A stretch of DNA of 64,000 nucleotides, taken from contig NZ_CP036276.1 in the NCBI RefSeq assembly GCF_007747995.1, positions 5,508,001 through 5,572,000 of the forward strand, written 5' to 3'. Within the stretch, counting starts at the first letter, position 1. Each line of letters starts with the position of its first letter. A program made the translations under genes and the position numbers. Positions 1-64,000 of this stretch are shown piece after piece. Source of the DNA: Symmachiella dynata (lineage in GTDB: Bacteria; Planctomycetota; Planctomycetia; Planctomycetales; Planctomycetaceae). The notes beneath the pieces were generated by a model that saw nothing but the letters and a program-made list of their open reading frames with translations, made no database searches and was not told the DNA's origin.

Positions 1-2
1 AT

Positions 3-776
3 GAGGTTGTGGGGTTTTCGGGAGGGAACAAATACTTCTTTCCCGGGATCGGTGGCGCGGAGATTTTAAATTTCTTTCACTGGCTCGGCGCGCTAATAAC
101 CAATGCTTCCATCATCGGCGTCAAAGAGACTCCCGTGCGGAAGGTCGTCGACCGTGCCGCGGCGCTGATTCCTGTCGAGCGGCGCTGTCTGGCGTTTGTG
201 GTGGCGCCCGATGCGAGTCTGTACGGCATGTTTTATGGGACGCCGGAATCGGCTTGGAATGATGCGGCTGATTTGTCGGCGCAAGTGCATATGCGCCGCG
301 TGCCGAAACCATTCCAAATGGTCCTGTCCTGTGCGCCGCCGATGTATGACGAATTGTGGGTCGCCGGCAAATGTATGTACAAGCTCGAACCGGTTGTGGC
401 CGATGGCGGGGAGTTGATTATCTACGCGCCGCACATGCATGAGATTTCGATCACGCATGGGCCGTTGATCGAAGAAGTCGGATACCACGTGCGAGATTAT
501 TTCACCGCACAGGCAGAACGATTTTCGCACATCCCCCGCGGCGTCTTGGCGCACTCCACGCACGTGCGGGGTGGTGGGACATTTGTAGACGGAGTCGAAC
601 ATCCGCGCGTGCAAGTGACCTTGGCCAGTGGGATCCCACGAGAAACGTGTGAACGAATCAATCTGGGCTATCGCGATCCCAGTACAATCAACGTCGAGGA
701 TTTTGCGAATCGTGAAGATGAAGGTGTATTGTTGGTCCGTAAGGCGGGCGAAATGTTGTACCGGCTTGAGGATTAG
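3..776 (+). CDS. LarA-like nickel-pincer racemase, C-terminal part (5' end outside window)
   Basis: The frame is open to the left edge, so only about 258 C-terminal residues are visible; the GTG at 9 is internal and not the true start. Counting from that GTG, Lys8 (in FSGGNK) and His24 (in ILNFFH) are 16 residues apart. This is the spacing of Lys184 and His200 in Lactobacillus plantarum LarA, which hold the nickel-pincer nucleotide and the nickel. The family (LarA/DUF2088) racemises or epimerises alpha-hydroxyacids in the cytoplasm. The substrate is inferred only at family level, because many paralogues act on other hydroxyacids. No larB/C/E maturation gene lies in the window. The next gene follows 71 bp downstream in the same direction. 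Confidence 0.8.
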   Translation, partial: EVVGFSGGNKYFFPGIGGAEILNFFHWLGALITNASIIGVKETPVRKVVDRAAALIPVERRCLAFVVAPDASLYGMFYGTPESAWNDAADLSAQVHMRRVPKPFQMVLSCAPPMYDELWVAGKCMYKLEPVVADGGELIIYAPHMHEISITHGPLIEEVGYHVRDYFTAQAERFSHIPRGVLAHSTHVRGGGTFVDGVEHPRVQVTLASGIPRETCERINLGYRDPSTINVEDFANREDEGVLLVRKAGEMLYRLED

Positions 777-847
777 TTCTTATCCAGGTGCGCGGCGTCG
801 CACCTGTTTGTCATGACCTATCGATAACGAGAAACGAACGAACCGAG

Positions 848-1639
848 ATGAGTGAACAACCGGAGATTTCGCGGCGGCTGGAGGTCGCCCTGACAGTGAC
901 ACAGGCGGCCGCGGAGTTGATCATGCCGCACTACCAATCGGCCGATTTGGCGGTGGAGAGTAAAGGGGACGAAAGTCCTGTAACCGTGGCGGACAAAGGG
1001 GCGGAAAAACTCATTCGCGAACGGCTCTTTGATGTCTTCCCCGACGATAGCGTGCTGGGAGAAGAATTTGACGATGTCGAGGGGACCAGCGGATACCGTT
1101 GGGTCCTCGATCCGATCGACGGCACAAAATCGTTCATCCACGGTGTGCCCCTGTTTGGCACGTTGGCTGGTTTGGAATACGACGGTCGCTTGGTGGCGGG
1201 CGTTTGCCGGTTTCCCGCACTGAATGAAGTCGTCTATGCCTCGCTGGGAGAAGGTGCCTGGTGGCAACGTCGCGACCAAAAACCGGTTGCTGCGCGCGTC
1301 AGCGATATTTCGGATATGTCGCAGGCCCTGTTTTGCACTACGACGATCACCCGTTGGGAACAAATCGGGCGTACCGAAGCGTTTCACGACCTCTGTACCA
1401 AATCGAAACTGACCCGCGGTTGGGGCGACTGTTACGGACACATTCTGGTCGCAACCGGACGGGCGGAGGTGATGATTGATCCCGAATTGAGTGCCTGGGA
1501 TTGTGCCGCCTTGATTCCGATCATGGTCGAAGCGGGGGGCGACTTTGTCGACTGGAAGGGCAAACGTTCAATGCATTCTGGAAACGGGTTGTCGGTCAAT
1601 GCGGCATTGAAGGATGAGATTTTGGCGATTTTGCAATAA
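848..1639 (+). CDS. Inositol-monophosphatase-family phosphatase, histidinol-phosphatase (HisN)-like
   Basis: This is a 263-residue Mg-dependent phosphatase. Metal-site motifs are in order: SPVTVAD (43-49), GEE (71-73), DPIDGT (88-93) and a late WDCAALIPIMVEAGG block near 214-228. The ATG at 848 is preferred over an in-frame start 60 bp upstream because the family N-terminus begins just after it. The length matches the 255-270 residues usual for the family. The ESPVTVAD and WDCAAL wording resembles HisN-type histidinol-phosphate phosphatases more than true inositol phosphatases. No other histidine gene is adjacent, so the substrate is an inference. It may be cotranscribed with the LarA-like gene upstream. 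Confidence 0.85.
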   Translation: MSEQPEISRRLEVALTVTQAAAELIMPHYQSADLAVESKGDESPVTVADKGAEKLIRERLFDVFPDDSVLGEEFDDVEGTSGYRWVLDPIDGTKSFIHGVPLFGTLAGLEYDGRLVAGVCRFPALNEVVYASLGEGAWWQRRDQKPVAARVSDISDMSQALFCTTTITRWEQIGRTEAFHDLCTKSKLTRGWGDCYGHILVATGRAEVMIDPELSAWDCAALIPIMVEAGGDFVDWKGKRSMHSGNGLSVNAALKDEILAILQ

Positions 1640-1660
1640 GGCATCAGCCGCAATGCGTAC

Positions 1661-1679
1661 CCCCCGGCGGAGTCGGGGG
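1661..1679 (+). terminator. GC hairpin after the phosphatase gene
   Basis: A 6-bp CCCCCG/CGGGGG stem with a 7-nt loop sits 21 bp past the stop codon. No T tract follows, so it is at best a weak or factor-assisted terminator, or a stabilising mRNA 3' structure. Confidence 0.35.
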
Positions 1680-1749
1680 TTGAGGGAAAACGGAATCGTT
1701 TCACAGTCTCGACCAGCAGTCCCTGGTTTTACCGGGGAAAGGACAATTC

Positions 1750-3447
1750 ATGTTCGCAGCCCCGGCGCCTCCACACGATGGTCTGAGTTCGTACGACTAC
1801 ATCGCAGTCGCAATGTATTTGCTGGGAACGATTGGCATCGCACTGTATTTTGCGAAGCGGCAAGGATCGACGGAAGAGTTTTTCCTCGGCGGCCGGAACA
1901 TGCCTTGGTTCGCTGTCGGCTTGAGCATCATGGCGACGTTGATGTCGACGATCTCGTACTTGGCGCAACCGGGAGAGCTGATCAAAAACGGCATCACGAT
2001 GTTAGTCGGCACCCTGGCGGTGCCGCTCAATATCCTCGTGATCTTTATGCTGTTCGTACCGTTCTTTATGCGGTTACGTCTCACCAGTGCGTATGAATTT
2101 CTGGAGTTGCGTTTCAACTACACCGCCCGCGCAATGGGAGCAGCGCTGTTTGTATTTATGCGACTGGGCTGGATGGGGGTCGTGGTTTATACCTCGTCGA
2201 TGGCGCTGACAGCGATGACGCGGGGGAACATACCCCAGGAATACCAAAGCGCGCTGATCTATTTTGTGATCGTCGGCGTGGGTGTTTTCGCCACCGTCTA
2301 TACCGCTGTAGGCGGAATGCGGGCGGTGATTTGGACGGATGTGGTGCAGTTCTTAGTGCTGTTTGGCGGCACGCTGATCACGTTGGGTTATATTGCCACC
2401 ACAACCGGCACGGGGCCGGCACATTGGTGGGAAACCGCTTCGACCGTAACGGAATCCCACGCAAGTCCACCGATTTTCAGTTGGGACATTCGAGTACAGC
2501 GGACCATGGTCTGGGCGATTTGCATGGTCTTCTTCTGGACGATCTGTACGCACGTCTCGGACCAAGTTGTGTTACAGCGATATTTTTCAACCAAGTCGTT
2601 AAAGGCGGCCCGCAATAGTTATCTCTTGGCGGCGGGGGCGGATTTTGTCGTGTTGGTCCTGCTGGCACTTTGTGGTTTGGCGTTGATGTCGTTCTACTTG
2701 GAACACCCCACGTTCTTGCCGCTCGATGCCGATACGGGCGAACACGTTTCAGTCTCTTCAAATTTTGCGGATAAAGTCTTCCCCTACTTTATCGGCCATC
2801 AACTTCCTCCCGGTGTCGGAGGTTTGATTTTGGCAGCTTTGATTGCCGCAGCCATGTCGAGCATCGATTCGGGAGTGAACTCCGTTTCGGCCGTCATCAC
2901 CACCGACTTTTTCGCTCGGTTGAATCCCCAGGGGGCGGAGAAGATGAGCGAATTGAAGTTGGCCAAAATCCTCACGATCACCATCGGAATGATCTCAACC
3001 GGCGTCGCCTGTTGCGTGGCCTATATCGTGATCTCTCACAAAATTAATATCTTTGAAGTGATGCAACCCGCCTTCAATATGTTTTTGGGGCCGCTGGCGT
3101 CGCTGTTTGTGATCGGCATGTTCCTGCCACGGTGCACAGCCCGCACCACGATTCCGGCGGTTATGCTGGGTACGGTGGTCGCGATTATTTGGAGCTACTG
3201 GAAACCGATCGCCGGATTGGATTATTGGAAGTTGATTAACGAGGAATGGGATGCGAGCGTGGTCATTGATAATGCGCCGACATTCACATTATCGACGACG
3301 GTTCCCTTTCTGGTCGCGGTGATTTCCGCAGGGATTCTGAGCCTGATTTTCGAATCGAGTACGCCGCACTCCGGATCTGGTTACACCTGGTATCAGATCA
3401 TGAAACGGGATCCAGATGCTCCCAATGTTTCGACGACAGAAAAGTAA
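1750..3447 (+). CDS. Sodium:solute symporter (SSF family)
   Basis: This 565-residue polytopic protein has about 13 hydrophobic helices and is expected in the cytoplasmic membrane. The N-terminal segment YDYIAVAMYLLGTIGIAL is followed by the family-typical EEFFLGGRNMPWFAVGLS block, where transporters of this family begin their substrate/sodium core. A conserved helix with AAAMSSIDSGVNS near residue 380 matches the SSF signature. It should couple sodium influx to uptake of a small solute; members carry sugars, amino acids, nucleosides or carboxylates, and the sequence does not say which. The C-terminus is hydrophilic. It lies 110 bp after the phosphatase gene, with a hairpin between, so linkage is uncertain. 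Confidence 0.92.
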   Translation: MFAAPAPPHDGLSSYDYIAVAMYLLGTIGIALYFAKRQGSTEEFFLGGRNMPWFAVGLSIMATLMSTISYLAQPGELIKNGITMLVGTLAVPLNILVIFMLFVPFFMRLRLTSAYEFLELRFNYTARAMGAALFVFMRLGWMGVVVYTSSMALTAMTRGNIPQEYQSALIYFVIVGVGVFATVYTAVGGMRAVIWTDVVQFLVLFGGTLITLGYIATTTGTGPAHWWETASTVTESHASPPIFSWDIRVQRTMVWAICMVFFWTICTHVSDQVVLQRYFSTKSLKAARNSYLLAAGADFVVLVLLALCGLALMSFYLEHPTFLPLDADTGEHVSVSSNFADKVFPYFIGHQLPPGVGGLILAALIAAAMSSIDSGVNSVSAVITTDFFARLNPQGAEKMSELKLAKILTITIGMISTGVACCVAYIVISHKINIFEVMQPAFNMFLGPLASLFVIGMFLPRCTARTTIPAVMLGTVVAIIWSYWKPIAGLDYWKLINEEWDASVVIDNAPTFTLSTTVPFLVAVISAGILSLIFESSTPHSGSGYTWYQIMKRDPDAPNVSTTEK

Positions 3448-3482
3448 CCGATGCACAGCTAATCCGTAGGTTGTAAAAAAGC

Positions 3483-3669
3483 CTCACGCCAAGCCGCTAA
3501 GCTCGCAAAGAGATTTGCGTTGTCGATGTGCATGGCCTCGGTTTGTGTTGATTGCGTCTAACTTGTCGAAACATCTCTCTTACAAAAATGCCATCCTCAC
3601 CGCGCAGCCGCCATCCCTGATTCCGTTTATCCCGATCACTCCTTTGCGGGCTTGGCGGCTTTGCGTGAG
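3483..3669. repeat. Inverted-repeat element with 28-bp arms
   Basis: The arms at 3483-3510 (CTCACGCCAAGCC...) and 3642-3669 (...GGCTTTGCGTGAG) are reverse complements with three mismatches over 28 positions. They enclose about 130 bp without a gene. The element fills the space between two convergent genes. No transposase or clear target-site duplication is visible. It is best read as a dispersed palindromic (REP/MITE-like) element. Confidence 0.7.
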
Positions 3670-3732
3670 TATTTTTTTCCTGTGAGTTGAAGCGGCGAGT
3701 TGACCACTATCGCACTCGCGGTATTCCCGCCG

Positions 3733-6700
3733 TCAGTTCTCCGCCGCGATCGCGACGCCACACAAGACCGGTCGTCCTACTCCGGGGGTGAGTGAGATTT
3801 TTAGTTCCTCGGTGATCGCAATCTCTTTGAACTCCTTGACCAAGATCCGCTGCGAGCCGCCCGCTGCTTTTGCGACGTCCAAGTCGGCAAGGAGCTGCTG
3901 ATCCTGCAATGACACATTGAATTGACGATGTCCTGCGGAGGTGTCATTCGGTTCGGCAAAATAGAGACGCACCGTGTAGTTACGGGGTTGCTTGGCACGA
4001 CCGGGGAGTTTAATGGTGATCTCCTCCGCTCCCTCGACTCCCGAAGCGGCGACCCATTTCAGGTCGCTGCCATGGATCCGAGCAGAGTGATTGCGATAGT
4101 AACTCGGATTGTCGCCGGTGACTTTCACTTCAACGTCGGGAGACGTCCCGCCGACACTGGGGTAATCCAACCACATCATGCCGGTCTCATCGACACGGTC
4201 CCCAGGGGCGCCGAAGTTGACCGCAAGTTGCCGTGGCTGGACGTCCGGTTTTTTCAGAGCGCCGTAGGTCCATAAATCGGCATCGGGAACGTGCACCAGC
4301 GCCAGCGATGTGAAAATGGAATACCCACACACACAACCATGCGCCATGTTGGGAGCATTCAACACACCACCGGCCGGGATCAGGCTGTTGCGACACCCGG
4401 AACGAAACCCGGTCAGCCGCGAGGTTGTGCCGGTCTCCACATCACAAAAACCAGCATCCCCTGCGCGAAACGTCAACAAATGTTCGTTGGCAATTGCGTA
4501 ATTGCAATGATGCCCTTTTTTTGTGAACTCCCAGTCAATCTCCTCATCCGTCACCGGATGTTTGCGCTGGATCGACTCGCCGGTTGCGATGTTGTAGGCC
4601 AGTCCTGGACCGCGCTGGTCGATCACTTGATCCTTCCACAAAATCACGCGGTCCCACAGGTTTTCCGGATGGCCGGCAAAGCCTTTCCCTTGAGCATACT
4701 TCCGCCACAGCTCTTTGCCATCCTTGCCGCGATAGGCGATCATCCCCTTGTTGTTGGAGACCATCAGCACGTCGTTCTCCTGGGAATAACTCAGCCAGGT
4801 GGCAATCATGTCGGTCGTGTACCGCCAGAATTCTTTGCCGCTGCGAACATCCATAGCAACGACATCCCGGTCGGGGCCTGCTTCGGGAATTTTTCCGCGG
4901 CGTTTCCAGTCGAGATACAGATCTTGAATCATGCCATCAAAGCAATACAACTTGCCGCCGTTGATGGCGACGAAGGGGAAACTAAACTTGGCTGTTTTCT
5001 TCCAGACGGTCTCCCCGCTATTGCGGTCGATCGCTTGCAACTCGACCGGCAACCGTCCCTTGCCGGGGACTTCGCGAAAGACTTCTGCGATCAACAGATC
5101 CTCATAAACGCGAAACCGGCCCCATTGCCCCTCAGCTTTAGGCAACGTGAATTCTGACATCACTTTGCCGGTGGCGGGGTCGTAACGACGGCAGACCTGC
5201 TCATTGACGAGGTAGATTCCATCTTCCATCGCAACGAAATTGAAGCCGGCTATGACTTCCTCGAAATCATTACCGCGACGACCAGGTTGGATTTCGTCAC
5301 TATCTTTGAGCGGCATTTGCCACAACACACGGCCGGTGTAGATATCGACGGCCGACAATTTATTCGGACCCTGCAAAAACATTCGCCCGCCGATCACGGT
5401 CAAGCTTGGGCCCCAATAGTGGCGGTTATAAAACAAATCTCCGTCCGCCGCCGGTCCGCCAAACCACAATACGCCCAGCGGCGCTTTGACCAGCTTGTCT
5501 TTGGACATCAACGTGTTGGCGGTGTCGCCATATTCGTGTGTCCAATCAGCTGCACCGGGCAACGAACCTTCACGGGAAATCGAGGAGAGATCCCCCACAC
5601 GACGGACTTCGGCGTTCGCTAATCCTAAAGCGGCGACAAAATGCACAAGCATCTCGTGCTCGACATCTGAGGTCGCCAAGTAAGCCGCGCCGCCGTAGGG
5701 TCGAAGGATTTGAAATGTCTTTTGAATCACGCTTGCCGCATCAGAAATATCACCCGACTGCGCATCTTCGGACGTGATCAACGACGCCATGTAGGGCGGC
5801 AATCCGAACTCCAACGGCCGGCCGACATGCGCCGAGACGCGCGTGCCATAGACACCGGCAGCATCCAATTTGCGACGGACGGCATCGATTTTTGCAGCGT
5901 CCTGATCGACGGCAATCACCGGCAACTGCGATTGAAGTAGCAACTCCTCGATCAAACCGCCGTCGGAGACGCCCATGACGAGGGCATACCCAGTATCCGA
6001 CGGTGACGCTTTGAGTAATGCTGCAACCTTTTCCGCAGTGGCGGCATCAGTTGATGCAAGCTCCACACTCTCTGGTTTGTGGTGTCGCGGATCGGTTTTT
6101 TCGGCACCAAAACAATAGAATTTCCCCTCCTGCGTCACAACAAACAATTTGTCAGCAGCCGCGACCATCGACGTCGGTGTTCCCTCAATCGCGGCGGACC
6201 ATGTTTTGTTTGCCGGAGAATTCTCCGTGGGCAAATCGATGGCGAAGACTTGTCCGGCCTGATATCCATACAAACGATTGCCGGCCTTGAGGTGGATCGT
6301 CAGCGGGTTGTCCGCCAACCATTTGGCTGCATCGCCCTCGGCTTTTCCCACAATGTCGGCGTAGGACAATTCCCATTTCTTGGCTAAGGATAACTGTTTG
6401 ACCAGTTTGCCGCGACGGTCTTTGGTCTCTGTGTATTGGGGATCCGCCAAATCCAAGGCAACCACGTTCCCCCCTTGGACACCGTAGACCGTATTATCCG
6501 CCACCACAGGTCGCCGTGCTTCGACAGCTGCTAGGAGTTGATCCTGGACGTGAAAAATCTTCTCGCCATGAAACAACCAGTCACCGGCTGCAATGGCATG
6601 AAAATCAGTCTTGCCGCGGGAATCGTACTTCATCCCAATTGGTTTTCCCGTGCTGAGCGAACGGGCCAGCACCCTCTCACGGCCACAGGGCAAGAACAGT

Positions 6701-7392
6701 CGGTCACCGGCGACGACGGCATAGCCTTGCGGTGCGGAATCCGCGAGCACGGTGCTTGTCAGGTGCGGCTTCTCATCAGTGGCGTCTGCGTTTTGCAGAT
6801 CGAGCGTGTAAAGCATCACTCCTTCAAACGGCCAGACACCGGTTGTGAATTGGATTTTGCCGTCGCTCAAAACCGGTCCGCCCCGCATGGGCCATACCGA
6901 TGTCAACCGGCCATTGCCGATCACCTTGCGATTTGTGGGAGCTGTATCGTGCTGCCAAACGACGGTACCCGTTTCAGCATCGAGGCAATAAAACACACCA
7001 TCATCCGCGCCGAAATACAACCGGCCTTCGGTGAACACCGGGGCGAATCGAATCGGGCCTCCGGCGAAAAATTTCCATTTCTCATCCCCGGTCGATGCCG
7101 CGATCGCCGTCAGCGAATCATTCCGTGCGGAGCCAACATACAGCGTGTCGCCAACCACGATCGGTTCATACCCCGCATCGAATTGCAAACGCGGATCTTC
7201 GGGCCATGCGGGGGCCGAAGGGGGACGTTGGAGTGTCCATTGCAGATGCAACTTTGCCGGGAGTGCATCGGGCGCAGCAGCGCTCCGCTGACTATCGTAC
7301 CGCCATGTCGGCCAATCCCCAGCAACGACCGTTGAGAGGCCGGCCCACAAATACCCCACAAAAAGCAGTCCCGCCAACGTGATCCGCAACAT
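3733..7392 (-). CDS. Exported PQQ-type beta-propeller protein with embedded methyltransferase-like fold and malectin-like tail
   Basis: This is a 1,219-residue protein when started at the ATG ending at 7392, which opens directly with the signal peptide MLRITLAGLLFVGYLWAG; an upstream in-frame start would put 13 residues before it. Residues about 35-450 and 610-1000 carry PQQ/quinoprotein-like propeller blades (for example LTAIAASTGDEKWKF, LSAVDIYTGRVLW). Between them, about 455-605, is a class I methyltransferase-like Rossmann stretch (VMGVSDGGLIEELL, then VIAVDQDAAKID). The last ~150 residues resemble a malectin-like carbohydrate-binding domain (YTVRLYFAEP, RQFNVSLQ). A periplasmic location is inferred. 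Catalysis is not established: propellers of this sort often only bind ligands or proteins, and the methyltransferase fold could be inactive outside the cytoplasm. Confidence 0.85.
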   Translation of the reverse strand: MLRITLAGLLFVGYLWAGLSTVVAGDWPTWRYDSQRSAAAPDALPAKLHLQWTLQRPPSAPAWPEDPRLQFDAGYEPIVVGDTLYVGSARNDSLTAIAASTGDEKWKFFAGGPIRFAPVFTEGRLYFGADDGVFYCLDAETGTVVWQHDTAPTNRKVIGNGRLTSVWPMRGGPVLSDGKIQFTTGVWPFEGVMLYTLDLQNADATDEKPHLTSTVLADSAPQGYAVVAGDRLFLPCGRERVLARSLSTGKPIGMKYDSRGKTDFHAIAAGDWLFHGEKIFHVQDQLLAAVEARRPVVADNTVYGVQGGNVVALDLADPQYTETKDRRGKLVKQLSLAKKWELSYADIVGKAEGDAAKWLADNPLTIHLKAGNRLYGYQAGQVFAIDLPTENSPANKTWSAAIEGTPTSMVAAADKLFVVTQEGKFYCFGAEKTDPRHHKPESVELASTDAATAEKVAALLKASPSDTGYALVMGVSDGGLIEELLLQSQLPVIAVDQDAAKIDAVRRKLDAAGVYGTRVSAHVGRPLEFGLPPYMASLITSEDAQSGDISDAASVIQKTFQILRPYGGAAYLATSDVEHEMLVHFVAALGLANAEVRRVGDLSSISREGSLPGAADWTHEYGDTANTLMSKDKLVKAPLGVLWFGGPAADGDLFYNRHYWGPSLTVIGGRMFLQGPNKLSAVDIYTGRVLWQMPLKDSDEIQPGRRGNDFEEVIAGFNFVAMEDGIYLVNEQVCRRYDPATGKVMSEFTLPKAEGQWGRFRVYEDLLIAEVFREVPGKGRLPVELQAIDRNSGETVWKKTAKFSFPFVAINGGKLYCFDGMIQDLYLDWKRRGKIPEAGPDRDVVAMDVRSGKEFWRYTTDMIATWLSYSQENDVLMVSNNKGMIAYRGKDGKELWRKYAQGKGFAGHPENLWDRVILWKDQVIDQRGPGLAYNIATGESIQRKHPVTDEEIDWEFTKKGHHCNYAIANEHLLTFRAGDAGFCDVETGTTSRLTGFRSGCRNSLIPAGGVLNAPNMAHGCVCGYSIFTSLALVHVPDADLWTYGALKKPDVQPRQLAVNFGAPGDRVDETGMMWLDYPSVGGTSPDVEVKVTGDNPSYYRNHSARIHGSDLKWVAASGVEGAEEITIKLPGRAKQPRNYTVRLYFAEPNDTSAGHRQFNVSLQDQQLLADLDVAKAAGGSQRILVKEFKEIAITEELKISLTPGVGRPVLCGVAIAAEN

Positions 7393-7619
7393 GGCTGTTT
7401 CCCCAATCGTTGTATTGCCAACTCTTACCATTCGGGCGCGAACAAATAACGTCCCACTGCCTCTTCTGATGAGATGCGTCGGACTTAATAACTGTTTGTA
7501 TAATTATCGTACCGGCAACGGACGGCGGATGGCACCGCGCTGCTGAAAAAATATGTGCCAACCACCGGCAATGTGAACGTTAGATGAACTTTCGTTAACA
7601 CGCGCTGGCCCTTCGAAGT

Positions 7620-7802
7620 TCACCCTTTTTCCAGACTGTGCTCAATGGCTTCTAGTCGCGCTGAAATTTGCCGCAGATAGTCAATGATCACCGCATGCGT
7701 GTATTTTGCATCAATACCCACCGGAGAATCCGGGCTACTCAGTTTTTCAATCAGGCTGTCAAAATCAGATTTCGGTTTGGACAATGGATCGGAAGTGTTC
7801 AT
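7620..7802 (-). CDS. Small hypothetical protein, 60 aa
   Basis: This is a short acidic/charged protein that I do not recognise. The middle contains HAVIIDYLRQISARLEAIEHSL, a likely amphipathic or coiled-coil helix suited to oligomerisation. It has an ATG start and runs toward the propeller gene. The protein-like composition and the helix argue for a real gene, but no family or context gives a function. Confidence 0.5.
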   Translation of the reverse strand: MNTSDPLSKPKSDFDSLIEKLSSPDSPVGIDAKYTHAVIIDYLRQISARLEAIEHSLEKG

Positions 7803-8011
7803 TTTTCTGCCTTGTCGTAAGTACCTGTCGGCTGTGGTAAACCCTTGAACTATCGGATTTAGGGGATTGCGACTCGGAATTCAACGGGGACACCCAGCGC
7901 TGCCAAAATGGCGTTGCCAATACCTAGGTCAGCGGGTAACTTTAGTATGGTGTGGGCTGACACGACTAGGAATGCTCCTGGTGATCTTGGACTGAAATAA
8001 GAGGAGCGTCG

Positions 8012-11000
8012 GTGAAGGAACCTCACTCACACGTTGGCTCAGCAGACGATTCATTATTTGATCAGATTGCAGATGAGATCACCGACCGGTTCAGCCGGGG
8101 CGAAACGCTAGACGTTGAAGAATTCGTCACTCGTTATCCGCAATTTGAGGAGGTCATCCGCCAGCTATTTCCGGCATTGGCCGCATTGGCCTCGCCTGAG
8201 TCAACCCAGTTTCGTGACGACGATCATCCTGAATCGACCGAAAAGATCATTGGCGATTTTCGTCTGATCCGCCAAATTGGCCGCGGCGGCATGGGGATCG
8301 TTTACGAGGCTCAACAAATCTCCTTGCAGAGACGGGTGGCACTCAAGATCCTGCCATTTGCAGCGGTCCTCGACCCGCGTCAATTGCAGCGATTCAAAAT
8401 CGAAGCACAGGCCGCCGCTGGACTGCATCATCCGCACATTGTGCCGGTCCATTCTGTCGGAACCGATCGCGGCGTGCACTATTATGCGATGCAATACGTC
8501 GACGGACAAGATTTAGCAACGGTCCTCAAGCAGTTGCGACTCTCCTTGGTCGACGGCCAAATCGCCGAGCTCCCGGCAGTCACACGCGTCAAAAATGCTG
8601 GTTCATCGCAGGAAGCTGCGAAGTGTGAGATGATCCTCGATCCACAGGCCGGTGGAACCTCGTTTGACACGCAGGCGCACGAAGCAGAGACGGCAGCGCG
8701 CGTGGTCGAAACAAATCGCATTCAATGTCACACGACACAATCGCTGGCTGATCGTCACAACCGCTTTCGTACGATCGCTGAGTTGGGCATTCAGGCGGCC
8801 GAGGCATTAGATTATGCACATCAACGGGGAATCATTCATCGCGACATCAAACCGTCGAATCTGTTGATCGACGGAGAGGGAGTGCTTTGGATCACGGATT
8901 TTGGCTTGGCCCAAATGGAATCTGAAGGCAACCTCACCATGACGGGTGACTTCATTGGGACGCTACAATACATGAGTCCCGAACAGGCACTGGGACATCA
9001 CGAATTGGTCGATCAGCGGACCGACATCTATGCACTTGGGGTCACGCTTTATGAATTGCTGACCTGTCAGCCAATGCTCCCCATGGCAGATAAAGCTGTC
9101 ATGCTTAAAAATATTGCTGTGGAAGAACCGCCGCTGCCCAGCAGTTTCGATCGCACGGTTCCAGCTGACTTGGAGACGATCGTCCTCAAAGCAACGGCAA
9201 AAGACCCCGCGGCACGGTATGCTTCAGCAGGAGCGTTGGCCGATGATTTGCGACACTACCTGGAACTACGGCCCATCCTCGCAAAACGGCCGGGGGTTTG
9301 GGATCGATTTGCCAAGTGGTCGCGACGGAATAACACGCTCGTCTCATCCATAGCTGCGATCTTGCTGATGGCAGTAGTTGCGCTTTCCCTCAGCATGTTT
9401 TTTGTGGCCCGTGCCTATCAAGCAGAGTCGAAGCAACGGAAAATTGCCGAGCGGCAATCACGTCGCGCCGACGACAATCTCACGCACGCCCTGAAGGCTG
9501 TCAACGAAATGCTCACCGAGGTCGCCTCGGATGAAATAGTCGACGTTCCACAAATGGCAACCGTCCGGCGGGAGTTATTGCAAAAGGCGGTCAACTTTTT
9601 AGAGCACTTGTCAGCTGCCGAGGGGGACGTCCCAACCGTACATTACGAAACAGCAAGAGCCTACGTGAAAATCACCAACATTCACGAAGCATTGGGCGAA
9701 TTCGAACAAGCTGAGCAGACCGGCAAGCGTGCGATCGCGATGCTCAAAAAGTTGATCGCCGCAAATCCACGAAATGCCGTCTACCGCGACACGCTGACTG
9801 AAGCATATGGATACCTGGGGACATCCTATTTCCAACGTCGGCCGACATATATGGATGATGCACTGGCCACCTGTAAATTGCGGCTGGATGAAACTCAGAG
9901 TCTGGTGGAGGATTTCCCAGGCGAACTTCGATTTCGTCGTCGTTTCGCAGAAGTTAATACCGACATGGGCAATTTCCACTGGGAAGCCCAGCATCAACAT
10001 GAAGCGGAAATCTATCTGCGCAAGGCGGTGCGTATTTGGAACGAGATAAAGTCTGAGTATCCCAACGCCGCCGATGGACCGGACGAAGCGCATTGTCGCC
10101 AATGGTTGGGAACGATGTTGCTGCGCACGTTACACTTTGATGAAGCCGAACTGGAGCTGTTGTTCGCAAATCGTGTCTATGAGCAATTGGTGCAAGACCA
10201 ACCCAATAACACGGATATCCGCGGGCGACTCGCCCAGAATCGGTCCTATTTGGGGCAGCTTTATTTTCGACAAGGGGACTACAACCGCTCCGGTGAATTT
10301 CGGCGAAAAGCGACTCAATTGCGGGAATTGCTCGCCGAGGAATTCCCCAACGTTTACGAGCATAAGCGTCGCTTGGCGATCTGCTATGAAAATCTGATTT
10401 TAACGCTTGGAAGAGAACAGAAGTTTGATGAAGCCCGCGTGCAAATGGAAAAACAGCGAATATTGCGCCGGGATATTTCGATACGCTTTCCGCAACTCCC
10501 TGGAAAACCAGGGGGAATCGGCTGGGGACCCTGTGACTTGGCGACAATGATGTATGACACAGGCCATATCGATCTTGCGCGGCAATATTTTTCTCAAGCC
10601 TTGCAAGACTTTGAAACGGACGTGGAACATTTCCCACAACATTTTAAAGCACAACATTGGCTGTCGTGGTTACTCGTAAGATGTCCGATCAGCGAACTTC
10701 GTGATCCGCACAAAGCGCTTCCGCTTGCAAAACAAGCCACCCTGACGAGGCCTGACGATGGCGATGCCATGTGCGTGTTGGGCGTGGCGGAATATCGCTG
10801 TGGCCAGGTTGAACAAGCCGTCACCACATTGAATCGAGCGATCGAACTATCTAATAACGACGCCGCGGTCGTCGCCCAATACGTACTCGCCATGATCGAC
10901 TGGGAACAAGATCGTCGCGACGAAGCGGTTCGCCGGTTCTCTGAGACTGCAACTCTCAAGTCCGCGGCGCTAGAGCACGATCCGACTCTGAAGTGGATGC

Positions 11001-11047
11001 ACGACGAAGCAGCCCTGCTCTTAGACCTGACGACCAACGGCAAATGA
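8012..11047 (+). CDS. Membrane-anchored Ser/Thr protein kinase with C-terminal TPR repeats
   Basis: This 1,011-residue Hanks-type kinase starts at a GTG with GAGGAG (8001-8006) five bases upstream. An N-terminal ~75-residue acidic helical region (FVTRYPQFEEVIRQLFP) is typical of planctomycete kinases. The glycine loop GRGGMGIVYEA spans 90-100, with Lys112 in VALKIL, HRDIKPSN at 276-283, DFGLA at 296-300 and GT...MSPEQA near 316-326. All catalytic residues are present. An unusual ~80-residue insert (about 174-252) separates the hinge from helix E. A transmembrane helix at about 442-466 divides the cytoplasmic kinase from a long outward TPR-rich region (about 500-1000), probably a sensor or protein-docking platform. 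The target is unknown. Confidence 0.93.
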   Translation: MKEPHSHVGSADDSLFDQIADEITDRFSRGETLDVEEFVTRYPQFEEVIRQLFPALAALASPESTQFRDDDHPESTEKIIGDFRLIRQIGRGGMGIVYEAQQISLQRRVALKILPFAAVLDPRQLQRFKIEAQAAAGLHHPHIVPVHSVGTDRGVHYYAMQYVDGQDLATVLKQLRLSLVDGQIAELPAVTRVKNAGSSQEAAKCEMILDPQAGGTSFDTQAHEAETAARVVETNRIQCHTTQSLADRHNRFRTIAELGIQAAEALDYAHQRGIIHRDIKPSNLLIDGEGVLWITDFGLAQMESEGNLTMTGDFIGTLQYMSPEQALGHHELVDQRTDIYALGVTLYELLTCQPMLPMADKAVMLKNIAVEEPPLPSSFDRTVPADLETIVLKATAKDPAARYASAGALADDLRHYLELRPILAKRPGVWDRFAKWSRRNNTLVSSIAAILLMAVVALSLSMFFVARAYQAESKQRKIAERQSRRADDNLTHALKAVNEMLTEVASDEIVDVPQMATVRRELLQKAVNFLEHLSAAEGDVPTVHYETARAYVKITNIHEALGEFEQAEQTGKRAIAMLKKLIAANPRNAVYRDTLTEAYGYLGTSYFQRRPTYMDDALATCKLRLDETQSLVEDFPGELRFRRRFAEVNTDMGNFHWEAQHQHEAEIYLRKAVRIWNEIKSEYPNAADGPDEAHCRQWLGTMLLRTLHFDEAELELLFANRVYEQLVQDQPNNTDIRGRLAQNRSYLGQLYFRQGDYNRSGEFRRKATQLRELLAEEFPNVYEHKRRLAICYENLILTLGREQKFDEARVQMEKQRILRRDISIRFPQLPGKPGGIGWGPCDLATMMYDTGHIDLARQYFSQALQDFETDVEHFPQHFKAQHWLSWLLVRCPISELRDPHKALPLAKQATLTRPDDGDAMCVLGVAEYRCGQVEQAVTTLNRAIELSNNDAAVVAQYVLAMIDWEQDRRDEAVRRFSETATLKSAALEHDPTLKWMHDEAALLLDLTTNGK

Positions 11048-11174
11048 TGTCGACAGCCATACGCGCAGCATCGCGCCGCAAAATCATCGCTACCATTGTG
11101 CGCGACCGGTCAGATCGTCAACATACTATCGTGTTCACAACAATTTTCCTGTTATTCAGCTTTGATTAGGCACT

Positions 11175-12110
11175 ATGACCGACACACTCGACGTCCATCC
11201 CGCCTCGCCCGATGAAGTCGTTGTTGCCCACCGCAATGTTTACGATATCTGGAGCAAAGGCCGTTCACTCGAAGAACATATTCAATACCGCCTCAATGCC
11301 GATCCGCACCGTCGGGCGACATGGTTTGTGGGCTGCGCCGGCAGGCATGTTGCAACTTCGCTGGGAAGCTATCCCGTCGAGTTTCAAGTGCGTGGCGAAA
11401 CAATTCCCGGTTTTGCAATCGGGTCAGTCTACACCTGCGGCGAATATCGTGGCAAAGGCTACGCGGCAAAGCTGATTGAAGGGGTCGAGCAGCAACTCGC
11501 CGAGCGCGGTATGCGGTTGTCAATTCTTTATTCCGACATCGCCGCCGAATATTACGCCGCAATGGGCTATCGACTCTGCCCCGCCTCGGCCGGTTGGCGT
11601 TATCTCTCCACGGTCACCAAGTCGAACACCGACGAGATTTTGACCGAATTCCAGGAAGCCGACGACTTCGCCGCGATGTCGGCCATGTACCACGACTACC
11701 ATGGAGCGACACCGTTTTCGATTCGCCGCAGCGACGACTATTGGCGGGCGATGTCCAGCAAGTTTCCCGAGGACCGCTTTTTCTGGTTGAAAGCCGAAGA
11801 CGGATCGAACCGCGGCTACGTCCGTTTGACTCCGGATCCCCACGGCTGGCGCATCCTAGATTACGCCTGTGCGGACCAAACCAATGAATCGTTGTCGGCA
11901 TTGTACCAAGCCGTACTGTCCCTGACTGCCGGATGGGACGTCGATCGCTGCGGGGGTTGGTTGCCGAACAATCCGATCACAAACGATCTCTTCGAAGTGA
12001 AGGACCGCAAATCAGAAATCACGATGATCAAATCGCTCGACCCAGCGCTGGTGATCGACGACGAAATCATCGCCGCCGCTGATCGTTTCTGTGAAATGGA
12101 TCACGTGTAG
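11175..12110 (+). CDS. GNAT-family N-acetyltransferase (Eis-like architecture)
   Basis: This is a 311-residue cytoplasmic protein. The N-terminal half holds a GNAT core with the acetyl-CoA pyrophosphate-binding motif GEYRGKGYAAKLI (R-x-x-G-x-A type), then RLSILYSDIAAEYYAAMGYRL, which is typical of motif B. The C-terminal half resembles the second GNAT-like domain of Eis-type enzymes. The acceptor (amine, antibiotic or protein lysine) cannot be told from the sequence. It stands alone, with 127 bp separating it from the kinase gene, where I see no terminator. Confidence 0.85.
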   Translation: MTDTLDVHPASPDEVVVAHRNVYDIWSKGRSLEEHIQYRLNADPHRRATWFVGCAGRHVATSLGSYPVEFQVRGETIPGFAIGSVYTCGEYRGKGYAAKLIEGVEQQLAERGMRLSILYSDIAAEYYAAMGYRLCPASAGWRYLSTVTKSNTDEILTEFQEADDFAAMSAMYHDYHGATPFSIRRSDDYWRAMSSKFPEDRFFWLKAEDGSNRGYVRLTPDPHGWRILDYACADQTNESLSALYQAVLSLTAGWDVDRCGGWLPNNPITNDLFEVKDRKSEITMIKSLDPALVIDDEIIAAADRFCEMDHV

Positions 12111-12123
12111 GCGGGGAGACGGG

Positions 12124-12260
12124 GAGGCTTAAGGCGTGAGGTGACAGGCCTGAGGGCTGGTTGATGCAGGTCGGTTAAACTGCTGTGAGCCTTATAGAGA
12201 TTGATCGATTTCCCTTCGACTTCTCAACGGCCAACCCTCACGCCTGTCGCCTCAAGCCTC
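12124..12260. repeat. Dispersed inverted repeat, CTCACGCCTGTC family
   Basis: The right arm (about 12235-12260, CCCTCACGCCTGTCGCCTC...) is the imperfect reverse complement of the left arm (about 12124-12157). Its best block is 19 bp with two mismatches (12138-12156). A second copy of the same kind flanks the gap at 23416-23670. It lies between the convergent acetyltransferase and dus genes. Confidence 0.65.
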
Positions 12261-12265
12261 AAACC

Positions 12266-13309
12266 TTATCCCACTTCATCGACCACCGGTAAGCAGCCGG
12301 GTAAGTCTTCGGCGTACCAAGTCTCGAGGACGTCTTGCCATTGTTCGTCACTACGCGCCACGGCGAAGGCGTTGCGCACCTGTTCGCCCTGGGGATGCAG
12401 CCGGGCGTATTTGATGCCGAATTTGCGCATCACGCCGCACGCGCGGTGCGGATCGTAGATTTCATGCGCCAATGCAAAATGTTCGCGGATCATATCCCGT
12501 TGTTCAAACACTGTTGGCGGAGGCAGTTCACGGCCGGCAAACAGGGCCCGGGCCTGCGCGAAGACCCACGGGTTTCCGATTGCCCCCCGCGCGACGGTTA
12601 CGCCATCGACACCGGTGTACTGCATCATTTCCAAACAGGCGGCGGCGGAGAATAGATCACCGCTCCCCAGCACCACACGCGGGCCGGCATGTGTTTTTAA
12701 TTCGCGGAGAAATTCCCAACGGCTCGGTCCGTCATAACGCTGCATCACCGTCCGGCCATGCACGGTGATGGCAGCGACGCCAATTTCATAGGCGGCATCG
12801 AAGATCTCGTAAAACTTGTCGCGACTTTCCGCTGAATCGTCGATCCCCCGTCGCATCTTGACCGTCACCGGAATCGCATCCGGGACTGCATCACGCACAC
12901 GCTGCATGATTTCGATCGCTGTCGCCGGTTGGCTGAGATGAAAACCGCCGCGACAACGGCCGAGCACTTTTTTCACCGGACATCCAAAGTTGATGTCGAT
13001 CACGTCAAAACCCGCTTCGACAAGCCGCACCGCCGCCGGACCAAACTGCTCTGGCTCCGCCCCCATCAACTGGCCGCCGACAGGATGTTCCTCAGCGGAA
13101 ATCATCAAATGATGCCGCGTCTTCTCGCGGTTTTTGAGCGACGTGATAAACCGATCCAACATCACTTCACAAATCGTATACGGCGCCCCGCACCTCCGGG
13201 CGATCACACGCATTGGCCAATCGCTATACCCCGAAAGCGCCGCCTGCACGACCGGAAAGTCGAGCGCCAGCGGGCCAATTCGTAACGGTGAAGTCAACGT
13301 CTTGGTCAT
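12266..13309 (-). CDS. dus: tRNA-dihydrouridine synthase
   Basis: This is a 347-residue FMN enzyme that reduces uridines in the D-loop of tRNA using NADPH. The TIM-barrel opening PLALDFPVVQAALSGYSD and the hallmark DINFGCPVKKV carry the catalytic Cys110. TVKMRRGIDDS and ITVHGRTVMQRYDG are also family motifs, the latter near the flavin/substrate site. The length fits the DusB-like group, but which uridine is modified cannot be decided. The gene is monocistronic on the minus strand. Confidence 0.93.
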   Translation of the reverse strand: MTKTLTSPLRIGPLALDFPVVQAALSGYSDWPMRVIARRCGAPYTICEVMLDRFITSLKNREKTRHHLMISAEEHPVGGQLMGAEPEQFGPAAVRLVEAGFDVIDINFGCPVKKVLGRCRGGFHLSQPATAIEIMQRVRDAVPDAIPVTVKMRRGIDDSAESRDKFYEIFDAAYEIGVAAITVHGRTVMQRYDGPSRWEFLRELKTHAGPRVVLGSGDLFSAAACLEMMQYTGVDGVTVARGAIGNPWVFAQARALFAGRELPPPTVFEQRDMIREHFALAHEIYDPHRACGVMRKFGIKYARLHPQGEQVRNAFAVARSDEQWQDVLETWYAEDLPGCLPVVDEVG

Positions 13310-14004
13310 GCAAACATATCGCCAACTAATAGATTCCCAAACCGACGGCTTTGCCGTCGTTCACAGTTCTCCGGTCGCAACGCAAGCTACGCCAGTTGCC
13401 CCTGCCCTTCATTCTTCTTCAGCGCGCGTCCGCAATACTAGCCAGCACCTCGAATAAAACCCAATCCAAGACCTCGACCCATTCAACCACGACAACTAGA
13501 AACACCCCATTCGCCCCAGCTTGACTGTGTCTGGGCAATTCAGAACCGCCTCGTACGGTGGACAGGATTGCACCTATTTCGCAGTTTTGGGAAAATACAA
13601 AAACCTTTCCGGCTGTTGCTTGACGATTGGCCCGCGAAACCAAATCATGGACGCCAGTAATTACCCCTAGGGCGCGGCACAGACCATTCGCGGTCATCGC
13701 GTCCACTGAAATTCGATCGTTCCCTGACTTAAGCTCGTAATCGACTGGGAACATCTTGGCGTAGCGGTTGTGGCATTTCAAGCATATGCCGTGCGGCGGA
13801 CCAATTCTAAGTTCGCTGAATCGAACGCCCCCAAAATTATCATTGTTGTGCTCAAGTTGTTGCTATTGGCGAACATCAAGACAGAGCGTCACGGCAGACC
13901 CACTGAACAGATTTTGTACTCAGGCAAGTTTGTAAACCTTTCGTGTTCACAAGCCGCCCCATGCAGAGTTTGCTCTCAGCACCAGACTAACAAGGAGAGT
14001 CTCT
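13310..14004. other. 695-bp intergenic region with no convincing intact gene
   Basis: This gap lies between the divergent dus and thioredoxin-WD40-LRR genes, so promoters for both probably lie here. It is less GC-rich than its surroundings near 13810-13970. Its only protein-like stretch is the possible remnant described at 13419-13858 on the minus strand. A ribosome binding site AAGGAG lies at 13992-13997. Confidence 0.6.
13419..13858 (-). pseudogene. Possible gene remnant with HNH-like Cys/His motif
   Basis: The frame is open for about 145 codons but has no good start; it begins after an in-frame stop near 13859, and only a TTG at 13781 could initiate. It reads ...SELRIGPPHGICLKCHNRYAKM..., a CxxCH-containing stretch reminiscent of HNH-nuclease or zinc-binding domains. 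The rest becomes low-information and hydrophobic. It may be a decayed fragment, or chance coding capacity. Confidence 0.25.
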
Positions 14005-16191
14005 TTGTCCAAGACGTCCCCCTACTGCATCGTCAGCCGGTTATTCGTTTATTCAATTCTCGTATTTGCTACATCGAGTCATTTCGCCGTCGCCGCTGAC
14101 AGCCAGCCTACCGACATGACGGATGACATGGCGCAGCTGGATATACAAGTCGGTTTAGAACCGGGAAACATTGCTCCCACATTCACAGCGACCGATTTGG
14201 ATGGCAAGACCATCGACCTCCAAAAAATCGCCGGCGAATCGAAGTACATTCTGCTCGATTTCTGGGCCTCTTATTGCGGACCGTGCCGGGCGGAATTCCC
14301 GCACTTGCGGAAACTCAATGCGGATTACAAAGATCGCGGTTTACAGATTATCGGCGTCTGTTCCGATACCGATCGCGACACGGCAGCGCGAGCGGCTGAA
14401 CAAGCTGAGCTGAACTACCCGCATGTGTATCATGCGGATCAGGCCCAACAATCGGTCACCACTCTGTATCAAGTAACGGGCATTCCCCAGACGTATATTT
14501 TAGATAGCAACTTGCGCGTCGTCGCCAAGGGCTTGCGGGGATCGTCACTCGAACACCGGATCGAAGAACTGTTCCTCGACGCCGATCTGGCGAACCTCAA
14601 GCCCAACGATCAAGTGGTTGTCGCTAAGGACAAAGCACCGCTCAAAGTGATCAACGATGTGCTGGCCGAACTCCCCAAAGGGCAACAACTCAAAGTGGTG
14701 TCGACCCAAGGAGATTGGATTTGGACCTATGTCGATCGAGATGGCAAGCGAACCAAAGGTTGGATCAACGCCAAGCTGATTGCCCTGGCCAATGATTCCG
14801 AAAGTCCCGCGCAAGCCAAAGATGAAGCGCTGGACGGTCATATGAGCGGCAGCAAGGCGGATTCTGCTGGCAACAATGTGCTGCTGACTTCTGAGCAAGG
14901 TTCCAGTGAAGGGAAAGTGAAACCGGCGAAATTAGAATCCCCCGCGCCGCCCGCCCCTGCCACTCCCGAACCGGCCGATTGGGAATTACAAAATCCGGAT
15001 GAAATGCCACGGCTGTTTGAATTTGCCGGGACACGTAATTTGAAATCTGACCTGACCGATGAAGCGGTCGGTGAAATTGGCCGCTTCAAACTCACGGGAA
15101 CCGATATGACCTGCGCGGCGGTTGCTCCCGACGGACGCTTTGTCGTTTCGGGTGGGAATGACTCCGTGATTCGCTTGTGGGATGCGGTCACCGGTCGGGA
15201 AATCCGACAATTCAAAGGACACGAAGCCAAGATTTTAACGTTGGCTTTCTCAGCGGACGGACAGCACATTCTGTCGGGAAGCACCGATGCCAGCGTACGG
15301 TTGTGGGATGTGGAGTCGGGCAGCCAACTGCATTCTTATACGGGCCATGAATCGGATGTGATCAGCGTTGCGTTTGCGCCGGGGGGACGTTTTGCGACGT
15401 CGACCGGTCGGGACAATACATTGCGGATGTGGAAGTTACCCGCCGCAACCATGCACACCCAATCCGAGAACGTCCCGGCCGATCATATTGTCCGGCGACT
15501 CATTGTGGATGAGCCTAAACAGATCACTGCTGCCCAGGTCGACCCCAAGACCCTCGATGGCGAAGTGAAGCTCAACGCGGCCGGTCATATTGTGGCAATC
15601 GATTTTCGGACGTCGCGTGCCAACAACGCCACGTTGAAACAACTTTGCGATTTGAAACATTTGGAAACTCTCTATATCTACGGTCCAAACATCACCGATG
15701 CCGGTTTGGAGTCGCTGCGCGGCCTGACGCAACTGAAGCATCTCTGGTTGACGGCCACGAACATCACCGATGCCGGGATGCGTTCACTGAGCGGTCTAGG
15801 TCAATTAGAAAGCCTCGTCCTCTCGCATTGCGATGGCGTGAGCGATGCCGGATTGGCTCACATCGAGAAATTGACCACGCTCAAAGACTTGTGGCTCAAT
15901 GAAACGCATGTGACCGACCGCGGCTTAAAGCACCTCGCTGGGATGACGGATCTGGAAATGCTGGTCCTGCCCGGAAACGACGGCATCACCGATGACGGGT
16001 TGAAGCACCTCAGCAAATTGACCAACCTACGGGACCTGTGGCTCAACGGCGCGAACGTCAGCGACAAAGGTTTAACACTTGTGGCTCAGTTGGACCGGCT
16101 GCAATTTGTCGACGCCGGCCAAACACAAATCACAGCCATGGGTGCCCGGCAATTCCAACAGCAATTGCCGTCATGCGACTTGGAGTACTAA
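14005..16191 (+). CDS. Secreted fusion: TlpA-type thioredoxin + SH3-like + three WD40 repeats + leucine-rich repeats
   Basis: This 728-residue protein starts at TTG, chosen because AAGGAG (13992-13997) lies seven bases upstream and a signal peptide follows (to about residue 31). Residues 50-190 are a TlpA/AhpC-like thioredoxin domain with active site C91-G-P-C94 and the cis-proline loop GIPQTY. Residues 200-262 look like an SH3-type domain ending in GWINAKLI. A Pro/Ala/Lys-rich linker spans about 295-330. Three WD40 blades occupy 362-476 (for example SVIRLWDAVTGREI). Degenerate LRRs of the ITDAGL type fill about 535-728. Three blades alone do not close a propeller, so partner blades or dimerisation are likely. 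It may act as a periplasmic disulfide or redox protein tethered to partners. The role is inferred. Confidence 0.85.
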   Translation: MSKTSPYCIVSRLFVYSILVFATSSHFAVAADSQPTDMTDDMAQLDIQVGLEPGNIAPTFTATDLDGKTIDLQKIAGESKYILLDFWASYCGPCRAEFPHLRKLNADYKDRGLQIIGVCSDTDRDTAARAAEQAELNYPHVYHADQAQQSVTTLYQVTGIPQTYILDSNLRVVAKGLRGSSLEHRIEELFLDADLANLKPNDQVVVAKDKAPLKVINDVLAELPKGQQLKVVSTQGDWIWTYVDRDGKRTKGWINAKLIALANDSESPAQAKDEALDGHMSGSKADSAGNNVLLTSEQGSSEGKVKPAKLESPAPPAPATPEPADWELQNPDEMPRLFEFAGTRNLKSDLTDEAVGEIGRFKLTGTDMTCAAVAPDGRFVVSGGNDSVIRLWDAVTGREIRQFKGHEAKILTLAFSADGQHILSGSTDASVRLWDVESGSQLHSYTGHESDVISVAFAPGGRFATSTGRDNTLRMWKLPAATMHTQSENVPADHIVRRLIVDEPKQITAAQVDPKTLDGEVKLNAAGHIVAIDFRTSRANNATLKQLCDLKHLETLYIYGPNITDAGLESLRGLTQLKHLWLTATNITDAGMRSLSGLGQLESLVLSHCDGVSDAGLAHIEKLTTLKDLWLNETHVTDRGLKHLAGMTDLEMLVLPGNDGITDDGLKHLSKLTNLRDLWLNGANVSDKGLTLVAQLDRLQFVDAGQTQITAMGARQFQQQLPSCDLEY

Positions 16192-16532
16192 TTCCCGATA
16201 GCGACCGGCAGCCTGCCGGTTGTGCTCTCGCTGAGAAGAACATAGAGAGCGCTGAATGGATGTACGAATCTGTCGTACTGCATAGAACCAGAGACGTCTG
16301 GGTGGCTGGGGACGGACGAAGTCCGCCCCCAGTTTCTAAGGCGTAGGGACGTCAAACGACCTGGGGCGAGCGAATGCTCGACCCCAGCCACACAGAGACT
16401 GACATTTTTCGCTAGTCTGTGCCCTACGGCACTGTGCGGGTGAGAATTGCGTGTTGAGTCGACGCGCAGTTAATTGGCTCGTTAGAATCACGGTTTCTCT
16501 GAATAACCAGCCACCGTGTTCGACGGACTGAT
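16192..16532. repeat. 341-bp intergenic region with CTGGGGCGAGCGAATGCTCG-type palindromic element
   Basis: The 10-bp perfect inverted arms GTGGCTGGGG (16302-16311) and CCCCAGCCAC (16382-16391) enclose two smaller hairpins (GGACGAAGTCC and CGAGCGAATGCTCG). No gene is seen. It separates two same-strand genes, so it may also act in transcription termination. Confidence 0.6.
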
Positions 16533-17417
16533 ATGCCGACTCGCATTCGACAACTTCTGGAGATGATCCGCTTTAGCCATACGCTGTTTGCGCTGCCCTT
16601 TGCGCTGTTGGCAGCGGGGATGGCGTGGTGGAAGAATAGCCAAGAGGGCATCCCCTTTCGCTGGCAGGACCTAGCGGGCATTTTGTTGTGCATGGTGTTC
16701 GCGCGGTCGGCGGCGATGGCCTTTAATCGGCTGGCGGACCGGAAAATCGATGCGGACAATCCTCGCACGGCCGGTCGGCATTTGCCCGCCGGGTTATTGT
16801 CGTTGCCAACCGTCGTGACTTTCACGGTCATCTGTGGCGTGGGGTTTGTAGCTTCGACGCTGCTATTTCTGCCCAACCGTTTGCCGCTGTTGCTCTCGCT
16901 GCCGGTGTTAGCGTTTTTGTGCGGCTACTCCTATGCGAAACGCTTTACCGCTTGGTGCCATTACTGGTTGTCCGCCGCATTAATGCTTTCGCCGATTGCC
17001 GCTTGGATCGCCATTCGCGGCAACGTCGAATGGCCGCCGGTACTATTGGGGCTGGTCGTATTTTTCTGGGTCGGCGGCTTCGACATTATCTACGCTTGCC
17101 AGGATACCGACTTCGATCGCGACCGGCGTTTGCACAGCCTTCCCGCGCGGTTGGGAATCCCAGCGGCGTTAAGACTGGCGATGCTCAGCCATGTGCTGAT
17201 GGTGGTCTGCCTGTTCGGACTATGGTACGTTGCCGAGTTGGGGCCGGTGTTTTTCGTCGGAGCCTGCTTGGTTGCCGTCTTATTGGCCTATGAACATTGG
17301 TTGGTCCGCCCCGATGATCTGACACGGGTGAACATTGCTTTTTTTCAAGTCAACATCATCATCAGCATGGGGTTGTTGGTCGTGGGCCTCGCCGATTTGT
17401 GGTGGACGGCACACTAG
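16533..17417 (+). CDS. UbiA-family prenyltransferase (futalosine-pathway MqnP-like or MenA/UbiA-like)
   Basis: This 294-residue integral membrane enzyme should transfer a polyprenyl chain to an aromatic acceptor. The first Asp-rich motif is N65-R-L-A-D69-R-K-I-D73, and the second is DTDFDRDRR near residue 190; both bind Mg-diphosphate. About eight to nine transmembrane helices are evident. The NRLADRKIDADNPRTAGR wording matches the UbiA group used in menaquinone synthesis by the futalosine route, which planctomycetes commonly have. That assignment is inferred, because no other mqn gene is nearby. An unknown membrane protein follows 39 bp downstream and may share its transcript. Confidence 0.85.
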   Translation: MPTRIRQLLEMIRFSHTLFALPFALLAAGMAWWKNSQEGIPFRWQDLAGILLCMVFARSAAMAFNRLADRKIDADNPRTAGRHLPAGLLSLPTVVTFTVICGVGFVASTLLFLPNRLPLLLSLPVLAFLCGYSYAKRFTAWCHYWLSAALMLSPIAAWIAIRGNVEWPPVLLGLVVFFWVGGFDIIYACQDTDFDRDRRLHSLPARLGIPAALRLAMLSHVLMVVCLFGLWYVAELGPVFFVGACLVAVLLAYEHWLVRPDDLTRVNIAFFQVNIIISMGLLVVGLADLWWTAH

Positions 17418-17456
17418 CGCTCCTACGAGTCCTTCTATCACGGAGCATGACGTCCT

Positions 17457-19040
17457 ATGTCACACGGAACCCTCTCGGCCAGCCAGTCGCAATCACAACT
17501 ATCGACACCGCCCATCCCAATTTGGGTGGGCCTGCTAGGCGTTCTCTGTGCTGCGATGGCCGGGGGCATGGCTTGGGGCATTCGCGGGCAGTATGGACAT
17601 GAATCGGGAGCAATGATTGCCGGCGCGCTGGTCGGCTTTACGTTGATCCTGTTTTTTGCTCCGCATATTACCAACCTCACGGGTGCCCGCGCGGTCGCCA
17701 TGATGACGGTCGCTGTCGGCATCGGTGGGTCGATGACTTACGGCCAAACTGTCGGACTGACGCACGATGGCCCGCTGGTTGGCCATTGGGGGGCGCTGCG
17801 GTGGGGTCTGTTGGGGTTGTTCATCAAAGGGGGTATTTGGATTGCCATTGCCGCTACGTTTTTTGGCATGGGACTGGGAGGCAAGCGTTACCGCTGGTGG
17901 GAAATCGGTCTGCTGATGCCGGCGCTGATCTGCCTGATGTTTTTGGGCATCTGGGTGTTGAATACACCGTTTGATCCGGAAACGAAACAATTGCCTGCGC
18001 TTTATTTTTCAGACAGTTGGTTCTTTGAACCGGAACCAGAAGTTCTGCCCGATGGTTATCAACCGCTCAAGCCCCGCTTTGAAATGTGGGGCGGACTGTT
18101 GTTCGCTTGGATCGGGCTGACCGCTTATGTCAGCTTTATCCGCCACGATAAATTGGCGCGCAATTTGGCGCTGATCGGTTTTGTCGCCGGGGGCCTGGGA
18201 TTTTCCGGCGGGCAATGCGTGCAAGCCTATCACGCATGGAATCCCGAAACCTTCCAAACCGAGATTTGGAGCACGATGCACATCAATTGGTGGAACATGA
18301 TGGAGACCTCGTTCGGGTTGATCTTCGGCACAATTCTCGCCATCGGCGTCTGGTTCAATCGACACTTGATCTCCTCCGGCTCACAGTCTGACGAAGTGAC
18401 CATTGCGCCGCCATGGGAAATCACATTGTGTGTGATTCATATCATCCTGCTCGTAGCGGCGGAGTTCTGGCCGCTGCCGAAGCAGATTTTCTGGCTGAGC
18501 CAAATCTATATCCAATGGGGACTGGTGATGTCGACGATTCCGCTGATCGGCATTGTCGGCGGACGGTATTGGCCCTACCTGATGACGCTCCCGGTGCTCA
18601 CAATTCCGATCGCCGGCAAAACGATGAGGGGGTTGGCCTATGCAGGAGAGCCAACCATTTCCGTGGGATTCGGAGCGCTGGTGCTGATGGCGATTCCGAT
18701 CGGCATTGCCACGATCGCAGCTGCGTTTTTGATTTCTGCGCAATTGCGCCGCCAATCGGTCCGGGCGATGGCCGCCTGGGGATTGTTGGTCACCTCGTGG
18801 CTGTTTTACGGACTCAACTGTGCGTTCTTTCATTTCGGCTGGCCCTGGAACTATTTGCTCCAATGGCCCCCGCAATTCGTAGCAATGATCGATTTCGTCC
18901 GCGACCGCAGCCAATGGGACGGCCGCACGCACAGCGGATTGATCTTTGCCTTGTTCGTGAGTTGTTTGACCGTGGCGTCGCTATGGGGTTTGGTATCGGC
19001 CTGGCGGCAGAAGAACGACCGAATTGTGGAAGAGGCGTGA
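17457..19040 (+). CDS. Polytopic membrane protein of unknown function, 527 aa
   Basis: I do not recognise a named family. The protein has roughly 11-12 hydrophobic helices and short loops. A striking N-terminal segment reads GGMAWGIRGQYGHESGAMIA, followed by GIGGSMTYGQTVGLTHD. Charged and Gly/His residues there, between helices, look like a conserved functional site. A larger hydrophilic loop (about 185-215, rich in acidic residues and Pro) follows helix 5. The architecture would suit a transporter or membrane enzyme. It lies 39 bp after the UbiA gene, so a lipid or quinone-related role is possible but unproven. Confidence 0.7.
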   Translation: MSHGTLSASQSQSQLSTPPIPIWVGLLGVLCAAMAGGMAWGIRGQYGHESGAMIAGALVGFTLILFFAPHITNLTGARAVAMMTVAVGIGGSMTYGQTVGLTHDGPLVGHWGALRWGLLGLFIKGGIWIAIAATFFGMGLGGKRYRWWEIGLLMPALICLMFLGIWVLNTPFDPETKQLPALYFSDSWFFEPEPEVLPDGYQPLKPRFEMWGGLLFAWIGLTAYVSFIRHDKLARNLALIGFVAGGLGFSGGQCVQAYHAWNPETFQTEIWSTMHINWWNMMETSFGLIFGTILAIGVWFNRHLISSGSQSDEVTIAPPWEITLCVIHIILLVAAEFWPLPKQIFWLSQIYIQWGLVMSTIPLIGIVGGRYWPYLMTLPVLTIPIAGKTMRGLAYAGEPTISVGFGALVLMAIPIGIATIAAAFLISAQLRRQSVRAMAAWGLLVTSWLFYGLNCAFFHFGWPWNYLLQWPPQFVAMIDFVRDRSQWDGRTHSGLIFALFVSCLTVASLWGLVSAWRQKNDRIVEEA

Positions 19041-19120
19041 CGGTTCGCCAGATCGTCCATGGGGGCCGTTCCATAGGTGAATAATGAAATAGCGGCAGAT
19101 TGAAAGGAAATCGTGCGACC

Positions 19121-20422
19121 ATGAAGAGAATGCAGTTAAGAATGAATCGTGTCGCAGCGAGATGGTGTCACATTATGGCCGCAGTAACAATCATTGCTGC
19201 GCTGTCGATTTCGTGTATATCGAGTGCAGACGACGAATTGGTTGTTAACACCAAGGTAATACATGACAACGGCCGTGGTAGCATGGGCTCGATCGCGTTT
19301 TCAAGCGACGGCTCATGTCTTGTCGGTGTGAAAGACACGACTCGTCTTGCAAATCGATTGTTCGATTTTTTATCAAATCAATCAAACCACGTGTGGGAAG
19401 GAGAATATGTCGTATATGACGTACGCACGGGCAAGACGGATATCCTCCCAATTCCGGCCGGGAAATGTATTTCAGCACGAGTCGTACCGGTCGGGCGTGA
19501 CAAAAATGGGAAAATTCCCGAGAGCGACGTGGTGTCGGTTCAACTAGTGTCCCCCAAACAATTGGGAGTCGAAGGAAATCGCTTCGATGGCATAAAGGTC
19601 AAGTCCGTGAAATCGGGGAAGACGATTGCAACGTTCCCGTTGAAAAAGGACAGTCCGAAGCACAACCTTTCAATTTCCGTCGATAGTGCATTCACCGCGC
19701 TGGCGATCTGCAACTATGAGCCACTCAAGGGAAACAAATATTTTTATCATCGCGGACGATTTGAGTTGTGGAGCTTGTCGGACCAGCAAAGACGGATCTC
19801 TCGCGATTCGGAAGACATCGGCTATTATTCCGTTGGGTTTTCGCCAGATGGAGCGACCCTCGCGCTCGGTGGCGGCAAGACGGTTACCGTGCCCAAAGCA
19901 CTCACGTTCGGTAAAAGATCCGTGGTATTGGACGTGCCCAGCCACTCCGCAATGATCAACGTCTGGGGGGTTGTCGAGGGAAAGGAACTAAAAAGCTTCG
20001 CCTACGGCGAGACTCGCGGTATTCACAGCGTCGTTTTTTCTCGCGACGGCAAGATTTTGGTGACCGGCGATCTCGATGGGAGTCTCATGTGGTGGCGCGC
20101 CTCGACCGGCGAACAAATCGCGAAAGTGAAGCTGGATGTTCCAAAGCCGATAAAGGGTAGATCGTATGGCGGCCCTCGTATCTATTGTTGTGCGTTGTCG
20201 CCATCTGGAGAAACGCTTGCCGTAGGAGTCGGCAGTTGGAATCGCGGCTCTCGCTGGGGGGAAGTCCGCCTCGTCGATATGCAGTCGAAAAAGGTGTTTG
20301 CGACGGTTTGGGAAAATCACATTCAAGTCATCTTGAACGTCCAGTTTTCCAATGACGGAAAGATGTTGGCTGCATCGTCCGTCGATGGGACGTTAATGTT
20401 GTGGGAATTGCGATCGGAATAG
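19121..20422 (+). CDS. Secreted WD40-like beta-propeller protein (copy 1 of a tandem pair)
   Basis: This is a 433-residue protein; the ATG at 19121 is chosen although an in-frame TTG exists 21 bp upstream. A signal peptide ends near the SSADD junction. The rest consists of degenerate WD40-like blades: SIAFSSDGSCL, SVGFSPDGATLAL, SVVFSRDGKILVTGDLDGSL, CALSPSGETLAVG and a last blade NDGKMLAASSVDGTLMLWEL. It should form a propeller for protein or ligand binding in the periplasm. The next gene is clearly homologous over its whole length, indicating tandem duplication. No partner is indicated. Confidence 0.8.
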   Translation: MKRMQLRMNRVAARWCHIMAAVTIIAALSISCISSADDELVVNTKVIHDNGRGSMGSIAFSSDGSCLVGVKDTTRLANRLFDFLSNQSNHVWEGEYVVYDVRTGKTDILPIPAGKCISARVVPVGRDKNGKIPESDVVSVQLVSPKQLGVEGNRFDGIKVKSVKSGKTIATFPLKKDSPKHNLSISVDSAFTALAICNYEPLKGNKYFYHRGRFELWSLSDQQRRISRDSEDIGYYSVGFSPDGATLALGGGKTVTVPKALTFGKRSVVLDVPSHSAMINVWGVVEGKELKSFAYGETRGIHSVVFSRDGKILVTGDLDGSLMWWRASTGEQIAKVKLDVPKPIKGRSYGGPRIYCCALSPSGETLAVGVGSWNRGSRWGEVRLVDMQSKKVFATVWENHIQVILNVQFSNDGKMLAASSVDGTLMLWELRSE

Positions 20423-20503
20423 CCGATCATCGGATGATGTCCCGACCGTATACGTCAGATAATTGGCAATATGACGAAGTAGGCCGTCTTCCGGGGGTCA
20501 CCA

Positions 20504-21772
20504 ATGAGTTCAAGAAACCGTCATACAGTTGTTCATATCGTTATGGTGGCAATTTCAGCATATTGCCTTCCGGGTCCGCTTGTATCAATGGCGGACGACT
20601 CTAAATCAGCCGAAACGGTGTATAACTTTAGAGAAAAAATGTCGGAAACGAGTATCGACTTGTCATCCATCGCCTTCAGTGGTGACAGTTCCACGCTCGT
20701 GGTCGTCAAGAGAGTTGGATCACCGCGCAGAATCGTCTTGGAACAGTTGTTTGGGCACTGGCGCGGCGAGTTCGTAGTTTTCGACCTTTCGGCCAACACT
20801 CAACGGAGCGTGCAGATAAAAGACGGCCCGGGAGTCAGTGATTTCGCAGTCGTGATACCGATGATCAATGTCGATAAAACGCTCGTTCCGCCGAATGACG
20901 TATTGTATGTCCAAGGTTTGTCGTCCTGGGATTTACCACGCAAAAGTGCCTCGCGCCATACGGACGTCAAACTTGGTCTTGTGAGGTCCAATACGGTGAT
21001 TAAGGAATTCCCCTACACAACGGCGCTGCCCACAAAATCGATTGCTATTGATTCAAAGATGACGCGTTTGGCGATTTGCAACTATGCTGACCAAACGACG
21101 CACCCGGTCCCGGGAGAGTTCGAGCTTTGGAAACTCAATCCTCCCGAGTTGTTAATTGAACACAAATCCGACCATACGATGTTCAATTCCACGACGATTT
21201 CGCCGGACGGCAATGTGGTCGTCGCTGGCGGGGGCGAATGGATTCCCGAGCGTAAGATGATATTGGGAAAACTTGTTGAATCCGGTCGGCTGTCCTATCG
21301 CGGAGAGCTGCAGTTTTGGAACACGGCGGATGGGAAAAAAATCCGCGAAATTCAAATCGAAGATCGAGCCGTTCGGTGCCTTGATTACTCTCCGGATGGC
21401 AAGTTTGTCGTAACCGGATTTCAAGATGCGAGTGTCGCGTGGTGGAGTGTTGCCAACGGAGATGAAGTCACTGATATTCGATTTGATAAGCCATCTCCGG
21501 AACGAGGTCGGTCGTTTGGTCCTTTCGCCGTGCAACAGTGTGTATTTTCGCCGGACGGGAGGCTACTTGCGGTCAGTGTGGGTAGCTACAATATTGGCAG
21601 CAAATGGGGCGAGCTTCACATTGTCGATACCGAAACGATGGAAGTCATTGAAACAGTGTGGAAAAAGGCGGCGCACGTAATTGGTAATGTCGTTTTTTCG
21701 CCCGATGGAAAGATGTTGGCCGCCGTGTGCCTGGATGGCACCTTGATGGTGTGGGGTGTGCAGTCGCGATAA
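20504..21772 (+). CDS. Secreted WD40-like beta-propeller protein (copy 2 of a tandem pair)
   Basis: This is a 422-residue paralogue of the preceding gene, 81 bp away on the same strand. Both share the blade order and motifs, including SIAF near the start, GEF/GEYVVFD, the LAICNY...FELWKLN region, SPDGKFVVTGFQDASVAWW and the closing blade DGKMLAAVCLDGTLMVWGV. The N-terminus has a hydrophobic export signal (HIVMVAISAYCLPGPLVSMAD). Divergence between copies is high, so the duplication is old. Location is inferred as periplasmic; function is unknown. Confidence 0.8.
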   Translation: MSSRNRHTVVHIVMVAISAYCLPGPLVSMADDSKSAETVYNFREKMSETSIDLSSIAFSGDSSTLVVVKRVGSPRRIVLEQLFGHWRGEFVVFDLSANTQRSVQIKDGPGVSDFAVVIPMINVDKTLVPPNDVLYVQGLSSWDLPRKSASRHTDVKLGLVRSNTVIKEFPYTTALPTKSIAIDSKMTRLAICNYADQTTHPVPGEFELWKLNPPELLIEHKSDHTMFNSTTISPDGNVVVAGGGEWIPERKMILGKLVESGRLSYRGELQFWNTADGKKIREIQIEDRAVRCLDYSPDGKFVVTGFQDASVAWWSVANGDEVTDIRFDKPSPERGRSFGPFAVQQCVFSPDGRLLAVSVGSYNIGSKWGELHIVDTETMEVIETVWKKAAHVIGNVVFSPDGKMLAAVCLDGTLMVWGVQSR

Positions 21773-21780
21773 ACAGTAAA

Positions 21781-21854
21781 GTAGGGTCGGCTGTGCCGGC
21801 CGATGCTGATTTTGGATGAGGATCATGAATTTCGGCCGGTACAACCGGCCCTAC
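21781..21854. repeat. Palindromic element, GTAGGGTCGGCTGTGCCGGCC type
   Basis: The left arm is 21781-21804 and the right arm 21831-21854, reverse complements over 24 bp with four mismatches. Each arm also contains a GGCC-centred hairpin. It sits 16 bp before the sulfatase start, so a hairpin there could affect translation or mRNA stability. Confidence 0.65.
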
Positions 21855-21870
21855 GGGATGGGAGTATTCA

Positions 21871-23415
<1,545 letters not shown>

Positions 23416-23808
23416 GAGGCTTATAGGCTTGAGCAGACAGGCTTGAGGCAGTTTTGCTACTTACATTGTGATATTTTGTCTTTTGGAGTGGACTACCGTG
23501 CACGACGGCAAGCCGTCGATTTGGGACATTGCGGCTTCATGCCCTCGAATCTGTGATACATCTGTGGCCAAAGAACATCTTCACTTTGGTACCGGCTCAG
23601 TCGCGTTGAGTTGTCCAAGCCCTGTCTGATCCCCCCACCCCTCACGCCTGTCCCCTCAAGCCTCAAGCCGACCCCAGGCAGTCCTTGACATTGGTACAGT
23701 CATATGTTTGACTATTGATAGGTCAATTCGACGGTCGTATTGCGCGCTCACGACCGAAAATCCCGCCGATTCTCATGATTTCCCTGCCCTTTTTCGAGGC
23801 CCTGAGCG
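23416..23808. repeat. 393-bp intergenic region bounded by the CTCACGCCTGTC-family inverted repeat
   Basis: The left arm at about 23416-23449 begins immediately after the sulfatase stop. The right arm at about 23638-23670 contains CCCTCACGCCTGTCCCCTC. The arms are imperfect reverse complements and match the element at 12124-12260. No gene is seen between them. The remaining 140 bp before the next gene should hold its promoter. Confidence 0.6.
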
Positions 23809-26800
23809 ATGCCGTTCCGCACGCGTCGGTGTTCCTTGTTTTGCCTATTGGTCCTTGTGGCCAGCGGTGCGATTGCGCGTGGCGACGATGATGCGTCGAA
23901 GCCACCGGCGATAAAATTACCGCCCGCCGCCGAGCGGCCGATCGACTTCATCAAGGACATCCAACCGATCTTTGCCGAGTCGTGTTACGACTGCCACGGT
24001 GGGGGGGAACACGAAGGAGGGCTGCGTTTAGACGCACGTAAAGATGCGCTGAATGGCGGCGACACGGGACAAGTGATCCGCAAAGGCAAAAGTGCGGAAA
24101 GCTTGCTGATCCAATTTGTCGCCGGTGCGAATCCGGACAAGCTGATGCCCCCCGAAGATGTGGGCGACCCGCTGACAGCTGAGCAAGTTGGTTTGCTCAG
24201 AGCATGGATCGATCAAGGGGCCAACTGGCCCGACAGTGTGGCCGTTCCTGAAGGAGGGGATCCCCGCACCGATCACTGGTCCTTTCAACCGATCACCCAC
24301 CCCGAACCGCCACAAGTTAAAAACAACTTGTGGGTGCGAAACGCAATCGACGCGTTCATTCTGCGCAAACTCGAAACAGAGAACGTCGAACCCTCTCCCG
24401 CAGCAAGTCGGCCGACATTGATCCGCCGGTTGAGTCTCGATTTGCTGGGACTGCCCCCCTCCCCCGCTGAGGTCGAAGCTTTCGTTTACGATGAACGCCC
24501 CGATGCGTATGAACAATTGGTCGAACGGTTACTCGCCTCCAAGCATTTTGGCGAACGTTGGGGCCGACACTGGCTCGATCTGGCGCGCTATGCCGATAGC
24601 GATGGGTACGAAAAAGACCGCCCGCGCCCCTGGGCATGGCGTTACCGCAATTGGGTCATCGATGCCATCAACGCCGACATGCCGTTTGATCAATTCACGA
24701 CGGAGCAACTGGCAGGCGATTTACTCCCCAATCCAACACTGGATCAAAGAATCGCGACGGGGTTCCATCGCAACACTCTGACGAATACCGAAGGGGGCAC
24801 CGATAAGGAAGAGGACCGCGTCAAACAGGTCACAGACCGGGTCAATACCACCGGAACTGTCTGGTTGGGTATGACCGTCGGCTGTGCGCAATGCCACTCC
24901 CACAAATACGATCCGTTGTTGCAACGTGAGTACTACGGACTGTTCGCGTTTTACAACAGCGACAAAGAAGAGAACATCCCCGCGCCGCTCCCGGAAGAGT
25001 TGACCGCCTATAACGAAGCAAAAGCCAAATTCGACGCAGAAATGGCCCCACTCAAACAGGCCGTCGCGGAATTTGAAAAGCAGCAACTTCCTCAAAACCA
25101 AGCGGCGTGGGAACAACAACTCGCCTCCGCAACCGGTCCTCTCGGCTGGACCTTGATCCAGCCCGTTAGCTTCGCATCAGCCGGCGGCGGCACGCTTTCC
25201 CCGCAAGCAGACAAGTCGCTCCTCGCCTCAGGCGTGAACTCCGTCAAAGATGTCTACACAGTCGTGCTCAACACCAAACAAAAACGGGTCACCGGTTTGC
25301 GGCTAGAGGTCTTCGCCGACGACAGCCTGCCCAAAGCGGGCTTCGGACGTAGTGATGCCGGCACATTTGTGCTCTCGGAGATCACCGCCACGGTTGCCCC
25401 TACCGGTGATCCCACACAGGTAAAACCGTTAACCCTGCATAACCCAACCGCCAGCAACGCTGATAAAAAATCACCGATTGCCGCCGCCATTGACGGCAAG
25501 GACGACACCGGTTGGTCCCTCGCAGGTGATCAAAAAACGAAGCGGCACGTGGCCCATTTCGAGGTCAAAGATGCCGCCCAGTTCGAGGACGACGTCACCT
25601 TGACCGTCACGCTGCGGCAACTGGGTGGCAACAAAGCCACGCTCGGTCGTATCCGCATTGCAGCGACCGATGTCGAACCGGCGCAGGTTGCCCGGTTGAT
25701 TCCCGACGAAATTCTTGATGTGCTCACTGTTGCCAGCGACCGGCGGACTCCGGAACAGCAAAAAACGATCGATACCTACTACCGGGGAGTCGACCCCGAA
25801 TTCGTGAAATTGACCGCTGCCGTCAAAGCACAGGCCGCTAAGGAACCACCCTACCCGCCGACGCTGGCGCAAACGATTTCACTGACCGAAGAACCGCGCA
25901 AAAATCACCTATTGATTCGCGGCGATTTCCTACGGAAGGGGGATGAAATTGCACATCACACTCCTTCGTTTTTGCCTGAACTGAATTTACCCGAGGGTCA
26001 ATCCCCCGACCGCTTGGCATTGGCTCGCTGGCTGATGTCGCCGGACAATCCACTCACCGCCCGCGTGACCGTCAATCGCATCTGGAAACATCTGATGGGC
26101 CGGGCCATTGTAGCCACCGAAGACGACTTTGGTTTGCGCGGCGATTTGCCGTCGCACCCACAACTGCTCGATTGGCTGGCGACCGAGATGATGGCCCAGG
26201 GTTGGAGCCGTAAACAAATGATTCGCGAGATCGTGCATTCCGCCACGTATCGGCAGTCGTCGGCGTATCGCCCCGAACTGGTGAGCCGCGATCCGGCCAA
26301 TGCCTGGTTTGCGAGCCAGAACCGCTACCGGTTGGAGGCCGAAGTGATTCGCGATTCGTTTTTGGCGGCCAGCGGACTGCTCAGTCGCACCATCGGCGGG
26401 CCGAGTGTCAAACCCCCGCTGCCGGCCGACGTGGCCGCACTCGGCTATGCGGGGAGCGTGAAATGGAAAGAAAGCACCGGACAGGATCGTTACCGGCGCG
26501 GACTGTACATCTTCTTTCAGCGGACCGTCCCCTATCCGATGCTGGCCACCTTTGATGCCCCCGATTCCAACGCAACCTGCACAAAACGGGAACGCTCCAA
26601 CACACCGCTGCAATCGCTGACGTTATTAAACGACCCGGTCTTTTTTGAAACCGCACAGAGCATGGGGCAGCGGATGATGTCGACACATCCCGCGGACAAG
26701 ACCGCCCGTTTGCAATATGCGTTTCAATTGTGCATGGCGCGGCGGCCGACCGCGGATGAGTTTGATCAACTCGCATCGCTGTACGACGAAATGCTCGTGC

Positions 26801-26940
26801 AGGTCAAACAGGATCCGGAGGCGGAGACGCAGTTGATCGGCGATGCGAAATTGCCGACGGAGCATCGCGCCGAAACCGCTGCCTCGATTGCCGTGGCGCG
26901 TATTATTATGAACCTCGACGAATTCGTCACACGGGAGTAA
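23809..26940 (+). CDS. Planctomycete cytochrome C + DUF1549 + DUF1553 protein
   Basis: This 1,043-residue exported protein has a signal peptide ending near GAIARGDD. Residues 45-115 form a Planctomycete-type cytochrome C domain with C-Y-D-C-H haem motif ([19 protein letters not shown]), and the distal Met is likely within [14 protein letters not shown]1549 domain follows ([12 protein letters not shown]...), with a second [14 protein letters not shown] motif around residue 362. DUF1553 forms the C-terminal third ([27 protein letters not shown]). The stop is 4 bp from the following DUF1501 gene, the usual companion. The pair is conserved in planctomycetes and thought to act on extracellular polymers; the reaction is not established. 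Confidence 0.92.
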
Positions 26941-26944
26941 CCGC

Positions 26945-28426
26945 ATGGACCCGCTTGAGCAACATATCACAAAGACACGCCGCGATTTTCTCGCCACATC
27001 CGCAAGCGGATTGGGGACGTTGGCGCTCACATCGCTGCTGCAGCAAGAAGGCTTGCTCGCTGCGGATTCGACGACAACCGATCCCCTGGCCCCCAAGGCG
27101 CCGCATTTCGCTCCTAAAGCCAAGAACTGCATCTTTATCTTCATGGCGGGGGCGCCGAGCCAGTTGGATCTGTTCGATCCCAAGCCCAAGCTCAAGGAAT
27201 TACACGGCAAGCCGCTCCCCGAATCGCTGACCAAAGGCGTCCGCTTCGCCTTCATCAAAAAAGAATCGGCCGTACTGATCGGCAGCAAACGCAAGTTCAC
27301 GCCGCATGGCGAATGCGGCATGGAACTCTCGGATGTGCTTCCCAATATCGGCACCTGCGCCGATGACATCGCGTTGATTCGCTCGATGCGTTCCACGCAG
27401 TTCAATCACCACCCCGGCCAACTGCTGATGACCAGCGGCGTGCCGCGGTTTGGCTTTCCCTCGGTTGGTTCCTGGTTGAATTACGGCCTGGGGACCGCTT
27501 CACGCGACTTGCCCGGCTACGTGGTGTTGACCTCCGGACGAGGAGCCAGCGGCGGCGCAACGAACTGGACGAGCGGATTTTTGCCTTCGACCTATCAAGG
27601 CGTGTTGTTTCGCAACAAGGGCGAACCAGTGTTGAATCTCAACAACCCGGCCGGCGTGAGCACGCAGATGCAGAAAACTGGACTGGAAGCACTCAGCAAC
27701 CTGAACCAGTCCCGCTACGAACGGATTCAGGATCCCGAAATTGCCAGCCGGATCGCTTCCTACGAATTGGCGTACCGAATGCAAACGGCGGCGCCGGAAT
27801 TGATTGATCTCTCCGGCGAAACCCAAGCAACACTGGACGCCTATGGCGTGGGCCGCACGGAAGAGGGCATGAAAATGGGCCGCGGCGGCGGAAAAGGAAC
27901 CTACAACTCGTTTTCCACAAATTGCCTGCTCGCCCGTCGTTTGATCGAACGGGGTGTCCGCTTCACAAACATCATTCACGCCTCTTGGGACCATCACAGC
28001 AGCTTGGATACTGAAATTGAATTCAACGCCAAAATGGCCGATCAGCCGGTCGCAGCGCTAATCAAGGACCTCAAGGAACGGGGACTGCTCGACGAAACAT
28101 TGGTGGTCTGGGGCTGCGAATTTGGTCGTACGCCGCTGGGCGAAAACCGCGGCGGTTCTCGTGATTCCAATACCGGCCGTGACCACCATCCCTTTGCCTT
28201 TAGCATGTTCATGGCGGGTGGCGGTATCAAAGGGGGGCAAGTCATCGGCCGCACCGACGACGTCGGCTGGAACATCGAAGAAGATCCGGTCGAAGTCAAC
28301 GACCTGCACGCCACATTGCTGCACCTGTTTGGCATCAATCATCTGAAACTAACCGTAAGATTCGGCGGCCGCGACGTCCGCTTGACCGACGTGGCGGGCA
28401 ACGTGGTGCAAAAGTTGTTGGCTTAA
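26945..28426 (+). CDS. DUF1501 protein with Tat-type signal
   Basis: This is a 493-residue protein. A twin-arginine motif T-R-R-D-F-L (residues 11-16) precedes a hydrophobic stretch, indicating export in folded form. The rest has the DUF1501 sulfatase/alkaline-phosphatase-like fold: FIFMAGAPSQLDLFDPKP, SWDHHSSLDTEIEFN, LVVWGCEFGRTP and GRDHHPFAFSMFMAGGGIKGG carry likely metal residues. Its start is 4 bp after the cytochrome/DUF1549 gene, so the two are translated as a unit. The enzymatic role is unknown. Confidence 0.92.
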   Translation: MDPLEQHITKTRRDFLATSASGLGTLALTSLLQQEGLLAADSTTTDPLAPKAPHFAPKAKNCIFIFMAGAPSQLDLFDPKPKLKELHGKPLPESLTKGVRFAFIKKESAVLIGSKRKFTPHGECGMELSDVLPNIGTCADDIALIRSMRSTQFNHHPGQLLMTSGVPRFGFPSVGSWLNYGLGTASRDLPGYVVLTSGRGASGGATNWTSGFLPSTYQGVLFRNKGEPVLNLNNPAGVSTQMQKTGLEALSNLNQSRYERIQDPEIASRIASYELAYRMQTAAPELIDLSGETQATLDAYGVGRTEEGMKMGRGGGKGTYNSFSTNCLLARRLIERGVRFTNIIHASWDHHSSLDTEIEFNAKMADQPVAALIKDLKERGLLDETLVVWGCEFGRTPLGENRGGSRDSNTGRDHHPFAFSMFMAGGGIKGGQVIGRTDDVGWNIEEDPVEVNDLHATLLHLFGINHLKLTVRFGGRDVRLTDVAGNVVQKLLA

Positions 28427-28466
28427 AGGACTCGCCCTCAACACATTCTCCACCACTTGCTAATGG

Positions 28467-29036
28467 ATGAGCCAACTGATGCCGATCGAATCGACGCCCA
28501 ATCACAACATCCGACCACAGGGTGATTCCGCGGCGGATGCATTTATTGCAGAGTCACGACAAACGTTGGATTCGGCCCAACAAAAAATCGTGCATTGTCT
28601 CGATCAACTGACCGAAGACGATCTCCAGTGGCGCCCCTTCCCGTCGGCCAATAGCCTGCAGATGATTGTGCTGCATCTGTGCGGTAACGTGCGGCAGTGG
28701 ATTATGCATGGCGTGGGGGAACAACCCGACGTGCGAAATCGCCCACAGGAATTCGCCGAACAACCGCGGTTGGCCAAGGCTGTGTTGCTAGCGCAGTTGA
28801 GCCAAACGATAGCCGATGCGGATGCGGTGCTGAGAGAATTCGACATACAGCGGCTCACTGAAGCGCGAAACGTACAAGGCTTCGATGCAAACCTGCTATC
28901 GGTGATCTACGATTCTGTCAGCCACTTTGTGGGGCATACCCATCAGATTGTCTACATCACGCGACTACGTCTCGGTGACGCGTATCGCTTCGCCTGGGTG
29001 CCCGAAGGCATTGACCGTGCACAAGGGGGCGAATGA
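28467..29036 (+). CDS. DinB-family (DUF1572-like) putative metal-dependent protein
   Basis: This is a 189-residue cytoplasmic four-helix-bundle protein. The likely metal-binding histidines are in QMIVLHLCGNVRQWIMHG (near residue 67) and SHFVGHTHQIVYIT (near 150-156), the DinB pattern. The family includes mycothiol- or bacillithiol-dependent transferases and many uncharacterised members. It follows the DUF1501 gene by 40 bp, possibly in the same transcript. It is convergent with the next gene, with 5 bp between stops. Confidence 0.75.
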   Translation: MSQLMPIESTPNHNIRPQGDSAADAFIAESRQTLDSAQQKIVHCLDQLTEDDLQWRPFPSANSLQMIVLHLCGNVRQWIMHGVGEQPDVRNRPQEFAEQPRLAKAVLLAQLSQTIADADAVLREFDIQRLTEARNVQGFDANLLSVIYDSVSHFVGHTHQIVYITRLRLGDAYRFAWVPEGIDRAQGGE

Positions 29037-29041
29037 GATGG

Positions 29042-29881
29042 CTACTCGGGTTTCGCAAGGGTGACCTTGGCGACGATTCCCAGATGGTCCGAAACTTGAT
29101 CGGGCAACGATCGGTATTCCAAAATCTCGAATTCCGAAGAAACGAAAATCCAATCAATCCGCCGCCGCGGTCGGTGGGCAGGAAAGGTGGCGATTTTCTC
29201 CGTAGGGTGGTGCGTGTGCAGTCCCAAATTGTCGGCCAATTGACGCAATGAACTCCGCTGTCGCCCCCAACCGCAATTCATGTCGCCCAGGATGATCAAC
29301 GGATTCCCCCGTGCGGAGACGACGTTGATCAACTCTTGAATCTGTCGGGTTCGTTGCCGGAAACTCAAAAAATCGAGATGCACAGAAACAATATCAACAT
29401 CGCGCCCGAATCCGGGGACCGTAACCGTGGCCACGACGAATCCTTTTTTGGGAGTCGGCGGCGAGGGAGCAAATGCATGGGACTTTGTCGCCGAGAGCGG
29501 CCAGCGTGAAATCAGTGCCGTGCCGTAGGTCAGATGCGAATTCCGCGCACGAATTGCCAAATGCCCGCCACGGAAGTGGTATTCCAAATCTCCCAGGTGC
29601 CCCACGCGAGCCACGTGATTGAAATTGCCGCTCCAAAACGACGGTCCGTCTGCTTCCTGCAAGGCGACGACGTCCACCTCTTCGCGGCGAACCACCGCCG
29701 CAATATCGGCCAGATTTTCTTCGATGGTCGCCCGCGATAATAACACCTGGTGGCGCGCCAATTTGCGCCCATGAGCAATATTCAAACTCATGACATTCAG
29801 CGCCGGCCGCTGCGGCGGATCACCCCCTGCCTCGGCAGGTTGCGAAGTACGTCCTGTTTCCTCTGCCACCGCAGTCTCCAA
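29042..29881 (-). CDS. Endonuclease/exonuclease/phosphatase-family protein
   Basis: This is a 279-residue EEP-fold Mg-dependent phosphodiesterase or phosphatase. Motifs in order are NVMSLNIAHG, DVVALQEAD (metal Glu), SVHLDFLSFRQ, ILGDMNCGW, RRRIDWIFVS and the catalytic VSDHLGI. The annotated start is a TTG without a clear ribosome binding site. A GTG at residue 5 or the ATG of MSLNIAH near 31 are alternatives, so the first 30 residues are uncertain. Substrate could be nucleic acid, phospholipid or inositol phosphate. It lies 64 bp after the ThDP enzyme gene on the same strand. Confidence 0.85.
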   Translation of the reverse strand: METAVAEETGRTSQPAEAGGDPPQRPALNVMSLNIAHGRKLARHQVLLSRATIEENLADIAAVVRREEVDVVALQEADGPSFWSGNFNHVARVGHLGDLEYHFRGGHLAIRARNSHLTYGTALISRWPLSATKSHAFAPSPPTPKKGFVVATVTVPGFGRDVDIVSVHLDFLSFRQRTRQIQELINVVSARGNPLIILGDMNCGWGRQRSSLRQLADNLGLHTHHPTEKIATFPAHRPRRRIDWIFVSSEFEILEYRSLPDQVSDHLGIVAKVTLAKPE

Positions 29882-29945
29882 CCAAGCGTCTCGTCAACCA
29901 GTCCTGTTCGTTTATACAATGACCCGCATTTTAGCGTATGAGAAA

Positions 29946-31634
29946 TCAATAGCCCAGTCGTCCGGGAGTTTGGCGGTCGATCGGCACATCGAATAATCGC
30001 GGGACGTCGCCTGCCAGCGATGCGCGGACTTTTTCCGTCAGTTCATCCGGCTCGGTCACGCGCTCCGCCTGCACGCCCAAAGACCGGGCCAATGCCACCA
30101 TGTCGACCTCCGGACCGGCAATATCCATCCCTTCAAAACGCCCCGCCTGGGCTTGCGGCAATTCCATTCCCTGAGCTCCGATTTTCAAAATCTGATACTG
30201 CGCATTATTGCAAATCACAAAGGTCACCGGAATCCGATATCGCGCCGCTGTCCACAGTCCTTGAATCCCATACAGCGATGCCCCTTCCCCCAACACCGCC
30301 AACACCGGGCGATCGGGCCATGCCAATTTCACGCCGATGCTGCAGCCCAACCCCCACCCCAATGCCCAACCGCGATGGCCGAAGTAACCGGTCGGGTCGG
30401 CAATTGCCCCCAGACGCTCCAAATGCGTATTCGTGGTCGTGACTGCTTCTTCGATCACAGCCACATTCGGCGGCAAAGCCCGCGCGAGACTGTGCATAAT
30501 CACTGCCGACGTCAACGGACGCTGGTCTTGCTGCGAGGTGATCGTTGTCTGCAGGTCGTTGCGCAATTGTTGATGCACCTCGCTGCGGCGTGCGGTCCGC
30601 TCACGAACAACCGTCTGCTGTTCGTCGCTCTGACGGCCGCGAACCAGTTGCGCCAATTCGGCCAACCCGACTTTCGGATCCCCCGCCAATGCGACCTCAG
30701 TTGGGTAATTCTTGCCCAATTCCCAATAGTTCTGATCGAGATGAATCAATCGTGTGTGCTTTGGCAGTGCCCGCGCCGGCTCGAAATAGACATACAACCG
30801 AAACACGTCAGTCCCCGCCACGAACAGCACGTCGAATTCACTCAGGCGGTCCTCAATCTCGGGGGCCCACAATGGTAATCCGGGCGCCGAGAGCGGATGC
30901 GTACAGGGGAAACTCAGCCGTCCATGCGTGGTCCCTGACTCGGAAATGACCGGAGCGCCGAGCGCTTCGGCTAGTTCCACCAATTCGGCGACACCATCGG
31001 CTTCGACGACACGGCTACCGACGAGGATGCCGGGATTTTTTGCCGCACACAACATTTCCGCCGCACGCTGCAACTCAGCCGCTGGCGGGCGAACTTGTGG
31101 ATTGATCGGTTGAGGCGGCGTGAGGTCGAATTCGGTGATCTCGCGTTGCACGTCCACAGGAATCGACAAAAACACCGGTCCCGTCGGGGGCATCAAGGCG
31201 GTTTGCACAGCACGGCGAATCGCGTTGGGCAGATCGGCGGCGCGTTCGACTTCGATGGCCCATTTTGTCCAAGGTTTGGCGACGCTGACCATATCGGACC
31301 ACAGGATCGGTTCCTGGAATTTCAACCGGCGATCCTGTTGCCCAGCCGTCACGATCAACGGCGTGCCAGCGCGATAGGCGTTGTACAACATGCCCATCCC
31401 GTTTCCCAACCCGCAACTGATATGCAGATTCACCACACCCGGCGAACGACTCGCCTGCGCATAGCCTTCGGCAATTCCCACGACCGGCACTTCCTGCAAG
31501 CCGAGGATATATTTGATCCGCGGGTGATCAACCAACGCATCGGAGAGCGGCAACTCCGTGGTGCCCGGATTGCCAAACAGATACTTAACCCCCGCATCGG
31601 CCAACAATTCCAAAATCGCTTCCGAGCCATTCAT
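29946..31634 (-). CDS. Thiamine-diphosphate enzyme, benzoylformate-decarboxylase-like
   Basis: This 562-residue ThDP enzyme has the three usual domains. Glu48 (in LGLQEVPVVGIAEGYAQ) activates the thiazolium. NLHISCGLGNGMG has His71, 23 residues after the Glu, exactly the spacing of Glu47/His70 in Pseudomonas putida benzoylformate decarboxylase. The ThDP/Mg motif is GEGASLYGIQGLW...CNN, with the common GDG changed to GEG. It should decarboxylate a 2-oxo acid to an aldehyde. The exact substrate is unknown, and oxalyl-CoA-decarboxylase or acetolactate-synthase-like activities remain possible. No downstream dehydrogenase is adjacent. Confidence 0.87.
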   Translation of the reverse strand: MNGSEAILELLADAGVKYLFGNPGTTELPLSDALVDHPRIKYILGLQEVPVVGIAEGYAQASRSPGVVNLHISCGLGNGMGMLYNAYRAGTPLIVTAGQQDRRLKFQEPILWSDMVSVAKPWTKWAIEVERAADLPNAIRRAVQTALMPPTGPVFLSIPVDVQREITEFDLTPPQPINPQVRPPAAELQRAAEMLCAAKNPGILVGSRVVEADGVAELVELAEALGAPVISESGTTHGRLSFPCTHPLSAPGLPLWAPEIEDRLSEFDVLFVAGTDVFRLYVYFEPARALPKHTRLIHLDQNYWELGKNYPTEVALAGDPKVGLAELAQLVRGRQSDEQQTVVRERTARRSEVHQQLRNDLQTTITSQQDQRPLTSAVIMHSLARALPPNVAVIEEAVTTTNTHLERLGAIADPTGYFGHRGWALGWGLGCSIGVKLAWPDRPVLAVLGEGASLYGIQGLWTAARYRIPVTFVICNNAQYQILKIGAQGMELPQAQAGRFEGMDIAGPEVDMVALARSLGVQAERVTEPDELTEKVRASLAGDVPRLFDVPIDRQTPGRLGY

Positions 31635-31673
31635 AATCGTCCGTCCTGTGCGGTGTGGGTGTCAGTCTTGAAT

Positions 31674-31871
31674 TAGCCACAGATTGAACACAGATAAAAC
31701 ACAGATAAAACACAGATTAGAGATCTGTTATTGAGCGGCAATACGAAATTGGAGAGGCAATTTTGTGTTACTGATTTTTGAATCGATTTATTCGCTGCTA
31801 GCCAATGGTCTCCGAGACCCAAACATATTTTCTTTTTTAATCTGTGTTCAATCTGTGTTTCATCTGTGGCT
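31674..31871. repeat. Inverted repeat of CACAGATNAAACACAGAT units
   Basis: The left arm at about 31674-31718 has three CACAGAT-containing units (CCACAGATTGAACACAGAT...). The right arm at about 31839-31871 is its complement (AATCTGTGTTCAATCTGTG...). The 120-bp centre is AT-rich, unlike the flanks. It separates two minus-strand genes; the aldolase ends 20 bp beyond the right arm. Confidence 0.7.
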
Positions 31872-31890
31872 CAAGAAACCGACGCTGGCC

Positions 31891-32685
31891 CTAATATCGC
31901 GCCAAATCCTCTGCTTGTTTTAGGCCGAGTTCGGAGACGCAGCGTTGGGCTTCGGTTGTCATGAATTTGAGTTCGCTGGCCAGGGCGATGAATTGCCAGC
32001 CTTCTTCGATACGCCGCTTGACGTCGTCGGTGCTCAGTACATGCAAGCCGACCGGAGTACCGACTTTTTTTCCGATGGCTAAAATTCGTTGCAGCATCGC
32101 TTCGTGTTCTTCGGGTGTCGGATCGGTGCCGTCGGCGGAGCGCATGTTGAAGGCCAAGTCGTTGGGCCCGACGAAAATGGCGTCCACGCCGGGCAGACTG
32201 TAGATCTCCTCCGCGTTTTCGACACCCTCGGGGGATTCGGTTTGCAGAATGCACAAGACTTCATCGTTGGCATATTTGAAGTAATCGCCCGGCGTCGCAT
32301 CGAAATTCATCGAATGCAATCCGCCACCGACGGAACGATTCCCCACGGGTGGGTACTTCGTTGCCGCTATCGCAATCTTGGCCTCTTCGACCGTATTGAC
32401 CATCGGAACTACGATTCCATGAGCACCGCCATCTAGCACGCGCTTGATCAGATCGTGATCACCACGCGGCACGCGGGCCAGCGGGACGCAACCCGCATCA
32501 GCAATCGCGCCAAACACAGCTGAGGCCTGCGCCCAATCGATGGGCGAATGCTCCATGTCCAATGTTAGCCAAGGAAAACCGATGCGGGCCATGATCCGGC
32601 TGGCGAACAGATCGCCGAATGATAACCACGTTCCGACCTGCGGTTGACCGGCGGCTAGGGCTGCTTTGACGGGATTTTTCTTCAT
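31891..32685 (-). CDS. HpcH/HpaI-family aldolase
   Basis: This is a 264-residue class II aldolase-type TIM barrel. The motifs [18 protein letters not shown] (metal/substrate Glu), [44 protein letters not shown] and [17 protein letters not shown] are all characteristic. The enzymes cleave or form 4-hydroxy-2-oxo acids such as 2-dehydro-3-deoxyglucarate or 4-hydroxy-2-oxoheptanedioate, yielding pyruvate. It is cytoplasmic. A functional link to the neighbouring ThDP decarboxylase (2-oxo acid use) is plausible but not shown. No clear ribosome binding site precedes the ATG. Confidence 0.9.
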
Positions 32686-33020
32686 AACAATTTATCTCGA
32701 CGGTGATCTATTAAATGGGAAACCGGCACACCATACCGGTGTTATACCAGCGGTTCACTTTCGCGAAACAGATGCCGAGTTGCAAGGCAACTGGGATTTT
32801 CATTTGTGGGTTTAAAAATCCCAAACCGACCGCTTGCGGTCGCATTGTGCGATCTATTCAGGAAAGCGTACCGCGCGCAAACGTTGAACGATTGCAGCAT
32901 AGGCGTCCCTGTGCCGCAAGAACGCTGCCATGACCAACGTTAACCACGGCAGGCGGGAGCCTGCCCTACAGACTGGCTTCGGCCATGGATCTTACTTCTC
33001 CCTCCGGTCGTGCCTTCGGA
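32686..33020. other. 335-bp intergenic region with one GTAGGGCAGGC-family repeat copy
   Basis: It holds the upstream region of the aldolase gene and the downstream end of the RND gene. A single-arm dispersed element is at 32948-32969 (GGCAGGCGGGAGCCTGCC core). A small hairpin GACCGC/GCGGTC (about 32829-32842) is present but has no T tract. No gene is seen. Confidence 0.55.
32948..32969 (-). repeat. Dispersed 22-bp palindromic element (solo copy)
   Basis: Its sequence is the reverse complement of GTAGGGCAGGCTCCCGCC... and matches the paired copies at 38117-38192 and 39306-39380. The core forms a 7-bp stem GGCAGGC/GCCTGCC. Confidence 0.75.
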
Positions 33021-36000
33021 TTAGGAAGCAGACGGTTTGGGAGGCGCTTCTGTGTGTGTCTCTTCAGCGTTTGGCTGCGGCTTGTTGCGGTCGGCGAATT
33101 TCATGATCACCGAATAGAACACGGGAGTGAAGAACAGCCCGAAGAAGGTCACACCCAACATACCGGCCACCACGCCGACACCCAGTGCGATCCGCATTTC
33201 CGCCCCGGCACCGGTCGCAATGATCAGCGGCAAGAAACCCAACACGGACGAGAAGGCGGTCATCAGAATTGGCCGCAATCGCAACCGGCAGGCTTCGACA
33301 ACCGCATCGATCCGCGACAGGCCTTCGTCCTGTTTGTTGCGGGCGAATTCCACGATCAAAATCGCGTTCTTGGCCGACAATCCCACCAGCAACACTTGGC
33401 CAATTTGTGTAAAGATATTGCTATCCATCTTGGCGATCAACACGCCGGCAATCGAACAGAGCAAACACATCGGCACAATCAAAATCACGGCCAACGGCAA
33501 GGACCAACTCTCATATTGCGCCGACAAGACAAGAAACACGAACAGCACTGACAGCGGGAAGACCAATTTGGTCATCACGTCTTTGCCGGCCTCAATTTGT
33601 TGGTAGGTCAGATCAGTCCACTCAAAATCCAACCCCGCACCTAGCTGTTGTTTGGCCAATTGGTCGACAATCATAATCGCATCGCCGGAACTGGTGCCGG
33701 GAGCATTGTTGCCATTGATTTCGGCTGAGGGATAACTTTGATAGTGGTTCACAATCGCCGGTCCGGTCGTATCGACAATTTTCACCAGTGTCGCCAGCGG
33801 AACCATGTCTCCCTTGTCGTTGCGGACCCGTAGTCGCCCGATATCCTCCGGCGTGAGCCGGTAAGCGGCGTCCGCTTGCACGTTGACTTGCCAGTTGCGA
33901 TTGTCACGGGTGAAGTCGTTGGCATAACCCGAGCCAAGATAAACCTGCAGCGTCTCGAACAGGTCGTTGAGGGCGACGCCTTGGGTTTTGGCTTTGGTGC
34001 GATCAATATCCAGATAGAGTTGGGGTTGGTTCACACTGAAGGTAGAAAACAGTCCCACGAGTCCCGGCTGCGCATTTCCTGCGGCAGCCAAGCGCTGGAC
34101 CCCATTTTGCAATTCCACAAGCCCCAATCCACCGATATCACGGACCTGCAATTTGAAACCGCCGGTACTCCCCAAGCCATCGATGGGGGGTGCGCCGAAG
34201 GCGGCGACTTGTGCTTCTTGGATAGCCGCGTATTCCTTACGCAATTTTGCCGCAATCGCATCGGCCGACAATTCCGGGACTCCGGCCCGCTTGTCGAAGT
34301 CCTCCAAAACGACAATCGCTGTTCCGGCATTCGATAAGTTCGTGCTGACCAACATCGAATATCCTGTCACGCCGATCACGCTTTTTACACCCGGTGTATC
34401 CCGAGCGATCTTCACCATCCGCTCAACGACTTCGTTGGAACGTTCCAAACTGGCCGCATCCGGAAGCTGCGCATTGACAATCAAATACCCTTTATCCTGT
34501 TGCGGAATAAACCCTTGTGGAACTTTGATGAACCCATAAAAGGTCAGCCCCAGTAAGCCGCCGTATAACAGCAACGTTACGAACGCTCCTCGGACAATCC
34601 AATACACGCTACGACCGTAGCCGTTTTTGGATTTTTCCATCGACCAATTAAAGCCTTTGAACAGCCACGACCCCATCGTGACTTGCATCAACCATTCCAG
34701 CGGATCCTTTTTGGCCGTCGGGGGTTTCAGCAATAGGGCGCACAAGGCGGGGCTGAGCGTGAGTGCGTTGAATGTCGAAATGATAACTGCCGCGGCAATC
34801 GTCAGCGCGAATTGCTTGTAGAATTGGCCTGAGATGCCCGCCATGAATGCCGTCGGCACGAACACAGCCAATAACACCAATGAGGTGGCGATGACCGGAC
34901 CGAACAGTTCCGTCATCGCGGTCCGGGCTGCATCGCGGCGGGACATACCGGCGGCAAGGTGCGTTTCAACCGCCTCGACAATCACAATCGCATCGTCGAC
35001 GACAACGCCAATGGCTAAGACCAAACCGAATAGCGACAGGTTATTCAATGAAAACCCGAACAACGCCATCCCGCCCAACGCCCCAATCAGCGAAACCGGT
35101 ACCGCGACCATGGGAATGATTGTCGCCCGCCACGATTGCAGAAAGATCAATACGACCAGAAACACCAAGCCTAAAGCCTGCAGCAATGTGATGTAGACGT
35201 CGTTGATCGATTGTTCGATGAAGAGCGTGGTATCGTAGTCGATTTTATAATCAACGCCGGAGGGAAACCGGTTCGCTGCTTTTAAGTTCGACATCGTGTC
35301 GCGAACCGCCTGAGCTGTTTCCAAAGCGTTGGAACCGGGGAGTTGGAAGACGACCACCGTGATCGAGGGCAGCGTCTCACCGGTCGCACCGTTGTATGAA
35401 CTCTCCATGTCATACGTTTTGGCTCCCAACTCGACGCGGCCGATATCTTTCAGGCGCGTGAGGCGGCCATCTTCGCCGGTGCGAACAATGATGTTGCCGA
35501 ATTCTTCTTCGGTCAGTAAGCGGCCTTGCGTGTTGAGCGTGTACTGAAATCCGACCTTGTTATTACCCACCGGCGGCGAGCCGAGTCGTCCGGCGGCGAC
35601 TTGGACGTTTTGTTCCCGCACGGCGTTCATCACATCCCCGGCCGTCATATCACGAGCGGCAAGTTTCTGCGGGTCCAACCACAGCCGCATGCTAAAGTCG
35701 CGCGCGCCCCAGATCACGACATCGCCCACGCCTTTGACACGGGACAGGTCGTCCTTGATTTGCGTCGTCACGAAGTTGCTCAAAAACAGCGAGTCATGCG
35801 AATCGTCCGGAGAAATCACGTTGACGCACATCAAGATACTGGGCGATCGTTTTTTAGTCGTCACCCCTTGCCGGCTGACCTCTTCGGGCAGTTTGGGCAT
35901 CGCAATTGCCACGCGGTTTTGCACAAACACCTGCGCCATGTCGATGTCCGTTCCCAACTCGAACGTAACATCCAGCGACATTTGCCCGTCGTTGGTCGAG

Positions 36001-36245
36001 CGAGACGACATGTAAATCATGCCCTCCACGCCGTTGACTTCATTTTCAATCGGAGTCGCAACCGTTTCGGCAACCGTTTTGGCATTCGCACCGGGATAGG
36101 TTGTCGTCACTTGAATCGTCGGAGGCGTGACCTCTGGATATTGCGCCACCGGCAACGCAAAAAAGGAGACGCTGCCCACAATCAGAATCACGACCGACAA
36201 CACCGTGGCGAAAATAGGTCGGTCAATGAAGAAATGCGAAAACAT
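33021..36245 (-). CDS. RND efflux permease, HAE-1 (AcrB/MexB) family
   Basis: This 1,074-residue inner-membrane pump expels hydrophobic compounds using proton influx. It starts MFSHFFIDRPIFATVLSVVI, as AcrB-like proteins do. TM4 has the paired proton-relay aspartates in AIGVVVDDAIVIVEAVE. PQGFIPQQDKGYLIV and the later GLSAKNAILIVEFARN are family signatures, and the length is typical of full-length HAE-1 proteins. No membrane-fusion protein or outer-membrane channel gene is adjacent on either side, unlike most RND operons. The tail is a hydrophilic stretch (NKPQPNAEETHTEAPPKPSAS). It is expected to be transcribed from the upstream gap 36246-36574. Confidence 0.95.
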   Translation of the reverse strand: MFSHFFIDRPIFATVLSVVILIVGSVSFFALPVAQYPEVTPPTIQVTTTYPGANAKTVAETVATPIENEVNGVEGMIYMSSRSTNDGQMSLDVTFELGTDIDMAQVFVQNRVAIAMPKLPEEVSRQGVTTKKRSPSILMCVNVISPDDSHDSLFLSNFVTTQIKDDLSRVKGVGDVVIWGARDFSMRLWLDPQKLAARDMTAGDVMNAVREQNVQVAAGRLGSPPVGNNKVGFQYTLNTQGRLLTEEEFGNIIVRTGEDGRLTRLKDIGRVELGAKTYDMESSYNGATGETLPSITVVVFQLPGSNALETAQAVRDTMSNLKAANRFPSGVDYKIDYDTTLFIEQSINDVYITLLQALGLVFLVVLIFLQSWRATIIPMVAVPVSLIGALGGMALFGFSLNNLSLFGLVLAIGVVVDDAIVIVEAVETHLAAGMSRRDAARTAMTELFGPVIATSLVLLAVFVPTAFMAGISGQFYKQFALTIAAAVIISTFNALTLSPALCALLLKPPTAKKDPLEWLMQVTMGSWLFKGFNWSMEKSKNGYGRSVYWIVRGAFVTLLLYGGLLGLTFYGFIKVPQGFIPQQDKGYLIVNAQLPDAASLERSNEVVERMVKIARDTPGVKSVIGVTGYSMLVSTNLSNAGTAIVVLEDFDKRAGVPELSADAIAAKLRKEYAAIQEAQVAAFGAPPIDGLGSTGGFKLQVRDIGGLGLVELQNGVQRLAAAGNAQPGLVGLFSTFSVNQPQLYLDIDRTKAKTQGVALNDLFETLQVYLGSGYANDFTRDNRNWQVNVQADAAYRLTPEDIGRLRVRNDKGDMVPLATLVKIVDTTGPAIVNHYQSYPSAEINGNNAPGTSSGDAIMIVDQLAKQQLGAGLDFEWTDLTYQQIEAGKDVMTKLVFPLSVLFVFLVLSAQYESWSLPLAVILIVPMCLLCSIAGVLIAKMDSNIFTQIGQVLLVGLSAKNAILIVEFARNKQDEGLSRIDAVVEACRLRLRPILMTAFSSVLGFLPLIIATGAGAEMRIALGVGVVAGMLGVTFFGLFFTPVFYSVIMKFADRNKPQPNAEETHTEAPPKPSAS

Positions 36246-36574
36246 CGCGATATCCGAATCGAATGAAAAATGTGAAGGGAAAGCCGGGCTAGTTGTTGGA
36301 GTCTACGGGCGTTTCCGCCGATGTTTCATCCGCTGCCGGGCGGAATGGTTTTGGGTTTCATCACTGACACACCACAGAACACATCCCCTGCCCACTAGTT
36401 CCTCAAAGTGTAACCACTTTTGCGCCGGACAACATTCAATTGGCAAAAAAATAACGGGAAACGGATCGATTCTCACCAGCTTCTGCACGGACGCTAGCAA
36501 TCTGCACACGACTGCGAGGATTTGGCAGTGATGATGTGATGATAAGGTATAGCAACCTAGCAGTGCAGGAGGAC
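36246..36574. other. 329-bp upstream region of the RND gene, no gene seen
   Basis: The region should hold the RND promoter. A short open frame of about 100 codons on the minus strand overlaps it but is basic, lacks known motifs and is not called. No recognisable membrane-fusion-protein coding sequence or operator palindrome was found. Confidence 0.5.
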
Positions 36575-37084
36575 TCAGCAATTGGTGATGCCCGACAATC
36601 GCCAATTCTCTTGGCGACGCAGCGCATCGGCGTCGCGAATCACGTCAAACTGCGATAAATCCGTGAGATAGTCGGCAGGCAAACCATGCTGCCGGCCGCC
36701 TTGGAGCACAAATTCCCGGTACCAGCAGAACGGTTTCAACCGCACATCAAGCATCTCCGCCCGCGCGGCATAGATCACAGCCTCGGTCATCGTCCCGCTC
36801 GCCAATTCGACTTCGACGGTCAAATCGTCATACCCCACGCCGACCGATTCGAATTCATCCAACACCGGTTTGTCGGCAGCGGCAATCTCAAACAGCACGC
36901 CCCACACACGGTCCTCAGCAGCACCAGTAAAAAACGCATCCGCCTTGCCGGACCCGTCCAACCCCCGCTTGTGAAACACAAACCGCCGCTGAGCAACAAC
37001 CCCCACCCCCACCGGCACCGCACTGGAAACCCGCGCGCGAAGTCGAGCGGTGTGCATGTTGGAACCGTAGGCGAAGATTTGCAT
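36575..37084 (-). CDS. Gamma-glutamylcyclotransferase/AIG2-like protein
   Basis: This is a 169-residue cytoplasmic protein starting at the ATG ending at 37084, because FAYGSNMHTARLRARVSSA is the family's N-terminal substrate loop (the Y-G-S-N motif). FHKRGLDGSGKADAF, VWGVLFEIAAADKPVLDEFE and FCWYREFVLQGG are further family features, with Glu of DEFE as likely catalytic residue. An in-frame start 39 bp upstream would add a tail before the motif. Members cleave gamma-glutamyl-amine or related amides; the acceptor is unknown. It follows the TPM gene by 66 bp on the same strand. Confidence 0.85.
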   Translation of the reverse strand: MQIFAYGSNMHTARLRARVSSAVPVGVGVVAQRRFVFHKRGLDGSGKADAFFTGAAEDRVWGVLFEIAAADKPVLDEFESVGVGYDDLTVEVELASGTMTEAVIYAARAEMLDVRLKPFCWYREFVLQGGRQHGLPADYLTDLSQFDVIRDADALRRQENWRLSGITNC

Positions 37085-37150
37085 AGCCGTTTGTCGGTCA
37101 CGCGGTGCGTGACATAGCTTCACGAAACGAGGAATGTGGACATCAATATC

Positions 37151-38011
37151 CTACCACGATCCGGTCGCACCGCCACCCCCCGAACTCCCACCACCCCCTG
37201 AACTCCCGCCGCTGCTGGAAAACCCGCCGCCGTAATATCCTCCGCCGTGCCCAGAGCGACCACCGCCAGAGACACCATCACGCAATCTTTCGTAACCCTC
37301 ATCGACACCTTCTGACAAAGCGTCAATCACAGCTTTCATGCACCGCCAGGCCCAACTGTCCAGACCGCTGCGATACAGCGAAATCGAGAACAACACGAAC
37401 ACAGTCCCCGCGCAGCCCAAAACGATAATCGCCCATGTCGGCCACGCTGGCCATGGTGCGGTGGGCAAGGGTTTATTGCGGGTCATATGATCTAGACCCA
37501 CAACACCAGCCATGATCCCTTCACCGAATTGCCCCCGTTTGAACCGCCGCACGATATGCTCGTCCATAATCTCCCGCGCAATCGCGTCCTGCTGGCCCTC
37601 TCGCGGCGCGGCGAATTGTATCCTTGCCCGGCGATCATTTTTCGCCACCAATAGCAGAACTGCTTTGGACCAATTGATCCCGCGTGTCGGCTGCAACTCA
37701 AACTGCCATTGCGCTAACAGTTTCTCACTGAACCGTTTGATACGCAGCCCGCCGCCGCCGTGAGCGGCCAGGGAATCGATCGTCACGATATACAACGGCG
37801 TCGCGGTCTCTGCCTGCAAATCCTCGGCGATCTGTTGCAGCGACTGCTCCGCGGCCTCATCCAGCAGATTCGCTGTGTCGACGACGTAGTGCCCCCGCTC
37901 AGGCAGCGGCACCGTAATTCGCTCCGCATTGCGCTGCGGAACTTGTCCGTATAACGACGGCGTAAACCCAAGCAAAACACATAGGAGTAGACAGGTCGAT
38001 CGAGCTACCAT
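37151..38011 (-). CDS. TPM-domain protein with signal peptide and Gly/Ser-rich tail (YgcG-like)
   Basis: This is a 286-residue protein. A signal peptide (MVARSTCLLLCVLLGF) precedes the TPM domain (about 40-190): VVDTANLLDEAAEQSLQQI, PLYIVTIDSL, KAVLLLVAKNDRRARIQFA and EIMDEHIVRRFKRGQFGEGI are typical. A transmembrane helix around 195-215 then leads to a tail with GGGRSGHGGGYYGGGF and Ser/Gly repeats. TPM proteins are associated with membrane repair and other poorly defined roles. The protein is likely anchored in the inner membrane with the domain outside the cytoplasm. It shares orientation with the cyclotransferase gene downstream. Confidence 0.85.
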   Translation of the reverse strand: MVARSTCLLLCVLLGFTPSLYGQVPQRNAERITVPLPERGHYVVDTANLLDEAAEQSLQQIAEDLQAETATPLYIVTIDSLAAHGGGGLRIKRFSEKLLAQWQFELQPTRGINWSKAVLLLVAKNDRRARIQFAAPREGQQDAIAREIMDEHIVRRFKRGQFGEGIMAGVVGLDHMTRNKPLPTAPWPAWPTWAIIVLGCAGTVFVLFSISLYRSGLDSWAWRCMKAVIDALSEGVDEGYERLRDGVSGGGRSGHGGGYYGGGFSSSGGSSGGGGSSGGGGATGSW

Positions 38012-38116
38012 TCACACCCTCCCCCGCTAGATGTCAAAGTTCAACCGCCGCAACAGACTGTGCGGCGTAGGCTAAAATTGACAACGCAGAAAAGGGGCGG
38101 TCGGATCAAAAAACAT

Positions 38117-38192
38117 GTAGGGCAGGCTCCCGCCTGCCATGCGCTACGCGAGTCGCTGATGCACATCTTCGGCAGGCGGGAGCCTGCCCTAC
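38117..38192. repeat. Paired inverted copies of the GTAGGGCAGGC element
   Basis: A plus copy at 38117-38138 and a minus copy at 38171-38192 are perfect reverse complements over 22 bp, 32 bp apart. Each contains a 7-bp hairpin (GGCAGGC/GCCTGCC). The unit sits between two same-strand genes (upstream hydrolase, downstream TPM). Confidence 0.85.
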
Positions 38193-38203
38193 ATGACTGT
38201 CAC

Positions 38204-39199
38204 CTATTCAATCGCTGACTGAATAGAACCGAACAACTGTGTGATCGCCTCGAGCATCTTGGCTTGGTCCACCTTTTCTTGCGGACTGTTCCAGAACACG
38301 TGGAAAGTGTACCAGTGACCGTTGCGGTTTTTCAGTAGCCAGTTGCCGGCAATCAGTTGATCCTCGGAACCACCCTTGAATCCGACGTACGGCCAGACCT
38401 TGGCGTCATACGGCAATTTGGGAACCACCGTGAGGATCGCCCGCAGCGGATGCGCCGGCTGGTCCTTTCCGGTGTTCTGTTTGATCCACGACAGTGCCCG
38501 GGCCATGTCCATCGGGGTGGCATACCATTCGGCCATATCAAAGGCCGCCGTGTCGAAATCCAGCGCATCATAATCCGGAATGCCTACGGCGTGTTCGGCC
38601 AGAAACTTCCGCTTTGCAGCTTCGTCCAATTTCTGATACTGCTTGCCCGGCATGCCGGCCTTCTTGTCGCGCAACATCGTCATTTCGCGCGTTGAAAGCA
38701 GCGGACGATTCCATTGGGCATGTTTGTGTCCCATCGTCGCCATTTGCTTTTCAATGTTCTCGCGCCCCAACAGGTGCAGCAGATGATCGGTGGCCGTGTT
38801 GTCGCTGATCGAGATCATCTTCAACGCAAAGGTATTCAGCGTCACTGGCGACCCCATCGGCCACTCAGCCATTTCGCTATGCGGCGGCCCAAGCCATTCA
38901 GGCCGCAATTTCATTACATTCGCCAATTGCCGCTGATCACCGTTTGTCTCCTCGGCCAGCGTCCCCAGGATGAACAGTTTGAACCCAGACCCAATCGCAA
39001 ACTTTTCATGCTCATGCAATCCAAACAGCGGCTTCGGTCCTTTGTCCGTCAACTCCGTAAAGACAAACCCCGCACGTCCAGGAAGTTGCGACAACGCCTT
39101 GTGATTGACCGTTTTAGCGTCACCATCTTTCGGCGGAGCAGCAGAATTCGGTTCACCCAACAACACACTGGCACCGAGGAGAGCGACGGTCAGGAGCAT
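38204..39199 (-). CDS. Serine hydrolase, class A beta-lactamase/PBP-fold
   Basis: This 331-residue protein has an export signal (MLLTVALLGASVLLG). Catalytic motifs of the penicillin-recognising fold are S71-G-F-K74 (SxxK), S132-D-N134 (SDN) and K-G-G around 278-280 in place of KTG. The omega-loop E166-x-x-x-N motif used by real class A beta-lactamases is not seen in the expected place before EWYATPMDMARAL, so beta-lactam hydrolysis seems unlikely. It may be a peptidase or a peptidoglycan-acting protein. It is exported to the periplasm. The neighbours give no clue to its substrate. Confidence 0.8.
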   Translation of the reverse strand: MLLTVALLGASVLLGEPNSAAPPKDGDAKTVNHKALSQLPGRAGFVFTELTDKGPKPLFGLHEHEKFAIGSGFKLFILGTLAEETNGDQRQLANVMKLRPEWLGPPHSEMAEWPMGSPVTLNTFALKMISISDNTATDHLLHLLGRENIEKQMATMGHKHAQWNRPLLSTREMTMLRDKKAGMPGKQYQKLDEAAKRKFLAEHAVGIPDYDALDFDTAAFDMAEWYATPMDMARALSWIKQNTGKDQPAHPLRAILTVVPKLPYDAKVWPYVGFKGGSEDQLIAGNWLLKNRNGHWYTFHVFWNSPQEKVDQAKMLEAITQLFGSIQSAIE

Positions 39200-39305
39200 A
39201 GCGAAATACCTTCTTGGATTTGACGTTGCGGCAAAAACGTTACGGCAAATCCAAGCTTAGCACACGATTTGTGGGTGCGTGGTGAAGCGGTGTCGGTCCG
39301 TTAGC

Positions 39306-39380
39306 GTAGGGCAGGCTCCCGCCTGCCGTGAGCGACGTTGGTTGCGGATGTGCAGGGCGGCAGGCGGGAGCCTGCCCTAC
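39306..39380. repeat. Paired inverted copies of the GTAGGGCAGGC element, overlapping a gene end
   Basis: The plus copy is at 39306-39327 and the minus copy at 39359-39380, perfect reverse complements over 22 bp, with 31 bp between. The last bases (CTAC, 39377-39380) supply the stop codon of the minus-strand gene beginning at 39377. Confidence 0.85.
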
Positions 39381-39865
39381 GGGACGACCTTACCATTTGA
39401 CATTTCTAAATCGCTGCGCCATGAGTTGCTGTATGCACCCCGGCCGAAGATGCCGCGACGCAAACATTCACACCACACATTCACATGCAATTCGTCCGCT
39501 TTCTCGAAATTGTTGCCTTTTAAATCCAAGAGAATTGTGCCATCAGGGAGCAATGACGCCATCGTCTCGACCGTCTCGATGTGGACGCCATCCTTGAGCA
39601 AAAAGGAAACATCACCACTGACCTTTTTAATTTCGTCAAGCGGAATCGTCAGGTTGACCGCCTTAAAGCGAATGTGATCGCGCGATTGCTCGACGACTTC
39701 CCACGACCACCATTCTTCAAACTCGTGTTCTTCGGATGCGCTAAGTTCAATGTAGGCCCCCCCACTAAAAATCGCGAACCAGAGACCGGTTACGACCGCC
39801 CCCACAGAAACATAGGCCGCAACCCGATACAATTTGCTTGATCGTAATTGGCTTTGTCTTTTCAT
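39377..39865 (-). CDS. Hypothetical membrane-anchored protein, 162 aa
   Basis: I do not recognise a family. A basic N-terminus leads into one hydrophobic helix (about 13-35, VAAYVSVGAVVTGLWFAIF), followed by an acidic exported-side segment (ASEEHEFEEWWSWEVVE). Two Cys lie near the end (WCECL). Its TAG stop comes from the palindromic repeat downstream, so the C-terminus may have been altered by repeat insertion. The following minus-strand gene (39936-40628) lies 70 bp upstream of its start; possible cotranscription. Confidence 0.6.
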   Translation of the reverse strand: MKRQSQLRSSKLYRVAAYVSVGAVVTGLWFAIFSGGAYIELSASEEHEFEEWWSWEVVEQSRDHIRFKAVNLTIPLDEIKKVSGDVSFLLKDGVHIETVETMASLLPDGTILLDLKGNNFEKADELHVNVWCECLRRGIFGRGAYSNSWRSDLEMSNGKVVP

Positions 39866-39935
39866 GGGAACTTCTGCGAGCTAGGTTTGTCATGAATTCG
39901 CATACTCGACAAGCGTGATCTTGCCTCGTATCAAC

Positions 39936-40628
39936 TTACCGCTTCAGTCTGCCAAAACACAAGACGTCAGGCCACCGCGCGACGAGACTCGAAAACGGAT
40001 GGTTGAAATAATACACGCCGCCAGGCACCGATGTCGTTTCGCGAACAAGATACTGCTGACAGATCTTGCTTAACAAGACAATAAATTCATCGTCCGTGAT
40101 TTGCTTTGCGCGTTGAGCGAGTCTTTTATTGAAGCGCGTTTGCGAACACCACAGATTCGTGGTTTGCATCGCCGAGAGCAGGAAACCGATTCCGAAGACC
40201 ACGAACACAATTCCCGAAGCTGTGGAAGGCTCGTGTTGGGAAAAACTGATTCCTAAAAAATTGCAAAGCCCAGCAACGACAAAAAAGAAACCACCGAGTC
40301 CAAGAAATACAAAACTGCCAAACTCTGCATCGCGCCAACGATAGTCGCGTACTGCCCTCGCAAACCCATTGGGAAACGCGCGTTGAATGGCCGCTCGATT
40401 TAAGTGCTGGCAATGCGGACACCACACCCCGTATTCTGCCTGCCCATCGTCACTTTCAAGGTAACGCAGGCAACCGTCGAACTTGTCGAGCGTCATTTTT
40501 CCGGGGTAGAAGCGGGGATCGACTTTGACGCGGTACCGGTAATTGCGACCGCATTCCTCGCACACTCGTTCCAAATCGACGTCGCGAATGTCATCAACTC
40601 GCATCGGTCTGGAAACGGCGTACTTCAT
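39936..40628 (-). CDS. Hypothetical zinc-ribbon membrane protein, 230 aa
   Basis: I do not recognise a named family. The N-terminal half carries a likely zinc ribbon: C-E-E-C (residues 18-21) and, further on, W-C-P-H-C, four cysteines in two CxxC pairs. Two hydrophobic helices follow (about 105-125 and 133-153), then a cytoplasmic-like tail. Its ATG lies 6 bp after the stop of the DUF1501 gene, so the two are probably cotranscribed. It may be a membrane-bound metal or protein adaptor; function is unknown. Confidence 0.65.
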   Translation of the reverse strand: MKYAVSRPMRVDDIRDVDLERVCEECGRNYRYRVKVDPRFYPGKMTLDKFDGCLRYLESDDGQAEYGVWCPHCQHLNRAAIQRAFPNGFARAVRDYRWRDAEFGSFVFLGLGGFFFVVAGLCNFLGISFSQHEPSTASGIVFVVFGIGFLLSAMQTTNLWCSQTRFNKRLAQRAKQITDDEFIVLLSKICQQYLVRETTSVPGGVYYFNHPFSSLVARWPDVLCFGRLKR

Positions 40629-40634
40629 GGAACA

Positions 40635-42032
40635 TCACCCCAGTTCCGGGATTGGCCGTCCGCCTTCGGTCAGAATCGGGGTCGGACGTCCCTGCGGGCT
40701 AGTCCAGTGGGTGCGGGGGTCGATGTCCAAGTGTTTGAACACCGATGCTGCCAGATCTTGCGGACGGACGGGGGCGGATTTGATTTCGCCGCCTGTGGAA
40801 TCGGTGCTGCCGATGGTTTGACCGTGTCGCAAGCCGCCGCCGGCTGCCACCATCGACATGGTTGGCGTCCAGTGATCACGCCCCAGGTCGGCGTTGATCC
40901 GTGGAGAGCGACCGAATTCTCCCAGCATCAATACAAGCGTTTCGTCCAGCAAACCACGCTGCTCCAAATCAGTGACCAATGCATACAGTGCGCGGTCGAC
41001 GCGGGGCAGCAACGGTTTAAGACCTTTTTCGATACCCTTCCAACGCACGCTGTCGCCGTGATGGTCGAAGTAACCCCAGGCTCCGCTGACCAGTACGAAC
41101 GTGACACCCGACTCGACCAACCGCCGCGCGAGCAGCGCCTTTTCGCCGATGCTCTCGCGACCGTACATTTCGCGGGTCTCGGTTTTTTCCTGATCGACAG
41201 CGAAGGCTTGTTGCACTTTGCCGGACAGGACCATGTCGTAGGCTTGTTGTGTATAGCCGTCTTGCCGTTGGAGTGTTTGTTGCAAATCGATATCGCGCCG
41301 CAATCGGTCGAATTCGTTGCGCAATTTATTGCGATCGGCCAAGCGGTCGACTTTGACACCATCGGGCATCGAGAATTTTCCGGCCAGTTCGTGACCTTTG
41401 ACCGGTTCGAAGTCCGGCCCCATGTGACCCGCACCCCACACATCAGCCGCCCAGGAATTTGCCAAACCGACAAACGCCGGCATGTCGGGATCGTTGGGTC
41501 CACGGAACTTGGCGGCGATGGATCCCATCGAGGGGTAACCAGCGCCATCCTTACCGTCGTTGGTCCGACGCGCGAGTGGATTGCCCGCTTGTAGGGTAAT
41601 CGGTGTATGATTGCTGGCGCGGCAATCGACGCTGCGGATGAACGACAGCTTATCGGCAATCGAAGCTTGCAGCGGAAAATGTTCGGTCAGTTGTATCCCG
41701 GGGACTTTGGTGTCAATGGTGCCAAACGGGCTGCGGATTTCCTGAGGAGCGTACGGTTTGGGATCCCACATGTCGAGTTGACTGGGCCCACCTGACAGCC
41801 AGAACAGAATCACCGACTTTTTGCCGGCGGCTTTCGCTTCGGCAACCGCGCGTTGCTGTAGCAGGCCCGGCAAGGTCAACCCACCCAGCCCAGCCATGCC
41901 GGTTTGTAGAAACCACCGCCGCGAGCCGACACGGATCAAATCGTCGGCTGCCGGTTGAAACGGCGAACGCGCCGTTCCCTCAACATGGGCTTGTTGATGA
42001 TCGCTCCCTCGTTGTCCATCGAACGTCGTCAT
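40635..42032 (-). CDS. DUF1501 protein with Tat-type signal (second copy)
   Basis: This is a 465-residue protein. A twin-arginine motif S-R-R-W-F-L (residues about 37-42) precedes a hydrophobic core, after an unusual 36-residue extension. The sulfatase-like fold shows FWLSGGPSQLDMWDPKPYAPQEI, WGYFDHHGDSV, LVLMLGEFGRSP and GRDHWTPTMSMVAAGGGLRHG. It is expected to be exported folded. Unlike the DUF1501 at 26945, no DUF1549/1553 gene precedes it. A zinc-ribbon membrane gene follows within 6 bp. Confidence 0.9.
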   Translation of the reverse strand: MTTFDGQRGSDHQQAHVEGTARSPFQPAADDLIRVGSRRWFLQTGMAGLGGLTLPGLLQQRAVAEAKAAGKKSVILFWLSGGPSQLDMWDPKPYAPQEIRSPFGTIDTKVPGIQLTEHFPLQASIADKLSFIRSVDCRASNHTPITLQAGNPLARRTNDGKDGAGYPSMGSIAAKFRGPNDPDMPAFVGLANSWAADVWGAGHMGPDFEPVKGHELAGKFSMPDGVKVDRLADRNKLRNEFDRLRRDIDLQQTLQRQDGYTQQAYDMVLSGKVQQAFAVDQEKTETREMYGRESIGEKALLARRLVESGVTFVLVSGAWGYFDHHGDSVRWKGIEKGLKPLLPRVDRALYALVTDLEQRGLLDETLVLMLGEFGRSPRINADLGRDHWTPTMSMVAAGGGLRHGQTIGSTDSTGGEIKSAPVRPQDLAASVFKHLDIDPRTHWTSPQGRPTPILTEGGRPIPELG

Positions 42033-42285
42033 GCGGAAGTCTCGTCGTGAGTTAGGTTTCCAATTCTTCAGCCAGAACGCATCAGCGTGCGTTTATCATA
42101 ATTGATATCGGCAGCCATGGCAAAGCGTATTCGGTAAATTGTGCCATTCTCAAATTCCCCAACAACGAGTCTGCAAACGGCGTAACCCTTTACCTTGCCG
42201 CTCCCTCATGCAATTGTTACGTTTGACCCCACACCCCGCAGAACGCGGGAATCGGCCAAAAACCAACAGACTTGAGACAGTGACG

Positions 42286-42830
42286 ATGCCCCAAAATAAA
42301 CCCAAATGGCGGTCCACGACGATCCTCAGCGTGCGTCGCGGCAACGACGTGGCTCTAGGCGGAGACGGTCAAGTCACGCTCGGCGATACGATTATGAAAG
42401 CGGATACCAAGAAAATCCGCTGGATGTTGGAGAATAAAGTGCTCGTCGGATTCGCCGGTTCCACCGCCGATGCCTTTGCCCTGATGGAGCGTTTCGAGGC
42501 AAAAGCCAAGGATTTTCCCGGCAATATCCCTCGGGCAGCCACAGAGTTGGCGCGAGATTGGCGGACCGATCGCATTTTGCGGAAGTTAGAAGCCTTGATG
42601 GTCGTCGTCAGCGCCGAACACAGTCTATTGGTCACCGGACAAGGCGATGTGATTCAGCCTAGCGATGGAATCATCGGGATCGGGTCGGGCGGCTCGTACG
42701 CAACCGCCGCAGCGCGAGCGCTGATGCGGAATACAGATTTGAAATCAGCGGACATCGTTAAAAAATCATTGGAAGTTGCTGCTGAGATCGACATTTATAC
42801 AAACACAGAAATTGTGGTGGAGGAATTCCC

Positions 42831-42843
<13 letters not shown>
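42286..42843 (+). CDS. hslV: ATP-dependent protease peptidase subunit HslV (ClpQ)
   Basis: This 185-residue Ntn-hydrolase forms the proteolytic double hexamer of the HslVU protease. The ATG at 42286 is chosen because the family core ([23 protein letters not shown]) follows at once; an in-frame start 147 bp upstream would add an unlikely tail. Mature HslV begins with the catalytic Thr, here Thr11, so residues 1-10 ([10 protein letters not shown]) form a short propeptide, longer than the single Met of Escherichia coli. [16 protein letters not shown] and the final helix with EIDIYTN are conserved. Its stop overlaps the hslU start. Confidence 0.97.
42819..42824 (+). promoter_or_regulatory. Ribosome binding site for hslU inside hslV
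   Basis: GGAGGA lies six bases before the GTG of hslU, within the hslV coding sequence. It supports GTG42831 as the start and implies translational coupling of the two subunits. Confidence 0.8.
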
Positions 42844-44186
<1,343 letters not shown>

Positions 44187-44257
44187 CGTCTGTTTCTCCA
44201 GCTTCCGGCTCGACCGGGGCAAGACATTTATGGTGAACCAATAGAAGGCCGCGATCA

Positions 44258-45253
44258 ATGGACGGTTGGTGGATGTGGGCGACCATCATCGTATTGTTTG
44301 CGCTGGGAGTCCGACTGTCCGCATTTTTCAGCGGTTCGGAAATCGGCTTTTATCGTATCAGTCCCTTACGGCTGAGCATCGAGGCGGACTCAGGGGATCG
44401 TGTGGCGCAGTGGCTGTTGCATTTCGTGCATCAGCCCGGCTACTTCGTCGCAACGACGCTCGTCGGCAACAACGTGGCCAACTACATCACGACGATTGCC
44501 GTCACCTTGGCCACAGCAGCGGTCTTTGGCGCATCGTCGGGTTATTTGGAGATCCTAGGCACGATCTTGGTCACGCCGCTGATCTTTGTGTTTGGGGAAT
44601 TGATTCCCAAAAATCTCTTCTACGAAGCGCCGCACAGATTACTCAGACAATATCGGCCGTGGTTCATACTGTTTTACTGGCTGTTTTTGCCATTCAGTAT
44701 TCCACTGGTTTGGTTGTGCAAATTGTTCGAACGGTTCAACCGGCAGGAACAAAATTCGGCGAAAACCACCCTCGGCAGAAAACGGCTGGTGCAGGTGCTG
44801 ACCGAAGGGCATGAGGAGGGGTTGTTGACGCAGGTGCAAAACGAACTGGTGCAAGGCCTGTTACACAAGGCGCCCCAGCCGGTGACCGCTTCGATGACCA
44901 AAGCCGCGCGTGTCCTGGGCGTGCATGAAGACCTGTCGCCTGCGGCCACTCTCGATTTTGCCCGCCAGCATGGTTGTCCGCTGGTGCCGGTTCGCCGCAC
45001 GAAATCAGGGAGCGACTGGTACGGATATGTCCGCGTCGCCGATATCGGCTTATATGACCGCCCGATTCGCGACATTACGATCCCGCTGCTCAAAGTCGAT
45101 GCGACGGCCGGAAAACTAGAAGCGATCCTGGCAATGCGTTCCGCCGGACTGGAATACGCAGCGATTTGCAAAAACGACACGGTCCTCGGGTTGGCGACTG
45201 AGGGGGATCTTGTCGAAGAATTCTTCATTTCGCAGCAGACAGTTGGCCGCTAG
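44258..45253 (+). CDS. CNNM/DUF21 membrane protein with CBS-like domain
   Basis: This is a 331-residue protein. Three or four N-terminal transmembrane helices form a DUF21 (CNNM) domain with FFSGSEIGFYRISPLRL, TTLVGNNVANYITT and VFGELIPKNLFYEAPHRLL. Members of this family transport or sense Mg2+ or Co2+. A C-terminal ~120-residue region with DLSPAATLDFARQHGCPLVPV resembles a CBS module. The CorC/HlyC domain found in longer homologues is absent. It begins 71 bp after hslU and could be a read-through gene. Confidence 0.85.
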   Translation: MDGWWMWATIIVLFALGVRLSAFFSGSEIGFYRISPLRLSIEADSGDRVAQWLLHFVHQPGYFVATTLVGNNVANYITTIAVTLATAAVFGASSGYLEILGTILVTPLIFVFGELIPKNLFYEAPHRLLRQYRPWFILFYWLFLPFSIPLVWLCKLFERFNRQEQNSAKTTLGRKRLVQVLTEGHEEGLLTQVQNELVQGLLHKAPQPVTASMTKAARVLGVHEDLSPAATLDFARQHGCPLVPVRRTKSGSDWYGYVRVADIGLYDRPIRDITIPLLKVDATAGKLEAILAMRSAGLEYAAICKNDTVLGLATEGDLVEEFFISQQTVGR

Positions 45254-45320
45254 CGGGTTACTATAGTGGAGCGGTCGATTCCGGCCGCAGTTCGCGACGG
45301 CACTTTTCCCCACATGGCCT

Positions 45321-46679
45321 ATGCCTGATTCGCAACACAACCCGGATCGCCCCCGGCGTCCCAAGAGCCTTTGGGAAGTTATGTCCCATGGCACCGATGC
45401 CGATCCAGCCGGCCCACCCCCGGAACCGGCAGAGGAATCCCCGACCGATCCAAGCACGCCGACCAAGCCGCTCGCCTCGCTGTGGAATCTGATGGGAGTC
45501 AAACCTACGGAGATTCACCCCGAGGCAGCCACCAAGGATACGACCGTCACACCGCTGCGTGATCAGGATACCTCGAAATTCGACCACATCGTCGAAGACG
45601 CATTACAGTCTGAAATCGAAAACGCACCAGCAGTCAGTCCCACGACGGAATCGGCCCCCCCTGCAAAGCCCAAACGTTGGCGGCCTTCTGCAAACGCCAA
45701 TGACCTGTTAGGCATCGAGATCCGCAAACCGCAGTCGACCACGTCCGCTGGGCGGATGTCGCGCAAAGCCAAAACCAGCGTCTGGCTGGGCGGCTTGGCG
45801 ATTGGCTTGTCCGCCTTTGCAGTTTATCCGGGAATGTGGACGAAACTACCGGCATTAACGGCCGGGTTTATCGCTCTGTTCAGCGGATTCCTGGCCGCTG
45901 ACGAAATCCGTACATCGCGAGGGCGACTGCTGGGGATGAATCAAGCCCTGCTCGGCATGGCGTTGAGCATCACCGGAATGTTCCTCGGCCCATTGCTGGC
46001 CTGGGCCATCGGCGATTTGGCCGCTTTCCAATCGCACCAACAAGTTACCGAAACGCGGCTGGAGACTATCGGCACCGCCATCGAAGGTTTCTATGACCGG
46101 CAACGGCAATTCCCCGCTGGCGGAAAGTTCTCAGAACAACCCGGCGAAAAAGACCGCCCCATGCACGGTTGGATGACCGCGCTTTTGCCGTACATGAGTT
46201 ATGAGCAATTACATAGCAAAATCAATCCGTCGCTCCCTTTTGACGATGCCGTCAATGCAACCGCGATGCGCACACAAGTTCCTGAATTTTTGGTCGCCGG
46301 AGTTGAGCAAACCACATCGATCAATCAATACGCCGCCGCACACTTCGCCGGGGTGGGTGGAAAAGAAAAAGATGCGAATGGCGATACCGTGCACTTCGGT
46401 GTCTTCGATAAAAACTCCACCGTGTTTCACCAGGATGTGAGTGACGGTTTGTCGAATACGTTTCTAGCCGGGCAAATCCCCGGCAATTATCCCGCCTGGG
46501 GAGAACCGTCGAATTGGCGGCGGATCTCGCAAGGACTCAATCGAGACCAACGCGGTTTCGGCAGCCCGGGTGGCGGGCCTGTGCTGTTTCTGATGGCCGA
46601 TGGCAGCGTCCGCAGTCTCGCAGCAGACACCGATCCCCGCGTCCTGCACAGCATGAGCACCCGCGACGGGACGGACTGA
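45321..46679 (+). CDS. DUF1559-type protein with two membrane helices
   Basis: This is a 452-residue protein. The first ~150 residues are acidic, Pro- and Thr-rich and probably disordered (TDADPAGPPPEPAEES). Two hydrophobic segments follow at about 153-195 and 208-235. The C-terminal ~200 residues resemble the DUF1559 (prepilin-like) domain with TRLETIGTAIEGFYDRQ, LPYMSYEQLHSKI and the H-x9-DG family end GPVLFLMADGSVRSL. The usual N-terminal prepilin methylation motif is missing, because the helices replace it. The domain is extremely expanded in planctomycetes, but its role is unknown. Confidence 0.8.
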   Translation: MPDSQHNPDRPRRPKSLWEVMSHGTDADPAGPPPEPAEESPTDPSTPTKPLASLWNLMGVKPTEIHPEAATKDTTVTPLRDQDTSKFDHIVEDALQSEIENAPAVSPTTESAPPAKPKRWRPSANANDLLGIEIRKPQSTTSAGRMSRKAKTSVWLGGLAIGLSAFAVYPGMWTKLPALTAGFIALFSGFLAADEIRTSRGRLLGMNQALLGMALSITGMFLGPLLAWAIGDLAAFQSHQQVTETRLETIGTAIEGFYDRQRQFPAGGKFSEQPGEKDRPMHGWMTALLPYMSYEQLHSKINPSLPFDDAVNATAMRTQVPEFLVAGVEQTTSINQYAAAHFAGVGGKEKDANGDTVHFGVFDKNSTVFHQDVSDGLSNTFLAGQIPGNYPAWGEPSNWRRISQGLNRDQRGFGSPGGGPVLFLMADGSVRSLAADTDPRVLHSMSTRDGTD

Positions 46680-47022
46680 AACACTGTTGCTTGCAGTGAT
46701 CCGCGGCGGATTTCCAGGCCAAGATCCCGGGAAAATCAATCATCCGAGGACGTCGAACCGGACTCTTGGATTTCGTGAAAAACTGGGGTTGGCGAGTTTT
46801 GGCGGGCGGCAGTATACTCCGCCATCGTTTTCGGCAGAAATTGCCGGTTGAGAAAATGGCTTACGATGGCTGTCTCCTAATACCACCAAAAAACAGCACG
46901 GATTTAGCAACTGTAGTCACGACAGACACAAACTTTGGTTGGCGGAAGAGACAGTGGTCGAGGGGCTTTTGAGAAAGCCGAGCCGGGATTTAGAGATACA
47001 CGCAAACGCATGGAGGCACCGC
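46680..47022. other. 343-bp intergenic region upstream of the RmlD-like gene
   Basis: No gene seen. It holds a good sigma-70-like promoter (46789-46818). Several short frames lack protein-like composition. An in-frame ATG 84 bp upstream of the chosen GTG (46939) exists, but the region before 47023 is not conserved-looking. Confidence 0.55.
46789..46818 (+). promoter_or_regulatory. Sigma-70-like promoter
   Basis: A -35 box TTGGCG (46789-46794) and -10 box TATACT (46813-46818) are separated by 18 bp. The position, 205 bp before GTG47023, would leave a long 5' leader or serve an upstream start. Confidence 0.5.
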
Positions 47023-47964
47023 GTGCACAAGCTTTTTGTAGCAGGGATTGACAACGTCTTGGGAGCGAATCTGGCGGCGGAACTGGCCGACCGATTTGAT
47101 GTTTTCGGACTGTCATTAGGCGATCCTATCTCAATTTCCGGGTGCCGCACGGCCCTCTGTGAAATACAAGATGCCGAATCGATCCGGAAATGGATGTCAG
47201 TCGAACAGCCTGATTGGCTTGTCGTCTGCGGTCCCGCGGCGAACTCCTCATGGAATTCCGATCACGACGACGACCCCGGCAGTGACGCCATTCACGCCAT
47301 GCGGCACTGGGCAACCGCTGCCCAAGCAGTTGGCTGTGAATTCACCGTCATCTCCTCCGACGGCGTCTTCCGCGGACCATGGATGTTCCATGACGAACAA
47401 GCTGACCATTACTGCGATAGTTCCATCGCCCGCACTATTCGTGCGATCGAAACTGAAGCGACCGACAATTGCGACCGGACTTTGATTGTCCGAACCAATG
47501 CCTACGGTTGGTCACCATCGAGCGCAGCCCCCGGTTTTGTGGAATCAATTCTACATGCCATCGAAGAGGGTGATGCCTGCAAACTCGACTGCATTCGCCA
47601 TGCCACGCCGATTCTGGCCAACGACCTGGCTGAGATTCTCGAACAGGCATTCGAAAAACGGTTGGACGGTTTGTTCCATATTCCCGGTGCCGAACGGACA
47701 AACCCGTTTGCCTTTGCCCGGCGATTGGCCGATCAATTCGGACACACCGACGTACACATTGCTGCTGACGACTGGCGAACTCAAGGCGGACGCATGTTTG
47801 GCCAAGGTGAAACCTCGCTGCGGAGCACGAGTATCCGCGAAGCATTGGGCGTCGCCCCGCCGATGTTGATCGAAGGCATCCGCCGCTTGCACGCACAATG
47901 GGAAAACGGATATTGCGAACGATTTGGCGCCGCGCAAACACTGGTGCACGAAAAAGTCGCCTGA
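47023..47964 (+). CDS. RmlD/dTDP-4-dehydrorhamnose-reductase-like SDR protein
   Basis: This 313-residue extended short-chain dehydrogenase begins at GTG47023, preferred because GGAGG (47012-47016) lies six bases upstream and the Rossmann strand starts at once (KLFVAGIDNVLGANLAAEL). The cofactor loop is degenerate, GIDNVLG rather than GxxGxxG. WLVVCGPAAN and FTVISSDGVFRG resemble the RmlD fold. No clear Y-x-x-x-K catalytic pair was found, since the candidate region reads DSSIARTIRAIE. It may therefore be a non-canonical or non-catalytic member. Its end is followed by a strong terminator. Confidence 0.75.
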   Translation: MHKLFVAGIDNVLGANLAAELADRFDVFGLSLGDPISISGCRTALCEIQDAESIRKWMSVEQPDWLVVCGPAANSSWNSDHDDDPGSDAIHAMRHWATAAQAVGCEFTVISSDGVFRGPWMFHDEQADHYCDSSIARTIRAIETEATDNCDRTLIVRTNAYGWSPSSAAPGFVESILHAIEEGDACKLDCIRHATPILANDLAEILEQAFEKRLDGLFHIPGAERTNPFAFARRLADQFGHTDVHIAADDWRTQGGRMFGQGETSLRSTSIREALGVAPPMLIEGIRRLHAQWENGYCERFGAAQTLVHEKVA

Positions 47965-47989
47965 TCCCACACCTAATACTGCACACTCA

Positions 47990-48018
47990 GCCCCCGGTTA
48001 CGCCGGGGGCTTTTTTTT
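47990..48018 (+). terminator. Strong intrinsic terminator
   Basis: An 8-bp stem GCCCCCGG/CCGGGGGC (47990-47997 with 48003-48010), loop TTACG, is followed by eight T (48011-48018). It lies 26 bp after the RmlD-like stop. Confidence 0.95.
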
Positions 48019-48137
48019 GGCCTCGCCTGCAAAGGGATGTCGCAACGTGGTTAGCTGAGTTATACTCGGCGAACAGTCGCCGCTGCGTTGCGGCGGACAA
48101 TGATTAGACATTTCCGATCGAGAGCGAGGGCGGCTCA

Positions 48138-49301
48138 GTGAAGCGTTCACATGCCCGTCAACCAGCGCGATACGGGCTGGTGTTGAGTTTGCTGATGGCG
48201 GTGGCCGCACCTGCCGGCGCGGAGGAACCAGCGACGCCCCTCACGCCCCCTGCTCCAGCCTCGCCACGCGACGTGCTTTCGGCGGCCCAATGGCGCAATG
48301 TAGATCGCTCGATCCATCGCGGACTGGATTACTTGGCGGCCCAACAACGCGAAGATGGTTCTTTCGAGGCGCCCCCCACAGGTCAGCCGGGCGTCACGGC
48401 GCTGTGCGTGTTGGCGTTTCTGTCCCGCGGACATTTACCCGGCGAGGGCCCGCATGGCGAGCGGATCAATCGCGCGATCGATTTTGTGCTCACCTGCCAG
48501 CGCGAGGATGGTATGTTTTCGTTCATCGAACCGGAACCGCATCATGTTCACGATGGCGCTTCGCATGCGGGGAACTACAATCATGCCATTGCCGGTTTGA
48601 TGTTGGGCGAAGTCTACGGCATGACCAATCCGCAACTGCGCGAACGCACCAAAACGGCCATCCCTGCAGGTTTACAATTTCTCCGCCGCATGCAGAAGAA
48701 GGCCAAAGCCAGTCCACTCGATCATGGTGGCTGGCGGTACATTCGTCCCCGGCAAGGCATTGATGCGGATCTTTCGGCCACCTCCTGGCAATTGATGTCT
48801 ATGCGCTCGGCACGGAACGCTGAATTCCACGTCCCCAAAGAGTGGATCGAAGAGGCGATGGCTTACATCCGTCGCTGCTTTAATAATAATCGCCAGACAT
48901 TCTCATATACGCCGCATCGCTCCTTCAATCTGATCACCCCAGGAATCGTCGGCGGAGGAATTGTTTCGCTCTCATTGGGAGGAGAGCACAACACCGAAAT
49001 CGCCCAACTAGCGGGCAAAAGCGTGCTCCGCTATTCCTTTGCGCGGTACAACACCGCCTCGTTTCCCTACCACTACGGAGCCTATTACTGCAGCCAGGCG
49101 ATGTATCAACTGGGCGGCGATTATTGGACGAAGTTTTATCCGCAGCTCTCAAAACATCTGCTCGCAAATCAACGAGCCGACGGATCGTGGGAACGCGAAA
49201 ACTTCAACAACGGCGACTATTTCGGCCGCAGTTATACAACGTCGCTCTCGGTGCTGGCGCTGACGCCGGCTTACCAGTTATTGCCGATTTATCAGCGGTA
49301 A
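48138..49301 (+). CDS. Exported prenyltransferase/squalene-cyclase-like alpha/alpha-toroid protein
   Basis: This 387-residue protein starts at GTG with a signal peptide (YGLVLSLLMAVAAPAGA). The body consists of alpha/alpha-toroid repeats: HRGLDYLAAQQREDGSFEA, AIDFVLTCQREDGMFSF, LQFLRRMQKKAKASPLDHGGWRY, AMAYIRRC, and a last LSKHLLANQRADGSWERENF. The QREDGSF and GGW patterns resemble QW motifs of squalene-hopene cyclases. The catalytic DxDD motif is not evident, and the protein is exported. It may therefore be a polymer- or lipid-binding protein rather than a cyclase. It is convergent with nadD, overlapping by 10 bp. Confidence 0.75.
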   Translation: MKRSHARQPARYGLVLSLLMAVAAPAGAEEPATPLTPPAPASPRDVLSAAQWRNVDRSIHRGLDYLAAQQREDGSFEAPPTGQPGVTALCVLAFLSRGHLPGEGPHGERINRAIDFVLTCQREDGMFSFIEPEPHHVHDGASHAGNYNHAIAGLMLGEVYGMTNPQLRERTKTAIPAGLQFLRRMQKKAKASPLDHGGWRYIRPRQGIDADLSATSWQLMSMRSARNAEFHVPKEWIEEAMAYIRRCFNNNRQTFSYTPHRSFNLITPGIVGGGIVSLSLGGEHNTEIAQLAGKSVLRYSFARYNTASFPYHYGAYYCSQAMYQLGGDYWTKFYPQLSKHLLANQRADGSWERENFNNGDYFGRSYTTSLSVLALTPAYQLLPIYQR

Positions 49302-49891
49302 AGCTGTTGTGCTTCGATATAGCACTCAACCGCGCGGGGGGTCATGTAACGGATGCTCTCTCCCGATGCGGCACGTTTACGAATGTCGGAGGAGGCTAAC
49401 TCCAGGCCGGGAATCGTCACCAGATGCGTCCGCGTCGCAACCTCCGGGCCCATGAGCGATATCAACTCATCGAGTTGCGGCATCGGTTCGCCACCGCGAT
49501 TCACGACAGCCAACTGAGCTGCTGCCAGAATCCGCTGCGGATGACGCCAAATCGGAAAATCGCGCAACGAATCGGCCCCGATGATCAGGAATAATTCACG
49601 TTGCGAATCCTCTTCGCGAAGTTCTTCCAGCGTCTCGTAGGTATAGCTCGGCCCGCTGCGTGCCAATTCGCGTTCGTCGATCGTGAACGATTCCTGCCCA
49701 GCGATCGCCAATCGCAACATCTCCACCCGGTCTTTGCCGGATGAGATTTTCACATCCGTTTTGTGTGGCGGAATCCCCGCCGGCATAAATCGAACTTCGT
49801 CCAATTGGCATTGTTCACGACATTGCTCAGCCAAGAGCAGATGCCCGTAGTGTACCGGATCAAACGTCCCACCAAATATCCCCAGCCGCAT
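49292..49891 (-). CDS. nadD: Nicotinate-nucleotide adenylyltransferase NadD
   Basis: This is a 199-residue cytoplasmic enzyme that adenylates nicotinate mononucleotide in NAD synthesis. The ATG ending at 49891 is used since GGTFDPVHYGHLL (the HxGH-type nucleotide-binding motif, here H-Y-G-H) begins at residue 7. An upstream in-frame start would add 43 poorly supported residues. ELFLIIGADSLRDFPIWR and SSDIRKRAASGESIRYMTP, containing the second motif, are conserved. It overlaps the toroid gene end by 10 bp. Confidence 0.95.
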   Translation of the reverse strand: MRLGIFGGTFDPVHYGHLLLAEQCREQCQLDEVRFMPAGIPPHKTDVKISSGKDRVEMLRLAIAGQESFTIDERELARSGPSYTYETLEELREEDSQRELFLIIGADSLRDFPIWRHPQRILAAAQLAVVNRGGEPMPQLDELISLMGPEVATRTHLVTIPGLELASSDIRKRAASGESIRYMTPRAVECYIEAQQLYR

Positions 49892-50261
<370 letters not shown>

Positions 50262-52544
50262 ATGACCCCACCGGCGCAACAACAACTCTTCGATGACGAT
50301 CCGCTGCCATGGGAATTGGCGGCTGAGGAGGATGTTGAGTGTGCTGAGGTTGTCTTCAATCGGCCGATGGAGCAGGCGTTTTCTTACCTCGTTCCCGAAG
50401 CATGGCGGGGCAAACTCCGCGCCGGGCAGCGGGTGCGTTGTCCGTTTGGGCGCGGCAACCGGCCGCTAACCGGTTATTGCGTCGGATTTTCTCGGCCAAA
50501 AAATACGGGCAAACTGAAGTCGCTGTTGGAAGTCATCGACCGCGAACCATTGCTCAACCAACATATGTTGGATTTGACCCAGTGGATTGGCGAACGGTAC
50601 CTGTGCAGTTGGGGCCAAGCACTCAACACCATCATCCCCGCCGGCGTGAAAAACTATGCCGGCACCCGGATGCGCACCTATTTTAGCATCGACGAAGAAG
50701 CCTTAGCGCGGGTCGGGGAAACAAATCTCCCCACCAAACAAGCAGCCGTGATCGCCGCCCTCCGCGCCGCCAAGGAACCGTTGCAGTCTAAGGAGATTGA
50801 ACAGAGCGCGGATTGCGGCAGCGGACCGGTCAATGGCTTAAAGAACAAGGGAATTTTACGAGTCACGCGTCGTCGCGCCGCAACCTCCCCCCCCTCGACC
50901 GACGCAGTTGAGCGAGAACAAGATCTCACTCTCAACCCCGAGCAACTCACTGCACTGGAGAAGATCCTCCAGCCGTTGCGCTCACAAAAACACGAAACCC
51001 TGCTGCTGCACGGAGTGACCGGTAGCGGAAAAACTGAGGTATATATCCAAGCGATCCGAGAAGTCGTCAGCTATGGCCGACAAGCGATCGTACTCGTGCC
51101 GGAAATCAGCCTCACGCCGCAAACCATTCGTCGGTTCGAGAGTCGTTTTGACAGTGTGGCCGTTTTGCATAGCCACCTCACCGATGCGGAGCGTCACCGC
51201 CAATGGAAGCTGATTTCATCCGGGAACGTGCAGGTGGTCGTTGGTGCTCGCAGCGCGGTCTTTGCTCCCACGACACATTTAGGTTTGATCGTGATCGACG
51301 AGGAACACGAGACCACCTTCAAACAAGAAACCACGCCGCGGTATCATGCCCGCGAAGTCGCCCGCCAACGCGCCAAGATGGCCGGCATCCCGCTGATACT
51401 GGGTTCCGCTACGCCGACGCTAGAATCGTACGCCCGCGCGCGACGGGGCATCGATCAACTCATCACACTCAAAAAACGAGTCAGCGACCTGCCGCTCCCG
51501 CCAGTCAGCGCTGTGGATGTCCGCAACGACCCCCGGTGTGTCTCCGGCTCCGGCATCGGCCGCGCGATCCAAACCGCCATTCGCGCTGCTGTCGAAGATG
51601 GCGGACAAGTCATCCTGTTTCTCAATGTCCGTGGACACTCCCCAGTGCTGTGGTGCAAGGCGTGCGGCGAAGGGATTAAGTGTCCCAATTGCGACATCAC
51701 GCTCACCTGGCATAAAGACCGCCACTTGGCGATGTGCCACACCTGCGAATTTGCGATCGATCCCCCCAAAACCTGCCCCCGTTGCGGACATGCAGCTGTG
51801 CGGTATTTTGGCATCGGGACACAACGCCTGGAGGAAGAAGTTGCCGCGAAATTCCCACGCTACAAATGCCTGCGCATGGATAGCGACACGATGCGCAAAC
51901 GGGGCAGCTATGAAACCGCTCTCGATGCGTTCCGCAAGGGCGAAGTACAGATTCTGCTCGGTACGCAGATGATCGCCAAGGGACTCGACTTTCCGAATGT
52001 CACTTTGGTCGGCGTGATCGATGCCGACACAATTTTGCATCAACCCGACATCCGCGCCGCAGAGCGCACGTTTCAATTGATCGCTCAAGTCGCCGGTCGT
52101 GCTGGGCGAAGCAGCAAAGGAGGCCGCGTGCTCGTGCAAACCTCCTCTCCCGACGAACCGGCGATCCAATTTGCCACCGCACACGACTACGTGGGATTCG
52201 TGCACGCCGAAATCCAACACCGACGCGAAATGCAGGCCCCCCCGTTTTGGCATTTGGCCCGCGTGATCCTCCGCGGTTTGATTGACGACGAGGTCGTTGA
52301 GTTCTCCAACAGTATGGCCACTGTTCTGCGGAAAGCCGCCGAGGAATCAGACCTCCCGGTCCGCCTACTCGGCCCCGCCCCGGCCCCAATCATGAAACTC
52401 AACAAGTTCTACCGCCACCACTTCCAATTAGCAGCCGAACAAGCGGAAACGATTCAAAAACTCTGGCGCAGCGTCGCCACCAAATTGCCCAAATCGAGCA
52501 ACGTGGAATATGTGGTGGATGTCGATCCGTTGAACATGCGTTGA
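50262..52544 (+). CDS. priA: Primosomal protein N' (replication restart helicase PriA)
   Basis: This 760-residue 3'-5' DNA helicase reloads the replisome at stalled forks. The N-terminal 3'-DNA-binding domain starts [20 protein letters not shown]. Walker A is GVTGSGKTE (about 251-259), and Walker B is DEEH within [15 protein letters not shown]. The zinc-binding insert has eight cysteines ([27 protein letters not shown]). The helicase motifs [20 protein letters not shown] and [13 protein letters not shown] follow. The length is near that of E. coli PriA. Confidence 0.97.
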
Positions 52545-52653
52545 GCCCAGGCGGGTGTGAAAAAGATGGCCTTCAAAACGAAGACTGTTAAAATCAGGGC
52601 TGTTCCTGATTTGGTCTACCTCTCTCGAATGGAGAGAGCTAGATTAAAAGCGA

Positions 52654-52811
52654 GTGGAGGATCGTCGAATGTGGCTTGCCCCTCACCCCGGCCCTCTCCC
52701 AGAGGGAGAGGGAGTAAAAGCAATCACCACTCCGCCTGCACAAAAAACAGCCACAAACCACTCCCCCCTCTCCCTCTGGGAGAGGGGCCGGGGGTGAGGG
52801 TTTTCGCAAAC
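52654..52811. repeat. Left direct repeat, internally palindromic
   Basis: It begins GTGGAGG and contains CCCCTCACCCCGGCCCTCTC (from 52679), pairing with GGCCGGGGGTGAGGG (ending 52800). It ends GTTTTCGCA. It is about 85-90% identical to the right copy, with the arms better conserved than the loop. Confidence 0.9.
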
Positions 52812-52896
52812 CAAAACGCAAAACCAACCCCAACCGCCAAGCCAACAAGGTCACTACCCAGTAACACCACCCAACATCAAACCCCAAAAAAGGCTC

Positions 52897-53277
52897 ATGG
52901 CTGATCGAATCCCTCCCCCGGACACCCACACCAGAGCAAAGCAACTCCGCCAACAAATGACGGTCCCTGAAAGGAAACTATGGTCCGTACTGCGCAGCCA
53001 ACGCTTGGCGGGCCTCAAGTTTCGCCGCCAACATCCGATTGAACCGTACATCGTTGACTTCTACTGTGACGCGGCGAGGCTTGTGGTCGAGGTCCATGGT
53101 GAAAGCCATGCGGTGACGGGTGACTACGATATCAAACGCCAACGCATCATTGAGAATCGAGGATACACCTTTTTACGCGTTTCGAATGACGAGGTGCTAG
53201 AGGATCTGGAAGCAGTCGCTCTGGGGATTGCGCGGGCAGCGGGGGTTGATCTGCAGAAGTGGTTGTCGGGGGGATGA
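52897..53277 (+). CDS. DUF559 (Vsr-like) nuclease-fold protein
   Basis: This 126-residue protein has the DUF559 fold of the restriction-endonuclease-like superfamily. Residues 14-50 hold AKQLRQQMTVPERKLWSVLR, and the core reads FRRQHPIEPYIVDFYC with Asp54 and LVVEVHGESH with Glu65, fitting a D...ExH pattern. The end GYTFLRVSNDEVLEDLEAV is also family-typical. The start ATG is directly downstream of the left repeat's flank. The activity is unproven. The right repeat begins at the base after its stop codon. Confidence 0.85.
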   Translation: MADRIPPPDTHTRAKQLRQQMTVPERKLWSVLRSQRLAGLKFRRQHPIEPYIVDFYCDAARLVVEVHGESHAVTGDYDIKRQRIIENRGYTFLRVSNDEVLEDLEAVALGIARAAGVDLQKWLSGG

Positions 53278-53430
53278 GTGGAGGAACGCCCAATGTGGCT
53301 TGCCCCTCACCCCGGCCCTCTCCCAGAGGGAGAGGGAGTAAAAAAACATTCCCCATCGCAAAACACAGCCACAAACCACTCCCCCCTCTCCCCCTGGGAG
53401 AGGGGCCGGGGGTGAGGGTTTTCGCACAAC
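53278..53430. repeat. Right direct repeat, internally palindromic
   Basis: Same order as the left copy: GTGGAGG, then CCCCTCACCCCGGCCCTCTC, a ~50-bp loop, the complementary arm and GTTTTCGCA. It starts at the base after the DUF559 stop codon and ends 16 bp before the enolase-superfamily gene. Confidence 0.9.
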
Positions 53431-53445
53431 ACATCGCCCCCCCCA

Positions 53446-54564
53446 TCACACCGACTCATCAACCAAATGCGCCGCCACGAATTCTTCATTCAAAGTGACC
53501 CCCAATCCCGGCCGGTCGGAGACTTCGATGCTGCCATGGCTCGCTTGAATTCGTTCGTGCGTCAGTTCATGCCGCATGGGGACATCCTCAACGCAGTCTT
53601 CGAACAAGAAGGCATCGCGGCAGGTGCAGAGCCATTGCACGCTGGCGGCGACTGTGATCGGGCTGGTGTAGGAATGATTGCAGGGACGTGCGCCGATCTC
53701 CTCCACGCGGGCTTTGATGTAGGCCGCATCCGTAAATCCATTGCGGGACAAATCGACTTGATAGACATCCAATGCCCGGCGATCCAACAGCGGACGAAAT
53801 GCTTCGCGACCGCACTCCCCTTCTCCGGATGCAATTGCTACCGGCGAGCGGTCGCGTAGCCAGACATAGCCATCGATATTGTCCTCCCGCAACGGTTCTT
53901 CCAGCCACTCGATGTCGAACTCCGCAAAAGCGGTCGCCCGCCGTAAAGCGGTCCGCGTATCCCAGACGCACCCGGCGTCGATCAACAGCGTGTTCTCGCC
54001 AATCCCCTCTCGCGCGCCGCGGACGAGTTCGATATCCAGCGCTTCGCTTTGACCCATCGGCTCCCAACCGAATTTGACCGCTGTATACCCGGCGGCAATC
54101 CACCGTTGGCCAATCTCAGCTGTTTCCTGACCGTCGCGGCCAAACAGAATCGACGCATACGCGCGAATCGAGTCGTGCTGCTTGCCCCCCAAGAGCCGGT
54201 GAATTGGTTCGCCAAAATGCTTGCCTTTGAGGTCCCACAGCGCCATGTCGACCGCCGCCATGGCCGATATTGTGACCGAAGTCCGTCCAAAATACATCGT
54301 GGCCCGGTACATCCTTTGCCACAACCGCTCGGTTTCCAGCGGATTCTCACCCAACAAGACTTCGCGCAATCCACAGGCAATGTTGTGGCTGAATGGGGCG
54401 TCGATAATGGCTTTGACGACCTCCGGCGAGGAATCGGCTTCCCCGATGCCTTCCAATCCCGAATCCGTGCGAATTCGCACCAGGACAACGTCTTGGCAAC
54501 TAGCAGTTTTGGATTCGACTGACGCGGACCGCAAAACTTGACAGATGACATTGGTGATTTTCAT
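53446..54564 (-). CDS. Enolase-superfamily enzyme, mandelate racemase/muconate-lactonizing-enzyme subgroup
   Basis: This is a 372-residue metal-dependent enzyme that abstracts a proton next to a carboxylate. Metal ligands are D196 (LLIDAGC), E222 (IEWLEEPL) and E248 (ASGEGE). The general base candidates are Lys164 (TAVKFGW) and His297 (CNHSYTSP), the latter as in mandelate racemase. The usual KxK motif is reduced to a single Lys (TAVKFG). It likely acts on a sugar acid or a hydroxy acid, for example as a dehydratase. Its gene is downstream and antisense to the DUF559 repeat. Confidence 0.9.
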   Translation of the reverse strand: MKITNVICQVLRSASVESKTASCQDVVLVRIRTDSGLEGIGEADSSPEVVKAIIDAPFSHNIACGLREVLLGENPLETERLWQRMYRATMYFGRTSVTISAMAAVDMALWDLKGKHFGEPIHRLLGGKQHDSIRAYASILFGRDGQETAEIGQRWIAAGYTAVKFGWEPMGQSEALDIELVRGAREGIGENTLLIDAGCVWDTRTALRRATAFAEFDIEWLEEPLREDNIDGYVWLRDRSPVAIASGEGECGREAFRPLLDRRALDVYQVDLSRNGFTDAAYIKARVEEIGARPCNHSYTSPITVAASVQWLCTCRDAFLFEDCVEDVPMRHELTHERIQASHGSIEVSDRPGLGVTLNEEFVAAHLVDESV

Positions 54565-54973
54565 AGAAGATTCCGATAGGGAGTGGAGAGCCGACGGTTT
54601 TTTGCTGGGCGAAGACTACAATCACCGTACCAGGGTGACCAGCATGCCGATTTTGCATAAATCGCCGAGTTTGTCGATGATTGCCGTCACGAATCTCAAT
54701 TGCAGTTTGAAAGGCCGCAGGGAGCGGTCGCAGCGTGAGTTGACCTGTGATTCGTCACGACATAAAGTTCAGGAACGTTCCTCCCGACCGTGGCGCCAAG
54801 AATGCCTACAATGAGTATGGAATTCATTGTCCAACGACCAGGAACCGCATGAAACGATCAGCGATGACTTTCGGGTCGCATGACAGTAGCGATATTCACC
54901 GTAGCCGACCTGCATCGCTGCAAAAATCATTTAAGACGATACGGCAAATACTAACAGCCAAAATCGAGATCTC
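54565..54973. other. 409-bp divergent control region before ftsH
   Basis: It lies between the minus-strand enolase-family gene and ftsH, and no gene is seen. It contains a sigma-70-like promoter at 54740-54768, which would give a ~200-nt leader. The leader has several in-frame stops and no recognised RNA motif. Confidence 0.6.
54740..54768 (+). promoter_or_regulatory. Sigma-70-like promoter for ftsH
   Basis: -35 TTGACC (54740-54745), 17-bp spacer, -10 TAAAGT (54763-54768). Five and four of six consensus bases are matched. Confidence 0.4.
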
Positions 54974-56992
54974 ATGACTGATAAACCGACGAAATCGCCG
55001 GATAAACGCGGACCAAGCCGCCCCGAACGCCCTCAATCCAGCAACTTGCATTGGTACATTCTGGGCTTCATCGTCGTGATTCTGCTGATGGTTACGATCG
55101 TCGAGCGGAATAATAGTAGCCAGGAAATGGACTACAGTGCATTTCTGACCGCGATCAATAAAGGCGAGGATCAAAAAGATCGCCTGGATGCCACGAACAT
55201 CCACAATCTGACGATCGGTAAAGAATTCATCCGCTTTCAAGATCGCCCTGATCCCAAAGACGGAAAGCCCCCGATTCCGAAAAAGTTTTACATCCCCATC
55301 AACGCGCAGTCGGACATGGCCAGCGACCGTTTAGAGAAGCTGCTGGAATCCAAGGGGATTCCCTTTGCATATGAGCCTCCGCCATCGGAATGGAAGGGGA
55401 TGTTCATGCTCTTCCTCCCCTTGATTATCCTGTTCCTGTTGCTGATGTTCTTCTTCCGCCGCATGGGGGGCGCCGGAACGGCAATGTCGTTTGGTCGCAG
55501 CCGCGGGCGGTTCTATGCGCAGGAAGATCTTGAAGTCACGTTTGAAGATGCCGCTGGAATTGATGAAGCGGCGGATGAACTCCGCGAAGTGGTCGAGTTT
55601 TTAAGGAACCCCGCCAAATACCAAGCCTTGGGCGGACGGATTCCCCGCGGAGTTTTGCTGGTCGGTCCTCCAGGAACAGGAAAGACCTTGCTGGCCAAAG
55701 CCGTGGCGGGCGAAGCCGGTGTGCCGTTCTTTAGTTTGTCCGGCTCCGATTTCGTCGAGATGTTTGTTGGTGTGGGGGCTTCGCGGGTGCGGGATATGTT
55801 CGCGCAAGCGGTCGCCAAGTCGCCATCGATCATCTTCATCGACGAACTCGATGCGTTGGGCAAAGTCCGCGGCAGTGGTGCTCCCGGCGGACACGATGAA
55901 CGCGAGCAGACACTCAACGCACTGTTGGTTGAGATGGACGGTTTTCACTCCGACCAAAGCGTGATTGTGATGGCCGCCACAAACATGCCCGAAACACTGG
56001 ACCCCGCATTAATGCGGCCCGGACGCTTCGACCGCCACGTTCTAGTCGATCGCCCCGACTTCAAGGGCCGCGAAGCAATCCTCAAAGTGCACATCGTGAA
56101 AATCAAAGTCGGCGACGATGTCGATTTGGAACGAGTCGCCCGCATGACACCGGGATTCGTCGGGGCGGACTTGGCCAACCTCGTCAACGAGGCCGCCCTA
56201 TTGGCTGCTCGCAAAAACAAAACCTCCGTCGGCATGGCCGAGTTCGAAGAGGGCATCGAACGCGTGATCGCCGGTTTGGAAAAACAAACGCGGATCATCA
56301 CCCCGGAAGAAAAACAACGGGTCGCCTACCACGAATGCGGTCACGCACTCGTCGCCTGTTGCTTGCCGCATACTGATCCGGTACACAAGATTTCCATCAT
56401 CCCCCGCGGCATGTCGGCACTGGGATACACGCTGCAGCATCCGGATGAAGAGCGGCATTTGGTCACGCAGTCCGAATTGTTCAACCGGATTTGCGTGTTC
56501 CTCGGCGGGATCGCCACCGAAGAAACGATCTTCCAAGAAACGTCAACCGGCGCTCAAAACGATCTGGAACGTGCCACCGATCTGGCCCGACGGATGGTCA
56601 CCGAATTCGGGATGAGTCCCAAATTGGGGCGCGTGAATTATCACGTGAGCAACCGCTCCCCGTTCCTGGCTTCGGGATTTGGAGCCTCGACTGAGCGTGC
56701 CCATAGTGAGGAGACGATTCGCGAAATTGATTTGGAAATCAAACGCATCGTCGATGAGGCCAATCGGACGGCGCATGATATCATCAAAGAACGCCGCGAA
56801 GTCTTGGAACACATGACGCGCGAGCTGCTCGAAAATGAAATCATGAACACCGATCAACTGCAGGCCATTCTGGATGAACACAAAATCGGCCCGCAAATCA
56901 AACCAGGGACCCATGCCCGCAACCCCGTCCCCCAGGCCACCGACTCGGAACAGGACAACGACCTGCCGTCTCAACCCGCCGAAGGGGGATGA
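54974..56992 (+). CDS. ftsH: ATP-dependent zinc metalloprotease FtsH
   Basis: This 672-residue inner-membrane AAA+ protease degrades misfolded membrane and regulatory proteins. Two helices (about 27-45 and 140-158, [17 protein letters not shown]) bracket a periplasmic domain. Walker A is GPPGTGKT (231-238), Walker [12 protein letters not shown], and the second region of homology [23 protein letters not shown]. The zinc site is H453-E-C-G-H457, in HECGH form. The tail is long and hydrophilic. The length is near the usual 610-700 residues. A planctomycete may have more than one ftsH. Confidence 0.97.
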
Positions 56993-57164
56993 TAGCAGAG
57001 ACGGACGTCGCATTCGGTACAATTCGTTTCAAAACCCTCTGACGCGTCTCACTGACACTGCACTGAACGTATCGAGAACAAGCGCAACCGGGTTTTAAAA
57101 CAGGTTCTAGCACTTGCCCTGCCTGCTTGTCGCTCAAAAACGGGTATAGAAATAAGGAATCTCG

Positions 57165-58514
57165 ATGTCCGCCATCGACAAAACGGTTTGCCGTGTCCCC
57201 CGTTCCATGGAGCTTTACGCCCGCGCCGAGCAACTGATCCCCGGTGCCACGCAGTTGATCAGCCGGAGGCCATCACGGGCCGCCATGGGCGTTTCGCCCG
57301 CGTTTGCGACTCACGCCAAAGGGGCCAGATTTTGGGATGTCGATGGGCACGAATACATCGATTGGGTCAGCGGGATCGGCGCCATCATCCTTGGCTACTG
57401 CGATCCGGTTGTCGACGCGGCTGTCTGCAAACAAATTGAATCCGGCTTGAACTACTCGATCAACCATGAATTGGAAATCGAACTGGCCGAAGAACTAGTC
57501 GCCACGATTCCTTGTGCCGAGATGGTCCGTTATGCCAAAGGGGGTGGCGATGCGTGTGCCATCGCCGTTCGCATCGCGCGGGGGGCTACCGGGCGGGAAA
57601 AGATCCTGTTTTGTGGATATCACGGTTGGCACGATTGGTATCTAGCGGCCAATCTTTCGGCCGATGCCACATTGGATGCACATCTGTTTCCCGGCATCGA
57701 ACCAATTGGTGTGCCCCAATCACTGGCCGGAACCGCCATCCCCTTTGAATATGGCAACGCCGAGTCGTTGCAATCGCTCCTGGAGAAACACGCCGGGGAG
57801 GTTGCTGCAGTGATTATGGAGCCACTTCGCAGCGAGGAACCACCGGACGGTTATTTGCAACAAGTCCGTTCGCTCACCCAGCAACACGATACCGTATTGA
57901 TCTTCGACGAGGTCTCCACAGGTTTTCGTTTAAGCGCCGGCGGTGTGCAACCGTATCTAGGCATCGAACCCGACATGGCCGTTTTTGCCAAATCGATTTC
58001 CAACGGTTACCCGATGGGAGCTGTCGTTGGCAGCCGCGCCGTGATGGAACCGGCAGCACAAATGTTCATTTCCAGCACCTACTGGAGCGACCTGATTGGC
58101 ATTCGTGCTGCTCTGACCACCTTGCGAGAGATCCGCCGTCGGGGCGTCCCCGAGTACCTACAGAATCTCGGCCGTACGATTATCTCGCGAATGAACGAAG
58201 TCGCTGACGAGACCGGTTTGCCTGTCCGTTGCGGCGGGATTTCGGTCCATCCCTATCTGCAGTTCGACGTCGACGATCCCACGATCGCTCGGCAACTCTC
58301 CACGCTCTATGTGCAGGAAATGGCCAAACGGGGCTGCCACGGGTTCCCTTCTTTTTATCTCAATGCCGCTCAAGGGACCCCGGAACTCGACCAAACCACG
58401 GCGGCCGCCCGCGAAACGTTTGCGCTCCTCAAACAGGGGCTCGATGCGGGCCAGCTCGACGGACTCCTCGAAGCCGATCTGACGCAGGACGTCTTTCGCC
58501 GCATCGTCCGCTGA
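57165..58514 (+). CDS. Class III aminotransferase, glutamate-1-semialdehyde-aminomutase-like
   Basis: This is a 449-residue PLP enzyme. FWDVDGHEYIDWVSGIGAIILGY is the family N-terminal core, MVRYAKGGGDACAIAVRIAR and GYHGWHDWY are PLP-phosphate and substrate motifs, and LIFDEVSTGFRL contains the cofactor aspartate. The Schiff-base lysine is K276 in AVFAKSISNGYPMGAVVG. The GSAM signature MVRFANSGTEA appears as MVRYAKGGGDA, a clear deviation. Thus it may be a sugar or amino-sugar aminotransferase and not hemL. It follows ftsH by 172 bp. Confidence 0.87.
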   Translation: MSAIDKTVCRVPRSMELYARAEQLIPGATQLISRRPSRAAMGVSPAFATHAKGARFWDVDGHEYIDWVSGIGAIILGYCDPVVDAAVCKQIESGLNYSINHELEIELAEELVATIPCAEMVRYAKGGGDACAIAVRIARGATGREKILFCGYHGWHDWYLAANLSADATLDAHLFPGIEPIGVPQSLAGTAIPFEYGNAESLQSLLEKHAGEVAAVIMEPLRSEEPPDGYLQQVRSLTQQHDTVLIFDEVSTGFRLSAGGVQPYLGIEPDMAVFAKSISNGYPMGAVVGSRAVMEPAAQMFISSTYWSDLIGIRAALTTLREIRRRGVPEYLQNLGRTIISRMNEVADETGLPVRCGGISVHPYLQFDVDDPTIARQLSTLYVQEMAKRGCHGFPSFYLNAAQGTPELDQTTAAARETFALLKQGLDAGQLDGLLEADLTQDVFRRIVR

Positions 58515-58980
58515 CGGTTCGTCCAACATGAATATCCCGCCCAGCAGTGACTGAAGGTCATCACGACCGACCTGTCACCGACGCTTTGCTGCGGTCGATG
58601 GTATCGATTGCCACGCCTACGGGTGTCATGTCCGCTATTTGCAACATTGCTTGTCATGTTGCCCGCACGCATCACCGTTGTTCGCGAACCACCGCACCGC
58701 GTTGCTTAAACACATCGTGGTCTTGCATCCCGTGTTGCCTTGCATCAGCGCTGCTTGAGGTAGGTTGCACGCGCGACAAGTCTTACCGCAAAAGCAGCCA
58801 GCGCAGGCAGCTTCTCTTTGACACGCCGCGGTTTGTGACACAAGTTTTTAATGGCGGTTCGCTTTCTCGAATGCCATTCGAAACAGAGTTGGTCGAACAT
58901 TAATCGGCATCCTTCTGGCGGTGGCTTCGAGGATTGCAGACCGTTGATACCACAGATTTGCCGCGGGCTGCTGCATTCGT
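58515..58980. other. 466-bp region upstream of the riboswitch, no gene seen
   Basis: Short open frames here lack protein-like composition. A perfect -35-like TTGACA at 58818-58823 is followed 17-18 bp later by a poor -10 (CAAGTT region), a weak candidate start for the riboswitch transcript. Confidence 0.45.
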
Positions 58981-59075
58981 CCAGAGCCTTCGACAAAGGC
59001 AAACTCGTCGCGAGACGAGGACGCAAAGCCATGGGTCTCGTTCGAGAGATTGCCAGGCTACCGAAGAGGTCAATT
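58981..59075 (+). ncRNA. Cyclic-di-GMP-I (GEMM) riboswitch aptamer
   Basis: The order and wording match the GEMM-I aptamer. An AAAGGCAAAC block (58996-59004) is followed by a 6-bp hairpin CTCGTC/GACGAG closed by a GCGA (GNRA) tetraloop (59004-59019). Next come GGACGCAAAGCC (59019-59030), a third hairpin (TCTC/GAGA, 59036-59047) and GGCTACCGA (59056-59064). P1 can form from CCTTCG (58987-58992) and CGAAGAGG (59062-59069). The base aligned with G20 of the Vibrio Vc2 RNA is G58999, expected for c-di-GMP rather than cGAMP binding. The start codon of the next gene lies 40 bp downstream. Confidence 0.88.
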
Positions 59076-59114
59076 CATTTCTGAATAGCGTTTTACGTTT
59101 CTGGGATTGCAGCC

Positions 59115-62100
59115 ATGCTGTTTCGAGATCGTTCGAAATCAAATACGAAACTTGCCGCCGAAGCCTCTTCACTTCTCGCGCGGCTCGTCGGTCACGCCAT
59201 CCCCAGAACTCCGCGCCGCCTCCCCACGCTCAACAAGCTTCGACTGGGTTTTCAAACTTTGGAACCCCGTCTCGTCATGTCCAGCAGCCTCGATCTGAAT
59301 GGCGGCATGCACACCGATGATGATGCAACGGACCATTCCGCTGGATGCGGCTGTGGTTGCTGCGCCGGTGGCCATCTGCATGGACTCGACCCCATCGAAA
59401 CGACCACAACCCCCGACGAATCAGGGGATGGTGAACAATATCCCTTGGCCAGTTTGCCGTTGCTCTCCAGCAACCCCACGGCTTCGGTGAAATTGTATTT
59501 GGATTTTGATGGACATTTTGAATCGCAATGGGGCGCTTACAGCAACATCACTTCGCCGGCATTCAGCATTGATGGCGATTACAGCAGCTTTAGCACGGCT
59601 GAAATCGATGCGATTACCGAAATCTGGCAGCGTGTCTCTGAAGACTATGCGCCGTTTAACATTGATGTCACCACCGTCGAACCTGACAGCTTCGCCAACG
59701 GCGAAGCAATGCGTGTGGTAATCGGCGGCAATAGCAGTTGGTATGGCGGGACCGTTGGCGGATTGGGTTACATCAACTCCTTTACCGATTCGATCGTGAA
59801 CACCGTCTATGTCTTTCCGGACCACCTTGCCAAAAACGCCCGGTACATCGGCGAAGCGGCTTCCCACGAAGCGGGGCATGGTTTTGGACTCAGGCATCAA
59901 AGTGCGTACAACGGCAGTGGCACGAAAACCCATGAATACAATCCCGGCGGCAATGGCTGGGCGCCGATCATGGGGTCGTCGTACTACCAAACCCGCAGCA
60001 CGTGGAGCGACGGCACGACGTACTCGGCCAATGCTTATCAAGACGACATGGCAGTCATCGCCCGCGCCGCCAACGGGTTTGGCTACCGCACGGACGACCA
60101 TGGCGGGTTGGACTCCGCAACGACGCTTTCCTTCACCGGCAATACTGCGTCGTCCTCGGGTATCGTCGAGAAAATGAGCGATCAAGATGCTTTCTCCTTC
60201 ACAGCAGCCGCGGGGCAATTGACCCTGGAATTGAACGTCGCTGAAGTGGGAGCCAACCTCGATAGTGTTCTCGAATTGCGAACCCAGGCGGGAGACCTAA
60301 TTGCAACCGCTGACCCGTCCAATGATTTTGGCGCAACCATCTCGACGACTGTCGACGGTGGGAATTACGTGTTGGTCGTGCGCAGCACCGGCGAATACGG
60401 CTCGGTGGGACAATACACCATCTCCGCCACACGTGCCGAACAGACCACCGAGATTGCCATCTCTGGGGAATCGTCCGTCATCGAAGACGAGACCTTTACC
60501 CTACAGCTTGAAGAAGTTGTTGAAGGCGCATCACCGATTCAAAGCTGGACAATCAACTGGGGCGACGGAACGATTCAGGTCGTGGCTGGGAACTCTGATT
60601 CTGTCACACACGCTTATACCACCGGTACAGGCCAGTTCACGATTCAAGTGACGGCGACCGATGGCGAAGAGACGTTCGAGGCCGACAACCACGTTGTCAA
60701 TGTCATCGATCCTGTTCCAGTGCTAGCGACATCGGGAGCGACCTACGTCGTCGAAGGAAACTCCTTCCAACTGGGACTTTCGGCCGCGGGTGATGGGGCA
60801 GACTCCATCACACACTGGACCATCAATTGGGGCGACGGCACGGTCCAAGTGGTTTCCGGAAACCCGAACAGCGTATCCCACGTTTACACCGACGGCACGA
60901 CGGTCGTGATGATTCAAGCCTCTGCGACGAATTCCTATGGGACCTATGCCGCTGCTTCTAAAAGTATCACCGTTCAGAATGCAGCCGCCACGCTGGAGAT
61001 TTCAGGAAGCAACACCACGCAAGGCGGCAGCACATACACACTTGGTCTGTTCTCGACAGATTCCGGGAATGACACAATCTCGCATTGGACCATCAACTGG
61101 GGGGACGGCACGATCGAGCAGATCAACGGCGACCCCTCGACAGCCACTCACTCCTATGCCAACAGCGACGGACAATTCACGATTTCAGCCACAGCGACGG
61201 ACGAGGACGGGACCTATTCGGCCAATAACTTGATCGTCGAGGTCGTCGAAGAGACCAATCCCCCATTGAATTTCAATAGTTACAGCGTCAATAGTTATAG
61301 CCAAGGGCAAGACATTGCAGGGAACGCATCAGTCGGCGACGGCGGCTCGACGTTGCAATTGACAGGTAATGTTTGGAAACGCATTAACTACGACTATACG
61401 ATCACCGTTGACACCGTACTGGAATTGGAATTCAGTAGTCTCAGGGCATCGGAGATTTCAGCAATTGGTTTTGACACGGACCTGCACCACGACCAACACC
61501 GCGCGTTTCAACTCGCCGGGACCGACTCATGGGGATTGCAGGATTTTCGCGTTCCCAACACCAACGACTCCGAAATGGTACGGATCGTCATTCCCATCGG
61601 CCAGTTTTATACCGGAGACGTTCGATACCTCTTCTTCATTAATGACGAGGACGTTTCCAATCCGAATTCGGTCAGCACCTTTTCTAACGTGCGGGTCTAT
61701 GAGTCGATGAGGGCTCACGATGACGTGTTTGCGGCCGACGAGGCGGATGGTTCCGTCACTCTCGACGTCCTCGCCAACGACAGCAAAACCACCGGAGTCT
61801 CAGACCCCTTAGAAATTATCTCTGTCAGCCAAGGCTCGGCAGGCGGGACCATCGTCATCGCCAATGGCGGGACGAATCTCCTCTATACTCCGGCCGCGGG
61901 ATTTTACGGCACGGAGACGTTTACCTACACCATGACCGACGGAATGCCCAACAGTGAGTCTACGGGGAAAGTGACTGTCGTGGTTGAGGCAGCCACTTCG
62001 CTCAGTGGCGAGGGTGAAGCTACCGTCGGCGAAAATTACGTGTTACGACTCGACACCCGCGATGGATTGGCCGTGTCCAATTGGACGGTCGATTGGGGTG

Positions 62101-63041
62101 ACGGCACGGTTCAGAATATCGCTGGCAATCCCACATATCTGACGCACACTTACCAGAACAGCGGCCGGCAACATACGATCACAGCAACGGCGGCAAACGG
62201 CGGCACGCAATATGGCTCGGTGTCACACAGCGTCGATGTCGAAGTCGTAGAAGTCAACTTCGACCAACGCCCCATTCGTTCGTACGCTGGGAATCAAGAC
62301 GCCAAGGGCGATGCTTCGGTAGAAAAAGACGGAAACGCAGTCCGCCTGGACGGAAACGTCTGGAAACGTATCAGCATGCCGATGACGATCACCAGCGAAA
62401 CGGTGTTGGAATTCGACTTGCGGATCCTGCGTGAAGGAGAAATTCACGGCATCGGATTTGACAACGATTGGTACCACAGCTCTGCACGTACGTTCCAGCT
62501 ACGTGGAACCGATACCTGGGGACGACAAGATTTTCGCACGTCCTCGAACACCAATGGCACCGTGCACTACGTCATCCCCATCGGGGAATTCTACCAGGGA
62601 TACGTGAAGTATCTGTTCTTCGTCAATGATGAAGATGTTTCCAGACCCCGCTCAGAAGTCGTCTTTTCCAACATCCGCGTTTACGAACATGGGCCTGCAC
62701 CGCAGGAACCTGCCGAGAGCGCCGCGCCGGGAGCGAGCCCGCAACTGGTCGCTGCCGATCCTCTTATTCCCCCGTCAAACGGTCTCGCTGCAATCCTCGC
62801 GGAAGTCGACGAGCAATTGATGCAGGTAGAAAACTATGGCCAAGCGACTGCTGCGGAATTCACAAAACCTGTCTCAGTCTCCACGCTAACTCATTCAATG
62901 AATCAGCAGTCATTTTCGACGTTCGAATCATGGCCCGTATCACAGAGTTCTCTCGGTAGCTCTTTGCTCTCATCTTCCATCGCGGATGAGCTGGCAGCGA
63001 ACGAACTATTTTTCGCTCTATACGATGGGATGCTGGATTGA
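59115..63041 (+). CDS. Large secreted metzincin-like protease with LEPR motif, PPC, four PKD domains and two jelly-roll-like repeats
   Basis: This is a 1,308-residue exoprotein. L49-E-P-R-L-V-M is the planctomycete LEPR sorting motif. A Cys/His cluster (about 74-89, CGCGCC then GGHLHG) follows. Residues 125-320 hold a metalloprotease core with H251-E-A-G-H-G-F-G-L-R-H261 and the Met-turn I285-M286-G, the metzincin pattern. A PPC-type beta domain spans about 326-440. PKD domains with W-x-I-N-W-G-D-G-T lie at about 445-530, 535-620, 625-712 and 965-1045. Two related beta-rich repeats (about 719-864 and 1048-1192, sharing GNVWKRI and GTDxWGxQDF) flank a cadherin-like Ig domain (868-958). It is expected outside the cell. 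A c-di-GMP riboswitch lies in its leader. Confidence 0.9.
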   Translation: MLFRDRSKSNTKLAAEASSLLARLVGHAIPRTPRRLPTLNKLRLGFQTLEPRLVMSSSLDLNGGMHTDDDATDHSAGCGCGCCAGGHLHGLDPIETTTTPDESGDGEQYPLASLPLLSSNPTASVKLYLDFDGHFESQWGAYSNITSPAFSIDGDYSSFSTAEIDAITEIWQRVSEDYAPFNIDVTTVEPDSFANGEAMRVVIGGNSSWYGGTVGGLGYINSFTDSIVNTVYVFPDHLAKNARYIGEAASHEAGHGFGLRHQSAYNGSGTKTHEYNPGGNGWAPIMGSSYYQTRSTWSDGTTYSANAYQDDMAVIARAANGFGYRTDDHGGLDSATTLSFTGNTASSSGIVEKMSDQDAFSFTAAAGQLTLELNVAEVGANLDSVLELRTQAGDLIATADPSNDFGATISTTVDGGNYVLVVRSTGEYGSVGQYTISATRAEQTTEIAISGESSVIEDETFTLQLEEVVEGASPIQSWTINWGDGTIQVVAGNSDSVTHAYTTGTGQFTIQVTATDGEETFEADNHVVNVIDPVPVLATSGATYVVEGNSFQLGLSAAGDGADSITHWTINWGDGTVQVVSGNPNSVSHVYTDGTTVVMIQASATNSYGTYAAASKSITVQNAAATLEISGSNTTQGGSTYTLGLFSTDSGNDTISHWTINWGDGTIEQINGDPSTATHSYANSDGQFTISATATDEDGTYSANNLIVEVVEETNPPLNFNSYSVNSYSQGQDIAGNASVGDGGSTLQLTGNVWKRINYDYTITVDTVLELEFSSLRASEISAIGFDTDLHHDQHRAFQLAGTDSWGLQDFRVPNTNDSEMVRIVIPIGQFYTGDVRYLFFINDEDVSNPNSVSTFSNVRVYESMRAHDDVFAADEADGSVTLDVLANDSKTTGVSDPLEIISVSQGSAGGTIVIANGGTNLLYTPAAGFYGTETFTYTMTDGMPNSESTGKVTVVVEAATSLSGEGEATVGENYVLRLDTRDGLAVSNWTVDWGDGTVQNIAGNPTYLTHTYQNSGRQHTITATAANGGTQYGSVSHSVDVEVVEVNFDQRPIRSYAGNQDAKGDASVEKDGNAVRLDGNVWKRISMPMTITSETVLEFDLRILREGEIHGIGFDNDWYHSSARTFQLRGTDTWGRQDFRTSSNTNGTVHYVIPIGEFYQGYVKYLFFVNDEDVSRPRSEVVFSNIRVYEHGPAPQEPAESAAPGASPQLVAADPLIPPSNGLAAILAEVDEQLMQVENYGQATAAEFTKPVSVSTLTHSMNQQSFSTFESWPVSQSSLGSSLLSSSIADELAANELFFALYDGMLD

Positions 63042-63112
63042 GGCGACAGCCCGATTGAAATCAAGCACCAGCACGGACCAGTTCAATTGCTCTGACCAAT
63101 TCATCAAAGACG

Positions 63113-63151
63113 AAAAAAGGCCACCCGGTCGAATGCTCGGGTGGCCTTTTT
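63113..63151. terminator. Bidirectional terminator between convergent genes
   Basis: A 9-bp perfect stem GGCCACCCG/CGGGTGGCC (63119-63127 and 63138-63146), with six A before it and five T after it, serves the upstream protease gene and the convergent PEP-CTERM gene. Confidence 0.92.
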
Positions 63152-63171
63152 CAATTTTTATGTCGTGGGAA

Positions 63172-63966
63172 CTACGCGGCTTTGCGAGTTTTTCGGCGAC
63201 GCCAGCCGTAGCCGACAAGCCCCATCGCTCCGATTCCCAGCAAGACAAAACTGGAAGGTTCGGGAACCACTCCAGGAGCCCCTGATGGCTTTTCGGTGCC
63301 GTAGATCGTGACCCAATCCCAGCCCCGCCCGTCGGTGGTTTTGGAATAGTCATCGTATTGCTGCAATCGAAACGTCACCGTCGACAGCGAACCGTTGCCA
63401 CCAGCTAGGTTTAAAGCTTGGGCGATCGCGGCATCGACGGAACTGATTTCAACGCCATACCAATTCGAGTTACTCTCACCGGCGCTCGGCGTCCAAATCG
63501 GCACAAAGTTCTCACCATCAACACTCACGGCCACGCCGTCCGCATTCGAGTGATCGACAAACGGATTCAGTTGCCCAGCATTTTGGTCGCCGCTCCCGCC
63601 CACTCGATCTTCGTCTACTGCGAATCCGTGAACTTCGTCGTTATAGGATCGGTGGTTAAACGTAACACGAATATTTTCCCAATCCTCCAGGTTTAAGACG
63701 AGATCCGCTTCATTGAGGTTGTATCTGCCATTGGCATCCACATCCATCAACAACCCGCCACCATAGAGCCTGACTCGGCCGTCATTTGTACTGGAGTTGG
63801 TCGTAAACGGGGCAATCGAGTCCCCGCTCGTCGGACCGGTGTACAGCTCCCCCATTCCATGTCCGATAAAATTATCCATGAATAACATGGACTCGGCGTG
63901 AGCAACGGATGAACTAGCGATGACCGCCAATGCCCCGACTGCCAAAACTCTTGTAAACCCCATCAT
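63172..63966 (-). CDS. PEP-CTERM-anchored exported protein
   Basis: This is a 264-residue protein. A signal peptide (VLAVGALAVIASSSVAHA) leads to a beta-rich secreted domain of unknown type (for example RLYGGGLLMDVDANGRYNLNE). The C-terminus is a PEP-CTERM sorting signal: V-P-E-P-S-S-F, a hydrophobic helix GIGAMGLVGYGW and a basic RRRKTRK tail. This is processed by exosortase (not in the window) and often accompanies exopolysaccharide production. A GGGAGAG ribosome binding site precedes the ATG. It is convergent with the riboswitch-controlled protease and shares its terminator. Confidence 0.9.
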   Translation of the reverse strand: MMGFTRVLAVGALAVIASSSVAHAESMLFMDNFIGHGMGELYTGPTSGDSIAPFTTNSSTNDGRVRLYGGGLLMDVDANGRYNLNEADLVLNLEDWENIRVTFNHRSYNDEVHGFAVDEDRVGGSGDQNAGQLNPFVDHSNADGVAVSVDGENFVPIWTPSAGESNSNWYGVEISSVDAAIAQALNLAGGNGSLSTVTFRLQQYDDYSKTTDGRGWDWVTIYGTEKPSGAPGVVPEPSSFVLLGIGAMGLVGYGWRRRKTRKAA

Positions 63967-64000
63967 TTGATGTCTCTCCCCGGCCCGACTACTTATCGTT

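Follow-up and report, generated by a model that had tools for sequence, protein, structure and literature searches.

A c-di-GMP riboswitch over an extracellular metalloprotease is already known. According to the relevant sections of PMC6366702 and PMC11477304, a class I c-di-GMP riboswitch stands before the surface-acting zinc metalloprotease ZmpI/PPEP-1 (zmpI, CD2830) of C. difficile, and the wider c-di-GMP riboswitch regulon of that organism takes in adhesins and type IV pili. In V. cholerae, the class I aptamer Vc1 precedes a secreted colonisation factor (gbpA), and its transcript begins at or close to the aptamer; G20, A47, and C92 are the ligand contacts in Vc2, and the mechanism of both Vc1 and Vc2 is called unclear or unknown in the part of PMC4744006 that treats them. 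Control of translation initiation by sequester and anti-sequester elements is described in general terms for class I switches in the corresponding section of PMC11218506.

We analyzed a 64,000-nucleotide stretch of the Symmachiella dynata genome (the window). A cmscan search of the whole window at gathering cut-offs listed RF03167 (c-di-GMP-I-GGC) as its sole match (74.9 bits, cut-off 59, E 6.4e-16), one overlapping same-clan match of lower score having been left out of the listing; the match to RF03167 is full length. RF01051, the model with which the original prediction had proposed to check its aptamer, reached 70.4 bits at the same place against a cut-off of 35. All four aptamer motifs that had been named are present, and both a GNRA-capped P2 and a closable P1 helix (CUUCG/CGAAG) were found:

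58989–59066, + strand: c-di-GMP-I aptamer (RF03167, 74.9 bits; RF01051, 70.4 bits)
58988–58992, + strand: 5' strand of P1, CUUCG, which from the sequence can pair with CGAAG at 59062–59066
59004–59019, + strand: P2 hairpin, CUCGUC-GCGA-GACGAG, with a GNRA loop

Judged by its sequence, this is a genuine c-di-GMP-I aptamer standing before a giant metzincin-type protein, as had been predicted, with 48 nt (rather than 40 bp) between the end of the Rfam match and the ATG.

The region 58500–59300 contains no terminator-like site on the + strand, which bears out the earlier statement that none lies between aptamer and start, and a transcriptional terminator in the leader was rejected; the - strand of this region has one such site, no more than shuffles give. 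The leader elements considered below are as follows:

58970–58986, + strand: 5' clamp arm (anti-SD side), comprising GCUGCA (58970–58975), UC (58977–58978), and CCAGAG (58981–58986)
59073–59086, + strand: small linker hairpin, AUUCA-UUUC-UGAAU (predicted fold)
59099–59113, + strand: 3' clamp arm, comprising UUCUGG (59099–59104), GA (59105–59106), and UGCAGC (59108–59113)

The 3' arm spans an SD-like stretch and ends 1 nt 5' of the ATG, and the linker hairpin has a counterpart, CUCA-UUUC-UGAG, at locus L040 of the same genus. The 5' arm is upstream of the aptamer, mostly outside the stretch that the original prediction covered. A search for a sigma-70-like promoter for the leader found none, and the 5' arm may not always be transcribed.

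On balance, we lean slightly towards reading 58989–59066 as a c-di-GMP-I riboswitch that controls translation of the metzincin through a split anti-SD:SD clamp and is OFF at high c-di-GMP. The expression platform would be split around the aptamer, which would be nested within the clamp, with the arm at 58970–58986 pairing with the SD/start region at 59099–59113. Bound c-di-GMP would stabilise P1 and hold the arms together, blocking initiation; when c-di-GMP drops, translation would begin and the protease would be made.

Our data show that the complementarity of arm and SD exceeds both swapped and positional controls. The 45 nt 5' of the aptamer are complementary to the SD region of the downstream gene in a comparison of the 32 suitable loci among 43 family loci, the same 43 leaders from which the clamp idea arose. 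Their own arm:SD pairs averaged -15.74 kcal/mol, versus -12.28 with arms swapped between genera (sd 0.46, best of 2,000 -13.78) and -11.65 for a control 45-nt segment 50 nt further upstream at the same 32 loci. With one locus per genus (15 genera) the means were -15.10 versus -12.10, and with the window's genus removed (14 genera) they were -14.76 versus -11.92; none of 3,000 derangements was as good in either case. The signal dropped to -12.4 when the upstream segment was shifted 15 nt away and peaked at -16.3 for a 20-nt target ending at the start codon (27 of the 32 loci were long enough). Part of the clamp energy is background, since targets 40–100 nt beyond the start still gave -12.3 to -13.0.

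Eleven loci were left out of this test, either because the start is >60 nt from the aptamer (L046, L049, L050, L059, L061, and L063) or because the score is <40 bits (L078–L082, with L080 also lacking a start). Starts were chosen by a script favouring ATG and SD-like runs, and targets were identical for own and swapped pairs. For L041, L051, and L064, homologues guided a manual choice of start once the leaders had been inspected; the choice for L064 told against the clamp hypothesis (-8.7).

At the level of single loci, p<=0.05 against shuffles was reached in 10 of 32, and the locus's own far-upstream segment was beaten in 26 of 32. Within the window's genus, L047 (-26.1), L048 (-24.8), and L040 (-21.2) pair strongly, L043 (-17.2) is not significant against shuffles (0.156), and L052 is no better than shuffles (0.651). 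In addition, the 5' arm is mostly unchanged while the linker diverges among five closely related loci from three genomes. An occluding anti-SD and the lack of a terminator, by which a translational riboswitch is recognised, were both found, the former being marginal for the window alone (-18.9 kcal/mol for the arm paired with the sequence 5' of the ATG, p 0.04 against shuffles and 0.08 against swaps). The translational control suggested in the original prediction thereby gains positive evidence, namely an anti-SD arm located 5' of the aptamer; pairing with this second strand, on the other side of the aptamer, probably locks the SD.

A comparison outside the family did not amount to a replication. 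From 28 loci (L115–L142), three were dropped, L115 because it had been read on the opposite strand and L127 and L139 because the locus was incomplete, and 23 of the 25 remaining ones (f34, 5; f2, 3; f46, 15) entered the statistics, L121 (f65) and L132 (f38) being left out. Since most of those leaders have no start within 60 nt, the upstream 45 nt were paired with the first 80 nt 3' of the aptamer, not an SD region. Means against shuffled sequences were -12.9 versus -12.5 in f46, -29.7 versus -30.6 in f2, and -36.4 versus -31.6 in f34, with p<=0.05 in 2 of 15, 0 of 3, and 2 of 5 loci, respectively.

The direction of control could be the reverse, with c-di-GMP freeing the SD and production of the protease belonging to the sessile state, when c-di-GMP is high. 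Class I switches of both directions exist, Vc1 promoting gbpA and the C. difficile class I switches being OFF in the accounts given in PMC4744006 and PMC11477304, and in f46, another planctomycete family, the aptamer's 3' strand takes part in a terminator stem at 6 of the 15 loci read, so ON is predicted there. However, the window's leader has no terminator, and its clamp arms do not overlap the aptamer, so the clamp would face no competition from ligand binding; we consider an ON switch here unlikely. The lack of overlap favours OFF, and OFF is also predicted for the three subtilase loci because an SD-like GAAAGG overlaps the 3' strand of P1. We infer that the protease is shut off by c-di-GMP, as for PPEP-1 of C. 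difficile. The idea that sessile-state signalling drives the protease is therefore unsupported, since a nested clamp would predict OFF at high c-di-GMP.

Folding models of the 32 loci show that deleting the 5' arm raises SD exposure (0.34 to 0.42 unpaired). Arm:SD pairing rises in the closed-aptamer model in 15 of 15 genus means, although part of this rise follows from the model itself, which strips out competing partners. In the window models, the clamp forms with the aptamer open or closed and SD exposure does not change (unpaired 0.15 and 0.16; 0.19 with aptamer constraints), so that ligand dependence of the clamp is only proposed. This is as would be expected if a real aptamer acted by way of RNA decay or Rho-dependent termination, with the flanking complementarity serving only to extend and stabilise P1; we regard such a mechanism as improbable, given that complementarity peaks at the SD/start region over the 32 loci. 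A self-hairpin of the arm was rejected as an apo-state competitor, with 124 of 500 shuffles folding as well in the window and 94 to 425 of 500 across the seven loci tried.

Although the GGC variant scores best among the Rfam models, the pocket letters of the window aptamer look canonical. It has G at the position-20 equivalent, as do 39 of 43 family matches, and A at the position-47 equivalent, as do 42 of 43 (one misplaced pattern match corrected). The numbering applied here is off by one letter at 92, so the C92 equivalent, positioned by eye from the ACCG motif, is less secure. At the position-47 equivalent the RF03167 consensus has G (GACGCGAA), whereas the window reads GACGCAAA. We presume that GGC in the family name stands for positions 20/47/92, and treating the letter at position 47 as the defining mark of the variant is our own reading. 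Although RF03167 outscores RF01051 and has a consensus G where canonical RNAs have A47, a GGC-type variant with a ligand other than c-di-GMP is very improbable, given these A and G20 letters of the window and its family and the GGDEF proteins encoded in the genome. The aptamer would bind c-di-GMP; the genome has 7 GGDEF and 2 EAL matches, which indicate a possible supply of this ligand.

The features of the downstream protein are listed here:

59115–63041, + strand: metzincin-type protein, 1,308 aa, ATG start (ORF, zinc motif, Pfam)
59865–59897, + strand: zinc motif HEAGHGFGLRH, residues 251–261
60456–60683, + strand: PKD_4 domain, residues 448–523, the best of two stretches above the Pfam cut-off
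61257–61706, + strand: repeat module copy 1, 54% identical to copy 2, with no Pfam match
61713–61979, + strand: Big_9/cadherin-like domain, residues 867–955 (Pfam; Cadherin_5 overlaps and is also over its cut-off)
62259–62699, + strand: repeat module copy 2, all-beta in a low-confidence model (pLDDT 65)

The length and the PKD domains had been predicted correctly, and the sequence supports the predicted metzincin type. The zinc motif is followed downstream by an IMG Met-turn, giving the HExxHxxGxxH and Met-turn combination of metzincins. In an alignment of the catalytic part (32 of 33 listed stretches, the window's included and L111 left out), the three His and Glu of the motif and the Met of the Met-turn are invariant, and the second Gly of the motif is at least 90% conserved. 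Top Foldseek matches of the catalytic model (pLDDT 83.9) are metzincins (3 at E<=0.001), with low TM-scores by query (0.21–0.42 among the 50 matches listed); the best are adamalysin-type (2ero, E 5.8e-4), and serralysins rank below. A PDB sequence search with this part gave a cellulase as best match (E 0.033) and venom metalloproteinases from 0.08. As for the predicted LEPR motif, the letters occur at residues 49–52, but an NCBIfam scan of the protein returned no LEPR family. The predicted carbohydrate-type domains have no Pfam match; the best Foldseek match of modelled copy 2 of the repeat (~148 aa, n = 2) is CBM30-type (E 6e-4), so that this copy is possibly carbohydrate-binding-like. The protein would be secreted, and at low c-di-GMP it may release or remodel surface structures.

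Within the window's own genome, the aptamer is limited to two metzincins, its second copy preceding a paralog, and all 6 close metzincins in the genus have it. Beyond the genus, the idea that metzincins carry a riboswitch was rejected, with 0 Rfam matches at gathering cut-offs in 20 loci (L086–L105; flanks up to 1.5 kb, shorter at contig ends, and ~300 nt upstream only for L103; L106–L112 and further matches left out). Among the 43 family matches, 26 have Tad/Flp pilus genes downstream, and others stand before pilin-like proteins, metzincins, and subtilases. Within the window's genus, one relative (G002) shows the pilus link; the 7 TadE matches of the window's genome are all >300 kb from either aptamer. 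For the family as a whole, we propose, as a tentative reading a little short of an even call, that the aptamer lies inside a clamp with gene-matched arms; that this one module runs a surface regulon with Tad/Flp pili and pilin-like proteins, and that unrelated giant proteases (metzincin and subtilase) acquired it independently in two genera; and that low c-di-GMP frees translation of pilus parts and proteases. If true, planctomycetes would have a protein-free route by which c-di-GMP acts directly on surface pili and proteases.

What is new here is the upstream arm:SD complementarity, with the aptamer seemingly nested inside the clamp; the literature searched yielded no description of a translational platform split around the aptamer. 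The account of translational class I switches in the relevant section of PMC11218506 names no arm 5' of the aptamer, whereas the window has one. Vc1 and Vc2 resemble the window in being class I aptamers with G20/A47 contact letters, but according to the text on Vc1 in PMC4744006 neither a terminator nor an anti-SD is apparent between that aptamer and its gene, whereas the window has its anti-SD upstream of the aptamer. If our reading is true, the region upstream of the aptamer deserves a look in class I riboswitches that lack an anti-SD between aptamer and gene; the split platform is not simply transferable to Vc1, because that transcript begins at or near the aptamer. The protein shares the HExxHxxGxxH motif and Met-turn with adamalysin/serralysin-type metzincins and differs from them in its low TM-scores and a Reprolysin_3 match under the Pfam cut-off. 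A close counterpart is C. difficile zmpI/PPEP-1, likewise a class I c-di-GMP riboswitch ahead of a zinc metalloprotease. By the portion of PMC11477304 concerned, class I control there is transcriptional OFF, whereas the window has no terminator and a putative nested SD clamp. The proteins differ as well, a Pro-Pro endopeptidase in the case of PPEP-1 and a giant metzincin-type protein carrying PKD/Ig-like domains in the window. The recruitment of a surface protease by a riboswitch would nonetheless parallel PPEP-1.

Scanning the whole 64-kb window with Rfam returned a single match above cut-off, a full-length c-di-GMP-I-GGC aptamer (RF03167) at 58989-59066 on the + strand (74.9 bits against a cut-off of 59, E 6.4e-16). 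The original prediction had placed a c-di-GMP-I riboswitch ahead of a metzincin protease at this site and proposed RF01051 as a check; that model scored 70.4 bits here, above its cut-off of 35, and the element is almost certainly a c-di-GMP-I aptamer. A gap of 48 nt separates it from the ATG of the metzincin ORF at 59115, and, as had been predicted for this interval, no terminator-like site was found on the + strand of 58500-59300. The original observation therefore holds.

PMC4744006 names G20, A47, and C92 as the ligand contacts of the Vc2 class I riboswitch. After GACGC, the window carries an A in the alignment where the RF03167 consensus has a G. Pocket letters of the 43 RF03167 matches in the window's planctomycete family were read by pattern, using a numbering ruler that is off by one letter near position 92. 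On this reading, the position-20 equivalent is G in 39 of the 43 (L066 and L071 have A, and L068 and L077 have C) and the position-47 equivalent is A in 41, the exceptions being a misplaced pattern match at L061, whose sequence contains GACGCAAAGCC, and a weak match at L080 (28.7 bits). By these letters, the window pocket is, as read from the sequence, canonical, despite its best score being against the GGC model. At the two loci with A for G, ligand preference may differ, because a class I riboswitch with the G20A change is able to bind cGAMP (PMC7288161). The window's genome has seven GGDEF and two EAL matches (one of the latter partial), so the putative ligand is presumably made in the cell.

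The SD and start region can pair with an arm upstream of the aptamer, forming what we call the clamp:
58970-58986, + strand: upstream arm (GCUGCA, UC, CCAGAG), which pairs with the downstream arm
59099-59113, + strand: downstream arm (UUCUGG, GA, UGCAGC), which pairs with the upstream arm

The region originally delimited (58981-63041) covers the aptamer but misses most of the upstream arm. For the window clamp, the pairing energy is -18.9 kcal/mol, with p 0.04 against shuffles and p 0.08 against swaps. Stronger clamps occur in the genus at L047 (-26.1), L048 (-24.8), and L040 (-21.2); that of the sister orthologue L043 is weaker than the window's (-17.2, p 0.156), and that of L052 (-12.9, p 0.651) is no better than shuffles. 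Across five close loci from three genomes, the upstream arm is almost invariant and the aptamer-SD linker is divergent.

The clamp idea arose from reading the same leaders that were later used for testing it. The test took in 32 of the 43 family loci, from 15 genera (11 loci were dropped), and pairing was computed between the 45 nt upstream of the aptamer and the 20 nt that precede the start codon. The mean for own pairs was -15.74 kcal/mol, against -12.28 (sd 0.46; best of 2,000, -13.78) for arms swapped between genera and -11.65 for a 45-nt control window 50 nt farther upstream. With one locus per genus, own and deranged pairs gave -15.10 and -12.10, and leaving out the window's genus (14 genera) changed these to -14.76 and -11.92; in both cases, 0 of 3,000 derangements were as good. 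Shifting the upstream window 15 nt away weakened pairing to -12.4, and farther shifts to -11.0 to -11.7. On the target side, pairing peaked at -16.3 with the 20-nt window ending at the start codon (27 of the 32 loci were long enough) and stood at -10.5 at +20 and between -12.3 and -13.0 from +40 to +100. Locus by locus, comparison with dinucleotide shuffles gave p<=0.05 for 10 of the 32, and 26 were stronger than their own far-upstream window. The signal was not repeated at 23 loci outside the family.

Since the arms and the aptamer do not overlap in the window, a closed aptamer and the clamp can coexist, nested. In the proposed mechanism, aptamer closure would favor the clamp, which would block initiation and turn the gene OFF at high c-di-GMP. 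In silico removal of the arm raised the unpaired fraction of the SD from 0.34 to 0.42 (32 loci). When an inert hairpin replaced the aptamer, arm:SD pairing rose in all 15 genus means and SD exposure, averaged by genus, fell from 0.38 to 0.30 (p 0.018), changes that are partly built into the model. At three subtilase loci (L062, L068, and L071), an SD-like GAAAGG overlaps the 3' strand of P1, the closing helix of the aptamer, so OFF is predicted there too. Against this direction, the window clamp is present in either model, with SD unpaired fractions of 0.15 and 0.16; with aptamer constraints the value is 0.19, and folding found no convincing apo-state competitor for the clamp. We regard translational control through the clamp as likely, and we lean toward OFF as its direction at high c-di-GMP. 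In another family, f46, 6 of the 15 loci read (L119, L120, L126, L131, L133, and L135) have a terminator-like stem and T run drawn from the aptamer's 3' strand, and this reuse predicts transcriptional ON switches there. Several f46 genomes hold at least 11 aptamers each, some in tandem (G376:C1:2195099 and 2195216).

The downstream ORF (59115-63041) encodes 1,308 aa, with the zinc motif HEAGHGFGLRH at residues 251-261 and a Met-turn. The three His, the Glu, and the Met of the Met-turn do not vary across an alignment of 32 catalytic domains, in which the second Gly of the zinc motif is kept in at least 90%. When the catalytic part was modeled (pLDDT 83.9) and compared with PDB structures, metzincins ranked first; the top match, 2ero (E 5.8e-4), comes from a list with low TM-scores by query (0.21-0.42 among the 50 matches listed). 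Reprolysin_3 falls below the Pfam cut-off, and PKD_4 (two stretches, in agreement with the PKD domains originally noted), Big_9, and a Cadherin_5 overlapping Big_9 are over it. The LEPR motif claimed earlier exists as letters at residues 49-52, but an NCBIfam scan of the protein returned no LEPR model. Two repeats of ~148 aa share 54% identity, and neither has a Pfam match; one was modeled at low confidence (pLDDT 65), and the model is closest to CBM family 30 (E 6e-4). Judging from the LEPR letters, the protein may be exported. The metzincin tails are alike (ELFFALY at 63003-63038 in the window, ELFFAEYG in L047 and L048, YLFADYG in L052) and are possibly a sorting signal. The convergent neighbor (63172-63966, - strand) bears a PEP-CTERM sorting motif.

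The window's genome (7.77 Mb, one contig) has two RF03167 matches, each before a metzincin; the second, at 5217770, lies ahead of a paralogue of 1,707 aa in which PKD_4 occurs in 11 stretches. Aptamers number 2, 2, and 3 in the three genomes of the genus, and each of the six close metzincins (two from every genome, at 56-100% identity across the matched query part) has one. No Rfam match occurred in the flanking DNA examined around 20 metzincin homologues outside the genus (L086-L105), which suggests that the riboswitch was recruited to metzincins within the genus. The contig of L054 (G002:C43) reads aptamer, TadE, TadG-like with VWA, TadE, second aptamer, metzincin, i.e., two riboswitches within a single pilus-protease neighborhood. 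Tad genes near the aptamers of the window's own genome were rejected; all seven TadE matches lie >300 kb from both, and the pilus link in the genus therefore rests on G002. In a cyanobacterial relative (L038, a Symploca MAG, 6001-9000), metzincin-like and S8 subtilase domains share one frame.

At E<=1e-3, RF03167 was found in 35 of 150 family genomes, 37 of 170 genomes of the order, and 135 of 392 sampled genomes of the phylum; in 19, 20, and 81 of these genomes, respectively, it exceeded the cut-off. The genes downstream of the 43 family matches were read, with Pfam applied to a subset. Tad or TadE domains follow 25 of them within ~2.2 kb, often in the second gene after a ~240-aa ORF; a Flp pilin follows one, and pilin-like proteins follow five (L046 Pfam-tested, the rest assigned by a shared N-terminal motif). 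Metzincins follow six, all in the window's genus (five Pfam-tested, with Reprolysin models over cut-off only in L052, and L040 assigned by zinc motif), S8 subtilases three, all in genus g19, and an RTX/beta-helix giant one; L064 reaches a contig end, and no clear gene follows L080. Of the 43, 17 score under the RF03167 cut-off, most of them still ahead of such genes. With the subtilases, a second and unrelated class of protease stands under this aptamer; they (L062, L068, and L071) are giants whose start codon lies 11 nt past it. L042 and L051 (G050:C390) are a near-identical aptamer pair separated by 2.4 kb; a 240-aa protein and then a Tad protein follow one, and an 80-aa Flp-type pilin follows the other.

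C. difficile already offers a precedent for a surface-acting metalloprotease with a c-di-GMP riboswitch (PMC6366702 and PMC11477304). Its zinc metalloprotease ZmpI/PPEP-1, which has a riboswitch of class I and is under negative control by c-di-GMP, releases adhesins encoded by genes that are themselves under class II riboswitches; protein family, platform, and phylum differ here. Sequester-based translational control by class I switches is described in general in PMC11218506, and for Vc1, PMC4744006 reports that neither a terminator nor an anti-SD is apparent between the aptamer and its gene. Within the partial texts searched, "c-di-GMP-I-GGC" occurs only as a model or template name, and those on planctomycetes and c-di-GMP riboswitches hold no description of this arrangement. 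Nor, by titles and abstract starts, did it appear among the matches listed for Tad pili or for c-di-GMP-I, anti-Shine-Dalgarno, and translation; the texts searched include few subscription papers, so that novelty is unproven. The aptamer class is ordinary, whereas the nested translational platform and the planctomycete regulon of this aptamer are probably unusual.
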